Part shown: positions 1 to 64,000 of the stretch, one piece after another
How the letters are laid out: every line of letters begins with the position of its first letter
Numbering within the stretch: the first letter of the stretch is position 1
Origin: Catenaria anguillulae PL171
Lineage: Eukaryota; Blastocladiomycota; Blastocladiomycetes; Blastocladiales; Catenariaceae
DNA: 64,000 nt
Assembly: GCA_002102555.1 (NCBI GenBank)
Contig: MCFL01000088.1
Location: forward strand, 1-64,000
Direction of reading: 5' to 3'
The notes under the pieces: generated by a model
Seen by the model: the letters and a program-made list of their open reading frames with translations, nothing else
Database searches by the model: none
Told to the model about the DNA's origin: nothing
Made by a program: the position numbers and the translations under genes

Positions 1-878
1 CTTGACCGCAGGCATGCCAGCGAGTGCCGAGCGAGATTGGTTTGCTGTGACTGTTGAAGCTGCTGTTGCGAAAAACCAGATGCGCGTGGAATGATGTCGT
101 CCGGGTTAGCGTCATTGGATGCAACATGGCGTCGACTCCCAACGTGGCTTCGAGCGACCGAGTCCGGTGCAAGGAGTTTGCGTCCAACAGAGGCAAGATG
201 GCCGGGTGGCGGGCGGGTTTCGCGGCTGGAACGGCCGTCATGTCTGGCGAGGGAGGTGGGCGGGTTTGCCGAGGAGTGTGCTGGAAGGTCAAAGAGGGGC
301 TGAGACGAGTTTTGTCTGGAATCTGAGAGAGACGCGGCGGCAATGAGAGCGTTGGGGTCGGCACGGGGTTGCAAGGCGGCAGAGGCGAGGTGTGCGAGTG
401 CACCAGTGCGGTTGTTTGGAGAGTTGAGGGACGTGGGCGGAGGGTATCTGTGGGATGAGGCGGTCGGGGACAGCGGTGGGGTGGCCGAGTTGGAGGCTCT
501 GTGACTGTTTGCGAGATGCGGGGCATCAGCCGCTGGGGCAGTGTCCGAGTGCGAATCGATGTCTGGGTCGAGGCCGTCGTGAATGTCGTGGTCGTGGTTG
601 TCTAGACCGTGAGGGAGATGATGATGGAGGCGTGCTGCATCATCCGTCGGCTGGGATTGGGAGTGCGAGGTGGCCGACAGCTGCGACAGGCCCTGCAGGT
701 ATTGGTCGGACAGGTCCTTGCAGTCTTGCAGCTGGCTGTCAGATAGTCCGCTGGCGTTTGTCTTTGAGTCTGTACGTTCGACACTCGGGTTAGTGTTGGC
801 GTTGGCGCTGGTGGTGGTGGTGGCCGTGGTGACAGTCACGGTGACAAGAGACATGGGTGCTGGTGTGGACGGAGGCAT
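1..878 (-). CDS. N-terminal part of a disordered protein, cut by the window edge
   Basis: The minus strand is open with no stop from the ATG at 878-876 to base 1, so about 292 residues are visible and the C-terminus lies outside the window. The start carries a Thr/Val run (VTVTVTTATTTT). A patch with LSDSQLQDCKDLSDQYL follows, then His/Asp-rich and Ser/Pro/Gln-rich stretches. No folded domain is recognisable. The codons are GC-rich like those of neighbouring genes, and the frame runs through about 880 bases without a stop, which supports it as real. An intron inside this stretch cannot be excluded. Function unknown. Confidence 0.6.
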   Translation of the reverse strand, partial: MPPSTPAPMSLVTVTVTTATTTTSANANTNPSVERTDSKTNASGLSDSQLQDCKDLSDQYLQGLSQLSATSHSQSQPTDDAARLHHHLPHGLDNHDHDIHDGLDPDIDSHSDTAPAADAPHLANSHRASNSATPPLSPTASSHRYPPPTSLNSPNNRTGALAHLASAALQPRADPNALIAAASLSDSRQNSSQPLFDLPAHSSANPPTSLARHDGRSSRETRPPPGHLASVGRKLLAPDSVARSHVGSRRHVASNDANPDDIIPRASGFSQQQLQQSQQTNLARHSLACLRS

Positions 879-1799
879 GGCGGCTATTTCACATGGAAGT
901 GCAGTGAGAGTGAGTCACACATCCAGGTTGTGCAGACAAAGACAACTTGTAGCGTGTGGTACCAAAGTAGGCAATCAATCTCGATTCTATCAGTATGTTC
1001 TCGTGTCATGGTCCATCCCTCTCCTCTGTCCTCTCGGTCTCTGTTCAAACGAAAAGTGTTGGCCGGAGCGTGTGTCAGTTTGGGGCCGTCGATCAACAGC
1101 TCCAATCACACTCTTTCGGTTTAGAACATTTTAACACATGTTCCACAATCTCAACACAAGGCAGCGAAAGATGCAAGTATATAATGACTCGATGCAACTG
1201 CTTGCCACATGGCATTCATTCACAAAGTCCTGATGGTCGCTTACCCGACCCCTGCCTCAGCCGCGCCGTCTGACCTCACCGTGGCATGCCCTACGTGTGC
1301 CATACGTGTGGACCCAGCCCGAGTTGCATATGCATTCATTGAAGGAACTTGAATAATTCGAACGTCCACCGATGATTGAGAAAATGTTTCACTCGCATGT
1401 CTCATTGATGGCCCGAGTGGACCGCTCGTGCGCAACAAGGAAACAAGGAAACAAGGAAGGTCTGGGCGTGGAACTCGAGCCCATGTGCACAGTCCGTCTC
1501 GATCGCAATCACTTCAGTATTTGTCTCACATGGCGCAACTGCCAGGATTCCAGGAATGAACGCAAACCCAGCAGCAAAGCAAAGCGTTAAGACCGTGGCG
1601 GACCCCCCCCCCTCGAGCTCTTTCTTGAACTGGCCGCCGCTCGGTCTCGGACTCGGACTTGGGACTTGCACTCAACCAACCACCACGGAGCCTCATCCAG
1701 CTCAACCAGTGTCCATCGTCCGTCGTCGCATTTGGCTATTCCCACGCATCGTATCATCGTATCGCATTTTTTCCCATTCACTTTTTCCGCTAGCCCACT
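879..1799. other. Divergent intergenic region between two genes
   Basis: This stretch lies between the start of the minus-strand gene ending its promoter at 879 and the plus-strand start at 1800. Base composition is more AT-rich than the flanks. A TATATAAT-like stretch lies at about 1177-1184 and a C-tract at about 1605-1613. I see no convincing gene; the short open frames here lack any recognisable protein character. Confidence 0.5.
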
Positions 1800-3990
1800 A
1801 TGCGTCCACTCGTACTCGTTTCGCTCCTCGGCCTCTTCGCCGCCCACCACGGTCATGGTGCCTGGGCCATGCCTGCGCCCGCACCCCAAGTCACACTCAC
1901 AGCCACCATTCCTGCTGGCCCGATCAATCCGACGTTGACCATCACCGTGTCCACGCCGCCCATCACCACACCGACCACCACTTCCACATCCACTACCGCC
2001 CAGGATGGCGCCGGATCTGCCGTCACGACATCCACCTCGCCATCGACCTCACAGGCCACGGTCATTCCCACGCCTTGGATCCTTGTGCTTCCCGGCTACG
2101 GCAATGTGACGCGTCAAGGCGACGGCCAGTCCTCCACCTCCACCTCGACTACTACAACCACCACAACTGCCACGACAACCAGCACCACGGAAGCGGCCAG
2201 CGGATCCGCAGTGACCACCGCCTCGACCTCTGAAATCCCACTTGTCGGCATAGTGACGCAAACCACCCAAACCGTCACCATCTCTGTCTCGGACATTCCC
2301 GTCATGACGGCCACTGTCACCCTCCCGCAATCCATCGCGCCCACGCCCACGCCTCCACCCGTTCGCGCACGCAAGCTCCGCCGACGCCAAACTCCCGGTC
2401 AAACGACGACCACAACGGCATCAACGGCAACCACGCAGCAGGGCGGTGGGCAAGCATCGGCCACCTCGGCACCGGGCGACTCAATCTTTGCTTACGGCCA
2501 AGCATTCTTGTTTGAGCCGCCCACACAAGCGCAAGCCACGGATCCGTACTTTGGGCCATTTGCTGCATTCCGCGCAGAGAATTTAACGCTAGAAGAGGAA
2601 CAGAGGCTGGTGAACCGATCCTACTACTTCAAAGGTACATCGTAATCGGTATACTTGTCATTTCTTAACCGCACCATGTCTCACTTTGCAAACACCTCAC
2701 GTTCCCCATTTCCCGCTTGACAGGCAAACCCTACTCTGGCCAAGCCCAAGTCCAACTCGCCGCCAACCAATCCACGCCGGCCTCGGATCCTGCCGTGTTT
2801 GACATTCCCTCCCCCGCCCCGCTCGTGCCCAAGCAGCTCGCCTGGCAATCTCCCGACCACCCTCAACCCTCGCGCAAATCGCTCCCCGTCTCGCCGCAAA
2901 ACGGCGTGCTCATTATCAACTCGTCGTGGACGGGTCTTCCAGGCGGTTTGATCAGCGTCCAGCCCGTCCAGGGCCTATTGGGCTCTGTCCTGCTGCCCTA
3001 CCAAGTGGCCCCGTTGGCGCAAAGTCAGTTGCCCGTGCCGAGTCCGGTGGTGGCGGGTGTGTCGCACTTGGTGTTGGCGCCGCAGAATACCAGGGAGAGG
3101 CAGGCACAGGTGCAGCAGGGCGGCCAGCAGCCACGGCCACAGCCGCAGCCGCAGCCGCAGCCCGGGCAGGATGGCGGGGTTCAAGGCGGGTTTGTGCCGC
3201 GCCAGATTGAGGCCCTCAGGAGGCAGGCCGTGATTGAAAAGCACATTGCCGTGATTTCGGACATTGATGTACGTCCAGGCAGTCTCACATTTCTGTCTCG
3301 TGGACTCAAGCCAAGCCTGACTCTGACAACCACCGGATTCAGGATGTGATCAAGGAAACCCGTGTTTCCAACCCGCGCCAAGGTCTGCTCAACTCTTTCA
3401 CGCGAGAATACGTCCCAATTGCAGGCATGCCAAGCTTGTTCCAAAACACGCTCGCTCAGACCTATGCCAACACGTCGACGGCCGTTACGTTCCATTTTGC
3501 GAGCGGGACGCCGATTCCGCTCGCTCCCAGCCTGCTGCAATTCCTCGATGCGTACTATCCGCCTGGGTCACTGACCTTGCGTCCAACATCCACGTTTGAC
3601 CCGCAATCCTTCATCAACGCCCTGGCCGATGGCATCGACAACAACTTTCGGCGCCAAGCACACGTGGACATTCTCAACACGTACGCGACAGCACAAGCCA
3701 TGCTTTTTGGTGATACGGCCAGCCGCACGTTCGAGACCTATGTGCGGCTGCTCGAGCAGTATCCGGGCAGGATTGCGTGCGTGTACTTGCGCAATTTGAC
3801 GGCTGTGGATCCCGCGGGGTCCAGTCCGAATCCGTTGACGCGGCTGACGAGGGAGCAGGCGTATGCGCAAGTCAGGCAGGTGTTGCCAGAGGAGATGCGC
3901 GGTAGGGTCGAGCAGATGGTGGTGCCGTTTGTGGATCCCGGCGAGCTGGTTGGGATGAATTTGACGACCGCGCCCGTCAAGTGTGTGTGA
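1800..3990 (+). CDS. Secreted Ser/Thr-rich protein with APP1-type phosphatidate phosphatase domain (DUF2183)
   Basis: Three exons: 1800-2634, 2724-3268 and 3343-3990, giving 675 residues with all phases consistent. Residues 1-22 look like a signal peptide (LVLVSLLGLFA core). A Thr/Ser-rich region follows to about residue 170, then a Pro/Gln-rich linker. The C-terminal third matches the APP1/DUF2183 catalytic fold. It has HAD motif I as DIDDVIKET (about 458-466), then a GLLNSFTREYVPIAGMPSLF block, a motif II-like FHFASGTP, and LDAYYPPGSLTLRP. In known App1 proteins this domain dephosphorylates phosphatidate. The first motif is assembled across intron 2. The signal peptide would put the enzyme in the secretory pathway or outside the cell, unlike yeast App1, which is cytosolic at actin patches. 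Domain call is strong; location is inferred. Confidence 0.82.
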
Positions 3991-5036
3991 ATGAATGGGT
4001 CATGAGTCGTCAGCCGTGTCGTGTGTGCGTGCTTCGAGTGAAGGGGTTCGTGAGCAGGAACGGAGATGGAGGTGAGAGATTCGTTCCCTAACTCGATCTT
4101 GTCTTGATAATCTGTGAGTGTTTGTATAGTTTTTTTTGTTGCCAACCCATTCCTCCGATTGAGTCGACTATATACGCTCGCCTCCAAACGCACCATTGTG
4201 TTCGGTGGTCCCGGCCCAAGTTGCCTGTCAGTCCTTGACCCATTTCCTACATTCACAGATGGGCCATCAGATATCGACTCTTGTTAACCACTTGGTACGT
4301 ACCTACTTCTTTTGGCCTTGTATTTTGCGACACATGGCTTGCCCCTCGTTCTTTCCCACCAGGTTCGCCTTGGCCAAGTCGCTCAACCGACACGACCCTT
4401 CAAGCACGTCTCTGGCAAAGAAGTGGTAGGTACCGGGTACCTGCTCGACCCACACGGCGCTATTTCCGCCATTTGAATCCCATTTGCCGCTTTGCACGAT
4501 GGCCCAAATCCATGGCCAGAACAGATCACGTTGGCGGCGGGCGCTGCGGGTGGCATCGTAACGGCTGCACAAGGAAGCATGCCGCCAAGAACTCGAATCA
4601 GTGTTGCGTAAGATGTGGACCGCTGGCCCGTGTTTCGTTGGGTGTCGTTTGTGACTTGCAGCATCTGCCCTGTTCGCAAAAGTTGTTGAGGGCTCTGTGG
4701 TCTGATCCATTTCAATTCAATTCAATACAACACCAGACCAAATGCACCAGATCCATGCAAGACCTGACGGCCAACATGACCGACTCCCGAAGCGTGACTT
4801 GACTGAAAAATGAAAAATGAATCTATATCCAAAAGACCGAAAAGCATGACAAGCATAAATGACGACAAAGAAGAGGGAAGACAGATGCGACGAAAAACAA
4901 GCAGAAACGAAAAAACCATATGTATGCGTGCGAAATGCAGAAGACGTGGGAAACGACAGGCGAGCGAGTCCCGTGTTGTGGTTCGTGTCAAAGTGGGGAA
5001 AGGAAGCGGAAAACAAAAGAAGAGCAAGGGGCCAGC
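3991..5036. other. Intergenic stretch, no supported gene
   Basis: About 1 kb between the 3' ends of the APP1-domain gene (+) and the disordered protein (-). It is lower in GC than the flanks and broken by stops in all frames apart from short open stretches. The minus-strand neighbour ends with a TGA at 5039-5037. The preceding bases read as a possible GTGAGC splice donor, so a further downstream exon of that gene in this stretch is conceivable but unsupported. Confidence 0.4.
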
Positions 5037-6980
5037 TCACCACCATACAACATCATCATCCGCAAACTTGCGCGAGCCACTCTCGGCCGCTACCGCCGTG
5101 CTGGCCTTTGCAGCCTGCGCCGCCGCCGCCGCGGCCGTTCCACAAAACACATTGACCAAGGGCCGTGCTGCCGCGTCCCTCATCTCCATCTCCTCCAACT
5201 CGTCCAACGACGGCACCATGACCTTGACACTCACCATCAAACCTGGCGACCTCGAGCGCATCCCGGGCGCAGCAACCACCGGAGGCCGGCGCCACACTCT
5301 GGGTTTGAACGTGGCCATTGACTCGGCTTTCCCCGACCGATACGCCGCATACGCGCCGCCCGCATGGTCCTCGTCGTCCATTTCGGTGGCATCTGCATCC
5401 TCCTCGTCAAGCGTGTCTGCCGCCTCCGTGTCCAGTTCCGTATCTGCATCCAAATCCAGCCGCCCACATCCGCACACCCCATGGTCTGTGCCACCGGTGG
5501 CTGGGCTCGGGTGACCGCGCGCATGTGCCAGTGCGTGTTGTCGGCGCATGAGCGACCGGAGTTCGAGCAAGTACACTGTGTCTTGAAACAGCATGCGGTC
5601 CGTGGTGGTAGGTGTGCGATCATAGTCGGCGGGGAGAGCGACTGGAATCATGAGCGAAACGAGGTGTGGCGTGGGTGGGAAGTGGACGCGCCGTTTTTGC
5701 ATTCGTTGGTTCGTTGCTGAAGGAAGCGCGTCGAGTGACGTGGAGGGCGAGTGGTGGCCAGAGTCGGCGTGGACTGGGAGCGGAGGTTTGGGCGGCGTGC
5801 AGGGGGATGATGAGGCCTGGCCAAAGTGCAGCGAGGACCCACGTGGCGGAATAGGCGCAGTGAATGATCGCTTTGGCGGTGGGAAGCGTGACCGTTGGAG
5901 ATTGGATTGGGGTGGGCCCGGTGGCGCAGAGGGCGGCGAGGATGACCGGTCGAATCCTTCGTCGAGATCGTTGGGGTCCCATTCGTCGTACATGTCCTCA
6001 ACGTCGCTGGCGTTGCCATCGTCGGGTTGGGTGCCAGTCGTGGGTAGGTTGGTGATGGCCGAATCTGGGAGCGGCGAGGGCGAGCGGCAGGCGGGTGGGA
6101 GAATTAGGGTGGACGTTGGCGAGGGGGTTGAGGTGAGATGGTGTGGAACAGATTCGGGCGAGTCGAGAAGCTTGGCAGAAGACGTAGTAACGAGTGAGAC
6201 ACTGGCGGTGTCGTCGTCGCCATCGCTTCCGAGAATGGGAGATAATTGTGTTGGATGCTGATGGGACACTGGGATGCGACTTGGGCTGGTCGCTCGGGTA
6301 CTTGTGGGACTTTCGAGCTCATCAACCACTCTTCGCTTGCGCCGAGGTGCAGACGTGGGTGGTGAGAAGGTGAGCGACGAAAAAATGGACGGTTCGACCG
6401 AGGAAGAAGGAGGGACATGTCCGACGCCATTGCCGACGCTAGATGGAGGCGACTGAACCAGGACCGAGGTGGAGATGCCAGTGGGCGGCTTTGAGAGCGG
6501 AAGCGATTGGATACCGGCCGAGAGCTGGTGCAGCAGGCGCACGGCCGAGGCAAGGTCGGTCGGGACGGTGGACGGAGGTGGCGACGCTGACGATGAGAAC
6601 GCGGAGAGTGGGGAATGGCCGTGGCCAAAGTGGCGTGGGAGCGACGTGGACAAGGTTGGGCGACCGTGTGGCGAGTGGAGCGACATGGCGCGACGCGGAG
6701 GGGCACGGCCCGAAGTCACGAGCGCCACGGGACCAGCAGGGACAGGGTCCACCGTCGACTGCATGACGACTGCGGAAGGCGAAGGACGAGACCAAGGCAG
6801 CGGCTGCAGATGCACGTTTGGGGTGACGGGGAGGGGCAGTGGCAAGGGAACGGTGGCGGCGCCGGGCGAGGGAGGGTCCGGCATGGGAAGTTGACTGAAG
6901 TAGGATTCGGACTCGGGCTCTTGAACCTGGGCAAGGCGGCGCGGCAGCGAGCGCGAGTGTTGTTGGTGTTGGTGGAACAT
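5037..6980 (-). CDS. Large disordered protein with an RVxF-type PP1-docking motif
   Basis: A single 647-residue open frame that starts at the ATG at 6980-6978. Most of it is Ser/Pro-rich and disordered. Basic patches at about 212-218 (PRRKRRV) could be a nuclear signal. An acidic stretch lies at about 322-345 and another at about 509-540. Residues 428-434 read QKRRVHF, which fits the basic-flanked RVxF consensus for docking protein phosphatase 1. The next segment (LVSLMIPVALPADYDR...FQDTVYLLELRSLMRRQ, about 440-480) looks like the only structured part. No family is recognised. A PP1-regulatory or scaffold role is only a suggestion from the motif. The C-terminal tail is Ala-rich and ends in WW. 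Confidence 0.68.
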   Translation of the reverse strand: MFHQHQQHSRSLPRRLAQVQEPESESYFSQLPMPDPPSPGAATVPLPLPLPVTPNVHLQPLPWSRPSPSAVVMQSTVDPVPAGPVALVTSGRAPPRRAMSLHSPHGRPTLSTSLPRHFGHGHSPLSAFSSSASPPPSTVPTDLASAVRLLHQLSAGIQSLPLSKPPTGISTSVLVQSPPSSVGNGVGHVPPSSSVEPSIFSSLTFSPPTSAPRRKRRVVDELESPTSTRATSPSRIPVSHQHPTQLSPILGSDGDDDTASVSLVTTSSAKLLDSPESVPHHLTSTPSPTSTLILPPACRSPSPLPDSAITNLPTTGTQPDDGNASDVEDMYDEWDPNDLDEGFDRSSSPPSAPPGPPQSNLQRSRFPPPKRSFTAPIPPRGSSLHFGQASSSPCTPPKPPLPVHADSGHHSPSTSLDALPSATNQRMQKRRVHFPPTPHLVSLMIPVALPADYDRTPTTTDRMLFQDTVYLLELRSLMRRQHALAHARGHPSPATGGTDHGVCGCGRLDLDADTELDTEAADTLDEEDADATEMDDEDHAGGAYAAYRSGKAESMATFKPRVWRRPPVVAAPGMRSRSPGLMVSVKVMVPSLDELEEMEMRDAAARPLVNVFCGTAAAAAAQAAKASTAVAAESGSRKFADDDVVWW

Positions 6981-7712
6981 GATGCTGACGGTCTGTGTCT
7001 CATTACATGGGTCAATTAAGGGCGCGGCGTGGGTGTGAAAATGTGGATGCTGAGCGGTATGAATTACATGGAATGAGATGGAGATGAAGATGAGAATGAA
7101 GATGAAGATGACGATGAGGATTGCGTGGGATTAAAATTTGCAGAATGAATTACATTGCCATGTGTTGTGGGCTTCATAACGAAGTGGCAAAGGGAACAGA
7201 GTCCAGCAGAGTTTGAATTCGGACCGTTGCGGCGCGAGCGCTGGTTCAAGTTGCTTGCAGTTGCGGCAACGGCAGCGGCATTCGTGCTGCGGCGCATGTG
7301 CATGTGGCACGGCGGTCAATGAGGTCTCCGATCCAACCTAGTCCGTTGGCAGACCGCCACACGCGACGCGCTTTTTGTTTCCCACCCACCTTGCTCACCT
7401 TGGAAAGGAATGGACGAAAATGTAAGAAGCATATGGTACTTTTCATGGAAATAGTGGATGCGAAAAACTGGTATTCCGGGTGATATGATATGTCAATGAG
7501 GTTAAGATATGGTAAGGGACTGCAAATTGATTATGGGAATGGATTTCGTTGAAACCGAATTGCAACAGACGCTCGAGACGAGAGTGAAGAACTGTTGAAT
7601 GACCACGACGATGACGACAATCCAGTCATGCAAACCAGATGCATAGCGCCATAATGGGCTCAGACCGATGTCGACAACAAGGCCGTGTCTGGAAAGTACC
7701 AACTTGGATAAG
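6981..7712. other. Intergenic stretch with a GAT-rich simple repeat
   Basis: Promoter side of the disordered protein and 3' side of the BRCT gene. An imperfect GATGAA/GATGAG repeat occupies about 7074-7118. Short open frames on the minus strand at about 7064-7319 are mostly translations of that repeat and are not supported as a gene. Confidence 0.45.
7074..7118. repeat. Imperfect (GATGAR)n microsatellite
   Basis: Tandem hexamer-like units of GATGAA, GATGAG and GAATGA run for roughly 45 bases with a few substitutions. It is a simple-sequence tract in a non-coding interval. Confidence 0.75.
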
Positions 7713-10043
7713 TCACCTCGTCGACACGCACATTTTCTCGGGAACACTAGACAAGTATTCAAAACGGATCATGTTGGAAGTAGACTTGTCAGCAGGACAC
7801 CTCCGAGTCTGTTGACACGATGAACATCGACGTACCATGGTCAACCACCACGGCGACACCACAAACTTGCCCAATCCTCTTGCAACCTCCACCTCGCTCG
7901 TTTCCTTGATATCGGACTCGGCAGGCGGCGGGTGCTTGGACATGTGCACCACATGTGTGCACCGCGGCGAAAAGCTCGTCAGGTACCGTGCACCGAGAGA
8001 TTGCGCGAGCGTGTGCATGTCTTCTGCTTGCTGTTTTTTTTTTTTGCCAAGGTTTCAACACAAGTAGGTGTTGGCCAATTGAGGAACCAGACCACGAAGC
8101 ACACAAGCATGGGAACACGAACCTCAACCGAATCCGTCACATACACAATGACGCCATCCAACGGCTTCGGATTCCGGATCGGATACTCGCGCGGCATCAC
8201 ATACGCACCCTACACATCAAATACGTGTGAGTCAGAATCACTCCGCTTTGGCGCCATGAACATTGCACAAGTCTACATGCACATACCCTCTGAACCATGG
8301 CTTCGACCCACCCAATACCCGCAACCCTTGCGCCCCACGCCGACGCGCGTCGCTCAAGTTCGTCGTCAGGGTTCGCAGAGATGACAACGTCGGACGTAAC
8401 ACGAAAAGTACCATGAATCCGAGCGCCAAGCGATTGCAGGATCAGGACAAGGGCACGTCGGTCGTATTCGGCGAATCCACAAAGCGCAATTTGCGAACCA
8501 GAGAGATCTGTCGTAGACAATTAATCGTCAGTGAGAGGAATGGGAAGGAGGAATAGCAAAGTGAAAATCGCCGACTTGGAATTGGGTCGAGCAAGTGTGG
8601 GCTGTACAAAAATGAGGTAGTTGGCGAAAGCAACGAGTTGGACTACACAGCCATGGAAACACAAATTGCTCAGCCATCCGCCATCTCGAGGCAATCTTCA
8701 CGCCATGAAAGCAAAGACGTACGTACCTTGAGCGAATGATACATCCACACTTCCGTCACCACCTCCACCTCGCCCCGCTTTTCGGCCTCTCCATACTTTT
8801 CCCTAATCTGCGCCAGCGCAGGGCACGCCACGGGAAGCATCAGGTACCGCCGATGCACGCCGACATACCCGGGACTCACGGGGCTGGTGCCCTGCGGCGC
8901 AACCAGCGCCCCATGTGTGCGTGCGAGCTCGCGCAGTGCTGGCATGTGATGTGAGGTAAAACCCTGGATGGCAATCACGCATCCAGAGAAGAGGTTTGGG
9001 TTGGTTGAGGTCGAGTCGAACGCGATGGGCGATGACCGCGCGGATGAGGGCGACAGGGGAGAGTTCGGGTCGCGTGCCGGTGGAGGCGGCAGCGGCGGAG
9101 GCGTGTACGGTGTATTGTTATGCGTTGCTGTCGAATCGGCACCTTCCAAGGAAGCGGGAATCATGGGTGGTATGGTGGGCACCGGAGATTGACCATATTG
9201 TCGACGTGGAAGTAGGCGCTGCGGCGTGGGAACAAGGTCGTCTTCAGTTGCATCGCCGTCTTCGTCTTCCAACTCTGTATCGTCACCCTCTTCTTGCTCA
9301 CGATCCGAATCCAACATCGTTTTGTCCAACTCGTCGACAAGTTCATGTACTTGAAACGACCGGTCTGTATCCTCTGGATCCATTGCATACGACATGCGCG
9401 GCGACGAGGGCGCAACCGAAGGGCTCACGTCCCCTCCGTGGGCTTCCCCAAACGGGTCGTCGTTGGATGATGGGACTGGAAGAGTCAGGAGCGGCGGCGG
9501 CGGCATGATACGCGTCAACGTGGGCACTTTTTTCAAGCCAGTTGCTCCCTTTGGACGCGGCGGTGGAGAACGGTTCATGATCCTGCGCGGTTTCCACGCG
9601 ACCGTCTTGAGCTGGTCCATGGATCGGTCTGGATCGAGATTATGTGCGGGGTGGTACGTGGGCGACAATGGCAGTGGGCCGGTTTCATCGGGATCGACGT
9701 TGCCGCCGTATCCAATACCATAATTGTTGGGAGATAGCGGGGATATGAGTGCCGTGTTGGGAGTCGTTGGCGATGCGGCCGTGGCCACCACGGAGGCAGT
9801 GAGTGAGGACGGTGTCGTCGGCGCGTGTGCAAGTCTGTTTGAGTGCGGGATCAGGAGGCGGAGCGCGGGCGGGGCGCCTCCTTTTGGTCGGCGAGACAGC
9901 GAGTCGGTGCGTTCAAAGGCAAAGGCACCTCCTGGGCCGAGTGGGCGGCCGAGCCCTGGATGCACTGTGGTGTCCTTGGTCGGCAGGACGGCGCCAGAGG
10001 GTGCCGAGGAGATGGGCTCGGCGTACATGTTGCGGTCACCCAT
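7713..10043 (-). CDS. Three-BRCT-domain protein (TopBP1/Dpb11/Rtt107-like architecture)
   Basis: Four exons on the minus strand: 10043-8723, 8507-8287, 8209-8123 and 8030-7713, giving about 648 residues with consistent phases. The N-terminal 350 residues are disordered and Ser/Pro-rich, with an acidic run at about 245-270. Three BRCT units follow. Unit 1 is about 353-440 (LFSGCVIAIQGF...HGALV...VTEVWMYHSL), unit 2 about 442-515 (LSGSQIALCGF...LGARI...GWVEAMV) and unit 3 about 535-620 (LDGVIVYVTD...LGARYL...THVV...FVVSPWWL). BRCT domains bind phosphopeptides in DNA-damage and replication-checkpoint proteins. Which orthologue this is cannot be told. The frame is also open upstream to about 10155 behind a possible acceptor, so an extra 5' exon is possible. 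The donor at 8722 was chosen because it alone restores the frame of unit 2. Confidence 0.8.
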
Positions 10044-10484
10044 GGTTACTTGAGTGGCTCTTGAACCCAGCACGGTGACGTTGGAGAAGAACAAGAATGA
10101 ATCGTTCGCGTCCGGGATCAGCTGGACCACGAGCGAGTTGAGCTGCGCCGCTGCAGGGAGGAGCGTGGGCAATGCAGGAGGATCGATATCACGGTGTTGG
10201 TCAGCCTTGTTTCATCGAGTGTGTGCTTGTCTCTTTCTCTTTCTGTGCCGTCTAGACTCGGTATGGCGGCTGCTGTGCGGCTGTGGGAAATCACAATCAA
10301 CAAGCATGCGGTGCGAATGCGGGTTGCAGCCGTTCGCTCCGTCTTCGAATAGGCTTCTAGACTCCTGTTCCAGAAGAGATCAGCGCCACTGTGGTGTTGC
10401 TGTGATGAGCTGAGGCGCCAAGAAAGGCACACTTGTCTGCCGACGTCGCGAGCGTATTTACCGTGCGCCATTGTATTTACATCC
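10044..10484. promoter_or_regulatory. Divergent promoter between BRCT gene and SLA2
   Basis: About 440 bases separate the two start codons. The sequence GTATTTACATCC lies at 10475-10486 just at the SLA2 start. The first part (to about 10155) stays open in the BRCT frame and may be 5' coding or UTR. No TATA box stands out. Confidence 0.4.
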
Positions 10485-13400
10485 ATGTATTCATTCCTTC
10501 AGCAACCCCCTGTGACTGCATCCGCCGCCGCCCCCGCCTCCACCTCCGCTGCCAACGCTAACACAATGTACTCGTCCGCCCCGCGCCCGCTCGGCGCTCA
10601 GCCCACGGGCGGCATGGGCCGTGCCATCAACAAGTCAAAGTCGGAGCAAGACCTCATGCTGGCCATCCGCAAGGCCACGTCGCCCGACGAGACGTCGCCA
10701 AAGCAGAAGCACGTGCGCACCTGCATCGTCTACACCTGGGACCACAAGACGTCGGCCCCCTTTTGGCTCGGCCTGAAAAACTCGCCCGTGCTCGCCAACG
10801 AGGTCCAATGCTTCAAGGCCCTCATCACCATCCACAAGGTCATCCGCCAGGGCCACCCGACCACCCTGCCCGAAGCCATTATGGAGCTGCCCTGGCTCGA
10901 GTCACTCCCGCGTATGCTCGCGGCCGACTTTCAGGGCTACTCGGGCCTGATCCGCGGCTACCTTGAGTTCCTCTCGTACAAGCTCCACTTCCACCGCATC
11001 CACCCGGATTTCACGGGTACCTTTGACTATGAAGAGTACACAACCCTCAAGGGCACGGCCGACCCCAACGAAGGTTACGAGACCATCTCGGAACTCATGG
11101 GCTTGCAAAACCGCCTCGACGCCTTCCAGCGCACCATCTTTGCGTCGCTGCGCTCGTCGCCCAACCTCGAGTGCCGCCTGTCTGCCCTTGTCCCCTTGAT
11201 TGAGGAATCCTACGCCATCTACCGTTTCATCACGTCCATGCTGCGCGCCATCCATGCACGTGTTGGGTCGCTCGATGCCCTCGAGCCCTTGCGCAAAAAC
11301 TACACGGCGCAATACTTCATGCTCAAGGACTTTTACCACACGGCCGGCCAGTACCGGTACCTGACGTCGCTCATCACCATCCCGTCGCTGGGCGACCAGC
11401 CGCCATCGCTTTATGACTCGGACGCCGTGGTGCCCACCATGCCTGCTCGTCCGCCCACGCCGCCGCAGGAAATCGAGGACGACGACACGGGAAACGGCCT
11501 TGTGGATGCACAAGCCGACTTGTGGGCGCAATTCAATGCCGATCAGCAGCGTCGCGAACAAGAACTCGAGGCCGAACGTCAGCGCCAGCTGGCCGCGCAA
11601 CAGCAACTTGCGGCCGCCGCTCAAGAGGAGCAGTGGCTGGCCGCTGTCCGTGAGCGCGATCAGCGGCTCACCGAGTTCTCGGAACAGCTCATGCGTGCAC
11701 GCCAGCAGTACGAGCGCGACCAGCAGCTCTTGCAGCAGTATGACGCAAAGCTGCGCGAGGTCCAGGCACAGTTGCAGGCCGTCGGCGGCGCACAGTCCGA
11801 GGCCGTGAAAAAGCTGCAGGACGAGCTCGCGCAGTGGAAGGCCAAGTACGAGGCGTTGGCAAAGTTGTACGCGCAGCTGCGCCAGGAACATTTGGATTTA
11901 TTGACAAAGTACAAGGCGCTTGCCGCGCAGAACCAGCAGGGCACTGTCACGGCCGACCAGATTGCAAAGTTGCAGGCGCAGTTGAATGCAAAGAATTTGC
12001 AGCTGGCCGAGCTGATTGCCGCGCGCGATGCGTTCAAGACCCAGGCAGAGATGGCAAAGCAAGTCGACGACGAGCTCGAGGCGTTGCGGATGCAGGCGCG
12101 GAATGCCGAGCAGGAGCTGGGCCGTCTCCGGCGCGAAAAGGAAGAGGAGATTCTCGTGTTGCAGTCGGGCATGGACCAGTCGCTGCTTGCCCTGGCAGAG
12201 ATGAAGCGGCGGTTGGAGGAAGGCACTGGATCGGGCGATGCCGCCATTGCAGAGGCCGAGCGCGCGCATGCGGCCAGGTTGGATGCCATTTTGGATGCGA
12301 TTCTCGCCGCGTGTGCACAAAAGGCGCAACAGGCCGGATCCGAGCTCGAGAATCCGGCGCTCGTAGGCAATGTCACGGCCACACCAGAGTATACCCTCAG
12401 TGTGGTCGATCAGGTGATCGCCGAGGGCACGCATTTCGCGCAGGCATTCGTGGCGTACCTTGTGGGCGGCGATCAAAGTCACGCAATCACGTCGGCCAAT
12501 TCGTTTGCATACAATTTCTCGGCGCTCTTGAGTCACGCAAAGGGCTGCACGCGGCTCGCCGAGGACGAAAATGTCGTGGACGAAGTGGTGTTGACGGGCA
12601 AGCAGGCTGTCATGGCCACGGTGCGCATGTTTACCGCGCTCACCTCGGCACAATTGGGCGGTGTGGATGCTTCGGCGCGGCCCGCGCATGTGCAGCAGTT
12701 GGCGGGCTCGGTCGCCGGCCAGATTCAGCGACTCGCTGGTGTGATTGAAAAGCTCGTCAAGTCAAAGTCGTCCGTCATGGCCGCCGGCGCCAACTTGGAG
12801 ACGCTCGTGGATAACGAGATGCAAGCCGCGAGTCGCGCGATTGAAGAGGCGTCCGCGAAATTGCAGGCTCTCTTGTCGACACCATTGCTGGATGCCAGTC
12901 CGGCGCAGGTCCAAGTCAACTCGGCCATTCTGGCAGCAGCCATGGCCCTCATTCAAGCGATTGCTAACTTGATTCGGTGCGCGACATTGACGCAGCAAGA
13001 GATTGCCGCGCATGGCAAGGGCGCCACGGGCGGATCTGCGGCCGCTTTTTACAAGAAGCACCATCGGTGGACCGAAGGCTTGATTTCCGCCGCCAAGGCC
13101 GTTGCGTTTGCTACGGGTCACCTCGTCGAAACGGCCGACGGTATGGTCCAGGGCACAAAGTCCATGGAGCAGCTCGTCGTGAGCGCCAACGAGGTCGGCG
13201 CGGCCACCGCACAGCTCGTGGCTGCTTCTCGTGTCAAGTCGGTCGATGGGTCCAAGACGCAGGACAAGTTGGAAGCCGCGGCCACCTCCGTGACCATGGC
13301 GACGCGTGTGCTCGTCAAGGCGGCCAAGGACGCCGCTCGCAAGTTGCACGAGGATTCCATCATGGCCAACTTTTCGCAATTGTCGATTCACGATCTCAAG

Positions 13401-13511
13401 ACGCAGGAGATGGAGCAGCAGGTCAAGATTTTGACGCTCGAGAAGGAATTGGTTGCGGCCAGGTCCGTTTTGGCGCAGATGAGGAAGGCGTCCTACCACA
13501 ACATTGAGTAA
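10485..13511 (+). CDS. SLA2: Endocytic adaptor Sla2/End4 (HIP1R family)
   Basis: One uninterrupted frame of 1008 residues. An ANTH domain (about 45-310) contains KHVRTCIVYTWDHK and NEVQCFKALITIHKVIRQGHP, the PtdIns(4,5)P2-binding and clathrin-coat region. A long Gln/Ala/Glu-rich coiled coil spans about 355-610; in the family it dimerises and binds clathrin light chain. The C-terminus is an I/LWEQ (THATCH) actin-binding module at about 780-1000. It includes HHRWTEGLISAAKAVAFAT and VSANEVGAATAQLVAASRVKS, and it ends in a short coiled segment. Length fits yeast Sla2 (968) and human HIP1R. It links clathrin-coated pits to actin at the cell cortex. A second ATG at 10566 could be used. Lack of introns is notable beside the intron-containing neighbours. 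Confidence 0.95.
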   Translation: MYSFLQQPPVTASAAAPASTSAANANTMYSSAPRPLGAQPTGGMGRAINKSKSEQDLMLAIRKATSPDETSPKQKHVRTCIVYTWDHKTSAPFWLGLKNSPVLANEVQCFKALITIHKVIRQGHPTTLPEAIMELPWLESLPRMLAADFQGYSGLIRGYLEFLSYKLHFHRIHPDFTGTFDYEEYTTLKGTADPNEGYETISELMGLQNRLDAFQRTIFASLRSSPNLECRLSALVPLIEESYAIYRFITSMLRAIHARVGSLDALEPLRKNYTAQYFMLKDFYHTAGQYRYLTSLITIPSLGDQPPSLYDSDAVVPTMPARPPTPPQEIEDDDTGNGLVDAQADLWAQFNADQQRREQELEAERQRQLAAQQQLAAAAQEEQWLAAVRERDQRLTEFSEQLMRARQQYERDQQLLQQYDAKLREVQAQLQAVGGAQSEAVKKLQDELAQWKAKYEALAKLYAQLRQEHLDLLTKYKALAAQNQQGTVTADQIAKLQAQLNAKNLQLAELIAARDAFKTQAEMAKQVDDELEALRMQARNAEQELGRLRREKEEEILVLQSGMDQSLLALAEMKRRLEEGTGSGDAAIAEAERAHAARLDAILDAILAACAQKAQQAGSELENPALVGNVTATPEYTLSVVDQVIAEGTHFAQAFVAYLVGGDQSHAITSANSFAYNFSALLSHAKGCTRLAEDENVVDEVVLTGKQAVMATVRMFTALTSAQLGGVDASARPAHVQQLAGSVAGQIQRLAGVIEKLVKSKSSVMAAGANLETLVDNEMQAASRAIEEASAKLQALLSTPLLDASPAQVQVNSAILAAAMALIQAIANLIRCATLTQQEIAAHGKGATGGSAAAFYKKHHRWTEGLISAAKAVAFATGHLVETADGMVQGTKSMEQLVVSANEVGAATAQLVAASRVKSVDGSKTQDKLEAAATSVTMATRVLVKAAKDAARKLHEDSIMANFSQLSIHDLKTQEMEQQVKILTLEKELVAARSVLAQMRKASYHNIE

Positions 13512-14532
13512 AGGTTTTGAGTGACGACCGACGTGGTGAGTTGGTTCAAGTTTGTTCTGTCGAGGTTTGTTTTGTGCAATTCAAGTTGTGTGTCTCCCTT
13601 CTTTTCATCCGAGATGTTTTGCTGATTATGAAACGTGGAAAAGAGTCCCTTGTCTTGATTCTTCCCTTTGGTGCGGCGCTCACGAGTGAAAAACCCATAA
13701 AAACTGACAGGTACTGCTTGAGTGTCAGTCACTGTGCGATCGCGATATCGGAGAAGGCCGCCTGTCGATCGTGTGGTTCCCACCCCTTCTCGACGTTCCC
13801 CTGCCAGATGCTTGGGACAGTCGGCAATCAAGGTGAACCGAAAGGAAGAGCCAGGATGTAAATACATCATTGCACGGAAATCACACTTCATGGATTACTT
13901 GCGCTCAGCACAGATGAACGCTTTGGCACAGATACTCGAAACAGAACACAAAAACAACTCACAGTCTCTACTCATGCTCCAACCTATGACATGTCTGTAT
14001 CATTAGCGGCATCAAGCGCCCCGCGAGTCAAGGGTTGGGCGGCAAGTGTATGGTGGGTGTAGGATCGCAGTAGCCAGCGTTCCGGCTCGAATGCAGGTAG
14101 TATTCATGAGTTTGCATAAGTGGGTTTTGTATACCATCCATGGTAAGATTGACCGCATGATCGGTGCTGCATGATATGCCTGTCATGGTTCATCTCAAGG
14201 TGAAATCACGAAGTTCTCACGGTTCACCACATAGCTTGTTCTCATGGATCATTCTCACCATTGTTGCAAGGCGGTGTAAATACTTTGTCTTTTGTGACAC
14301 TTTGCCTAGAGGGAGTGTCTTAGCAGGGGAGCCATTCTCGGGCTTCTTCTCGATCAATCGACTTGGCAACGACGCGAGCTCGGCGTGAGACAGTGCTCCC
14401 ACTTGGGCGAACAGGCTAGCAAGTATCAAACATTAATACACATTATCCTGAACATGTAATGTCGTACAACCCAATGCAAATGACCGACGTATAGAACAAG
14501 GTCTCCGGCTCACCTCCCTTGCTTGTTGGAAA
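13512..14532. other. Intergenic region downstream of SLA2
   Basis: About 1 kb of AT-richer sequence between two plus-strand genes, holding the SLA2 3' UTR and the promoter of the next gene. A palindrome-like GATGTAAATACATC lies at 13856-13869. No RNA gene or supported coding region is visible. Confidence 0.45.
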
Positions 14533-16912
14533 ATGGATTCATGCTCGTCAGATTCACCACCGCGGCCGACAGCCATTGCTCGATCCAGCTCGACGCAATC
14601 AGCCTTTTCAATTCTGGCCACCGAGATTCTGGTCGATATCATATCCTTGGCGCACCCTCGCTCGCAGACTGCCGTTGCGACCAGCTTCGCCATCGGCCGC
14701 GGTTCAGCAGGCCAGTCCAACCGCCATCGTATCGACCGGCACTGGAGGCAACACTTGATCTTTCAGGCCCCACTTGTCCGCCAAGTCACGCACGAGCTTG
14801 ATGGCTTGGGCCACTGGTACCCCAAGTCCAAGCAGCTTGATGCACGCATCACTTATTTTTTCAAGTCAAGGCTTCCAGCGCCAGGTGAATCGTCGGAACC
14901 AGCGAGTTGTATCGCACCGATCTGTCCACCCGACGATGAAGTCTTTACCAAGCAATACGTCGATTGGCTGTTTGACACAAGGGGACCATTCATGCGCAAC
15001 GTCCAGGCGCCCATGGCCGGCCAAAACGTCTTTGGCGAAGAGTGGTTGTTGCGGTGGACTTTTCTCCCTGACGCATTCCAGCTTGTCATTTACTTTTTGC
15101 GCGGCGGACAGGTTGAGCTGTTCAAGCGTTCCCTAGCTCATCTCGCCCGCGTCCTTCCCGAGATGCCATCGGATCTTCAACCCTTTTCGTACTGGTGCCA
15201 GTTAGGCCTTGACAACCGCGTCAACATGCGTGCCATGTTCGCCTCAGAGATTACAGTCAACGACCAGCCAATGTCTTTCCCGACCTTCCTTTACCTGCTC
15301 GCCCTCTTCGATTGGCTCCCAGCCGCTCTCAGCGCGCTCGAGGCCATCTTTCCATCAGCCTCGGCGCGATTCATCTCGAAATTGCGCGATTGGAGCTTTC
15401 CCATTGACTGCATGATGTCCATCACTCTGTCCTTGTGCGAAGACCCTGCCCGCGTCATTTCCACGCTGGACTGGCTACTCGACGGTGGCTACATCTTTGA
15501 TCATGATGTCCACCCGTTTTTCGCCCGATACACTGGGTGGTACACTGTCTTTACGGCCGTCTTTTTAAAGTACGACTTGCCTCGAATTGCATCATTTGAC
15601 AAGTCCATCGTTCAGAGCGAACTTGGTTATCACTTGGTAACGTGGGCCTTGGGTGGTGAGCGCAGTTTGCTACTGTTGGCGTTCGAAAACGGCCTCATTG
15701 GTGGCATCATGAGTCAAGGCATTCTGGGCGAGCTACTTTACAAGGCCATTAGGGAATCCAACGAGTGGTTGCAAGATAAGGTCGTTTGCTGTGCCGAGAC
15801 GCCCGAGGAATTGCAAGCCATTGTCAACGAAGGTACAATTCCTTGCACCTCATCCTTTAGGATTTGGGCAACATTCCATCATGATCCTGACCTTCTTTTT
15901 TGTCCCGCTTGAATGATGTTCAGCTCTCACTGTGCTCAAGACTCAAGAATGCACACAACTCGCCTCGCACGAATTGGACCCCCTCTTCAATCCGCTCGTG
16001 GAACGATCAATCGATTTGACCGATTTCATCCTTGAGCATGCATCTAAATGGGACCAGTGCGTCTTCGAAACCATGCTTGCCCACACACGGCTGGCCAACC
16101 ATATCGACTTTTCTCGGATCCTCAACCATTGGCTGGGTATCCTTGCCTCCAATCAATCCTTGCCTGCCGCCATTGCCGCCACGTTTATCCCACTGCTCCA
16201 GCGCACTATTGATTCCGACAGCCTGTGCGTGACTGACCTCGGAACGACTCCAACGCTCGTTGCATTCGCGGCATGCCTGCATCAACTTGCATTCACCAAC
16301 CAGTTTTACCTCTCGCCACAGTTTCGACCGTTGCTCATTTCCCTCGGGGAAGCTGCTCGATCGGGCGGCAAATCGCTGGATTCGCTTCCACTACTTCTGC
16401 GCGGACAGCTTCGAGAGGTCGTGGCTGCCGCATCGACCCGCTGGGATACCGTTCGCGACCCCGATTCTTCGACTTGCCAGGAATTACCCGTCGCTGGCCA
16501 GGCAGCTCTCGATCCCCGATTCGCTTTCGATCAAGTGCATGCGCTGGATCCGGGCTTTGCCAAGGCGGCCATCTCCTGGTCGGCATATCCACCTTGCCCT
16601 TACATATGGGCGCTGTTTGATGCCAAGGAGATGGCGAGCAAGGTCAAGTCGCCAATGGCCATGCGTGCATTGCATCAGGCGATCGACCGCGATTGCAGCC
16701 AAGAGGACTTTGTCACGATTCTCGAGCGCATGCCGGCACAAATGCGGCGGGATGTACTGGTGCGAGTTCTGGCCAATGCGCGGGGCAAGTCCAAGGCGCT
16801 GCTGGCGGCGGTTGCGCAAGTGGATAGGGAGTGTTGTGAGATAGGAGTGAACGAAGATGTGCAGACGTTGGAAGAGGAGGATGACGAGGCCTGTATTGAC
16901 TTGTTACTGTGA
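14533..16912 (+). CDS. Large F-box-like protein, intact member of a local family
   Basis: Two exons, 14533-15832 and 15924-16912, giving 762 residues; the phase-1 junction reads NEALTVL. Residues 26-42 (FSILATEILVDIISLA) resemble an F-box first helix. The next conserved block is DRHWRQHLIFQAPLV. The rest is Leu-rich and helical without recognised repeats, and the last 15 residues are acidic. F-box proteins usually hand substrates to SCF ubiquitin ligases, but neither the Skp1-binding half nor a substrate domain is certain here. Two decayed relatives lie in this window at about 36.8 kb and 42.8 kb and share the IL..E(L/I)... and W.H.V blocks. This suggests an expanded, lineage-specific family. 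Function unknown. Confidence 0.75.
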
Positions 16913-17156
16913 ACAAATGACATGTACTTGGCCAATATCTCCAGCCAATGGAGTCAGTCGGAATGCATTCCATGCTGCGAGAATGAGGCGCGCTGTGAGT
17001 GGTGATTGGGAATGTCAAGTGAAATGCTCTCCTTCGATCGCGACAACTGGCGATCCGAAATTGCCCGCCAAATGTTAAGAATGTGGTGGAAAGCCCTCAA
17101 CATCCATTATGCTGCTAAAGTCTCTTCACACGAATTTACAAAGCACTCTCAGCAAC

Positions 17157-17681
17157 ATGTTTTCCGCCCTCCGTCTCGCTCCCCGCCCAGCCATGCGCGC
17201 GCTCCCGCGCCCGCTTTCCTCCTCGCCGGCTGCCCGCCGCACCCTGGCTACCGCCTCGTCGGCCCCACCCGCACCCAAACCGACGCCTGCCGTGACGGAC
17301 CCTTGGGACATTCACCCGCCGCAAGACGATACCTACGAGCCTCCCGTGTTCCGGCCCGTGTCGCGGCCCAACGAGCCTCTGGACGCCAAGCGCGCCCGTC
17401 TCGTGTGGCAGTCGCGCAAGCGCGGCATTCTCGAGTCGGACTTGATTCTGTCGACGTTTGCCGCAAAGCAGCTGGCGACGCTGTCGCCCGAGCTGCTCGA
17501 TGCCTATGACAAGTTGTTGGAGGAGAATGATTGGGATATTTATTACTGGGCCACGGAAAAGAAGACGGTCCCCGAGCACATCAACAAGGAGGTGATGAGT
17601 CGCATTCAGCAGGTGGCGAGGAATGAGGGCAGGAAGATTTTGAAGATGCCCGAGTTGGACGAGTTTGAGAAGGCAAAGTGA
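17157..17681 (+). CDS. SDH5: Succinate dehydrogenase assembly factor 2 (Sdh5/SDHAF2)
   Basis: 174 residues in one exon. The Arg/Ser/Ala-rich N-terminus (RLAPRPAMRALPRPLSSS) is a typical mitochondrial presequence. The core carries the family signature: ARLVWQSRKRGILESDLILSTFA (about 80-102), then LDAYDKLLEENDWDIYYWAT. In known members this small matrix protein promotes covalent FAD attachment to the flavoprotein subunit of complex II. An in-frame ATG at 17109 would add 16 residues; 17157 was chosen because the presequence starts there. Length matches yeast Sdh5 (162). Confidence 0.93.
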   Translation: MFSALRLAPRPAMRALPRPLSSSPAARRTLATASSAPPAPKPTPAVTDPWDIHPPQDDTYEPPVFRPVSRPNEPLDAKRARLVWQSRKRGILESDLILSTFAAKQLATLSPELLDAYDKLLEENDWDIYYWATEKKTVPEHINKEVMSRIQQVARNEGRKILKMPELDEFEKAK

Positions 17682-17938
17682 GTGGCGAGGTGCAGTGTGT
17701 GTCTCTTGGCTTTCGGAGTTACGTTGTTTCCCTGTTGTCGTTATCACAGGAAACACAACAACGTTTGCATTGTGTGAAGAATGAAGGAGAGGGAGCGTAT
17801 GTACAAATGGGAAACAGAGCAAAGGGGATGCCAAGGAGCGCCTTGGCTCACTTCGTGGCACACATCAACAAGGTGAGCGAGAAGGACGAAACCAATTTAC
17901 AAGACTCGCAGCAAACGGCAAAAGCTTCAGCTTGAGAC

Positions 17939-19545
17939 CTAAGACCATTCGCGATCCGTCAACACTACGGGGCCCAACAAGGTCCAAACGTACAACCCAA
18001 TGACCAACCACCCGCTCACAATCTTGACCCACACGGCTCCCCACGACTTTCCGATTTCAACCAACAGCCCATCGCCATCTCCCGAAGCAGGTGCACGGGC
18101 AATCACCGACACCGTATTCCATGACGTGACCAGCATGGCCAAGTACATTGCTGCAAGCGCAAACACAACGTGAAAGAATGCATAGTTGTATGCCGTGCCC
18201 TGCGCCTCGTCTTCGGTCGGGTACTGGTCGCTCGGGCCAGCATGCACAACAACTACGGTCGTGTTGTTGTTGCCGCCAGCGGCGCCCGTCGGTTGTGCAG
18301 CTGCGCGTGCCGCCATGGCACTTTCGAGTGCAGACGCAGGAAGCGCCCCCGAGTCAACGGCCGCTTGGAGTGCCGGGTCAATGGCCGGCCGGGCCGCAAC
18401 GCCAGCCTCGGACGCGGTGGCAGCGAGAAGCGGCACACTTGCCTCTTCCGCATCGGGATCCACGTCGTGGCCGAGCACGCGGCGGCCCTGCATGGCGACG
18501 GTGGTGGTCGAGTAGAGGATAGCAAGGAAGGTAAAGATTGCGCCGACGGCGACGGACACGGTGCGCGAGCCTTTGCCTGCGCCAACAGGGTTGCATTGCG
18601 CCTCGTCGTCGTTGGCCACGGGTTCGTTGGCGACGGCAGACAGGACGAGGTAGGTGGCGTAGGCAACAACAATTGAGACCTGAGCAAGGCCCGACCGCGG
18701 GTTGGATTCTTGGATGGCCGGGGCGATGGAGAGCAGGCAGGCGCCCAGGCAGAGCAGGAGGTTGAAAGTGATAAAGAATTGGTTGAGTTTGCAGCCCGAG
18801 CCGGCAAAGAAGCCGTACATAACCCCTGTCAGAGTAATGCCGACAAGGAGCAAGCCGACCGTCATGGCGATGAGGGCGACCATGGACGAGCGTGATTCCG
18901 TGGTTTCATAGTTTTCAATGAGTCGCTCCGAGAATGTGTGCGCGAATTCCTGTTGTGAAAATTGGGTTTGTGTTAGCGAAACGGATGGAGAGGAAACAAG
19001 CAAGCGCAGTGGAAGGGGTGTACAATGAGCAGTACGAGCTGGAGCAACACAAAGATGCCAGCGCCGACAAGAGCAACATAGTTTCCGTAGCCGATAAAGA
19101 ACTCGTTGGGAATAAAGAATGAGGCGACCACGACCCCCAACCACAGGATAATCTTTGGTCCCCAGAACCCGTTTTGCCAGCCTGCACGGCGATCCTTGGA
19201 GGTTTCGACGCCAATCAAGAGCACGGCCATGACGGCGTGGAACAAGGTGAGCGTAAAGCACACCCGATGGACAGCCAAGACGCCGTAGCACCCGCCGTCG
19301 CTGCAGTTGAGCTGCAGGTATCCATGCGTCACGTCGGCGAGCTTCTTGCCAACCACGTCCGACATGAGGATCCACGAAAGGATGGAGTTGACGAGGAAGA
19401 GCCCAGCGTAGGCGGCGCGCGTGGCCATGGAGGACGCGCAGTTGATGGACCCAATGCAGCGGCAGGCGGCGGATGAGAAGCAGCAAGCGGCCTGTGTGGC
19501 GAGCATGGAGCCCAGCGAAAGGCCGGTGGAGAGAATCATGCCCAT
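17939..19545 (-). CDS. TMS1: Serinc/TMS1 family multi-pass membrane protein
   Basis: Two exons, 19545-19024 and 18949-17939, giving 510 residues with a phase-0 join (VLLI/EFAH). The start has the family pattern: GSMLATQAACCFSSAACRC, then RAAYAGLFLVNSILSWILM. Ten or so hydrophobic segments follow. They include GPKIILWLGVVVASFFIPNE, GNYVALVGAGIFVLLQLVLL and the C-terminal pair YNYAFFHVVFALAAMYLAML and SGWLVIGLYVWTLLGPVVL. A cytosolic or lumenal loop rich in Ala and Asn lies at about 330-410, longer than in yeast Tms1. The family (Serinc, TDE1) is vacuolar or plasma-membrane and is implicated in lipid handling. It converges on SDH5, with the two stops about 260 bases apart. Confidence 0.93.
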
Positions 19546-19749
19546 GGTGGATGAATCGGCGATGGAAATGGGATTTTGAGCGTGGAATTGAGAATGCTGG
19601 CAGTGCGCAGCTACATAGAATGAGTTGAACGGCTGTGAAGAATGCTACCAGATTTGCTTGGCGTCTTTCTAGTTCTTTGCAATCATGCTGATGATTTGGG
19701 ATTTGCGGGGTGTCGTGTGGGGGCCGTCGATCTTGATTGCACTATGGAG

Positions 19750-20225
19750 TTGAGTTGCAAGCTTTAGTGCCGATCCTTTCGGTGGCGGCCACTCTCACCT
19801 TTGCCTTTGCCTTGTGGAAAAAATTTGGAACAGTGAAGCGCGTCTTGCAAATTGGTGGCATGGCGTTGGCGTTGGCCGTTGCACCAAAACTTCTCACGGC
19901 CCAAGAGGAATATTGCGTCAACATCGTAACCACCTTTGCCAGGTGCGTATCATCCTTTTCCAATGCCCCACACTGAGCAATGCTTGTTCCATGATATCCG
20001 CACTTGATTCCGCCGGGCTACACGACGCCAGCCAACCCCGCAGCCTCCACGTCTTCCTGTCGTCATGATCTTGCACCATTCAGACAACAACCAAAACAGT
20101 GGCAGGCAGATCCTGTTGGATGGGCTCTCCTCGTTCGGCGCACACTTGTTGCTTTGGCTCCTCCCAACATTTTCCTTGCCAATCGATCTCGTCGTTTTGT
20201 TGCGAATTTTCGAACACGCCACTGA
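19750..20225 (+). CDS. Uncertain small spliced membrane protein
   Basis: An open stretch at about 19750-19942 encodes a hydrophobic segment (ILSVAATLTFAFALW) and a second one (IGGMALALAVAPKLL), and ends in a good donor (AG/GTGCGT). Splicing to an acceptor at 20083 would continue in frame to a TGA at 20225 with a basic tail (LANRSRRFVANFRTR). No ATG opens this frame, so a 5' exon is missing, or the gene is decayed or not real. No family recognised. Confidence 0.25.
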
Positions 20226-20327
20226 CGACGACGGCTCGCCTTACCTCCTTTGGGTCCAATCAACCATTTGCCAGACACTTCACACCCGACGATTGCAACA
20301 TTCGACCACCAGTGCCCCCGTGTCATC

Positions 20328-21422
20328 ATGTCGGATCAGGCTGCCCCCATCACCCAATCGGCCGATGAGCTCGCGCCAACCATGACGGCCGGCTACAAGG
20401 TGTGCTTCCGATTGCTGCCAACCCATGACCACTTCCACGATCACCCATCATCTGACCAACGAAAATGATGCTCATCGTTATTTGCTCATCCTTATTCATG
20501 TAGGCACCGGCAAAGAAGACGGTCGAGGAGCTCGCGCAGCTTGATCAGGAGGACGAGTCCTTGCGCAAGTGGAAGGAAAGCCTCGGAATCTCTGGTTCGC
20601 TGCCGTTTTCTATTCTGCTTTTCAATTCACCGCCACTAACAGTCCCCTCATTGACGACCTTCATAGCCGCCAAGGGGCCTCGTACGATTTCCAGTTCAAC
20701 CAACGCGTTCACGCTCCAATTGCACGCCAACTTAGTTTTTTGTAACCTGCATCACAGTTGCTCCCGCCGACGACCCCCGTAAGGTTATTGTCATGGCACT
20801 TGCCATGGAGGTCAAGGACCGTGACGATGTCGTGTTGGATCTCTCATCCCAACGTGTGTCTCCATTTCTCCCTCTTTTTTGCAACTCAAGGCACCACATC
20901 TCATTTGCCATTTTGTTCTGCATGCAACAGAAAACATTGACAAGGTCAAGAATTCGATCGTGAGCATCAAGGAGGGCGCCGAATACCGCCTCAAGATTCG
21001 TTTCCGGTCCGCCTGCTTATCATGTTGCCTCAAATCTTATGGCCGATCACATGCTGACCTGTCCTTTCCTTTTGCAAACAGTATCCAACATGACGTCGTG
21101 AGTGGCCTCAAGTACCTTCACGTTGTCAAGCGCAAGGGCATCAAGGGTTTGTTCCTTCATTCCACTCTTTCTCAGATTGAATTTTCTCACACACGTTTAA
21201 CCGCTTGTAGTTGACCGTGCCGAGGAAATGATTGGCTCGTATGGCCCGCAAGCCGACCCGTACGAGAAGAAGTTCCACCCCGAAGAGGCTCCCTCGGGCA
21301 TGCTCGCACGTGGTCTGTACGAGGTGCGCTCCAAGTTTGTCGACGACGACGGCATCACCCATTTGGAGTGGGACTGGCAGTTCAAGATTTCCAAGGACTG
21401 GAAGGATACCGGTGACGAGTAA
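20328..21422 (+). CDS. RDI1: Rho GDP-dissociation inhibitor
   Basis: Six small exons: 20328-20399, 20504-20594, 20758-20853, 20931-21006, 21082-21146 and 21211-21422. They give 203 residues with every phase consistent. The protein opens with an acidic arm (TVEELAQLDQEDESLRKWKESLGI), which in this family contacts the switch regions of Rho GTPases. The immunoglobulin-like lipid-binding sandwich follows: DDPRKVIVMALAMEVKDRDD, VSIKEGAEYRLKIRF, VSGLKYLHVVKRKGIKVDR, MIGSYGP, and the conserved end GLYEVRSKFVDDDG...WDWQFKISKDW. It extracts prenylated Rho GTPases from membranes into the cytosol. Yeast Rdi1 is 202 residues. Six exons in 1.1 kb is unusually fragmented for this window. Introns 2 and 3 differ in length from the other short ones. 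Confidence 0.95.
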
Positions 21423-22053
21423 ACGCTGTTGATGTTCTCGTGGCATCCGGTGACGCAGTGCTTGTTGACGTTGTTGTTCCTCGCTTCTTTGTCCGTATCC
21501 CATCGTCCCCTTCCCCTTTGACCACTCTTTGGTTTGATTTCGTAGCTTGTTCCTTCCTCATTGATCCCTGCTTTCCTTGCAACGCCTCCCCTCTCTTTGG
21601 CGCGTCACGTCAACATATTTCTTTTGCGGTTTTTCATTCGCCTCGTCACTCAAGTGGTAGTTCCTCTCTCTTGTGTTTCCAGCTCCCATGTACACATTGG
21701 CTTTTGTTCCCACTATGCCATGCCTTGCTTCGCTCAACCACTCTCATGGGTTGCGGGCAGGCATGGTTCGTTCATTTCGCTTCAGAGTTACGGCCAACCA
21801 ATGGCGGTTCATCTTCAGGCGGATTGATGAATTTCTTATTTACATTTGAAAAACGAAAACACAAGGAAATGAAGTCACTTACGGTTTGGTGTGCCCACGT
21901 CATTGCAAACCAGTACCGCATACCAGCACTGCTTCCTGCAGCACTCCCACACCTCCTACCCATCATCATGATCATGTGACCGCTGTATTGTACTTCGGTG
22001 TCCTGCGCCACTCATTGCCATAGACTCTTGCCAATGCGAACTCCATTGCCAAG
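21423..22053. other. Intergenic stretch downstream of RDI1
   Basis: About 630 bases, AT-richer and pyrimidine-rich near 21500-21740. No supported gene is visible. It leads into the gene-poor interval at 22-24 kb. Confidence 0.4.
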
Positions 22054-22515
22054 TCACTTGTACTCACTGATCTCATCCGCTGCTACGGCGTCATCGATGT
22101 CCGTGTCAACGTCCCCTGGAGGCGACGCGGACACGACACGGTGGCAGCGTGCGGTCCGCCGCCGGAAAAGTGAACCGGGCACGTCCGGTATGCAAACTCG
22201 ACGGCCAAGTAGTACCGGCTGAACGGACCAACAATTGCCGACGCTGGCACCCTGGTCCCAGATGCGGGCCATTGAATGATTGATGTTGTACGAGTCTGCG
22301 ACAAGTGAGATGGTTGATTCGAGCCCCAGGATGGCGGCTTTGTTGTGGTCAGGGTCGAGGAAGGCGATGGCGGGGCCAACGTCGGCCGCCGAGCACATTG
22401 GTTCGACGCGGGCAAAGAATGTCGCGTGCAGGACGGGAGCGAGGTGGTGGTACTCGACCGATTGCTGGGCGAGCTCTCGACTGTGATTTAATGTGCTGGC
22501 GTCCCCCCCCCCCAT
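22054..22515 (-). pseudogene. Possible decayed gene fragment
   Basis: A 153-codon minus-strand frame starts at an ATG immediately 5' of an 11-base C-tract (on the plus strand at 22503-22513). The first two thirds have protein-like character (VEPMCSAADVGPAIAFLDPD, ESTISLVADSYNINHSM), and then the quality drops. A neighbouring frame takes over a better-looking segment (AIVGPFSRYYLAVEFAYRT). That pattern suggests a frameshifted remnant. No family could be named, and coincidence is possible. Confidence 0.3.
22488..22500 (+). repeat. Left copy of a 12-13 bp direct repeat flanking the gamma-COP fragment
   Basis: The left copy reads TTTAATGTGCTGG here and the right copy reads TTAAATGTGCTGG at 22968-22980. 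They lie on the two sides of the gamma-COP-like fragment (about 22570-22975). Such a pair could be a target-site duplication or a recombination footprint. Confidence 0.4.
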
Positions 22516-22569
22516 TGTAACGCGTCAAACATGGCAGTGAGACCGAATCAACTCGAGGACAAAGAATGA

Positions 22570-22975
22570 CTTTCATTTGAATGGCCTACAATGTACTCGC
22601 CATTGTCCCCCTCCACCGAATCCGGCTCATGCGTGACCGGATCGCAGTCCTTGACAACATACTTGGGCATGGTCGCAAAAGATACAATGGGCGCCGACCC
22701 AGGTGTGTGCTGGAACGCCACAAACACTCTGGCTGGCTCCTGTGCACCACACACGATCCTGTCGGTGAGCGAGTGACCGGCGGCCGTGCCATTCATGATG
22801 TACTTTTTGCGGATCGGCTCATTGTCGAGAATGCGCAGGTATGGCGAGGCACGGTCGCGTACCGAGTCCTCCAGGTCGTACGTGCACGACGAATGAAGCA
22901 CTCGGGCAGCCGCCCCAAACGTTGCGAGCGCAGCCACGGCCGAGTTTTCCAGAACAACGCGGTTGTATTAAATGT
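22570..22975 (-). pseudogene. Internally deleted partial copy of gamma-COP (SEC21)
   Basis: Translated on the minus strand, this stretch repeats pieces of the SEC21 gene at 59231-62404 of the same window. It carries YLRILDNEP.RKKY.MN, then a short LTD-containing piece, then RIVCGAQEPARVFVAFQ and PKYVVKDCDPVTHEPDSVEG. The matching parent segments are about 60999-61215, 61578-61598 and 61780-61949, so roughly 360 and 180 bases of parent are missing between them. The reading frame stays open across both joints. Several differences are third-position (for example the codons of VCGAQ). Similarity begins abruptly at parent 60999 and stops within a few bases of the exon 2 donor. There is no start region, adaptin N-terminus or appendage domain, so it cannot be a working coatomer subunit. 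Confidence 0.85.
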
Positions 22976-23827
22976 GCTGGGGTGTTCAATGCCATTTCGA
23001 GTCACTCAGGCATGTTCTGCAAGAAGTCAAAGATGGCGGCCGAGAGCGGTAGCGGGCATCTGCCTCAACAGGTGGGCATGAGCGAGAGCTGGGATCCGGT
23101 CCCCACTTGCGATTGCGTTCCTTGATTCAATGGCATAGCTTGGTCATGAGGTAGCCCAAGACGGTTTGCAGAGACTGAGATTACCATGGCAAATAATGGT
23201 GAAATGATGATACTGCGTACTGTTTAAAGCAAGGCAGGTACATCTCAGCCTTGATTCGACTCATTGATCGGCGACTGTCATTCCTCGAGGATTCCCATGT
23301 GACTTCACCCAGCCAACAAAGAAGACCTTGTCCTGTTGAGTTCGCTCGGCACCAAGCGCCATAGCTGCTCATGGGTGCACTGACGGGGCGGATGGGGGCG
23401 GTGCCCAGGTCGCAGTCGCAGCCGTCGTCTGATCCTGGACTGGTGGAATGTACATGAGCCAGCAGCGTGTCAATGATTGCAGGGGAACAAAAAAAGAACG
23501 GTCTGAGTTTGACTGCAACCACATAGGGCATGGCGGGCAGCGACATGGGAGTCTCGTGGTCGATGGGAGCAGGATGACCAGACACGGCGAATTGAAAAAG
23601 TGACAAAAGCAGCTTGTACAAAGAGTTGAAAACAATAAGAAACGCTACAAGAAACATGTACACCTACAATAGCCTCCGAGGACCGGTCAATCCAACTCAA
23701 CTAATTCACTCAAATAGCTCTCCCTATGTCAATTCAGTTGGAAAGAACGAGATGAGTACGCATAGGAGTGAAAAAGAAATGACAAGCAAGCAAGCAACTC
23801 ACCCATTGAACCTTGATGCTATCATAC
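22976..23827. other. Gene-poor stretch with weak coding-like traces
   Basis: About 850 bases with no gene I can defend. On the minus strand at about 23181-23663 a 160-codon frame contains a protein-like patch (DHETPMSLPAMPYVVAVKL) but no recognisable domain. It may be another remnant like the neighbours at 22.0-23.0 kb. Confidence 0.35.
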
Positions 23828-24004
23828 TTAGACAGCCAACCACTTTCCCCAAGTGTTGAAAGCATAAATGGATCCGGCAAAGACGGCCGAGGCAATGACG
23901 ATTGAAATGTTTCCAGGAATGTTTTCCGGTGCCAGCAAGTGGTACTGGATCTTTTGGGCGAGAGTGAGGTCGCGAGGGGGAGCGGGGGCGGATCCGGGCA
24001 TCAT
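23828..24004 (-). CDS. 58-residue single-pass membrane protein
   Basis: A short complete frame from ATG ATG at 24004-23999 to TAA at 23828. An N-terminal Pro/Ala stretch is followed by RDLTLAQKIQYHLLAPENIP, then one hydrophobic segment at about 32-49 (ISIVIASAVFAGSIYAF) and a short tail TWGKWLAV. The size, the lone helix and the short amphipathic lead resemble accessory subunits of mitochondrial membrane complexes (for example small ATP synthase, TOM or respiratory subunits). I cannot name the family. Just 5' of the start, CGTAG looks like a splice acceptor in the 5' leader. The frame is GC-rich at third positions, unlike the surrounding non-coding DNA, which is the main support. Confidence 0.65.
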   Translation of the reverse strand: MMPGSAPAPPRDLTLAQKIQYHLLAPENIPGNISIVIASAVFAGSIYAFNTWGKWLAV

Positions 24005-24529
24005 CCTACGTCATGTATATACGGTATTGGTGAGTTGCTGGGTCGCTGAGGCTTTGGTATCGATTGGTTGATGGTCGTTGGAGCTGGCCGGTGGGTAGTG
24101 TATGCGGGGGAGGATGGACGGGACATTGGGCCCGAAAAACGCCTGAAATCATGGACATCCATGGAAATGCCTTGAGAGGAGATACATACTTTGGCAGAAT
24201 ACTGTGTGTTGACTGAGTTGCATTATTGAGCGAAGACAGGCCTTACGAGGGCGATCGGGATGGAGCCAGCCTAGGATCGGCACTTGGATCGGCACTGCAC
24301 AGCATTGATCTGGGCCGCCGATCCATTCGGATTGGCTGTTGAACTTCGAGCGCAGTCCTTTGCGATTGAGAACGATGATAAATATTCAATGCCATTCATT
24401 GTCAATGGAGTATCGCCTATGAAACATCGCATGCCCCGCAACATTCATCGCATTGTATCTATCTCAATCGCAACGATCCAGCCACGTCATTCCGTTTTTC
24501 AAACTTCGGCAGCCGTCCCTCACAACACC
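24005..24529. promoter_or_regulatory. Divergent promoter region
   Basis: About 525 bases between two divergent starts (the 58-residue protein and the winged-helix-like protein). AT-richer than the genes; no defined element beyond the probable 5' leader acceptor at 24005-24008. Confidence 0.35.
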
Positions 24530-25052
24530 ATGACGATTGCAAAGCAAGGTCAGTCTGTCTGGGTCGTCTTCCATCGTTGCGGCCAGGTCCTTTTGCTGCT
24601 AGAACGCTCATTAACTCATGTACCATTCATGGTCTCCAACAGTCATCACGCTCCTCCGCCAAAACGGGCCCATGTCCTACAAAGCCATCCACCAATCGCT
24701 TGCCTCCACAGCACCCAAACCGGAGGCGGTCCCGTCCCTCAACTTCCTCAAAGAAAAGGTCATGAAGCCGCTGCGGTCAAACAATGTGATCCGCGCCCTC
24801 CCGCCATCAGCCATCGAGCAGCTTCAGCTCCAGCGGCAGCAAGCGCAGGACGGATCGGCCGCCGCGCCGGCTGACAAACCGCAAAGGAGCGCAAAGCAAT
24901 TGCACCTGCAAAACAAGGGAACGTGGCAATTTGTCGCCGTCGAGCGCAAGGCGCGGCCCCAGGTGCAGCGCAAGAAGGTGATTCTCAGGGACTTTCCGCG
25001 GTATGAGGATGCTGGCGAGGAGCAGGCGGCAGAGTTGGCGGTCAAGGCGTAA
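24530..25052 (+). CDS. Small basic protein with a winged-helix-like N-terminus
   Basis: Exons 24530-24548 and 24643-25052 give 142 residues; the first exon encodes only MTIAKQ plus one base. Residues 7-60 (VITLLRQNGPMSYKAIHQSL...LNFLKEKVMKPLRSNNVIR) read like a winged-helix fold: helix, MSYKAI turn, recognition helix, basic wing. An Ala/Gln-rich linker follows, then a conserved-looking block NKGTWQFVAVERKARPQVQR and an acidic end. That layout is seen in nucleic-acid-binding and mitoribosomal proteins, but I do not recognise a specific family. The gene converges on the next one, with the stops about 180 bases apart. Confidence 0.72.
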
Positions 25053-25235
25053 GGAACGGGGGCTGCCCCATTTGGATCATTCATCAGTTATACATGACTC
25101 AATTACTATGGAGCGCATGCTTGGACTTTGGAGGAGGTTTGACATGTGCATTGCCACGGCAATGCTGGTTGACGATAAATTAAGTACTGGGAGTTCCGGA
25201 GCATACAAGCATGAATCATCATAGCGCAACTATAC

Positions 25236-25918
25236 CTACTGCTTGCCAAGCGAGAAAGGCTCTCCAAACTTGCCCAAGTACCAAGTCTCGAGCGCCGTGA
25301 TTTCCGGCGTGGCCGCAACCCCGAACTTGTACGCACGCTTGAGCCGCGCCAACCGGTCCTATGGTTCAGTTCAACGCATTTATCACAATTAGAATCTCGT
25401 GGATCCTGAACCAGGAGCGCAAGAAACAATGAACATACCTCGTCTGAAATGCCGTCCAACAGCCCACCCTTCTTCTTTCCGGCAGCCGCCACCACCGCCT
25501 CCAATCCTGTGGCCGCAGCCGCAGACTTGCTCGCCCCGCTCTTCTTGCTGGCCCCGGCGCCCGACTTGCCCGCGGGACTCGCAGTCGTCTTTGGCACTCC
25601 GCTGCCACCCTTCTTTGCTGCGGGGGCCTTGAATGTGCCAAATTTGAACTGGCGGTACATTGTGCGGTCGGCTTCAGAGACCGCGCCGCCAAACTTTTCG
25701 GCACGGCGAATGCGCGCCATGAGGTCTTGGAAGTGTGGATTGGTGGCGTGTTGAGGGAGCGGCGGGAAAGCCGCCGACGTCGCCGTCGCCGTTGATGAGG
25801 TTGTGGCGGGTGGGGCGATCGGGGTGGGTGAGATTGGCGCGGCAGCGATTGGGGTCACGCTCGATGCGTCTGTGGGCGATTTTGGGCCGCTGGTAGTTGC
25901 TTTTGGTGAGGAGGGCAT
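25236..25918 (-). CDS. Protein with two RAxKFG motifs, possibly Tho1/SARNP-like
   Basis: Exons 25918-25439 and 25358-25236 give 200 residues with a phase-0 join. The N-terminal 50 residues are Ser/Thr/Pro/Ala-rich. Two related segments follow. One is ARIRRAEKFGGAVSEAD...FKFG (about 68-93), the other is ARLKRAYKFGVAATPEI...GKFG (about 164-192). A basic Gly/Lys/Ala-rich linker separates them. Each unit has RA.KFG followed about 15 residues later by KFG. In Tho1/MOS11/SARNP proteins, repeated RA.RFG motifs bind the DEAD-box helicase UAP56/Sub2 in mRNA export. That link is by motif only: no SAP domain is present and the Arg is Lys here. Confidence 0.7.
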
Positions 25919-26422
25919 GGTGCTTGAATGTCGTTGGGTGTGTCAGCGCGTGTCCGTCAATGGTCGGGACAGAGATCAATCAGGTGGGGTGGCGATGAGG
26001 ACGGGGCCCAAGTGTCGGAACGTGGCGGCCGAGTGAATTGCTTGAGCCGAATCGATCTTAAATACATAAGTTATGTTTTCTCAGGTACCTTCTCTCGGTG
26101 TCACCAGTCCTCACGTAACCTCCATCGCGATCGTTCCGCGAATCAAGCATCAAGGAGTGCTGCAATAAGCCAGTCTTCAGTGTTGTAAATACATAAGATC
26201 GAGATGGATCGACGGCCCGAGTGAGACTGAGACTGTGAGACAAGCGTGATGCACAGTTTGTCATGTGCATCGTTTGCGTTGTTTCCGTCTCCATCGATAA
26301 GGTCCCTGCTCTTAAACTTTACGTTGGTGTCACATGCATACAAGTATCGGAAAGCACCCCACAAACACCAACATCGTCTGCTATACGGTACCACTGCCGA
26401 CCCTCGCCCGCTGCCTGCCAAC
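25919..26422. promoter_or_regulatory. Divergent promoter with a repeated TAAATACATAAG element
   Basis: About 500 bases separate the starts of the RAxKFG protein (-) and TPA1 (+). The 12-mer TAAATACATAAG occurs twice in the same orientation, at 26059-26070 and 26186-26197. An exact repeat of an AT-rich word in otherwise GC-rich DNA makes it a plausible shared control element. Confidence 0.5.
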
Positions 26423-28412
26423 ATGACAGTCTCGCCGTCCCGCGCCGATTCCCAAGCCGTTGACGACCGCCCGCTCAAGCGTGCCCGCACCGGCGACGCC
26501 GAGCCCAACCTCTCTGCCGCAGCCGACCATGTCGATGTCACAGTCGTGGCCGCTCCCGCGCCGGCGCCGGTTCTCACTCGTACCGGCGACATGGACGAAG
26601 CCGCGCTGGCGGCCACGTTCGCCGATGGCCTCTTGACCGACTCAACCGTCCAATCGCTCGCCGAAGGATACAAGACCTCTGGCCCTTACTTGCACACGTG
26701 CATCAAACAGCTCATCCAGCCCGACTTGCTGCGCACCGTCCGCAAGGAAATCGTCGACAACTTGCACTTTACGCTCAAGGAGACCGACATTTACAAGGTG
26801 CACCAAACCGGTGACCTGGCCAACATTGACGGTTTGCCCGAGGACGAGCGCGCAAAGCTGGCTACCATTCATCGGTTGCGCAATGCCCTGTACTCGGCCA
26901 CTTTCCGCGACTTTGTCAGCAAGGTGACTGGCTGTGGCCCGCTCTCTGGCACCAAGCAGGACATGAGCATCAACTCGTACCGCGATGGATGCCATTTGCT
27001 CAACCATGACGATGTCATTGGCACAAGGAGGGTCAGTTATATTCTGTACATTCCCGACCCGGACCCGTGGGATCCCAAGTTTGGCGGCGGTTTGGAGCTG
27101 TACCCGTGTGTGTCAAGGGGCACGCCCGATACCGACCCGACCCTGTTGATTCCTCCCGCATTCAACCAGTTTGTGCGTTTTTGTCCCAATCTCCGCGAAA
27201 CTCGCTGGCATGCTCGACCTGACATCTCAACCACGGGACGAACAGGTCATGTTTACGGTCCAACCTGGTTACTCATTCCATTCCGTCCAAGAGGGTACGT
27301 ATTCCTAGTCACACTTGACGCCCTGGACCCGGTTCTGACTCGTTTCATTTAAAATTACAGTCATTGTTCCCAAGGACCGCCTCTCCATCTCGGGCTGGTT
27401 CCACATTCCGCAACCCGGCGAGCCCGGCTACTCGGCCGATGGTCCCGAATGGGCCGCCGAAGCTGGCCCGGCCTCTCTTGCGCAACTCGAGGATGACCAC
27501 ATTCAAGACCAAGAGTTTCCTTTTTCTGCCCTGACCCCAGCGTCTGCCTCCACCTCCTCCTCGGAAGACCCGCTGGATCTTTCCGATGCCGACCGCACTT
27601 ACCTCGCGCAATTCCTCAACCCGGACTACCTCACAGGGAAATCGCTCGAGCAAATCAACGAGGCTTTCTGCGACGGGTCCTCGATTCAGCTCGTATCATT
27701 CCTCAACTCCACACTCGCAAACACCTTGCGTCCGTACTTTGTGACGGTGGACGAGCACGACGGGCTCGCGCACGGCAAGGCCGACTTGTCGCATGGCGCG
27801 GGCGTACGCCCTGGATGGAAGGTACAGGGCTCGCCCGTCAAGCAGCGGTACATGGTCCTAGACTCGGTCACGGCGGGTTCCGAATCGTCATCGACCATTG
27901 ACGGTGCCGCTGGCAAAGCCGATGCATTCATTCGCAAAACCCTCGCCGACCTTGAAGCCATGTTTCAATCGCCGGCATTTGCCCGCTGGTTGTACCAAGT
28001 GACTGGCGCGCAATCGACACAGGTGCGCACGCGCGCGCGCAGGTTCCGTGCCGGGTTGGATTACACGCTGGCCACATTCCGCACGGGCTCGAGCGTGTTG
28101 GATGCGACGCTGGCGTTGACGCCCGAGCACCCGCGGTGGGAGGAAGGCAGGGTTGGTGGGTACGAGTGCTACATTGCGCCCGACGAGGAGAACAATGATC
28201 CTGCCGTGTATCGCAAGGCCAAGGGCGGTGATGACGATGGCGCCTTGTTGACCGTGCCATGCGGGTGGAATGTGTTGAACTTGGTGTTGAGGGATGCTGG
28301 CGTTATGCGGTTTGTCAAGTATGTCAGCGGGTTAGCACCGGGCAGTCGTTGGGACGTGGCCAGTGAGTATTTGGTGGTGGACGAGGAAGAGGAACAAGAC
28401 GCTCAGGAGTAG
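26423..28412 (+). CDS. TPA1: Prolyl 3-hydroxylase Tpa1/Ofd1/OGFOD1 family
   Basis: Exons 26423-27172, 27246-27294 and 27361-28412 give 616 residues. An N-terminal tail with KRAR may be a nuclear signal. The catalytic double-stranded beta helix carries the Fe(II)/2-oxoglutarate set: His195-x-Asp197 in LLNHDDVIGTRR, the second His at about 262 in GYSFHSVQE, and Arg273 in PKDRLSISGWFH. The block YILYIPDPDPWDPKFGGGLELYP is characteristic. The C-terminal half is the inactive second helix domain of the family. Known members hydroxylate ribosomal protein uS12 and tune translation termination and oxygen responses. A 49-base exon carries the second metal ligand. An in-frame ATG at 26249 exists but precedes poorly conserved sequence, so 26423 (CCAACATG) was preferred. 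Confidence 0.93.
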
Positions 28413-29400
28413 CCATTGAGGGTAACTGACCGTTTATAGTTTTGATAATGTCTCTGATGTTTTCTTCTTGTGTATCTTTCCGGTCTCGTCTCCGTTTCGT
28501 TTCTTCACATGTTTCATTAGCTTTTGCCGGGCACATGCTGCATCGTGAACATTGCGTTTGAGTGGAAGTTCAGCGGATTCATACATATCTATGCGGGAAA
28601 CTGTTGGACTGGAGCTTGTTTATATCCAGTCCCTTTGGCCCACTGTTGTCAATCCGTTCCGCCTAACAGAGCCTGTCATCGGCAGCTGCTCCTCAGCGGG
28701 TCTTCTGATAAAGACTTCTTGCTGCGTCCACCGCTTGGCAATGGATCGAGGCTCACACTGTTAACGTGTTACGTGAACGTCCTCTTCCTCCTCCGACGGC
28801 ACCCCTGATGGCACTTGACCCAATCCTCTCCAAGTCGACCTGCACCTGAATCTTTTTTGGTGGTTGGAAAGTGTAGCGATCTCGAAGAGGGATCGGCGTG
28901 CTTTCACTTGTGAGATGTCATTTCTACCATAGCCGCGACAACCAACCCACCCAACCAGCACGCGCCTGCCCCCGCCACATTTCAATGGATAACCTCCAAC
29001 GACGAGCCAATGCGGTACCTGTCCATTCACCCTCACTGCCTGAGAGTGCCTGGGCTTCGAGACCAAGAGCCGCCGTTGTAATCCGGCTTGTCCATCGTGC
29101 CCAATCAGTGATTCAGAGGAATTTACTGATGACGTTGGCCCACGCCCAGGCCCTCTTGCCCAGCCAAATGCACGCTCAACGGTACAGCTCCATCATGTAC
29201 CGCAAACGCTGTCAACGGGGCGCGATTGGCGCATTGGCATGGGTATGAGACAAACTGGAGCCTCCGCCATAGTGACCGCACGAGTTTCCGTGCTGTCCAC
29301 GACCACAGCGATCAATGAGATGAGCAACCCTGAGTATCATTGTATCATGGGTAACGCACCGACTCGTGTTGTGAGTGAATGGGGCACAGATCTTGAGCTG
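28413..29400. other. Intergenic region, nothing recognised
   Basis: About 1 kb of mixed composition downstream of TPA1. Several short open frames exist on both strands, but none has domain-like content or gene-like third-position GC. No tRNA-type internal promoter was found. Confidence 0.4.
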
Positions 29401-29409
29401 TTATAAAAA
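29401..29409 (+). promoter_or_regulatory. TATA-box-like sequence
   Basis: TTATAAAAA at 29401-29409 is a good TATA match. It lies about 100 bases before an ATG at 29505 that opens a coding-like frame, so it may drive that candidate gene. Confidence 0.45.
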
Positions 29410-29504
29410 GCAAGTCACCGTCCCTGGACTTGATCCGCATTCGCCCATACCGCAAAACGATCCGTTTCCACTATTGTCCGTCCATCGCGTCCTCCTGCCC
29501 AACC

Positions 29505-29921
29505 ATGTCATCCAGCACTCCTTTCATTCCAACATCGCAGCATAGCCACAGCGAAATCATGCAGTTACAAGTTTCCCACTATCGCGCTTTCCAACAATCA
29601 GACGGCCAAACATCTCAGTTCGCAGCGAAGAATGGGTGTCGAAGAACCGAAAGACAAGGCCATCACGCTCACAGGCGATCCAGTTCCGACCCGTGCACAA
29701 TGTGCACACTCGCTTCGTGCGCGGCGCCGCGTCGGCCACAACGTTCACAAACTGCACTCGCGTTTTCCCACCCTCCGACGCCCCAGATCATGGTCACAGA
29801 TGATTCACGTGTCTCGCCCGTGTCAGCATCAATCAACTTCAACTTTGAAGCATACATGGATCTCCCTGGACAGCAGTTTGCCGGACTTGGCATCCACTTT
29901 GGGGGCAGTAAGTCACAGTGA
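29505..29921 (+). CDS. Low-confidence candidate gene or remnant behind a TATA box
   Basis: A frame of 138 codons from ATG 29505. The last part is protein-like (SASINFNFEAYMDLPGQQF then GLGIHFGG) and ends beside a GTAAGT donor at about 29909. The middle is Arg/Cys-rich and looks untranslated, and another frame in the same stretch carries a better segment (FRPVHNVHTRFVRGAASATT). This suggests an unresolved intron or a frameshift near 29780. Function unknown. Confidence 0.28.
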   Translation: MSSSTPFIPTSQHSHSEIMQLQVSHYRAFQQSDGQTSQFAAKNGCRRTERQGHHAHRRSSSDPCTMCTLASCAAPRRPQRSQTALAFSHPPTPQIMVTDDSRVSPVSASINFNFEAYMDLPGQQFAGLGIHFGGSKSQ

Positions 29922-30462
29922 TAATGATGGTGTTTTGCATTCTGGCGGACAATACATCCACATCGTTGTGTTACTCACCTGCCTTTATGGTGACAAGGAC
30001 TGGGTCGATTCGCACAAGCGCCGGAATGGTGGCCCTTAAACTTTGTCGGCAAAATGGTCCAACCGAGCCTGCGATGTATCTGTGCATATGCGCGGCGCTG
30101 TGAGCTCCTCATTCCGTTCTCCCTCAGCTTTGTCGTACCGGTACACCAACCACCAACCGCGAACGCGTCAGTCCAGCATTGGTTCACCATATGTATCCGC
30201 CATTCCATGCTATCAAAATAGGATAAAGTTTTACGACGACAACATGGATCCGTCACAGGTATGAAGAATCGTTCAAAGAACAAACTCAAACACTCTGTTT
30301 TTTTTTTGAAGAATCGTTTGCGCGAAAATGCACACCTCGATTCCAGACGCTTTGACCCATCTTCACAAAGACAAGGCATTTAAATGGATTCTACACCCGC
30401 TGACCGGCTGGCTCTGCCTTTCATGGACGCCAGTCTATTGCAGCCAGACATATCTTCCAACC

Positions 30463-33400
30463 ATGATCATCCCACATCAACGCAGTGCACTGGGCCTGCA
30501 CCCGCCGTTGAAGAGCCCGCCGACCATAGCCTTTTGGATCGTTGCTCTTGCGGTCCTTTTAATAGCTACATTCCACGTCCAAGTTGCGCAAGCTGTCACA
30601 TACAACATATCCGTGAATCTACCGATCTTGACGGGTGGGAAACGCGATGCGAATATGGCACTCTTCATTCGCGCCAATGCCGAAGCGACTTTGGCTGGCA
30701 TTGATCCGACGGGCCAGCATTCGTTCAACCTCGTCTACTACTCGACCAATGGAACAGCTAGAAATGCCACGTTGGCGACTCAAGCAGCAATTGCGGAACA
30801 CAATGTGGTTGGAGTCATCGGTGATCGAACCTCAACGCTCACGATTCCAATGGTCCTGATCGGGTCAAAGACATATACTTGGTTTTGCTCTGGTGGATCC
30901 ACATCCGTGTTGCTCTCTGACAAGGTACGTTCTCGTTGATGAACGCAAAGGGGTTGGTTGTGCGACTCATTACTTTTCGCTACAGTCGTTGTACTTCAAT
31001 TTCATGAGAACAATCCCGCAGGTCTGTCTTGAACCGTGCTCGCGAGTGATGCTGGTGAGTCAAAGATTGACAACGTCAGATCTTAACAGGATTCAATACA
31101 AGGCGAGTTCATGGCGGGCTTTGTCTACGCAATGGGATATCGAACGGTGTCCGTCATCAGCTCTGCCGAGGTCTATGGGGCATCGGGTACACTTTGCATT
31201 CGACTATTTCTTTGAATTGATGCCAGTGCTCTCAAGGTTTTCTGATCTTTTGGACGAATGGCAGTGTCAACGACGTTCATCACGACTGCCGAAAGGCTTG
31301 GAATCACTATTCTCGTGAACCAAGTTTTTCAAACAAGCAGCACCAACTACTCCCTTCCTCTCAAAGCTATCGAAGAATCGGGCTCTCGCATTATTATCGG
31401 ATGCATTTTGAGCGATTTCTCACTTCAGCTGCTTCGCCAGGCAAAGTAAGTTCTTTGGTCCCCTCAGATGAGCCAACCTGATTTGACGTACTGCTAATTC
31501 ACTTTCATGCTTCATTTTTCTCAAGGGCGGCGGGATTGATTGGTCCCAACTACGTTTGGGTGATGCCACACGCCATCAGCGGTTACTCGACAATTGCGAC
31601 TCAACAAGCTGATCGGGAACTCGCCAACGGATTGCTTTACGTCTTCCCAAAGGAGGAGTCACTCAATGCGGGGTACAATGGTACAGTTCGTCGATTTTCT
31701 GTTTACTACAGGCGATCACTGACGTGATGTTTGATTGTCGCGCGGCAGGGTCTCTGCAGCGCTTCAACCAAAGGTATCCAGGTGAGCCCATTCCCCCACT
31801 GAGTTTCTACTATCTAGACTGTCTTACGACGTTGGCCAAGGGCATCTTGAGGGTATGAGCTTGCCTCCATCTTGGGTTGCTCGTGTGGTTGATCAACAAA
31901 CAAACTTGTGCAGATTGCCGGTGACAGTGGTCCATCTGCGGTGCTCGACCGCAGCTATTACCCGGACCTCAACAAATACTTTCTTCATCCATTTGTTGGA
32001 GTGTCGGGCGACGTCGTATTCGATGATCAAGGCAATCGTATTGTGTACGCTGTTGCCTCGGTGCCTGCCTGTGATGTTTGCCCATGTCTCACATCACATG
32101 TGTCAACAAATCGCGGATCTCACAGCCCATTTCAAGTCTTCAACTTCTGGAATGGGACTGCAAAGGCCGTGTATGACGTCCTCCCAGACCTTTCTGTCCG
32201 TCAAATAGCACCCATCCGCTTTTTTTCTGGGACTTCGGACGTGCCGGCCGAAATGCCCGACCGAGACTTGCTTTATGTCGCGTGGTTGAGCCCACTTGGA
32301 ATTGCCCTCGTGGTCGCAAATGCTCTGACATTGCTCGCCATTGTGACAGCGTGGGCATACCTTTTCGCTAATCATTCAAAACCCACCGTCAAACCGCTCA
32401 GTTTCCCGTTCTTGAGCATCATCTCGCTGGGCTGCGCGTGCGTGCTCATGAGCAACATCGCTTCGTTTGGAATTCCTACATTGGCAACTTGTCAGACAAG
32501 ATTGGTATTGTTTTCAAGTGGCATTACCATGGTTCTCACAAGCTGCGCCATGAAGGCCTTCCGGATTTGGACCATTTTCACCTCGCAAGTGCTCCTTTCA
32601 AACAAGCTGCTTCGGACGTCGGGCATGATGAGCATGACCGCTGCCATTCTTGTCGGTCAACTCGCGCTGCTCGCAATTTGGGGCGGCATATCTCCACAGC
32701 GGCCCATACGGGTGGCCACCAAGGCCTTCATTTCCTACAGTTGTGCGAGCATCGACCGAACTGTCAATAGCGTTTTTGTCAGCGTGATCTGTGTCTATAA
32801 TGCCGTCCTTTTGAGCGCAATCATTCTATTTTCGTACAGGGTACATATTGATTTTTGCATCATGCGTTTCCTTCTTGCTCGTTTCCGTCAGCAATTGCCC
32901 ATGACACTTGCAATTGTTGTGCATTGTGGCAGACGCGAAATGTTCCCAGCACATTCTCTGAATCGACATGGAACTTCAACACAGCTCAAATGATTGCCGT
33001 CATCTCGCCTCTGGTCGGTTGTTTGGCGCTTTTTGACTTTGGATCTTCTACGGCTACGTTAGTTGCCATTGCCGTCAAGCAAGTCGTCATTCTTGTACGC
33101 TTTTCGGGGACACGTGGTAACTTTCCGCGCCTTGCAATGGACTCACCAGCTCCTGTCAACACTGTAGCTCACGACTATCGTCGTATTTGGGGCTCTCATT
33201 GGACGCATTGCACTTGTCACATATGTCGTCAACTCGCAAACCGGCAGTACAACGGGCAGCAAAGTAGGTCCTCCTGCAAAAAATGCTCGACGTCTGACTC
33301 CTGATCCTGTCGGCCGCCATTCTGCTCACTCAAATTCGGGGCCAGGACAAAAAGGCGTGTCATCTGCAGGCACCGAGGTACGTCCAAACTTTTTGGTCAA

Positions 33401-34024
33401 GACCGAGGATTTCCTCTCACAGATCATTGTGTATGTCGGGCAGGTTGCCGTGTCGAAATTGCGTGGAGTGTTCCCTGTTTCTGCGCTTGGCTCCCTTCGC
33501 GTCAAGTGGGCGCACCAGGAGGTGTGGCTGTCGTTAGACGATGGTCCGGCAATGCCATCATTTGTAAGGTGCTCTTTGCCATCAAGCTTACCGTTGTGAA
33601 TTCAACAGGCCTGCTTGGCATTATCCCAACAACAGCAAGCGTTGCCGCCGCATCCCAAGATCAAGCTCCCGCCAGCTCCCATTCGCTCGTTCATAAATCT
33701 CAGGCCGCGAGCGTCACCGGCAAAGTGCTTCGCCTCTCCACCATGCGCTATAACCCGGATCCGTCGAATCAAACAAACTGCATTGAAGTCATCACCAGCG
33801 GCGCGGGATACGTGATTCAATTCACCTCGCCCGGAGAAAGAAGCGACTGGGTCAACTGCTTGACCCGTGCAGGGGCAGTGGTTCAGAACAGCCACAGGCC
33901 GTCATCTGCTGCCGGCGCACACAGTTCGAATCACGCCGCTGATGGAGTCGGTGTTGGCGATGCTTCGACCTTTGCCGTGTCGACTGTTGCAAACAAGGGT
34001 AGCGCAACACCGGGGTCGGCTTGA
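30463..34024 (+). CDS. Class C (GABA-B-like) G-protein-coupled receptor with a C-terminal PH-like domain
   Basis: Twelve exons: 30463-30924, 30986-31021, 31090-31186, 31265-31445, 31526-31680, 31749-31852, 31914-32044, 32126-32840, 32933-33094, 33168-33377, 33423-33543 and 33609-34024. They give 929 residues with all junction phases consistent. A hydrophobic N-terminal segment (about 22-44) is followed by a bilobed type-1 periplasmic-binding ligand domain (about 45-430). It includes AEHNVVGVIGDRTST, GEFMAGFVYAMGYRTVSVI, ITTAERLGI and GDVVFDDQGNRI. Seven membrane segments (about 436-700) start with LSPLGIALVVANALTLLAIV and PLSFPFLSIISLGCACVLMS. After a Pro/Ser linker comes a PH-like module (about 752-860) ending with YVIQFTSPGERSDWVNCL. 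The receptor should sense a small extracellular ligand and signal through G proteins. The PH-like tail suggests lipid or partner binding. Exons 2 and 11 were fixed by phase. Confidence 0.85.
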
Positions 34025-34226
34025 GAATCGCGGCTTTCGTCTCATTACAAGCGAAGGAGGGAATATGGGAGTATATAGGAGTGGGTCAAGAAAGAGCAGC
34101 TAGTTTCAGCAAAGCAGTCGTGTTACATGTCAACGCATCGTGCCTCATATAGAACCATTTTCAGTGGAACAGGCCGTTTGGAATCAATAGCGTAGAGGAT
34201 CACATCGATATGGCAAAGCAAACACC

Positions 34227-35601
34227 TCACACGGCAGCCTTGGCCGCCCCTGCTCCACTCGCCTCATTCAATGCCGTATTGGACGCGCTCTGCGGCAAAC
34301 CACCCGGCACAGCCCCACCTCCGACCACTGTCCCACTTGAAGTTGGCGCATTCTTTGACTCCAACGCGCTTGTCACCGCCTTGATTCCACCCAAGTATGC
34401 CCACCGCGGCATGGGCCACACCTGCTGGTCGTCCATAGCCGTGACATACTCAAGAGCCAGCGGGTTTGCGCCCTCGGGATCAAAAACAGCCAGCCAATCG
34501 CGAGCCGTCGGCAATCCGGAATCAGCAACCAAGTTTAGGAGTACACCAACAGGCGGAATGTACGATTCGCCCGTTGCATTGCCCAGCATGCCAGAGGTGA
34601 GAACTTGGTCAAGGAAGGATTTGAGGTCGGATTTGGACACACTGGCAAGGCGCGTTCCCAGTTGAACGAGGCCGCGCGAAACGCGTGAAGCAGATGTGAT
34701 TGTCGAAAGGTCGACGAGGTCGTCAGGTGACTTGATGACACCGCCTGGCGTGGAAACCGACCGTTGCTGCTGCATCTGCTGCTGTTGCTGAAGCTGCTGC
34801 TGTTGTTGTTGTTGCTGAAGCTCTGCGGCCGCGATTTCCGTTGCTGCTAACGTGATGGGATCAATTGCTGCAGTGGCCGCTCCTCCACGGGCAGTGGATG
34901 CATTGGCAGCAGCCTTGCTGGGGTCGATGACACGAGAAACCCAGAAAGGAAAAACTCGTTGGACGTCGTCTTGCATAGAGATGAGGCGCGAGGCCGAAAA
35001 GATGGGATCAGGTTTACCAAGGAGGCTGGATGAGTCTTGTCCATCGGCTGGTACAACCGTTCCGGAATTCGTTGGAGCCTTCTTTGTATTAGATGCGGTA
35101 TTCGGGTGACAGGTATCATCCAGATCGCGCAGATAGGCCATGATGACATCGCGTGGGCCTTCGACGAGGTGCCAAGCAACCGATGGCAGAACGACAAGCA
35201 CACCCGAAACAGCCTTTGTGTCCGACTGCAACGACTTGAAGAGAGATTGATAGTGAGCTACAGCATAGTCGAGGAGCAAGACTCGTCAGTCAGACGTATC
35301 GCAATGCCTTCGCGGGAATCAGGGTTGCGAGCATATGCGTACAAGAAATGACTTGTGGCGATACGGTCAGCGAGTTGGGTAACAGCTGGCTGACCACGAC
35401 TGCCCGGTACACAAAGATTCGGGCGCTGTTGTTGTCCATTAAGATCCGCTCGAGGCGATTGGCTGGCTGAGTTGGTTCCTCTTGCCCCGCACCGTGATCG
35501 ATTCCGGAGGGATCGTTCCCAGCAGCGAGCAGCTGGCCGAGGGAGGCCGCTGGGCCAGCGGCAGTTGGATTGGGACCGGAGGCTGGTTGTGGTTGTGCCA
35601 T
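34227..35601 (-). CDS. BLUF/TEX47-like protein with a polyglutamine tract
   Basis: Exons 35601-35343 and 35257-34227 give 429 residues; the phase-1 join restores VSPQVISSHYQSLFKSL. The first half contains RIFVYRAVVVSQLLP, then SGVLVVLPSVAWHLVEGP, then DVIMAYLRDLDD. This spacing resembles the ferredoxin-like BLUF fold (G.LL...f...LEG...v...L..i..D) and the animal TEX47 family. A polyGln stretch with Leu and Met interruptions lies at about 228-250. The C-terminal half is helical, then Gly/Ala-rich. No flavin-binding residues could be confirmed, so photoreception is not claimed. An upstream in-frame ATG at 35691 exists in AT-richer sequence. The gene is divergent from HIS6 with about 250 bases between starts. 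Confidence 0.6.
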
Positions 35602-35847
35602 GCTAAGATTTGCCTGATCAATGTGCTTTGACTCTTGCACTGTCGTCTGTCGTATACGTTCGCGGACGAAGTGCCTTTTCCACTTTGTCATACGGTTGCT
35701 CTGGGAAAGAAGAACAACCCATGGCTAGACGCGATCGACCTTCACTTGGCCGTCGATCCTACCTTTCGGAATAATGTCCGGCGGGCTTCATGACCAATCC
35801 GTGCCAATTCGTTCCGGAGCTCTTTCAGCACACAAGCGCAAACAACA

Positions 35848-36654
35848 ATGAATCCAAGACGATCCACCCAATTCCGCCCGTGCATTGATTTGCACTCGGG
35901 CCTTGTCAAGCAAATCGTCGGCGGCACGCTCACGACCACGGCGACAGATACGCCGGCCACCAACTTCACGTCCAATCTCCCAGCGGCGCACTATGCTTCG
36001 CTTTACCGCCAACACAGTCTGCATGGCGGGCACGTCATTATGCTGGGGCCGGGCAACAAGGACGCTGCGCGCGAAGCACTCGCTGCGTGGCCCGACGCGC
36101 TGCAAATCGGCGGAGGCATTTCCTTGGACAATGCGCAGGAATGGATCGATGCGGGTGCCAGCAAGGTCATTGTAACCAGCTGGCTGTTTCCAGATGCCAA
36201 GTTTGACGAGCAGCGGTTGAATGCGCTTGTGGAGCAAGTTGGCAAGGATCGTGTGGTGGTCGACCTGAGCTGTCGGAAACGAGCAAATGCGAATGGCGAA
36301 TGGGAGTGGGTGGTGGCCATGGACAAGTGGACCAGGCTGACCGACATGTCCATCAACAAGGATTCGCTGACCATGCTCGCGCAATACTGTTGCGAGTTTT
36401 TGATTCACGCTGCGGATGTTGAGGGACTGTGCCAAGGCATCGACGAAGAGCTGGTCAAGGCGCTCGGAGAGTGGACTCCGATCCCGTGTACGTATGCGGG
36501 TGGTGGGCGCACGTTGGCCGACTTGGAATTGGTGGATCGACTCAGTGATGGCAAGGTTGACTTGACGATTGGCAGCGCCTTAGACATTTTCGGTGGGAAG
36601 GGTGTGACTTTGGCGGAATGTGTGGAGTGGAACAAGTCGCACCCAAGGTTTTGA
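35848..36654 (+). CDS. HIS6: Phosphoribosylformimino-AICAR ribotide isomerase (histidine biosynthesis)
   Basis: 268 residues, one exon. It follows the eukaryotic His6 pattern: [18 protein letters not shown] at the N-terminus with the catalytic Asp in the CIDLH motif, [16 protein letters not shown], then [20 protein letters not shown] (phosphate-binding), [25 protein letters not shown] with the second catalytic Asp, YAGGGRTL, and [12 protein letters not shown]. The enzyme is a TIM barrel that performs the fourth step of histidine synthesis, an Amadori rearrangement of ProFAR to PRFAR, in the cytosol. Length is close to yeast His6 (261). No oddities. Confidence 0.95.
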
Positions 36655-36821
36655 TTTGAAGCCCCGAATGAAGCATCAGTCGTGCTATTCCCCTGTTCAA
36701 TGTAGTACTAGTATTCAAAAAGGTATCTGTCTGCCTTCTGAGAGTGTCCGCGACTTGCACTTGGTTGGGACACATCATCGCTTGTCGTCCCGGCCCCTGG
36801 TCTTCCCAGTGTTTCGCCATC

Positions 36822-37510
36822 ATGACTTCCAGCGCCTCGCGCGCAACTCCGTTCTCTATACTGCCCTGTGAGCTGCTGGCCGACACGTTTTCGCTTGCTC
36901 TGCAGCGCTCCGCATTGCAGACACGAGCAAAGCAGTCCCCAAGATTATCGAGCGATCGCCTCACATTCACTGGTCATGGTCTCACCATGTCGTCTTGCAT
37001 TCCGAACTCATTTCCGTCCTAGTCGGCGGGGCACTGGCTGATATCACCGAAGAGTGCCCCAGTTATCCCGACATAATCCAGATCTCTTCTCGCCTCATGA
37101 CCTTTCTTCAGTCAAGATGACTGGAACGTCTCCGACTTAGCGGTGTCCACCAAAAGAGTATCTGTTTGATGAATCGTACATTGACTGGCCATTTTCTGCC
37201 AAAGGCCGTTTCAACGGGACATTTCCTCGAGTCGGGCGGATTGGCAGCATCAGCTCAAGGATTTGTATGAGGTCGACCAAGACGTCGTCATTCGGAATGG
37301 CGCTGGACTCTGTTGCGCATTTTAGCTTGCCATCTGCCTTCGCCTCGCACAGCAATGTCGGCCATTTCAACTCACCATCTCTGATCTTGGCCACATCATC
37401 TCCAACATGACCAGGGTTGCCATCGATTGTGCAAAGTTATTGACTGGGGCTGTTGAGGTCCAGAGCGAAGAAGCTCAGGCTGCTCTCGTTGCTTTATTCA
37501 TTGAGCAGTC
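36822..37510 (+). pseudogene. Decayed F-box-like gene, relative of the gene at 14533
   Basis: From an ATG at 36822 the frame gives FSILPCELLADTFSLALQRS, which parallels FSILATEILVDIISLAHPRS of the intact gene at 14533, and stops at 37022. The next conserved block continues in another frame (HWSWSHHVVLHSELISVLVGG), ending at a TGA near 37118. Further downstream a third frame carries FQLTISDLGHIISNMTRVAI and a Leu/Ala-rich helix up to about 37510. At least two frameshifts and a stop separate the pieces, and no splice sites reconnect them. Confidence 0.6.
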
Positions 37511-37947
37511 ATCCTTATTGAGCCTCTGCCATGTGGGTGAATCTGGGATGTGTCGCATGCGAATTCATTCGCGTGTTTGACCGCTTTCTCACCTCCACAC
37601 CCACTTACATCATTCCTTGCACGCATGTAGCCTTGAAGGGGGAGTTTTATGTGTCTTAGCCCAACCCTCCTTGTCGAGAAACCCGTTATGGTCTTCGTGA
37701 CTTGATAGGGGACGAGCAAAAGGAGAGTCTCCGTAATGCCCCTGTGGGGTTCTCATTCTGTGTTTCATTCACCTGAACTTTACTGGCTCGTCGTTGCTTC
37801 CTGTATGCAGTTGACGTGAGAGAGCAAGAATCAATCAAAATGTGCTCGGGAATTGATGTTTTTGTGGAAACAACAGGCAACAGAAAAGGCACGCATCGAT
37901 CGTACTGCACAAAAATTGACTCAACAACAAAAGCACAGGCAACAGAT
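37511..37947. other. Intergenic stretch between the F-box remnant and eIF3g
   Basis: About 440 bases, AT-rich, holding the eIF3g 3' UTR. No gene or repeat is visible. Confidence 0.4.
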
Positions 37948-38945
37948 TTACTTGGGGGGCCGGGGCTTGGAGTGCTCGCAAGTCAAAATCAAGTTGGCAT
38001 AACCATAGCCGTTCAACCTCGACACTGCGGCCTCGGCCTCGGTATACGTGGAGAAATTGACAAACGCAAAGCCCTTGCACGTGCCGTCGTCGTGCTTGGC
38101 CAAGTAGGACCTGGCAATGCGGCCAAACGGCTGGGCCAAATCCACCAAGTCCTGGTCCGACATTTCCTCGGGCAAGTTTGCAATCCGCACGGGGAACGAG
38201 TCGTCCATGCGCCGCGGCATCATGCGTCCACCGGCCGCCTCTGCATCCGCCGCACTGCCGCCGGCCGCCATGGCGGCGCGCACAGAGGGAGGCACGTAGC
38301 GACTGCCGCCAGCACCGGCCGCCGATCCGGCGCCCAGACCCGACGATGAAGACGGACCGTCGTCCGACGCGCCTTGCGTGGCCTCTTGCAGCGATTGGAT
38401 AATGTCCTTGGAGGGGCATTCCTTGGACCAATGGGGTCCACCGCAGAAACGGCACTTGATGGTCGAGTCCTTGAGCGCGCGCTGCGCGGTTTGGACCATG
38501 GTTTCGGGGGCGTCGAGCTCGTCTGGGTGCATGGCGAGCTTGAGGGGGAACTCGGTGTCGAGACGGGTGGGCTGGAAGGTCGGGTCCTCCTTGAGGTAGT
38601 TGAGACCAAATTTGACCCAGTTTTTGCGGCGCTCCTCAATGGCGCGCTTGGACTGCTCGATATCGCGGCCGATCTTGAGCGTGCGCTTAACTTGGACGAC
38701 CTGGTTGTCGGCGTTGGTCTTGTAGTAGGTGTGGGTGTAGGTGCCGTTCTTGTGCACGTGCACAGACGGGAGGGGGAGGTCTGTGAAACGTGCAGAATGT
38801 GGTCTGTGTTAATCAGACATATTCTCTCGCCCATGATGACGAAGGACATGTTGTTGGATTGGGCCGTCCGAATCGAATCGAATCGAATCGAATCGAGGGC
38901 AGCATTCATGGGGATGGATACATTGCACTTACCTTGGGCGGTCAT
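37948..38945 (-). CDS. TIF35: Translation initiation factor eIF3 subunit g
   Basis: Exons 38945-38933 and 38780-37948 give 281 residues. A zinc knuckle (CRFCGGPHWSKEC, about 110-122) and RYVPPSVRAAM are typical of the family. The C-terminal RRM (about 198-275) has RIANLPEEMSDQDL (RNP2 side) and CKGFAFVNFSTYTEAEAAV (RNP1). The conserved N-terminal stretch NQVVQVKRTLKIGRD...RRKNWVKFG matches eIF3g. The protein helps scanning and reinitiation on the 40S subunit. The predicted first exon codes for only MTAQ plus one base, so the acidic, Trp-containing arm present in human and yeast eIF3g is missing. A further upstream exon may have been overlooked. The intron holds an (AATCG)5 tract. Confidence 0.92.
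38871..38895. repeat. (AATCG)5 pentanucleotide repeat
   Basis: Five perfect AATCG units within the first intron of the eIF3g gene. Simple repeat with no coding role. Confidence 0.9.
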
Positions 38946-39342
38946 TTTGGCGCGGTACTCGAGGTTGCCTTGGATAATACCGTGACCACGGCAACGGCAG
39001 CTCTGGGCCGTGGGCTCATGGACGAGTGGGCAGTGTGGCGGCCATGTTGTGCTTGTTGTGCTTGGCTCGCGTGGTGTCACGTGAGCAGTGGGGATCCCTT
39101 AGCCCTGGCTCCTGGCTCCCTTCGCCGCCCTTCTTCTCGAGCCCCAGCCGTGCTGACTGTAGAGCAGGCTCGCAATCGCAACCAATCCATGCACGTCAGC
39201 GAATGAGTCAGACTCTCAGCAAACTCGATTCATTCAATCATTCAAATTGCAGGCGGCCCCCGTCACCCCATCACCACGACATCATCTCCCCACGCGTATC
39301 ATTTTCCTCACTGATCGACGACCCTTTTTCCAAAGAGCCAAC

Positions 39343-40689
39343 ATGCGTCTCACACTCGCCACCGAAACGGGCGACATCCACACGGTCGATGTCCCTGCCG
39401 ACATGTCAATCGCCGACCTGGCTGCCCTTGCAGCATCTTCCTTCCCCGGCATCACGCGCAACGGCACGCTCGTCCCAACGCTCAAGTGCAACGGTCGCGA
39501 TTTGCCCGGATCTCCGCAAACGCTCATGCAAGCTGGTATCAAGAACGACGACCTGATTGTTGTCGTTCGACCAGCAGCTCCACCAGCTGCTGCCGGAGCG
39601 GCCGTGCGGCCGACGCGTCCTGGTGCGCCAATGGCCATGGGCGGCGCTGCGGGCGCTGGGCAGCAGCAACAGACTCCTGCGCAAATGCAGGCCGCCGTCA
39701 ATCAGTTCTTTGCCAGCATGCAGCAAATGATGGCGGCAAACAACACGCCCGAGGGCCGAGCCGAGATGGAGCGCCGGAGGCAACTGGCAGAAAAGTGCGC
39801 CACTTCCTACTTTTGCATCCTTGTTGCTTCTGCCTGCGCATTGGGCTTTGCTTGCTGACCTCTGAATGTTACTGGGTACCGTGTGCGTGACAGGCAGCGC
39901 GCAATCGACGAGAATCTGGCCATCGCCATGGAACATACGCCCGAGGCGTTTGGCCGCGTCATCATGCTGTACATTGACGGCAAAGTCAACGGCCATCCCA
40001 TCAAGGCCTTTGTCGACTCTGGCGCACAATCAACCATCATGTCGCACAAGCTCGCGCAAGCCTGTGGCCTGGACCACCTCATCGACGACCGTTTTGCTGG
40101 GATGGCACAAGGTGTTGGCACGGCCAAGATTCTCGGTCGCGTGCACGCTGCACAGCTCGAGGTGGGCGGCGGGAGTACGGGCACTCCGCCCTTGTTTCTC
40201 ATGTGTTCGTTTACCATTTTGGAGGCCGACAACAATGGCGTCGATATGCTATTTGGATTGGACATGCTCAAGCGGCACCAAGCGAGTATTGATTTAGCCG
40301 ACAACACGCTCAAGATCCAGGGGCAGAGCATTCCGTTCTTGGCCGAGCACGAGCTGCCCGAGCAAGCAAAGGATCGCGTCAAGGAGGAGCTGGCCAGGGC
40401 AAAGGAGGAGGCCGAGCGAGCTGCACAGGCCGTGTCGTCGCCAACAAGTTCACAACAGCAGGCGGCTGGATCAGCCGCGGCAGGGGCAGCTCCCGCTGTA
40501 CCTTCATCGCCCCGTCCTGTTGCACCGCCTGCGCAGTCGGCCGCACCTGGCACACCAGGCGTGGCGCCGCCAAATGAAGGCGCGATTCAGACACTCATGG
40601 CCATGGGCGTGTCGCGTGCCGAGGCGATTCAGGCATTGATGGCGGCTGGCGGCAGCGTGGATCTCGCAGCATCGCTCTTGTTCAATTGA
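39343..40689 (+). CDS. DDI1: Ubiquitin receptor and aspartyl protease Ddi1
   Basis: Exons 39343-39794 and 39894-40689 give 415 residues. An N-terminal ubiquitin-like domain (about 1-77, [15 protein letters not shown]...[10 protein letters not shown]) is followed by a Gln/Ala/Met-rich linker and a helical segment. The retroviral-like protease fold contains the catalytic DSGAQST at about 192 (one copy per subunit, so it acts as a dimer), and [16 protein letters not shown]-terminal UBA domain (about 375-415) contains [20 protein letters not shown]. Ddi1 brings ubiquitylated proteins to the proteasome and cleaves heavily ubiquitylated substrates. All three domains are intact, including the UBA that some lineages have lost. 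The start follows AGCCAACATG. Confidence 0.95.
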
Positions 40690-40984
40690 GTTGATCGACC
40701 TCTCTTCCCAGCACATTTTTGTACATTTTTCGATTTCCCATTGACTTGTTGGTTTGCTTCACGGCCAAGCTTCGTTTGGTGACTTATTAAATGTATGTAT
40801 GCTTCCATTGCCTTTGCACTGGTTTCGCGGACTTTGTTCATGCAGGTAGAAACACGTCACGTGGTCACGTGCTGGTATGGATGCATTGACATGCTCTCGC
40901 ACAAGGTTGGCATGCGTTTCGAAAGCTGTTCCATTGTATCATTTACATGCAAAATCTTACCTGAGAAACCCACGCAAAAACACC

Positions 40985-41795
40985 ATGAAAAACAAAGCAC
41001 CCACCCCAGGTGTCCCCGAGGCACCGAAATTGCCGAAAACTCTGGCCGAGAAGGAGAGCACGCGCCGCCTCATTGTAGTTCTGTCCGGCGCCATCCTCGA
41101 AACCGTGAAGATTGGCAAGAACAAGGATGCTCGATACCAACTGCTCAACTCTGACGACCACGTCAACCTGCTCAAGAAGCACGGCCGCGACTTTTCGACG
41201 TACCGTCCCGACATCACACACCAATGCCTGTTGACGCTGCTCGATTCGCCGCTCAATAAGGCCGGTCGGTTGCAGGTGTTTATTTCAACCGCAAAGGGTG
41301 TTTTGATTGAGGTGCATCCGTCGGTGCGGATTCCCCGGACGTTCAAGCGATTTGCAGGGTTGATGGTCCAGTTGTTGCACAAATTGTCGGTCAAGTCGGT
41401 GAATGGTGAGGAGCGGCTGCTCAAAGTTATCAAGAACCCAATTACGGACCATTTGCCAACAAATTGCCACAAGATTTGTACGTTTGCTTCGGCCCACTGC
41501 TTTTGTCGCGCCCAAACCACTGCTCCTACTCAGTCTCATTTCGTCCGACCTGCTATCGCGCTTTTTCTCAGGCTTCTCTTACGATGCCACGACCGTCAAA
41601 CTCAGCGACTACGTCCAAACCATTCCGGAAGACAAGTCGCTCTGTGTCTTCATTGGCGCAATGGCTCACGGCGAAGACAACTTTGCGGATCAGTACATCG
41701 ACGACAAGATTGGTGTGTCCGAGTATCCATTGTCCGCATCGGTCGCATGTGGCAAGTTGTGCTGTGCAATGGAGGACATGTGGAACATTTTGTAA
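40985..41795 (+). CDS. EMG1: 18S rRNA pseudouridine methyltransferase Emg1/Nep1
   Basis: Exons 40985-41477 and 41572-41795 give 238 residues. The SPOUT-fold signature is present: [17 protein letters not shown] near the start, [59 protein letters not shown], then the SAM-binding knot region [13 protein letters not shown] and [20 protein letters not shown]. Emg1 N1-methylates the hypermodified pseudouridine in helix 35 of 18S rRNA and is needed for 40S assembly in the nucleolus. Length is similar to yeast (252). The leader between 40690 and 40984 is an ordinary promoter. Confidence 0.95.
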
Positions 41796-41849
41796 TGGAG
41801 AATGCGCTGTTATTGGATCCTTTGATTATAATACAACCTTGTACATACA

Positions 41850-42858
41850 CAGAGGATACTTCCCCAAACTCACTGAAAGAACATAACCCACCCTGTTCCC
41901 ACCTAAGGTCTCGAGGGGTCGTGAAGCCGTGGGTGGATAGCCATTCCAGAATTTGGCCCGCACGAGTTGTTGACTCGCAGCCAGCCAAAGTGCCCGTCAT
42001 TGCACGAAACACGTCAGAATGTCCAGCCAACCGCGTATCATTGAGGAAGAGTCAAGCAAGAGGAATCCTTGAATGATCTGAATCTTAGGCAGAGACCACT
42101 CACGGGCAGCCAATACCACAATGAACAGATGACTGGATCGCGTGCAACGAGAATGCCTTGAAATGCGGACCTAGATGCGGAACATACGGTCGTCCAACGC
42201 CAAGAGCGTCCAGCGGGAAAGCTTGGTGCACTCGTTGGGGAAGTTTAGGAAGAGGCCCAGGCAAAGAAAGTGACCGAGCGAAGGCTTGAGTATAGTGGTT
42301 TGACCAAAGAGTGAAGCGCGTCCAGAACTGGGTCCCAGCAGCTGTGGTCGAGGGTTCGGAGTCGAGCATTCCAGCAAGAGCCACCGGCGTTTGGGACAAG
42401 CAGCTAAACGAGTCGCTGAGCCAGAGTGCCTCCCGAGGAAAAGAAGCGGTGGGTTTGGTGCTATCGGCCCGTTGGCAGCAAAAAGCGCAATCCATGTATG
42501 CCTCGGTCAACATCGGGTCAGAAGCAGGGACATCTGGCGCCAGACCAGCAGGCGACAGTCATTGTACCCAACACAACTGAGAAAATTGTATGAGGCTCGA
42601 ATACAAGAATTGGCGGGACGTCGGTTTCTGGATGCAATGCCTCGATGCGCTCCTCCTGCAGCGAGCGGGGCGAGAAGACGACCTGGTGAATCCATGAGAA
42701 TCGGAAGGACATTTATGAGCGTCGCGCCGAAGGAGGGATGCGATTAAGCGACTCGAGGATGGGATTCGAGAATCTGGGCGAATCCAGGCGAGCAGGTGGA
42801 TGACGAGCTCGAGGGGTAAAATGGCCGAAGGCAGGGGCGGGCATTGGGATGTTTCCAT
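41850..42858 (-). pseudogene. Decayed F-box-like gene on the minus strand
   Basis: From ATG 42858 the minus strand encodes AILPLELVIHLLAWIRP, an F-box-like helix as in the genes at 14533 and 36822, and then loses frame. The W.H.V block follows in a second frame (FSWIHQVVFSPRSLQEERI). Further pieces appear at about 42513-42100 (FPREALWLSDSFSCL, FWTRFTLWSNHY) and 42030-41880 ([20 protein letters not shown]). Stops and frame changes separate them, so it is not a single working reading frame. Family membership is inferred from the motif order. Confidence 0.55.
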
Positions 42859-43588
42859 GATTGCATCAGGTGTCGGTGTTGCAACTCCGTTGTTGGTTTC
42901 CAAGCGACAACTTGACGGAGTACTTATATGATCGCTCTGCAGTCACGCTTCAGCCTCAGAAGCTGGCCCCTGCTCTGCTCCTTCGCTTCTCCCTGCGATG
43001 TAAAGACTCCAGTTGGCCTCATTGCCTGGTCCACCTCAAACGCCCTCCTCTGCGCGTGGGCCTAAATATTACTCATTCACACTTGCCGCGTGACCTCATC
43101 TTCCTTCACTCCACCATTTGTGATTGCCGACATTCCCTCGAGTGCAGAGCACATATGTAAACTGGACGGTGCGGACAATATTTCGAAATTTCGAAACAAG
43201 AAACGCGATCGAGGCACCAGAGCACCAATCTCTTTCACTGCATCACTTGCCATCCGCCGTTTTCCAACAATAGACCGAGCTGGTATTCAAGAACCATGGA
43301 CGCAACAAACTTGTTTTCCGAACATCCGGGTATTGCCAGTCACCAGGAATCGGAGCCAGGACGAAAAACTGAACGGGACTGACGATACGCCCTTACTGCC
43401 CACAGAGGAAGGCTGGGTGAGGTCAGAAGAGCTGTACCAACAGAGGAAAATGGTCAAGTCCACTCCCAAAACTTCTATCGTCCATGGCGATCCAAGTTAT
43501 TCGCAGGTGAAGGAAGGCTTTTGGCCGTCGCAATCTGCATCGACTGCAACCGTGCCAGAAAGACACTTGACACTTGCCTCGAACCTCG
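42859..43588. other. Region upstream of the zinc-ribbon membrane protein, with competing open frames
   Basis: This stretch holds the promoter side of the next gene. A plus-strand frame at 43090-43662 and another, open from about 43384 to 43712, both overlap the start of the downstream gene. The latter contains a Cys-rich patch (ICIDCNRARKTLDTCLEPRC). Neither could be joined to the gene by a normal intron. Confidence 0.35.
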
Positions 43589-45085
43589 ATGCGATTTCAT
43601 GGCAAGGCGTGTCCTTCATGCAAGCGTTCAGCATTGTACGGCTACCACTTTCTATGCAGTAAATGCCGATGGAGGAGGGCCTCACTGGAGCTTTCAATAC
43701 AGACTCTACTGACGTACTGGCTCGTTACGACCATCGTCAACACAAGGCATGCTGCCACGTCCCGCGCATCGACAAACCGACTCACTTGGCAACGATTTCT
43801 CCGTTCTCACACGCTTCACGTCATCATCGTGATCCTGACCCTCTTCGCACCATTCTCGATCCGGCTCTCTGCCTATTACAACGCTGCCGGCCAACTGGCT
43901 TATGACTTTCCCGAACTCTGCCGCGACTTGACCATCCTGTCACTCACCTCCTTGATCCGCCATGCACTCGTCCACATTGAACGGCGCTCTATCGCTTCTC
44001 AGCAACTCGGCACGCCGTCGCCACGTCTCGTGACACATATCGCACAAGCCATTCTGCACGGGTGGTGTGCTGCAGGATCAACTCTTGCTCTTGCGGCCAC
44101 CTTCCGGTCGCTTGTGGGCCGTGCTGCGCGCCAGCCCGCAAGTTTTCTGATGAAAGAGCTGCTCGACATACTTCCCATCGTCACTTCTTCACGCTGGATG
44201 CCACCCATTCTCGTCCTCGCAACTTACTCACTTGCGACCCGCATTCACACTTGGATCAAGCACCGCGGCGGTCTGTCCGCACTTGTTCGACACGGCGGTA
44301 CCGGCGACCCGCTCGTCTTACCCCGCGAACTCGCCACGCTGTTTTGTGCCCTGGTTTCATTCGAATTCCTGGACCCGCTGCTCCCCGCATTCGACAAAAC
44401 CAACCTTCATCTCCTTCCGGGTGCATGGGCGGGAATCTACCTCTCGAGCGGCGCACTTGTCGCCAAAATCGCGCTCGACTTGGCATCGCACCACCACCGA
44501 GTTGCCTTGTCTGCTCCTGGGACACCTGCCCAAGTCCGGTCGCCCAAGCTCGTCAAGCACGTCCACGTTCAGTCGCCATCACTCATGTCCCAGGCAAGGC
44601 AGTTGCCACACGCCAGCTCGGACGGGTTTGCGAATCCACCGCCAGTCAGCCCGACGCTTCAGCGCCGAGTCATTCTGGAGCGGTTCAGCCCGGATAAACC
44701 GCAGCAGCAGCCTACAAGGTACCATGGGCCGGCAGCCGCAAAAAGACAGGATGTCTGGTTTGAGCAGCTGGCTTCAAACGAGTGCTTGTCACCGGCCGCT
44801 CGGTCGCCACCTTCGTCAGCAAAGATGATGGCCGGCTTGACTCGGTCGCTTTCTCCACAGCTGGCAACCAGATTTCGGGAGCCTTCGCCGGCCAGATTGG
44901 TGAGCCCCGGGCTCTTTGCGACGCAAAGGCGGAAGGAGAATCAGAAGGAATTCGAGTTGAAGGTGAGTAGCGGAGAGGCTCCCGGCAGTCTGAAGGAAGC
45001 AATCAAGAATTTGGGCGTGGGAAGAATGTTTGGATCGGGCGACCTGAACAGTGAGAAGAGGGGCAGAAGTGCTGTTCGGTCATGA
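43589..45085 (+). CDS. Multi-pass membrane protein with an N-terminal zinc ribbon
   Basis: 498 residues in one exon from ATG 43589. Residues 8-31 give CPSC...FLCSKC, a zinc-ribbon pair. Hydrophobic segments follow, such as LHVIIVILTLFAPFSIRL and MPPILVLATYSLATRI, with further ones up to about 315. The last 180 residues are Ser/Pro/Arg-rich and cytosolic or nucleoplasmic in character. An N-terminal CxxC ribbon plus several membrane helices resembles the Ima1/NET5 inner-nuclear-membrane family, but the diagnostic Ima1 core was not confirmed. The true start may lie further upstream (see the Cys-rich overlapping frame). Confidence 0.6.
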   Translation: MRFHGKACPSCKRSALYGYHFLCSKCRWRRASLELSIQTLLTYWLVTTIVNTRHAATSRASTNRLTWQRFLRSHTLHVIIVILTLFAPFSIRLSAYYNAAGQLAYDFPELCRDLTILSLTSLIRHALVHIERRSIASQQLGTPSPRLVTHIAQAILHGWCAAGSTLALAATFRSLVGRAARQPASFLMKELLDILPIVTSSRWMPPILVLATYSLATRIHTWIKHRGGLSALVRHGGTGDPLVLPRELATLFCALVSFEFLDPLLPAFDKTNLHLLPGAWAGIYLSSGALVAKIALDLASHHHRVALSAPGTPAQVRSPKLVKHVHVQSPSLMSQARQLPHASSDGFANPPPVSPTLQRRVILERFSPDKPQQQPTRYHGPAAAKRQDVWFEQLASNECLSPAARSPPSSAKMMAGLTRSLSPQLATRFREPSPARLVSPGLFATQRRKENQKEFELKVSSGEAPGSLKEAIKNLGVGRMFGSGDLNSEKRGRSAVRS

Positions 45086-45204
45086 GAAGTTGAATGATAT
45101 GCATGTGGAAGTGGTGAAAATAGCGTCAAGCGGCAAAGGATACGCATATAGGTTACGATTCTCTGTCTCCTTCCTCAGCGTTTCAACGGACGACTCTGTG
45201 CAAA

Positions 45205-45934
45205 ATGGGCACGGTATTAAGCTCCCCATGGACCAAATCCAAGGGCCTCAAAGTTCTCATCGTCGGCCTCGACTTTGTCGGCAAAACTGTTCTGCTTCAC
45301 ACGCTGCCGCCAAGTGACCCTGAAGCAGCGCAACAGACTATCGCAACCAAAGGTACTCTCTCAGCGCCGTGCTGACACCAACATTCAAGTCAACCACAAT
45401 GACATAAGCCGATACCCTTGCCCTCATGCACTTCAGGATACAACACCAAGCAGGTGACGCACCACGACAAAAGATTCATGTTCTGGGACTTGAGTGGGTG
45501 CCACGGACTGCGACTGCATTGGCGATTCTGTACGTGTGACACGGTAATACATTGCGCCCACGAAAAACCTGGCCGCTCACCTCAATGCACTCGACCTGCG
45601 GCGTAATCGAGCGTTTTACTGAATAGATTTCGAAAACGCTCACGCTGTCCTCTTTGTAGTCGACCCGACTGATACGGCACGCATTGCCGAAGCGCAGTCC
45701 GAACTGGCTCGCCTGGCGGCCGAGCCGCAACTTGCGAATGCAAGGTTTGCGCTACTGTTGCACAAGTCGGACCTGTCCGTGGACCAGCGAGTCAATCAGG
45801 AAATGTCGGCAAAGTTTGCCGAGTTGATGGGTTTGCGGCCACGATTGGTGGAACACACGTCTTGTAAGACGGAGCAAGGCAAGAGGGCTTTGGGGAGGGT
45901 CTTGGATTGGCTTGCAGATGATTCGATGAGGTGA
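45205..45934 (+). CDS. Divergent Arf-like small GTPase
   Basis: Exons 45205-45352, 45437-45529 and 45627-45934 give 182 residues. Gly2 follows the start Met, as needed for N-myristoylation. The P-loop GLDFVGKT (21-28) is intact. The order W D...LHWRFYFENAHAVLFVVDPTD is typical of Arf/Arl proteins. Two guanine-nucleotide elements are altered. The DxGGQ motif reads DLSGC (67-71), so the position of the catalytic Gln is Cys and one Gly is Ser. NKxD is HKSD. Such changes predict weak or no GTP hydrolysis and altered base recognition. A role as a slowly cycling membrane switch is inference only. Confidence 0.78.
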
Positions 45935-46088
45935 TAAGCTTCTTCATGTTGCGGGAATGAACAAGGAGGCTATAAGGTACTTCAGAAAACATAAGCTGCT
46001 GCACCTTGACCTCTAAGCGCATCGATTCAAATGAAAGATTGAGCTTGAAAGGTGAAGGCACGTATTCCAAGGGCAAGGGAAACATGAC

Positions 46089-47779
46089 CTAGTTGAGGTA
46101 CTTGAGCAAATCCGGCCCGTTGCCCTGAAAAAGAGATGCGAGTGCATTAGCGTTTCGCCATCAACAGCCCAAAAACAGCCGAGTTGCAGTAGACAGCGTA
46201 CCACAGGAACAACCCTTGTCGGGTTGATGTTCACGTGCGACATGTAATAATGTTTCTTGATGTGCTCCATATTACACGTCTCTTTGATGCCCGGCAGCGC
46301 GTAAAACCTGGCCGCCCAGCGCAAAATCTGAGGATAACCGAACTCGATCGTCTTCCAGTTGCACTTGAAATGCCCGTGGTATACAGGATCAAACCGCAAA
46401 ATGGTCGTAAACAACCTCACATCGGCCTCGGTGAGCTCCTTGCCAAACAGCCACGGCCCTTCCTTTGCGTGCGCCTCGAGGTGGTGCTCGACGCGGTCGA
46501 GGGCAGTGAACAGTTGCGTCACTGCGCGGTCGTAGGGTGCTTGCGCAGTGGCAAACCCGGCCTTGTACACGCCGTTGTTGATCGAGTCGTACACCCAGTC
46601 GTTGAGGCCGTCGATTTGCGGGCGAAGGGATTCCGGGTAAAAGGTGACACCCGGGCGCGTGGCAAATGCGTCAAACGTGGTGTTGAGCATCCGGATGATT
46701 TCCGAGGATTCGTTGTTGACTGTTCGATATGTGACAGGAATTGCAATTTGGGGTCAGGACAAGACGCAACAGCATTTGGAAGGAACAATACCCCGGCACG
46801 TACCGATCGTGTGCGTTTTCTTGTCCCACAGCACCGGGACCGTGAATCGGCCTTGATATCCAGGCTCGGCACGCAAGTAGAGCTCCTTCAAATAGTGCGC
46901 ACCGTACAAGTGGTCTCGGGTCGCCCCGGGGCAGTCGTCTTCGTTTTGCGGGAACTCCCAGCCTTCGGGGCCAAGCAAGTAGTGCACAACGGAGACCGAC
47001 AGGCAGTCCTCGAGGCCTTTCAGGGCACGTACGATGAGGACGCGATGGGCCTGTGACAGGAGCAGCGAGGTTGCGTCAGAGACTCGAGCGTTCAAGATAT
47101 GGATCGAATGCGTCTTGGGGACAGAGGGCGGGATGGAAAACGGCATACCCAAGGACACTATACAGCACAATCGGGAGAGTCGGCGTACATTGGATCATTA
47201 GCGGTTGCGGGCAGATCCAAAATGGACAACAGCAGAACGAATCAAATGCAGCGTACCGCCAATGAAACGTAGAGATGATAGCGGTCCTTTTCGGCAACAA
47301 ACTTTGCCTGCGGGTCGCAACTGACATGGTCGCGAAACGAGGACACTTGACGGCGAAACTCGCCGTCCTTGGACGCCCTGTTTCGCGCACCATTCAGTCG
47401 AGCGTCAGCACGGATGCATTACCAGGCATGCATTGTTTCAGATGCGCATTGCACGGGAAGCGAACCATTTGAGCATGTCATCGGGCTTTCCGGGGCTTGC
47501 CGTGGCGGTGGACGTTGCTTGGGTATTGGAGGCGGACATGGTGACCGCGCGTGAGGAAGAGGTCGATGGCGGAATGTGTGCGGCTGTGGTTGAGAACGAG
47601 TGCGGCGGCGGAGGGGAGGCTGCAGCGGACAGGTGTCGAGGCGCGGGTTGGATCACGCGAATGAGCGGGCGGTGGAGGACAGCACGGGCAAGAGCTGGGG
47701 CGCGGACGGGAGTTAAATTCAGCGTGAGCTTGAGGGTGGCAAGCGACATGGCACCGTTTGAGTCAGGGTTCGATGACAT
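46089..47779 (-). CDS. ECM4: Glutathione S-transferase of the glutathionyl-hydroquinone reductase (Xi/Ecm4) type
   Basis: Six exons on the minus strand: 47779-47466, 47377-47257, 47157-47149, 47050-46804, 46719-46214 and 46124-46089, giving 410 residues. The N-terminal 90 residues look like a mitochondrial presequence (LARAVLHRPLIRVIQPAPRH). The thioredoxin-like domain follows: LKWASKDGEFRRQVSSFRD, then YHLYVSLA-CPW-AHRVLIVRALKGL. Cys146 of CPW is the catalytic residue. The helical domain includes SINNGVYKAGFA, LFGKELTEADVRLFTTILRFDPVYHGHFKCN and the end GNG.DLLKYLN. These enzymes reduce glutathionyl-hydroquinones. CPW comes entirely from a 9-base exon flanked by good splice sites. Without that exon the active-site motif is absent. 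Confidence 0.9.
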
Positions 47780-47789
47780 GGACGCTGAC

Positions 47790-47790
<1 letters not shown>

Positions 47791-47820
<30 letters not shown>
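47791..47820. repeat. (GA)n dinucleotide repeat
   Basis: About 15 GA units in the 5' region of the GST gene, next to its start codon at 47779 on the minus strand. It may lie in the 5' leader or promoter. Confidence 0.9.
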
Positions 47821-47823
<3 letters not shown>

Positions 47824-48149
47824 TGCTGAGGTAATCCCAATGTTCATATACTTGGTGACGATCAGTGACGATCGCGTTCCGCTGACGGCCGACAGACTCG
47901 GTTGGACACGAGTGGGCGCCACCAAATGTTCAAAGAGTGAAGATACACATTCACTGAGTGAATTTATGGAATGGGAAATGAGCAAATACACAATGAAAGG
48001 CGAGTGAGGAGAAGAACACAGCCTCAAGATCAACATGATGGGTAGGTAGATTGGTCACAACAACAGTGCGCGGCATGCAAAAGTGAAAAAGTCAACGAGT
48101 GTGTACGAAAAACAAGTGCGATTGGGGAGCCTTCAAAACCCAAGAAAAT
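47821..48149. other. Short intergenic stretch
   Basis: About 330 bases between the GST promoter side and the 3' end of the WSC-SH3 gene. AT-rich; nothing recognised. Confidence 0.4.
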
Positions 48150-49577
48150 CTACATTGGCGGACCCTGCCCACCACCGGCCTGCGGCAGCCCGCTCCCGTT
48201 CGTCGAGACCCTCCTTGGCAGCGACCCAGGCGAATTCATCTTACTACTGCGCCGCTCGTTCACCTGTAACGCCGCGACCGGATCCAGCCCTGAGGGAGGA
48301 GCAGGAGGCACTTGTGGCGTCTGCTGTTGCTGCCCAGGCAACCTCACGGGTCTCGATCCCTGATTCTCGCCTGCTGGTTCTGGCTCCCGACCCATTGTCT
48401 CCGGTGGCAGCTCAACGACCCCTTGCGCATCCACCTCAGGGACAAGCGCAACAACTGGGAACACACCTTCAGGTGCACCTTGGCGGTGCATCGACGTGAC
48501 ACGTCCGAGCGCCCATCCATCGTCGTACACTTCAAGCAGCACGACGCCTTCACCGACAACAAGAGCAAGCTCGTCATCCAACGTCGGCTGGTAGCCGCGA
48601 CACACAAGGTATTGACGAGTTGGATCGGCATGTACGCCGTAAGCCAAGACTTCGTCTGTCGGAACAATGGGCAAGGTTGATTGGTCAATCGGAGTTCCGA
48701 CGGGAACAGCTGACGTGGGTACGGGCGGAGACGTGGCAAGCATGGCTGGGGAGACATGCATCGGGTATGCCGATGGAGGCGGGGCGAGGAATTGCGGGAC
48801 TGGTGGCGACGTCGATTCGACTGTGTTGGTTGTTGCTGCTGACCGCGCAAATGGGACCATGACAACACCGTTATCGGACGGCATTGGTGGTGCAGCTGTC
48901 GGAATGATGGCCGTTGATTCAATCTTTGATGGTCCCAAAGAATTCAGGTGATGCGATGCGGGGGTTACGGCCGTCGGAGGCGGCAGCGACTGCGAGGGTG
49001 CCGTAGTGAGCGAGTTTGAGCGCAAGACTTGTTTGCCAAGTTCGTGGTTGCGTCTGCGTTGACGAAAGTACATGGCACCCAGGAGTGCGACAACCAAGAC
49101 AAGAACGGATACGGTGGAGATGACGGCAACATTGCTGGAGCCGGAGGACGAGTCGGCCGAGCCATTTGGGTCTGTTTGGGCGCCATCGTTCCTGGAACCC
49201 GAATTGGTTGGCTTTGGGCCGCTGGCCGAGGTCCGTGACGGCGCTGTGGACGATGACGATGCGGATGCCGGGTCGGATAAGGAATACAAGAGCACGCCCG
49301 GTGAGTTGCGGCCACCGCAATCGCTGTCCCTCAACTTTGCAATCGTCCGGTCCATGGCCGGTGCACAGGCGCACTCGTTGGCAGCCTCCTTGATGGTGAA
49401 GAAGTTGAATGACAGCGACGGGTTGCCATTCTGTGGGTCGCGGCGCAAGGCAGTCTGCTGGTCGAGGCAGAGCTTTTCGCAGTCTCTGGGCGGCATTTGG
49501 GACCCGGTGCCCGATGCCGATGCCCCAGACGTGAGCAAAACGGTCGGCGGATAGCACCCAAGGAGTGTGTTGGGCAT
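48150..49577 (-). CDS. Membrane sensor with extracellular WSC-like domain and cytosolic SH3 domain
   Basis: A 475-residue frame from ATG 49577. Residues 7-98 are Cys-rich with WSC-type spacing: GCYPP, then DCEKLC at 32-37, FFTIKEAANECACA at about 59-72, and a CGG at 87-89. A Ser/Thr/Pro-rich stalk leads to one membrane helix at about 149-170 and the stop-transfer run FRQRRR. A Pro/Ser-rich cytosolic region leads to an SH3 domain at about 322-381 (GYQPTLDDELALVVGEGVVLLEVYDDGWALG...GVFPVVALV). WSC proteins sense wall stress in yeasts. A built-in SH3 would link the sensor directly to Pro-rich partners. The frame is open upstream to about 49655, so a 5' exon with the signal peptide is probably missing from this model. 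Confidence 0.8.
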   Translation of the reverse strand: MPNTLLGCYPPTVLLTSGASASGTGSQMPPRDCEKLCLDQQTALRRDPQNGNPSLSFNFFTIKEAANECACAPAMDRTIAKLRDSDCGGRNSPGVLLYSLSDPASASSSSTAPSRTSASGPKPTNSGSRNDGAQTDPNGSADSSSGSSNVAVISTVSVLVLVVALLGAMYFRQRRRNHELGKQVLRSNSLTTAPSQSLPPPTAVTPASHHLNSLGPSKIESTAIIPTAAPPMPSDNGVVMVPFARSAATTNTVESTSPPVPQFLAPPPSAYPMHVSPAMLATSPPVPTSAVPVGTPIDQSTLPIVPTDEVLAYGVHADPTRQYLVCRGYQPTLDDELALVVGEGVVLLEVYDDGWALGRVTSMHRQGAPEGVFPVVALVPEVDAQGVVELPPETMGREPEPAGENQGSRPVRLPGQQQQTPQVPPAPPSGLDPVAALQVNERRSSKMNSPGSLPRRVSTNGSGLPQAGGGQGPPM

Positions 49578-50344
49578 GATGGAATGTGGCCTGGTCCGGG
49601 ACGATACGGTAGCGGAGACGGTTACGGGAGCGGATGCGTTACCAGCGCTTTAGGTTTGTAGCATGGCAATGGCAATGACGGATTGATGTGTGCTTCAGAG
49701 AGACAGTTGCACAGGTTAGAGGTTGGTGAGATGAAATCAGAAAGAGCGGTGGCTTTTCCACACGTTCAAGTTGAAGATGGCTGGACACTTTCTTCTCGAT
49801 CGGCGTCCTTGGATTCCCCAGCCCACCCACACTGTCGTGCGTGCATCCCAACCGATTTGACCCCGACTGTGACTTGCTTCTCGGTATGTACCCTCATTCT
49901 GCGCACATCTCGGCACACGCCCTCAACCCGCAGAGGCGCATTTTGTGCATCCCATAACAGAGTCCGCAGTGCAATGTTTCGCAGCTTCATACGGTCACGT
50001 TCGGCGCAGTAATGAAGCCCGATTCGACGCGTCGGTTGCTGAATCTTGGCTCCATTTTTTTTGAAGGTCGTCCTGTCCAGTCCAGGCAAGCCCAGCAAAG
50101 CCCCGTCCACTCAGCCTGGACCAGCCATTCACCTGCGCTTAACCTGCCTTAGAACTCCTCTTGAAAAATGCTCACTCGATGGCAAAGATCATAGGTACTC
50201 TGACAAGGCGACCGCGATTCACTTTATGCATGTGGACAACAAGTGCATATCATAATGCCGTCTTCCCGCAAACACGACACTATTAAGTCTTTGATAACAG
50301 AAAGAGGAACGAGAACGAAACATTACCATAGCCAATGACATCGT
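49578..50344. other. Intergenic region, possible 5' exon of the WSC-SH3 gene
   Basis: About 770 bases between the WSC-SH3 start and the end of the AK8-like gene, both on the minus strand. The expected signal-peptide exon of the former should lie here, but I could not identify it. No other gene is visible. Confidence 0.35.
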
Positions 50345-51972
50345 TCACAGCCCCAGTCCCGTCGGTACCTTCCACTCAATCGGCCGCAGCAGCAGCTGGC
50401 GAACGCGTTCTGCCACCTGCTTCACCTCGTCCGCTGCACCCATTGCCGCCACGCCATCCAGTACTTCCACGTCTTGCAAGATTGCGCTTTTCTTTGCAGC
50501 TGCGCTTCCAGACTTGGTACCCGCCGTGGCCGCCGCAGCGTGTTCAAAGAATGGGTGAATCGGGTAGGTAAACACAGTCTTGACCGCGTCAGATTCAGGG
50601 GTGGTATTGGACGCTGGCGAGCTTGGGAGCAACAGAACGCGTGAAGGCGTAAGATGTATGGAGATGGCTTGAAGAAGGCCGGGGGTCCACGTATCACAGG
50701 TCAGGATCCAGCCTTGTGTTGTGCAGTCCGGTTGCGAGGTGCGAGTCACGAGCATGGAGATGAGTTCATCGTCGTTCACTGCAAGGAATTCATGTCAGGA
50801 GTGGTCGGTTTGTGAGTGAGGTAGAACGACAGAGCGAGCATTTGCGAAAAGAAAGCATACGAGTCTCTTGGCCCTTGAGAACTTGCAAATACTTTTCGGC
50901 ATTTGGACCGCGGCGACTGATTTCTTCCGTGTAAACCCTTCTCGGCGAAACTGCGCAAGCACAATTACCACTTCACCAGGGTTAATCGTAATCACTCGAC
51001 TCGAGGATCGCGCAAGTGGTAAGAAGTACCGTAGACCAGGTGCGGACCACTCTCCTCCAACACCTGTCCGACCTTTTCCTTGACTTGTGCACTCCCCCCA
51101 ACAAGCACGATCCGGTGAAACCCGTTCCCACCGCCAACCAACCCACCTCCAGAGGCCCGCCTCACCTGCAGTGCCCTGACCACCTGTGCCACAACTTCTG
51201 GGGCTGCACAGCTCGCGTCCCTCGGTACGTCGAGCTTGACATGGGCCTTGAGCACATCCAGAATCCCCGGCAAATGCCGGCGGTACACGCCCAACCGATC
51301 CATGACATTGGCCTCGGACAAGCTAGTCTTGTGGATCAACCTGGCCCTCACCTCCGCACTCATGCCCGCCTCGCCCTTGCGCAAATCATACTCTGTGTTT
51401 GTGACCGGGTCCACGTATATCTGTGCGTTGCGATCCAACAAGTCTCGGTCGTTCATTTCAAGCACAAACACGTGTGACGCAAGCACCCCGCGGCGCTGTA
51501 GGCCAATTGCCTGCTCCCTCGTGCGCGGAAACCCTTCAAGCACCCAGCCGCGGTCGGCCACGTCGGGCTGGCCCAGGCGCATCATGACAAGTTCGATCAT
51601 GACGCGGTCGGGCACCAGCTGGTTTTTCGCGAGCGCGGGGAGGGCTTGCACGCCGAGCGTGGATTTGCGCTCAATAGCCACCTTCAAAAGAGACGACGCA
51701 GAGATGTACACGGCATTTGTGGCGGACGCAAGCGATTTGCACAGGTCAGAGTCGTCGGCAGTCGGCGGGGCGAGCACGCAAATGGCGGGCAGCGGGCGCT
51801 TTTCGAGTTCGGTTGCGAGCCAGGGAAGCGGATCATCAGGCTTGGCGACCACGAGGCGTTTGACAAGGTCGTGTATGAGCGTGGAGAGGTCGTGTTGGTC
51901 GGCATATTGGGCAAATTTGCCCAGCGACGATTGGGTCACGGATTCGAGCAGGTTGACGTCGGTGGCGTTCAT
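50345..51972 (-). CDS. AK8: Adenylate kinase 8-like axonemal protein with degenerate P-loops
   Basis: Exons 51972-51030, 50950-50861 and 50778-50345 give 488 residues (human AK8 is 479). The N-terminus has LIHDLVKRLVVAKPDDPLPWL, like the docking-type helix of AK8. Two kinase-like halves follow. The first is about 64-240, with LVPDRVMIELVMMRLGQPDVADRGWVLEGFPRTREQA and IYVDPVTNTEYD. The second is about 300-480, with LVYVSPRRVY and DELISMLVTRTSQPDCTTQGWIL. AK8 of animals and protists sits in the ciliary axoneme. Both Walker A loops are lost: the first reads LAPPTADDSDLCKSL and the second VLVGGSAQVKEK, with no GK(S/T). The protein is therefore probably structural rather than catalytic. It supports a flagellated life stage. 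Confidence 0.85.
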
Positions 51973-52678
51973 TGGATTGCGTACTGCTGTGAGTCCTAGG
52001 ACGGGGGGGGGGGGGGATGAATTGCATGAATGCTGGACCAGTATCATTCGATTCTCCCACAGTCACTCAAGTCAGCCGACAGGCGATACCGTGGCATCGT
52101 GGGAACACTGTACAGGCCTGGGCCGTCGATCAAACTTATCTGAGCTTCCCTGTACCCTTCAGACATGCCAGGAATCGCGCATCACGTAGCTTTACGAGCA
52201 GAAATCAAAGAACTCACGGTTACTCATATTCGCATCCAGTCATCTGCCTCTTCTTTCAAATCATGTGCAACAATGCGCGCGCATTGCGTTCCTGCTCACT
52301 CCCTGCTGGCAGGTGACGAAGTGGACCAATGAATGCGAATGCCGGATGTGAGAGCGATATTGAGTCGCCGCTGGTGTTCTTCAGCAGCCACGTTGCGCAA
52401 GATAAATACCTTCATTCATGTCCCATGCCGAGGTCAATATGTTTCAACGATTCACTACCTACATATTTCGGCGACAAGAGCTGCAATATCCATATGGGCG
52501 CCAGAAAGCCCCGTCCTGTATGCACCCATGTAACTCAGGTGGAGAATGACTTGTCCACAATTTATCAAAACAGCTAGGCCAAGACAAAAACAGTCTCTCT
52601 TCCCATTGACGACTATTGCTCTCCCACGATCTTGAGCCTTTGCCGGCTAGGTCCGGCCACATTGCTCTGCTCCGGAAA
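51973..52678. other. Intergenic region with a G-tract
   Basis: About 700 bases upstream of the AK8-like gene. A run of about 14 G lies near 52003-52016. AT-rich sequence follows to 52678. No supported gene. Confidence 0.4.
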
Positions 52679-53086
52679 TCAATGTTGATTTGCCTTTCCA
52701 TTGCCTTGAATCACCTTACTCTCATACCCTGCCACGAGTAAATCCATAGTGACTGTCAGAAAACGAATCTCGCACCTCCAATTGATCCACATACCCATCA
52801 AGGCCCCCGCTCCGCCGGCGATAATCAACGCAGCCCATCCATAGCCCGAGTACTTGTTGATCAGCGCAAGTTGCTGCGGAGTCAGCCGCGGCAACCGAAA
52901 GTAGAAAGGACTCGAGGACGCATTCGTCGGCGGTTGATGCGGGTACGGGTTCTTGTTGTACGGACCAAAGACGCGCGGGCGCTGGTGGGGGCCGTGTGGC
53001 GTTGGGTTGGGCGGATTGGTGGGAGAGGGGCCGGCAGCGGAAGGGTTTGTTGCTGAGGGTGGGGTTGGCTTCTGGTCAGATGACAT
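52679..53086 (-). CDS. Small Pro-rich single-pass membrane protein
   Basis: Exons 53086-52795 and 52752-52679 give 121 residues. The first 55 residues are Pro/Asn/Ser-rich. Then FYFRLPRLTPQQLALINKY precedes one hydrophobic segment (GWAALIIAGGAGALMG, about 82-98) and a short charged tail. The intron is only about 42 bases; without splicing the frame would also stay open for the same tail, so it may be optional. The layout resembles small mitochondrial or ER membrane subunits. No family recognised. Confidence 0.55.
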   Translation of the reverse strand: MSSDQKPTPPSATNPSAAGPSPTNPPNPTPHGPHQRPRVFGPYNKNPYPHQPPTNASSSPFYFRLPRLTPQQLALINKYSGYGWAALIIAGGAGALMGMWINWRCEIRFLTVTMDLLVAGYESKVIQGNGKANQH

Positions 53087-53395
53087 GGTGATGGTAGTGT
53101 AACAATTATGTGTTTCATGCCGCTGTGGCGGCTCCACCAACTTGCTTCACACGTCTCAACCGAAACTTGAGCCAGCGGTGTGAGACAAGGCCGGCTCTTC
53201 TGCATACATCAATCAGTTTTATCGTATATCAAAGATTCAGCCGTCCTGAAATGATTCACTTCGTTGTGCGCACGGCCGCCAATCTGTCCACACCAGCCTC
53301 CTATTCCCCAACTCGTCTCGCACCATCAGCTACCTGTCGAGTAACGACCTCAGAACGCACACAAACTCGACCGTCTCCCGGACCACTATTGGCGC
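53087..53395. other. Short intergenic stretch
   Basis: About 310 bases between the small membrane protein and a frameshifted remnant. Nothing recognised. Confidence 0.4.
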
Positions 53396-54065
53396 TCAAG
53401 CAATTATGTCGACTACATCCGTGACGGCCGCAGCTTCCCGTCCATCTTCTGTCCCCACTTTGAGCGCGTTCTCAATACTTTGCCCAATCAATCGCGCTTT
53501 GGCCACCAGCTCAGTGTTTGAAAACCACGGCCACGCCCAAGACGGCACGGGCCGGTTCCAGTGAACGCACGACTGAATAAACAAAGCGTCTACCGACCTG
53601 ATTTGGTCGACGAGAAAGTGACAATTGTCCGCCATGGGATCCACGCGGTGAGCAAATGTCGCCGCGGTGCCAACGGCGCGCATGACGAGGTGACCACTGG
53701 CCAAGACCGGCCAGGTGTCGGGTCGATTTGCTGGAAATGGAGCAGGTTGGAGCGGTGGTCAAAGACGTGACGAATCAAGCTGTGCAGTGGGCGGTAACGA
53801 TTTTTGTCTATAGATTTGGCGAAGCTGATGAAGTCCTGGTGGCCAAAGGTGCCAGGAAGCCAAGAGTGGAAGATGCGGCCATAATCCCATGAAGATTGGT
53901 TCTGGCCCGCTGATAACAGAGTGTTCGAGAGCGAATCGTAATTGAGCATTTTGCAGAGCGAATGAAAAATGTTGTTCCGTCATCAGTCAGAAGCCCAACA
54001 AGCGCTGACGTTGAATGGGGTGAGCTGCTACAGATGGTGAATCCGAAAAGACCGGAAAAGCACAA
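53396..54065 (-). pseudogene. Frameshifted gene remnant of unknown family
   Basis: Three minus-strand frames follow one another with protein-like content: VGLLTDDGTTFFIRSAK (about 54000), then MLNYDSLSNTLLSAGQ...FGHQDFISFAKSIDKN...LIRHVFDHRSNLLHF (53949 to about 53715), then MRAVGTAATFAHRV...FIQSCVHWNRPVPSWAWPWF and an acidic end (53704-53396). The changes fall at about 53950 and 53710 with no plausible introns, so two frameshifts seem to have broken a once continuous gene. Sequencing error is an alternative. Confidence 0.5.
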
Positions 54066-54335
54066 AATTCAGTGTGCGGGCTTGGATTCACGGACACGGC
54101 CAAGCAATGTTCGTGTGAGTGCCCAAACGTACGTCTAGTAGCATCTCAGTCGGCAGCAGGCCGTACGCCGTGCTCACCCGGCAGCAGACGTGTCATCGTG
54201 AAGTTGGCGACGGCCACAGCCGCACGACCAATGTGCCCGTGAACAAGAGATCATCGCCAGCAGGTTGACGGAGCGGTGATGGATGGAGCCATGACGCCAT
54301 GAACCGATCCTAAAGGAACACTCTATGAAATCTAT

Positions 54336-57254
54336 ATGCCTGCGGCACACACTCCTCTCATGATTTCCGCCGGGCCCGTTGCCGCCAACGGCACCCTGAA
54401 TGCCTCGGATCAAGCTCCGTTGGTCCTGGCAGACAAGGCGGTAGCCGTCGCCACACCACCCAATTCCGTCAAGACCGACCCAGTACAAGTCTCAACGCTG
54501 GCCGAAGTGCACGCCGCAGTTGACGCACTCAATTCTCTCGAAGACTCACTGACGGCCGAGCTTTCCGTGCTCACGAGTGTGCCGCTGTCAACGCCCTCCG
54601 CGTTTCTGGCCGACAAATCGTACGCACTTGCACTGAATGCCAGCCTACAACGAGCTGACCTGGAACTTATTAGACCGGAAATCGCCATGCTCATGGGCCA
54701 ATCCGCGCAGCTTCTCGCGCTTGCCTCGGAGAGCGATTCGCTCACCATGACGCTCGGATCACAACTCAAGTCGCTCGACCTCGAGCTGGTTCGTGCCCGT
54801 TTCTTCTTTTCCCTCCAGATTCCCTTGACTGTTTTTTCACTGATGATTTTGAAACCACAGCGCCACCTCGACAAAGCCATTGACCGCATCCACCTTCTCA
54901 CCGACATCAAGGGCTGCGCAACCAACGTTCAATCCGCCATGGCGGTTGCCGATTGGGAAACCGCAGCAGGTTACGTCGAGCGGCACCTTGAGCGTATCAA
55001 GGCAATGCCTCCTCCCGCAGCCCTCGCCCCCTCGCGCCCCGCCGCTTCCACCGTGCCACCAGCTGGCACCGACACGCTCCCGGCAACCCCGCGCATGTCG
55101 CTTGCCGAATTCGAAGACCTGCCACCATCCCTGCAATCGCTGTTCCCGCACCACACGTCGATCGAACGCGACCTGCGGCACGCCGAAGCCATTCTCGACT
55201 CGACCCGTGCAGACCTCAAGCAAGCTCTGACATCGGAATTTCAACGCGCAGGCGACCCTGCCCACCCAGATTCGCCCGCCTTGCTGCGTTGCGTGTCGCT
55301 GTTCCCACGCATTGGCGAACACGAGCTAGGCGTGTCGCTGTTTGCCGCCTATCTTGCCAGCATGCTTGCCGACCGGTGCCGGGCCGTTGCCGCCGATGTG
55401 CACCAGCTCGGGCCCGCAGCCAACGTGCAGCTCATGACCAAAGTGTTTGAAAACATTGCGTTGCTTGTGGACCAGAATGCAGGCATGATTGAGGAAAAGT
55501 ACGGCCACGGGTATGCGCTGATCTTGTTGCAGCATTTGCACGCCGAGGGCGCACGCCAGGGACTCGACTTGGTGCGTGGGTGGATGGACAAGCGGCGCGT
55601 CGACCACTTGTTGGGCATGGCTCGGCAGGCCGTCGACTTGTCTGCACGCGAGCTCGACGCGACGCTTGCCGAGATGGTGGCCGTGGTCCAGCACACCGAT
55701 TTGTTTTACCGGTTCTTGAGGCATCGTGGACGCGCCGAGGTTGCCGGCATTCGTGCGGCGGCGGCCGCCGGCAATGCCGGCATGCAGGCGCTGGTAACCA
55801 AGATTGACGACCAGCCAAAGACGCTTGCGCCCGAAACGGGCCTGCCGCTCATGGGCGACCTGGAAGGCGTTGCAATCAAGGAAATGTCCAACCATTATAT
55901 TGCACTTGAGTCGGCATACTTCAAGTCCAACGTAGCACGTGCCATGGATCTCGACATGCAGACTGCGGGCGGCGATGCCGACGCGAACGGGCCGCTCATG
56001 AGTGCGTGCGTCGACGATGTGTTCTACTTGTTGAAAAAGTGCGTGTTTCGCGCGCTGGCAACGAGGGATTTGGACGTGGCGTGCACCGTGTTGCAAGAGT
56101 TTGAAAGTGTCGTGCAGGGCGAGTTTGTGGGCGGATTGCAAGGGAGACTCGAAGGTTTATTGGAGGCATTTGCGGGCGAGCCGAGGGCAGACACGAGGGC
56201 CGGGTTGATGGTACATTCGTTCCGTTCCCTCAACCTGCGATCTTTGTTGTCGATGCAGCGGCCAAACTTACATCACTGACGGATCACTTTCCAGATGCAA
56301 CTCAACAACCTTCAGCAAGTGGTTGTCTACATGCCGAAATTCCTCGACGAAGTCGAGCGCTCAATCCAACCACTGGTCCGCCTACTCCCAACCACCTCGT
56401 CACTGCCCGACGTGTCGCAGTCCGCCTCCACCCTCGACATGCCCGACGTGGACCCCAAACTGGCCCAGCTTCTCGCCAAGCGCCGTGAAAAAGTCGCATT
56501 TTCGCTTGGCCCCTACAATCGGCTTGCGCACTCTGTGGCGCAAGTCGTGCACAAGCACCTCGACGACATGTTTGAGACGTTTTTGCGGTCCAAGGTCCAG
56601 GGACTTCTCAAGCAGTACCTGTACACAAACTACACCATGGACGAGGACGAGTACACACAGCTGGCCGCGGCCAATGCATACATTGGCAACAATACCCGGT
56701 TTGTGAATGCATTTAGCGGGCTTGTTGCTAACAGCAAGGTACATTTTCCTTGTCGTTCCCTCGATTGCTTTCCCTTAGCTTACCCATGCCGTGTGTAACC
56801 CCCCCCCCCCAATTCACAGAATGAGCTTTTGCCCGCCAACATGCACGTGCTGCTCCTGGTCATGGTCGACTTTTGCATCAAGTACTGGGAATCGCTCATT
56901 CTCACGCAACGTTTCTCGCAATTCGGTGCCTTGTACCTGGAGCGCGACGTGCGGTCGTTTGCGTCGTATGCGACCTCGGAAGCCTCGCGCACGGCCGGCG
57001 CGGCCGAGCCCGCGGGTGGGGCGGGCGGAGGCGGTGCGTCGTTGACGTGGGCACATAGTTTGCGTGAAAAGCTGGCCGGGTTGCATCAGATTATCACCTT
57101 GTTGACGGTGAGTGAGCCCGCAGAGGTGTTGGATTATTGGGGTCCAAAGGCGGTGGCACCCATTGAGTGGAAGTTGAAGGAGAAGCAGGTCAGGCAGGTG
57201 TTGGGGTTGAGGGTCGAGTTTGGGGCCGAGGAGATTGCGAAGCTCAAGTTGTAG
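54336..57254 (+). CDS. COG4: Conserved oligomeric Golgi complex subunit 4
   Basis: Exons 54336-54788, 54861-56210, 56295-56738 and 56820-57254 give 893 residues, all with phase-0 joins. The N-terminal helical region (AEVHAAVDALNSLEDSL...) is followed by LDKAIDRIHLLTDIKGCATNVQSAM, the block used to recognise Cog4. The middle has IGEHELGVSLFAAYLA and EEKYGHGYALILLQHLHAE. The C-terminal bundle has MQLNNLQQVVVYMPKF, NRLAHSVAQVVHKHLDDMFE and RFSQFGALYLERDVRSFASYA. COG4 is a core subunit of the tether for retrograde vesicles within the Golgi and binds the syntaxin and Sly1 proteins. Intron 1 is 72 bases with no in-frame stop, so an unspliced message could also be translated. A C-tract lies just before the last acceptor. 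Confidence 0.92.
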
Positions 57255-57528
57255 TTGGATACATGTATGTCCATATTTGCACATCTTTCAGTGTTTACTT
57301 TATGCGTGGGGAAGGCAGGAGTATGTGGTGGTATATAGAATGAGAGGGAGGAGTTGTGAAAGGGGGGCGAGTGAGACCAGCAAAAGAAAACAACGAGCAT
57401 TCAGAGATAACGAGGGTCACAACGGTGCAGCAACGCAAAAAAACGGGCAATGGATGCCAGGGTGAAGATGCCGAGCGGGTACCGAGAATTAAATAGAAAT
57501 GTACAGATATCGCAACCAAATGACACAG
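57255..57528. other. Convergent intergenic stretch between COG4 and CDK
   Basis: About 270 bases with the two 3' ends facing each other. No other feature seen. Confidence 0.5.
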
Positions 57529-58711
57529 TTACAGTGCCAATCCCGCCGTCCGCCCAACCAACGCTCCGGCCTCCTCGGCCATTCCCTCGGTTGTTGCGTC
57601 TTGAAAGTAGGGATGCGCCAGCGCTTGATGTGCATTGTACCGCAAATTTGGGTCGTATGCCAACATGTTCTGTGGCAAAAAAAAAAAACGCCTACCTTAG
57701 AAATCGGTTGAGATCCCGCAAAGAACGACGTAGCAAGTGAGCATACCTCAATCAAATGCAGCGCATACTCTGGCGGGTTGGGGACAACAGACTCGAGAGA
57801 TTTTCCCCTCCATTGCGGAAACTCAATCTGAAAGTCGGGCATGTCTGCAACTTCTTTCCAAACCCGCGGGTCGGGTGTGCCGCGCAATTGAAAGATTTTG
57901 AAGAGCTGGTCAATCTCCGAGTCACCTAGAGGCAAAATGTCCACGTCAGTACATATGTACATGACTACGTTGACCAGGAGGCAAGTGATGAACCTGGAAA
58001 CACGGCCTTGCCCGTAAGCATTTCCAAGAGGATACACCCAGCAGACCAAATGTCGACGGCAAACGAGTAGTTTTTTGATCCAAGCAAGATTTCGGGTGGA
58101 CGGTACCACAACGTGACGACCTCGTGTGTGTAGACGCGCATTGGTACATTGATGCCGCGTGCAAGGCCGAAATCGGCGAGTTTGAGGTTGTAGTTTGAAT
58201 CAATGAGAATGTTCTGATGTGATGGGGAGTAGAAAAGTCAGAGAACAAGGAGGAAGAGACTTGAAAAAGTGTATCGGAAAGAAGTGTATACCTGAGGTTT
58301 CAGGTCCCGGTGAAAGATGCGATGGCGATGGCAAAAGTCGAGCGCCCTAAGCAGTTGCAAGGTAAAGCTCTTACACAGTGTGTGCGGCAGGGGCAAATTC
58401 TTTGTCTGATCCATGAACATTTTGAGATCGTGGTCGACAAACTCGTAGACCAAGTGCAGCTGGCGATGCGAGTACGTCACGTCGTGCAAGCGGACAATGT
58501 TTGGGTGGTTGAACTCGATGAGCAAGGCAACCTCACGCAGAGCCGTGGCAGGTACGCCATTGTCGTCGTTGTCAAAGCGGATGCGCTTGAGGGCAACGAG
58601 GCGGCCGGTGGCGAGGTCTCGGGCCTTGTAGACGACGCCATAGGTTCCTTCGCCAATCTTTTCGACGCACGAGTAGGAGCGGTCCGAGGAGTTGAAGTAG
58701 CCGTTGAGCAT
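57529..58711 (-). CDS. Cyclin-dependent kinase of the CDK1/CDK2 type with a PATALRE helix
   Basis: Exons 58711-58292, 58213-57994, 57925-57747 and 57669-57529 give 319 residues. The kinase is complete: [11 protein letters not shown] (20-30) with Thr23-Tyr24, the usual Wee1/Myt1 targets; Lys42; HRDLKPQN with Asp136; DFG at 154-156; and a T-loop [20 protein letters not shown] with Thr169 for CAK. The cyclin-binding helix reads PATALRE (54-60) where CDK1 has PSTAIRE. Most other signature residues are CDK1-like. It could be the cell-cycle CDK itself or a divergent paralogue; the window cannot decide. An extra 9-residue N-terminus precedes the usual start. It is divergent from SEC21 with a 520-base shared promoter. 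Confidence 0.9.
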
Positions 58712-59230
58712 TGTCAGGTGTCGAGGTCAGGTTGGGAGGGGGAACTGAACCGCGTTTGGATGAACGGAGAGGGGACAACGACGGTAGGAGGAGACGGGAA
58801 AGCCGAAAAAAAGAGGACCGAAAAAGACGGAATCAAGTGACTTGCGTGTGTTGCGTAGAGTATTGTTGGGTGTGTTGACTTGACGTGCTGTCCAGCACCG
58901 GTTGCATATTTATTCAAGGCAGAATTTCAAGTCAGAGAGATCGTGGATCCGGTTTTGACGTGTCGCCCGACGTGATCAAGATCGAGCTTCCGATCTGCAC
59001 CTCAACGTCCGCCGACTCGAACTCGCCGCGCGGCGCCTAACTATCCTCAGTTCAGCTCAGTTGCCACGCCATTATTCATACTGTATCCTCTTGTCAAGTC
59101 AAGTCGATCAATGGATGGATGGACGACGGGGTCAATGAGCAATGCATATCTGATCCATCAACCACACTCTCAACGATCACTATTATACCACAGCTCAATC
59201 ACCACCACCACCACCAAATTCGAATCGAAC
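58712..59230. promoter_or_regulatory. Divergent promoter between CDK and SEC21
   Basis: About 520 bases separate the two start codons. AT-rich stretches near 58905-58915 (TTTATTCA) and 59060-59090 are candidate core promoters. No exact element was identified. Confidence 0.4.
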
Positions 59231-62200
59231 ATGGCCGGCAAGAAGGACGACGACACCTCGGCCGCCAACAAGGGCAGCTCGCCCTACGACAAGTCGCAGG
59301 TCCTCCAGGAGACCCGCGTCTTCAACGAGACCCCGCTCAACCCGCGCAAGTCGCGCCTGCTCCTCGGCAAGGTCCTGGCCCTGCTCTACGCGGGCGAGCA
59401 CCTGACCCGCCCCGAGGCCACCGACCTCTTCTTTGCCACCACAAAGCTCTTCCAGGCAAAGGACCCGGGCCTGCGCCAAATCATCTACCTCGTCATCAAG
59501 GAGCTCGCTGACAAGGCCGACGATGTGCTCATGGTCACCTCCTCGCTCACAAAGGACATCAACGCCAAGCCCGACGAGCTCTTTTCCAACAACACGGTCC
59601 TCTCGTCGGCCGCGTCCGCGTTCGGCTTCCGGTTTGGCGGCGGCTCGTCCTCGACTTCGTCGTCGTCGGCTGCCACCACCTCGCTCAACTCGGCCGCCTT
59701 GGCCCTCGGCGCAGGCGCGGGGCCTGGCGCACTCATTGGCACCAACGTATCACATCGCGCAGACGCCATCCGCGCCCTGTGCCGCGTCACGGACCCGAGC
59801 ATGCTTGCTGCCATTGAACGCTTCCTCAAGCAAGCCATTGTCGACACGCACGCGGCCGTGTCGACCTCTGCCTTGATCGCGGCCTACCACCTCTCCGGTG
59901 TCACAAAGGACATTGTGCGCCGCTGGGCCAACGAGGTCCAAGAGGCTTTCACCTCGCCCAAGGTGGCCAACCCAGGTGCACCTGGGTATTCGTCCACGTG
60001 TTACATTGTGCAGTACCACGCGCTCGGTCTGCTTTACCAGATCAGGCAACATGATCGAATGGCCGTGGCAAAGTTGGTCCAAGGGTTGGCGCGGTCGGGG
60101 GCCGTCCGGTCGCAGTGGGCACAATGTCTGCTTGTGCGGTTTGCCGTCAAGTGTTGCGAGGACGAATCGAGCTCATTTGGTGGCAAGTCCATGGTCAGCA
60201 CCGAGGGCAGTGTCTCAGCGAGCATGTATGAGTTTTTGAAGGCTTTGTGCAAGTACGTTTTTCTTTTTTCATAGCACTCTTGCCCCCATCGGGTGCCATT
60301 TGCTAACTATCAACAACATGTGTCACTGTAGTGCAAACGATATGGTCATGCTCGAAGCCGCCCGCGCCTTGTGCTCCATGGTCACTGACAACGCCGCCAC
60401 ATCCCTCACGGCCACCCAAGTGCAGCCTGCCATCCAAGCCCTCCAACAACTGCTCGCGTCCCCGAAACCCACCCTCAAATTTGCAGCCTTGCGCACACTC
60501 AACCAACTCGCACAAATCAACCCGTCGCTCGTGTCCGCATGCAACCTCGACATGGAATCCCTCGTCAGCGACTCGAACCGGTCGATTGCCACATTTGCCA
60601 TCACAACGCTGCTCAAGACGGGCACGGAATCGTCCGTGGACCGCCTCATGAAACAAATTGCCGGGTTCATGTCCGAAATCTCGGACGAGTTCAAGGTCAT
60701 TGTGATTGACGCCATCCGCGTGCTTGCCGTGAAATTCCCAAACAAGCAAGCCGTCATGTTGCAATTCCTGTCGGGCGTGCTGCGCGACGAGGGCGGGTAC
60801 GAGTACAAGAAGGCCGTGGTGGAAGCCATCTTTGACTTGGTCCAGCGCATGCCCGAGTGCCTTGAGACGGCGCTCGCCCACCTGTGCGAGTTTATTGAAG
60901 ATTGCGAGTTTACCAAGCTGGCCGTGCGCATTCTCAACCTGCTGGGCATTGAAGGCCCTCGCACAAAAGATCCGGCAAAGTACTTGCGGTACATTTACAA
61001 CCGCGTCATTCTCGAAAACTCAAACGTGCGCGCCGCCGCAGTCACGGCACTCGCATCGTTTGGCGCGCGCGTCGATTCTGTGCGCCCGACCGTCCGCGTG
61101 CTGCTTTCGCGGTGCACGGACGATCCGGACGACGAGGTCCGCGACCGCGCAACGCTCTACCTGCGCATTCTCGACAATGAGCCGCTCCGCAAAAAGTATC
61201 TCATGAACGCCACGGCGTTTGCCTTGCCTGCGTTGCACGCCAAGCTCGGGTACTACACGGCCCAACGTGCGTTTGATGCACCCTTGGACTTGGCGGCCGT
61301 GCCCAGGGTCGACAAGCGCGACGAGTTTGCCCGCGAGGTCAAGGCTCGGGCGCAAAGTCCGACGCGGCAGGCCATGATGGCTGGGCCTGGGTCGCCCGGC
61401 ACGTTGCCGTCATCGGCCACGGCGACCACTTCCTCGACGGCTGGCGTCGGTGGTGCAAGCGCAGGTGCAGGTGCCGGTGCAACGGCCGCATCGGCCGCAC
61501 ACTCGGCCACGCAAGCCGCCGCCGTGCTCGAAAAAGTGCCCGAACTTGCCCCGCTCGTGCCCTCGCTCTTCAAGTCGTCGCCGGCCACCCCGCTCACCGA
61601 CAAGGAAATGGAATATGTCGTGCACGTTGTCAAGCACGTGTTTGCCGAGTGGCTCGTGTTTGAGTATGTGGTGGTCAACACTGTGCCCGATGCGTTGCTC
61701 GAGCAGGTCACGGTTCAGATGGTACCCGATGTGCCCATTGATGCCGTCATGCGCCAAATGCTCGTGGTGCCTGCGCCAAGGATCGTCTGCGGAGCTCAGG
61801 AGCCAGCCAGGGTGTTTGTGGCGTTCCAGCGGGCGCCTGGGTCCGCGCCCATTGTATCGTTTGCGACCACGCTCAAGTATGTTGTCAAGGACTGCGATCC
61901 GGTCACGCATGAGCCGGATTCGGTGGAGGGGTACAATGACGAGTACAATGTACGCTCACACGTTGTTTTTCGTCTTTTCTTTTCTCATTTCCATCCGGAT
62001 ACTAACACTCATACACGCGATTGCAATGATCACAGCTCGAGGACGTGGACTTGACCCTCGCAGACTACATGCTTCCCACCGCCGTCCCCGACTTTTCCTC
62101 TGCCTGGTCGTCTCTCCCCGCCGAACTCATTCAAACCTTCCAAGTGCCCGGCACCCTGCACGCCTCGGTCGGTAACCTGCTCACGCTCTTGGGCATGCAA

Positions 62201-62404
62201 GCACTCGAAGGTTCCGGTAACGTGGCAAAGGACCGCGCGTCGCATGTGCTCGTCATGGCGGGCGTGTTCATGGGTGGGTTCCCCGTGCTGGTGCGTGTGC
62301 GGCTGGCGGGCGAGCCCGGCGCGGGCGTCACGGCCATGGAGGTGGCGGTCAGGAGTTCGGTGGCCGAGGTGGCGCAGATGGTGGTGCAGGCCGTTCAGGG
62401 ATGA
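59231..62404 (+). CDS. SEC21: Coatomer subunit gamma (gamma-COP)
   Basis: Exons 59231-60252, 60332-61949 and 62036-62404 give 1002 residues. The N-terminal adaptin-like solenoid has KSQVLQETRVFNETPLNPRK and LLYAGEHLTRPEATDLFFATTKLFQ at the start. ATFAITTLLKTG and LRILDNEPLRKKYLMNATAF come later. A Ser/Ala-rich linker includes GAGAGATAAS. The C-terminal appendage is built from RIVCGAQEPARVFVAFQ and, after intron 2, LADYMLPTAVPDFSSAW and MEVAVRSSV. Gamma-COP is part of the COPI coat that returns cargo from Golgi to ER and binds ArfGAP. An unusual Ser/Ala/Gly-rich insertion lies at about 119-155. A broken copy of its middle and appendage regions is at 22.6-23.0 kb. Confidence 0.95.
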
Positions 62405-63475
62405 GTGACTGAGCATTCAGTGTGTTGGGAGCCTGGAGGTTGTGTGGTTATTGAATTTGTCTTTCTTGTTTCCTTCTTGTTTGGTTGCAGTCTCGGTATG
62501 AGTCGCACTCCGGTAAATACACATGGTCCATTTTCAATTCTCCGCAACGTGGTGACCGGCAGCGCAAATGCCGTCGATGTTCTGATCTCGGCGCAAGTCA
62601 TGTTAAACTGACGCGGCACCTGCCCATTCCCCTGGTTTTTTTCGACCACAAGGGACATGATGTATCCTCGCCGTCTAGTTGGTACGTGCTCGCCCATTCA
62701 TCTCCGTCGTCGACTCAACACTGTCAATGATCCGACTGCTCACCGCCACTTTCTCTCTCCTCTCCTCAGTCTGCCAACAAAGACAAACCCGGGACAGTCT
62801 TTGAGCCACCGAAAGGCATTCACAGCCTTGATGCCGTCGCTTGATTGCGTTGTAGAAACGGTCTCCTTCATGTGCTGCACGAATGAATGGAATGAATGGC
62901 CCATTTTGTCAAACACCCGCTGAATTGTCAATATACAGCGCCGTTCGCCGCGCACAAGCGGAACATGGTCAATACGACAGGCCACTCGCGATGACAGGTT
63001 ACAGTCCGTCGAGCTTGCTGGCCGCCGGGCGGCCAAGGATGCAGAGCAGCGGACGCAAAACCGCCGCCTTGCCGTCGGTACGACACGTTCACGTTGGGTG
63101 ATCGGTTGGAACGACCCGACCCGGAGAAGCTACCCGGAGATGCAAAACCAGGGTGTGGTTATCGAGATCCAGGGGAGAGGGAATTGGGGTGCGAATGAGC
63201 GAGCTGCCACAGAGAAAATGTATCGAAAGAGTTGACCGGAAAACACTGTAGTGATAAATGTACCAAGAATCGGCTGCAAGAGGAACAACAGAGAAAAATG
63301 GGATGAATAATGGATGAGTAGGATGATTTAAACCAAAGGAAAGAACAACACAATAATCAAGAACACAATACACTAAAGGGAGATAGATGGCAAGCAACAG
63401 GAAAGCAACGAAAGAGACACACGCCCAGTCATACAAACTAACGAAACATGGGATCCGTACGATTACACACCCACC
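62405..63475. other. Convergent intergenic region with a weak minus-strand candidate
   Basis: About 1.07 kb. On the minus strand at about 62740-62940 a frame reads KMGHSFHSFVQHMKETVSTT then AVNAFRWLKDCP. A pyrimidine-rich acceptor (TTTGTCTTTGTTGGCAG) follows and leads to a second open piece (EERREKVAVSSRIIDS). This could be a tiny spliced gene, but nothing recognises it. The rest is AT-rich 3' UTR-like sequence. Confidence 0.3.
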
Positions 63476-64000
63476 CTAGTTGGCCAGGGATGTCCCATAA
63501 ATGGTCGCCTTGGTCGACGACGGCGAGCTCGACGCTGACACGCCCTGTTGCGGCGCTTGCTCCTCGCGGCGCCAAGATACCTGCGACGACCCGCCCACTA
63601 GATCACTCGAGGTCCACACTTGGGCGTCCGCTGGCTGCAGCACCGTCGGCGCGGTTGCAAATGTCGACCGTGTTGACGTATCCGAGACACGCGACGCTGC
63701 AAGCTCGTGTGGCGGTGTGCTCACAGCCGACGGAGACGCAAGCGATCCGGGCCAGTGCACAGACCCTGGAAGCGCGGAAAAAACGGATGCGGCGTGGCGG
63801 GCTGATGAGGCTGGAGGAACCGCACTGGTCGGCGTCACTGGTGCTGAAAAGGAAGTCATTTCCAGCGACGGGCGACTGTTGACGGCTGTAGGCGCTGCCG
63901 AGTGGCTACCCAGTTGAATCAGTCCAGCGCGTTGGAGGGCAGCAGCTCGAGGAGACATGAGACTTTGCAATCCTGGCGGCATGGAACGGCGATGGGTGAC
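63476..64000 (-). CDS. C-terminal part of a disordered Ser/Ala-rich protein, cut by the window edge
   Basis: The minus strand is open from base 64000 to a TAG at 63478-63476, about 174 residues. Content is Ser/Thr/Ala/Pro-rich (TSFSAPVTPTSAVPPASSA, SVFSALPGSVHWPGSLAS) with no domain. The start lies outside the window; an internal ATG at 63982 is not necessarily used. Function unknown. Confidence 0.55.
   Translation of the reverse strand, partial: VTHRRSMPPGLQSLMSPRAAALQRAGLIQLGSHSAAPTAVNSRPSLEMTSFSAPVTPTSAVPPASSARHAASVFSALPGSVHWPGSLASPSAVSTPPHELAASRVSDTSTRSTFATAPTVLQPADAQVWTSSDLVGGSSQVSWRREEQAPQQGVSASSSPSSTKATIYGTSLAN

Follow-up and report, generated by a model that had tools for sequence, protein, structure and literature searches.

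A nine-nucleotide exon predicted to supply the catalytic Cys-Pro-Trp motif of a glutathionyl-hydroquinone reductase in Catenaria anguillulae

The window analysed here, a 64,000-nucleotide stretch forming part of contig C445 of the aquatic fungus Catenaria anguillulae PL171 (Blastocladiomycota), carries on its minus strand a six-exon gene (47779-46089) for a glutathionyl-hydroquinone reductase (GHR), a Xi-class glutathione S-transferase (GST). Its third exon, at 47157-47149, consists of nine nucleotides that encode nothing other than the catalytic motif Cys-Pro-Trp (CPW). The position and reading frame of this segment are confirmed, with its inclusion in the mRNA predicted, and it is very likely that we are looking at one GHR locus present on two allelic contigs, in which the catalytic CPW lies in a constitutive 9-nt microexon of phase 0-0.

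The GHR gene and its product

Splicing of the six exons listed in Table 1 yields a reading frame of 1,245 nt (414 residues plus the stop codon). The predicted product contains the PF13409 (GST_N_2) and PF13410 (GST_C_2) domains, both above cut-off, and NCBIfam offered no family for it. Its assignment to the GHR family, made in the earlier note, is upheld by the closest solved structures, which are Xi-class GSTs/GHRs. With a 313-residue query, 3PPU, identified as PcGHR1 of Phanerochaete in passages of PMC5063366, matches residues 6-309 (E 2.3e-108), and the Trametes Xi 1 enzyme 6GC9 matches with E 3.4e-108. PcGHR1 and the Trametes Xi 1 and Xi 3 enzymes are members of the same family that align with the Catenaria protein across nearly the whole domain, and ECM4 of S. 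cerevisiae belongs to this family as well. The tyrosines within GVYKAG, PVYHG, and HYYMSH align with tyrosines of 3PPU, and by eye and spacing they may correspond to the ECM4 triad, given as Y224, Y301, and Y346 in passages of PMC5063366. By its domains and structural matches the locus is a fungal GHR gene, with GHR activity predicted. In a search for related DNA that might share the microexon, a scan of viral contigs with an eight-protein alignment found no relative.

Table 1. Coordinates of the GHR exons and introns in the window
Feature	Coordinates	Strand	Length (nt)	Description
Exon 1	47466..47779	-	314	N-terminal extension and domain start; first ATG at 47779; also in gene model on window
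Intron 1	47378..47465	-	88	GTTCGC...ACAG
Exon 2	47257..47377	-	121	Ends ...YHLYVSLA, phase 0
Intron 2	47158..47256	-	99	GTACGC...ATAG; CTAAT starts 44 nt before intron end
Microexon 3	47149..47157	-	9	TGT CCT TGG, Cys-Pro-Trp, catalytic motif; identical in second allele
Intron 3	47051..47148	-	98	GTATGC...ACAG; CTGAC starts 29 nt before intron end
Exon 4	46804..47050	-	247	Begins AHRVLI
Intron 4	46720..46803	-	84	GTACGT...ACAG
Exon 5	46202..46719	-	518	C-terminal GST domain, presumed tyrosine triad
Intron 5	46125..46201	-	77	GTACGC...TCAG; read through in public model P0001
Exon 6	46089..46124	-	36	Includes stop codon

The spliced protein reads SLACPWAHR and includes the CPWA motif with its catalytic cysteine, a motif of strict conservation in GHRs according to passages of PMC5063366. 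All of the 120 matches listed from the first protein search, in which 8000 candidates passed, contain either SLACPWAHR or a close variant that retains CPW. The CPW is retained in each of the 234 homologues listed over two protein searches.

The N-terminal extension encoded by exon 1 is rich in R, A, S, and P, and has in-frame methionines also at residues 11 and 81. Proteins of Allomyces (P0004) and Blastocladiella (P0002) likewise have an N-terminal extension and an internal methionine ahead of the domain. Judged by eye, alternative starts could give rise to mitochondrial and cytosolic GHR products. The gene converges on a plus-strand neighbour (45206-45934) whose protein, starting MGTVLSSPW...VLIVGLDFVGKT, looks on inspection like an Arf-like small GTPase.

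Reading frame, splice signals and alleles of the 9-nt exon

Exon 2 ends at 47257 with ...LYVSLA and exon 4 starts at 47050 with AHRVLI, as the earlier note had placed them, and its proposal of a 9-nt exon coding for exactly CPW between the two also holds: TGTCCTTGG is located at 47157-47149, with TATAG immediately before it, GTATGC immediately after it, and phase 0 on both sides. At the DNA level this is a microexon as that class is defined (an internal, in-frame exon of no more than 15 nt with canonical flanks), being 9 nt long, bounded by GT-AG introns on both sides, and of phase 0-0. The 206-nt gap between exons 2 and 4 contains four AG dinucleotides (giving exon starts at 47157, 47113, 47082, and 47050) and 14 GT dinucleotides, and enumeration of these, holding the ends of exons 2 and 4 constant, leaves only two GT-AG exons that maintain the reading frame. 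One is 47157-47149, encoding CPW and separated from its neighbours by introns of 99 and 98 nt. The other is a 30-nt segment (47113-47084) that encodes THSIHILNAR without CPW and has introns of 143 and 33 nt, the latter shorter than the minimum of 45 nt set in our gene model. Retention of intron 2 leads to a stop four codons on, and retention of intron 3 to an early stop too. Intron 2 has no AG from 47256 on until the acceptor ahead of 47157.

The gene model was self-trained on 200 kb of contig C1, where it predicted 51 genes and 109 introns. The C1 GHR allele and its neighbour were then removed and the splice matrices recalculated from 105 introns; the coding table was kept and still includes both genes. 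Internal exons of 0, 5, and 6 nt that this crude model proposed were taken to be artefacts. Relative to the 105 predicted training introns, the donor scores are at the 37th percentile for intron 2 and the 25th for intron 3, with acceptor scores at the 50th and 79th, respectively, so the splice sites flanking the microexon are in the ordinary range for the predicted introns of this genome. A branch-like CTRAY motif is present in all five GHR introns, starting 26-44 nt before the intron end, and in 33 of the 105 training introns in roughly the last 60 nt. Intron 2 also contains a donor-like site, AAT|GTACGC (47188-47183, minus strand), that scores 6.27 versus 4.18 for the donor at 47256. There is no AG upstream of it within the intron, and its use leads to an early stop, such that it could generate a non-productive transcript.

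The assembly comprises 41.07 Mb in 457 contigs, and the window is collinear with C1:1048413-1129336 over nine blocks longer than 400 bp with 93.1-97.3% identity. C1 has additional stretches between blocks, of ~3 kb at window position 14023 and ~7 kb at 36989. The two contigs appear to be haplotypes of a single region. When the genome was searched with the protein, matches were confined to this locus and the corresponding place on C1; we considered whether the C1 copy is a paralogue and rejected this, since the region is collinear and no other genomic match is present, and it is taken to be the other allele. Between the two alleles, neither the 9-nt exon nor any of the four splice dinucleotides flanking it differs, and none of the 22 codons that do differ (16 synonymously) is within exon 3. 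Across all five introns there are 8 differences in 446 positions, with 2 of 99 in intron 2 and none of 98 in intron 3; approximately two differences would be expected in intron 3, and by this rough comparison special conservation of that intron was not deemed meaningful. The pattern fits a maintained GHR gene, with a divergence too low to prove selection on the microexon. At position 47446 the C1 allele has T for C, creating a GT 18 nt past the end of exon 1, and the exon 1 donor that the model chooses on that allele lies 18 nt downstream (332 versus 314 nt). This T is possibly an allele-specific in-frame donor, to which the 332-nt exon would correspond.

A public protein of the C1 allele, P0001 (glutathione S-transferase, partial), is 99% identical to the window product and reads SLACPWAHR, with CPW included, and the microexon is in this way already implicitly annotated. 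P0001, for which one member sequence is listed, lacks the part encoded by exon 1 and continues through intron 5 into a different C-terminus; both termini are probably misannotated, and the protein has the look of a model guided by homology, not of a full-length cDNA.

Alternatives to a constitutive CPW exon

The earlier note further proposed that the exon acts as an on/off switch. The part concerning the reading frame is correct, in that removal of the exon leaves SLA|AHR with exactly CPW lost; a regulatory role is unsupported, with splice sites of ordinary strength, CPW present in every listed homologue, and P0001 containing it. We regard it as improbable that alternative skipping yields an in-frame, catalytically dead, and perhaps dimer-poisoning GHR under some conditions, and as slightly less probable again that the skipping is stage- or stress-dependent and produces a dead in-frame subunit that tunes quinone-detoxifying activity. 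Beyond the exact preservation of frame, a regulated switch would be consistent with the 206-nt combined intron, whose length lies between the 5% and 95% points for predicted introns (52 and 229 nt), with the intron 3 donor, which has the weakest score of the five in GHR, and with the precedent of a switch-like microexon in Trichoderma virens Xlr2. Against it, coding microexons of plants are mostly included, and retention is commoner than skipping, according to passages of PMC8831610. There are also no skipped forms among the 234 listed proteins; a dedicated search scored over 42 residues around the junction gave 559 candidates of which 454 passed, and none of the best 120 listed is a skipped form, all 120 having CPW. 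Were such a switch to operate, it would be a case of a GST active site removed under splicing control in an early-diverging fungus.

It is less probable still that the segment is not an exon at all, with 47257-47050 joined constitutively, TGTCCTTGG coincidental, and a GHR without its catalytic motif. This reading has the gene model on its side. On the window the model recovers the five larger GHR exons base for base and joins 47257 straight to 47050, omitting the 9-nt exon. This outcome counts against the exon, and the junction is the one that the earlier note had named as refuting it if found in transcripts. The microexon is also omitted on the C1 allele, where the predicted exons are 332, 121, 247, 518, and 36 nt long. 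Gene models of this type can hardly reward three codons and tend to skip such exons, and standard annotators are said in passages of PMC8831610 to disfavour microexons. Coincidence is in turn very unlikely. The pattern AG-TGYCCNTGG-GT (AGTGYCCNTGGGT) occurs eight times on both strands of the 41.07 Mb assembly, two of which are the GHR alleles themselves, and the same pattern written backwards, used as a control, occurs nine times. The six non-GHR occurrences correspond to ~1.5e-5 expected per 206-nt interval on one strand, and one match arose among 400,000 intervals simulated with a first-order Markov model, placing a chance AG-CPW-GT in this gap at the order of 1e-5 or less. The conservation of CPWA, described as strict in GHRs, the CPW of all 234 listed homologues, and the predominance of synonymous codon changes between the alleles (16 of 22) also argue against a GHR that lacks the motif.

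Least probable is that CPW comes from a longer exon or from some structure of a non-standard kind (non GT-AG, nested, or stepwise splicing), as might be suggested by the strong donor-like GTACGC at 47188, but there is no AG between 47256 and the acceptor ahead of 47157, the sole other in-frame GT-AG exon of the gap lacks CPW, and read-through from exon 2 stops after four codons.

For the constitutive microexon, introns 2 (99 nt) and 3 (98 nt) would most likely each be recognised by intron definition and presumably be removed stepwise, since nine nucleotides leave no room for both splicing complexes at the same time. The mature transcript would then carry SLACPWAHR and specify an ordinary active enzyme. 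The microexon most likely arose when two introns came to flank the motif, rather than as a regulatory device. An origin by duplication of one of the two introns was considered and rejected, as they share only a 7-nt match.

Precedents and significance

The earlier note described an exon of this kind as rare, and that is fair, with the qualification that there is a precedent in plants, where a 9-nt exon of the glycoside hydrolase family GH32 contains an active-site residue. According to passages of PMC8831610, plant genes for invertase and AP2 contain microexons of 9 nt, misannotation is frequent, and the flanking introns are removed one after another. The mini-exon of plant acid invertases and fructan exohydrolases encodes D-P-N and, like the GHR exon, is 9 nt long and specifies a tripeptide with an active-site residue. 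In chicory 1-FEH IIb this 9-bp mini-exon bears one of three active-site residues, and an allele from which it is missing is still in frame and was judged non-functional, as described in passages of PMC4477480; loss of the GH32 mini-exon is thus an in-frame change for which inactivation is expected. It is often overlooked by annotation (passages of PMC8831610). The two cases differ in that the GH32 mini-exon is of phase 1 and the GHR microexon of phase 0-0, and in that the former is seen by RNA-seq in many flowering-plant genes (both from passages of PMC8831610), whereas the latter is known from DNA alone; the enzyme and the kingdom are also different. Among fungi, Xlr2 of Trichoderma virens resembles the Catenaria GHR in having a microexon, but Xlr2 is a transcription factor in which glucose-dependent inclusion is reported to decide whether a DNA-binding domain is made, whereas GHR is an enzyme.

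Among the matches listed from open-licence literature on GHR/Xi GSTs, on fungal and catalytic microexons, and on Blastocladiomycota, we found no microexon in a GHR gene. The Catenaria case is distinctive as a CPW catalytic motif within a phase 0-0 exon of an early-diverging fungus, and is not a new mechanism. It indicates that the whole catalytic motif of an ordinary enzyme can occupy an exon so short that a gene finder misses it, and a genome-trained model that omits the exon would report a GHR minus its catalytic cysteine. Such proteins should not be called catalytically dead from annotation alone. The locus also provides a small fungal test case, parallel to plant invertase, for the splicing of a 9-nt exon that has a short intron on either side.
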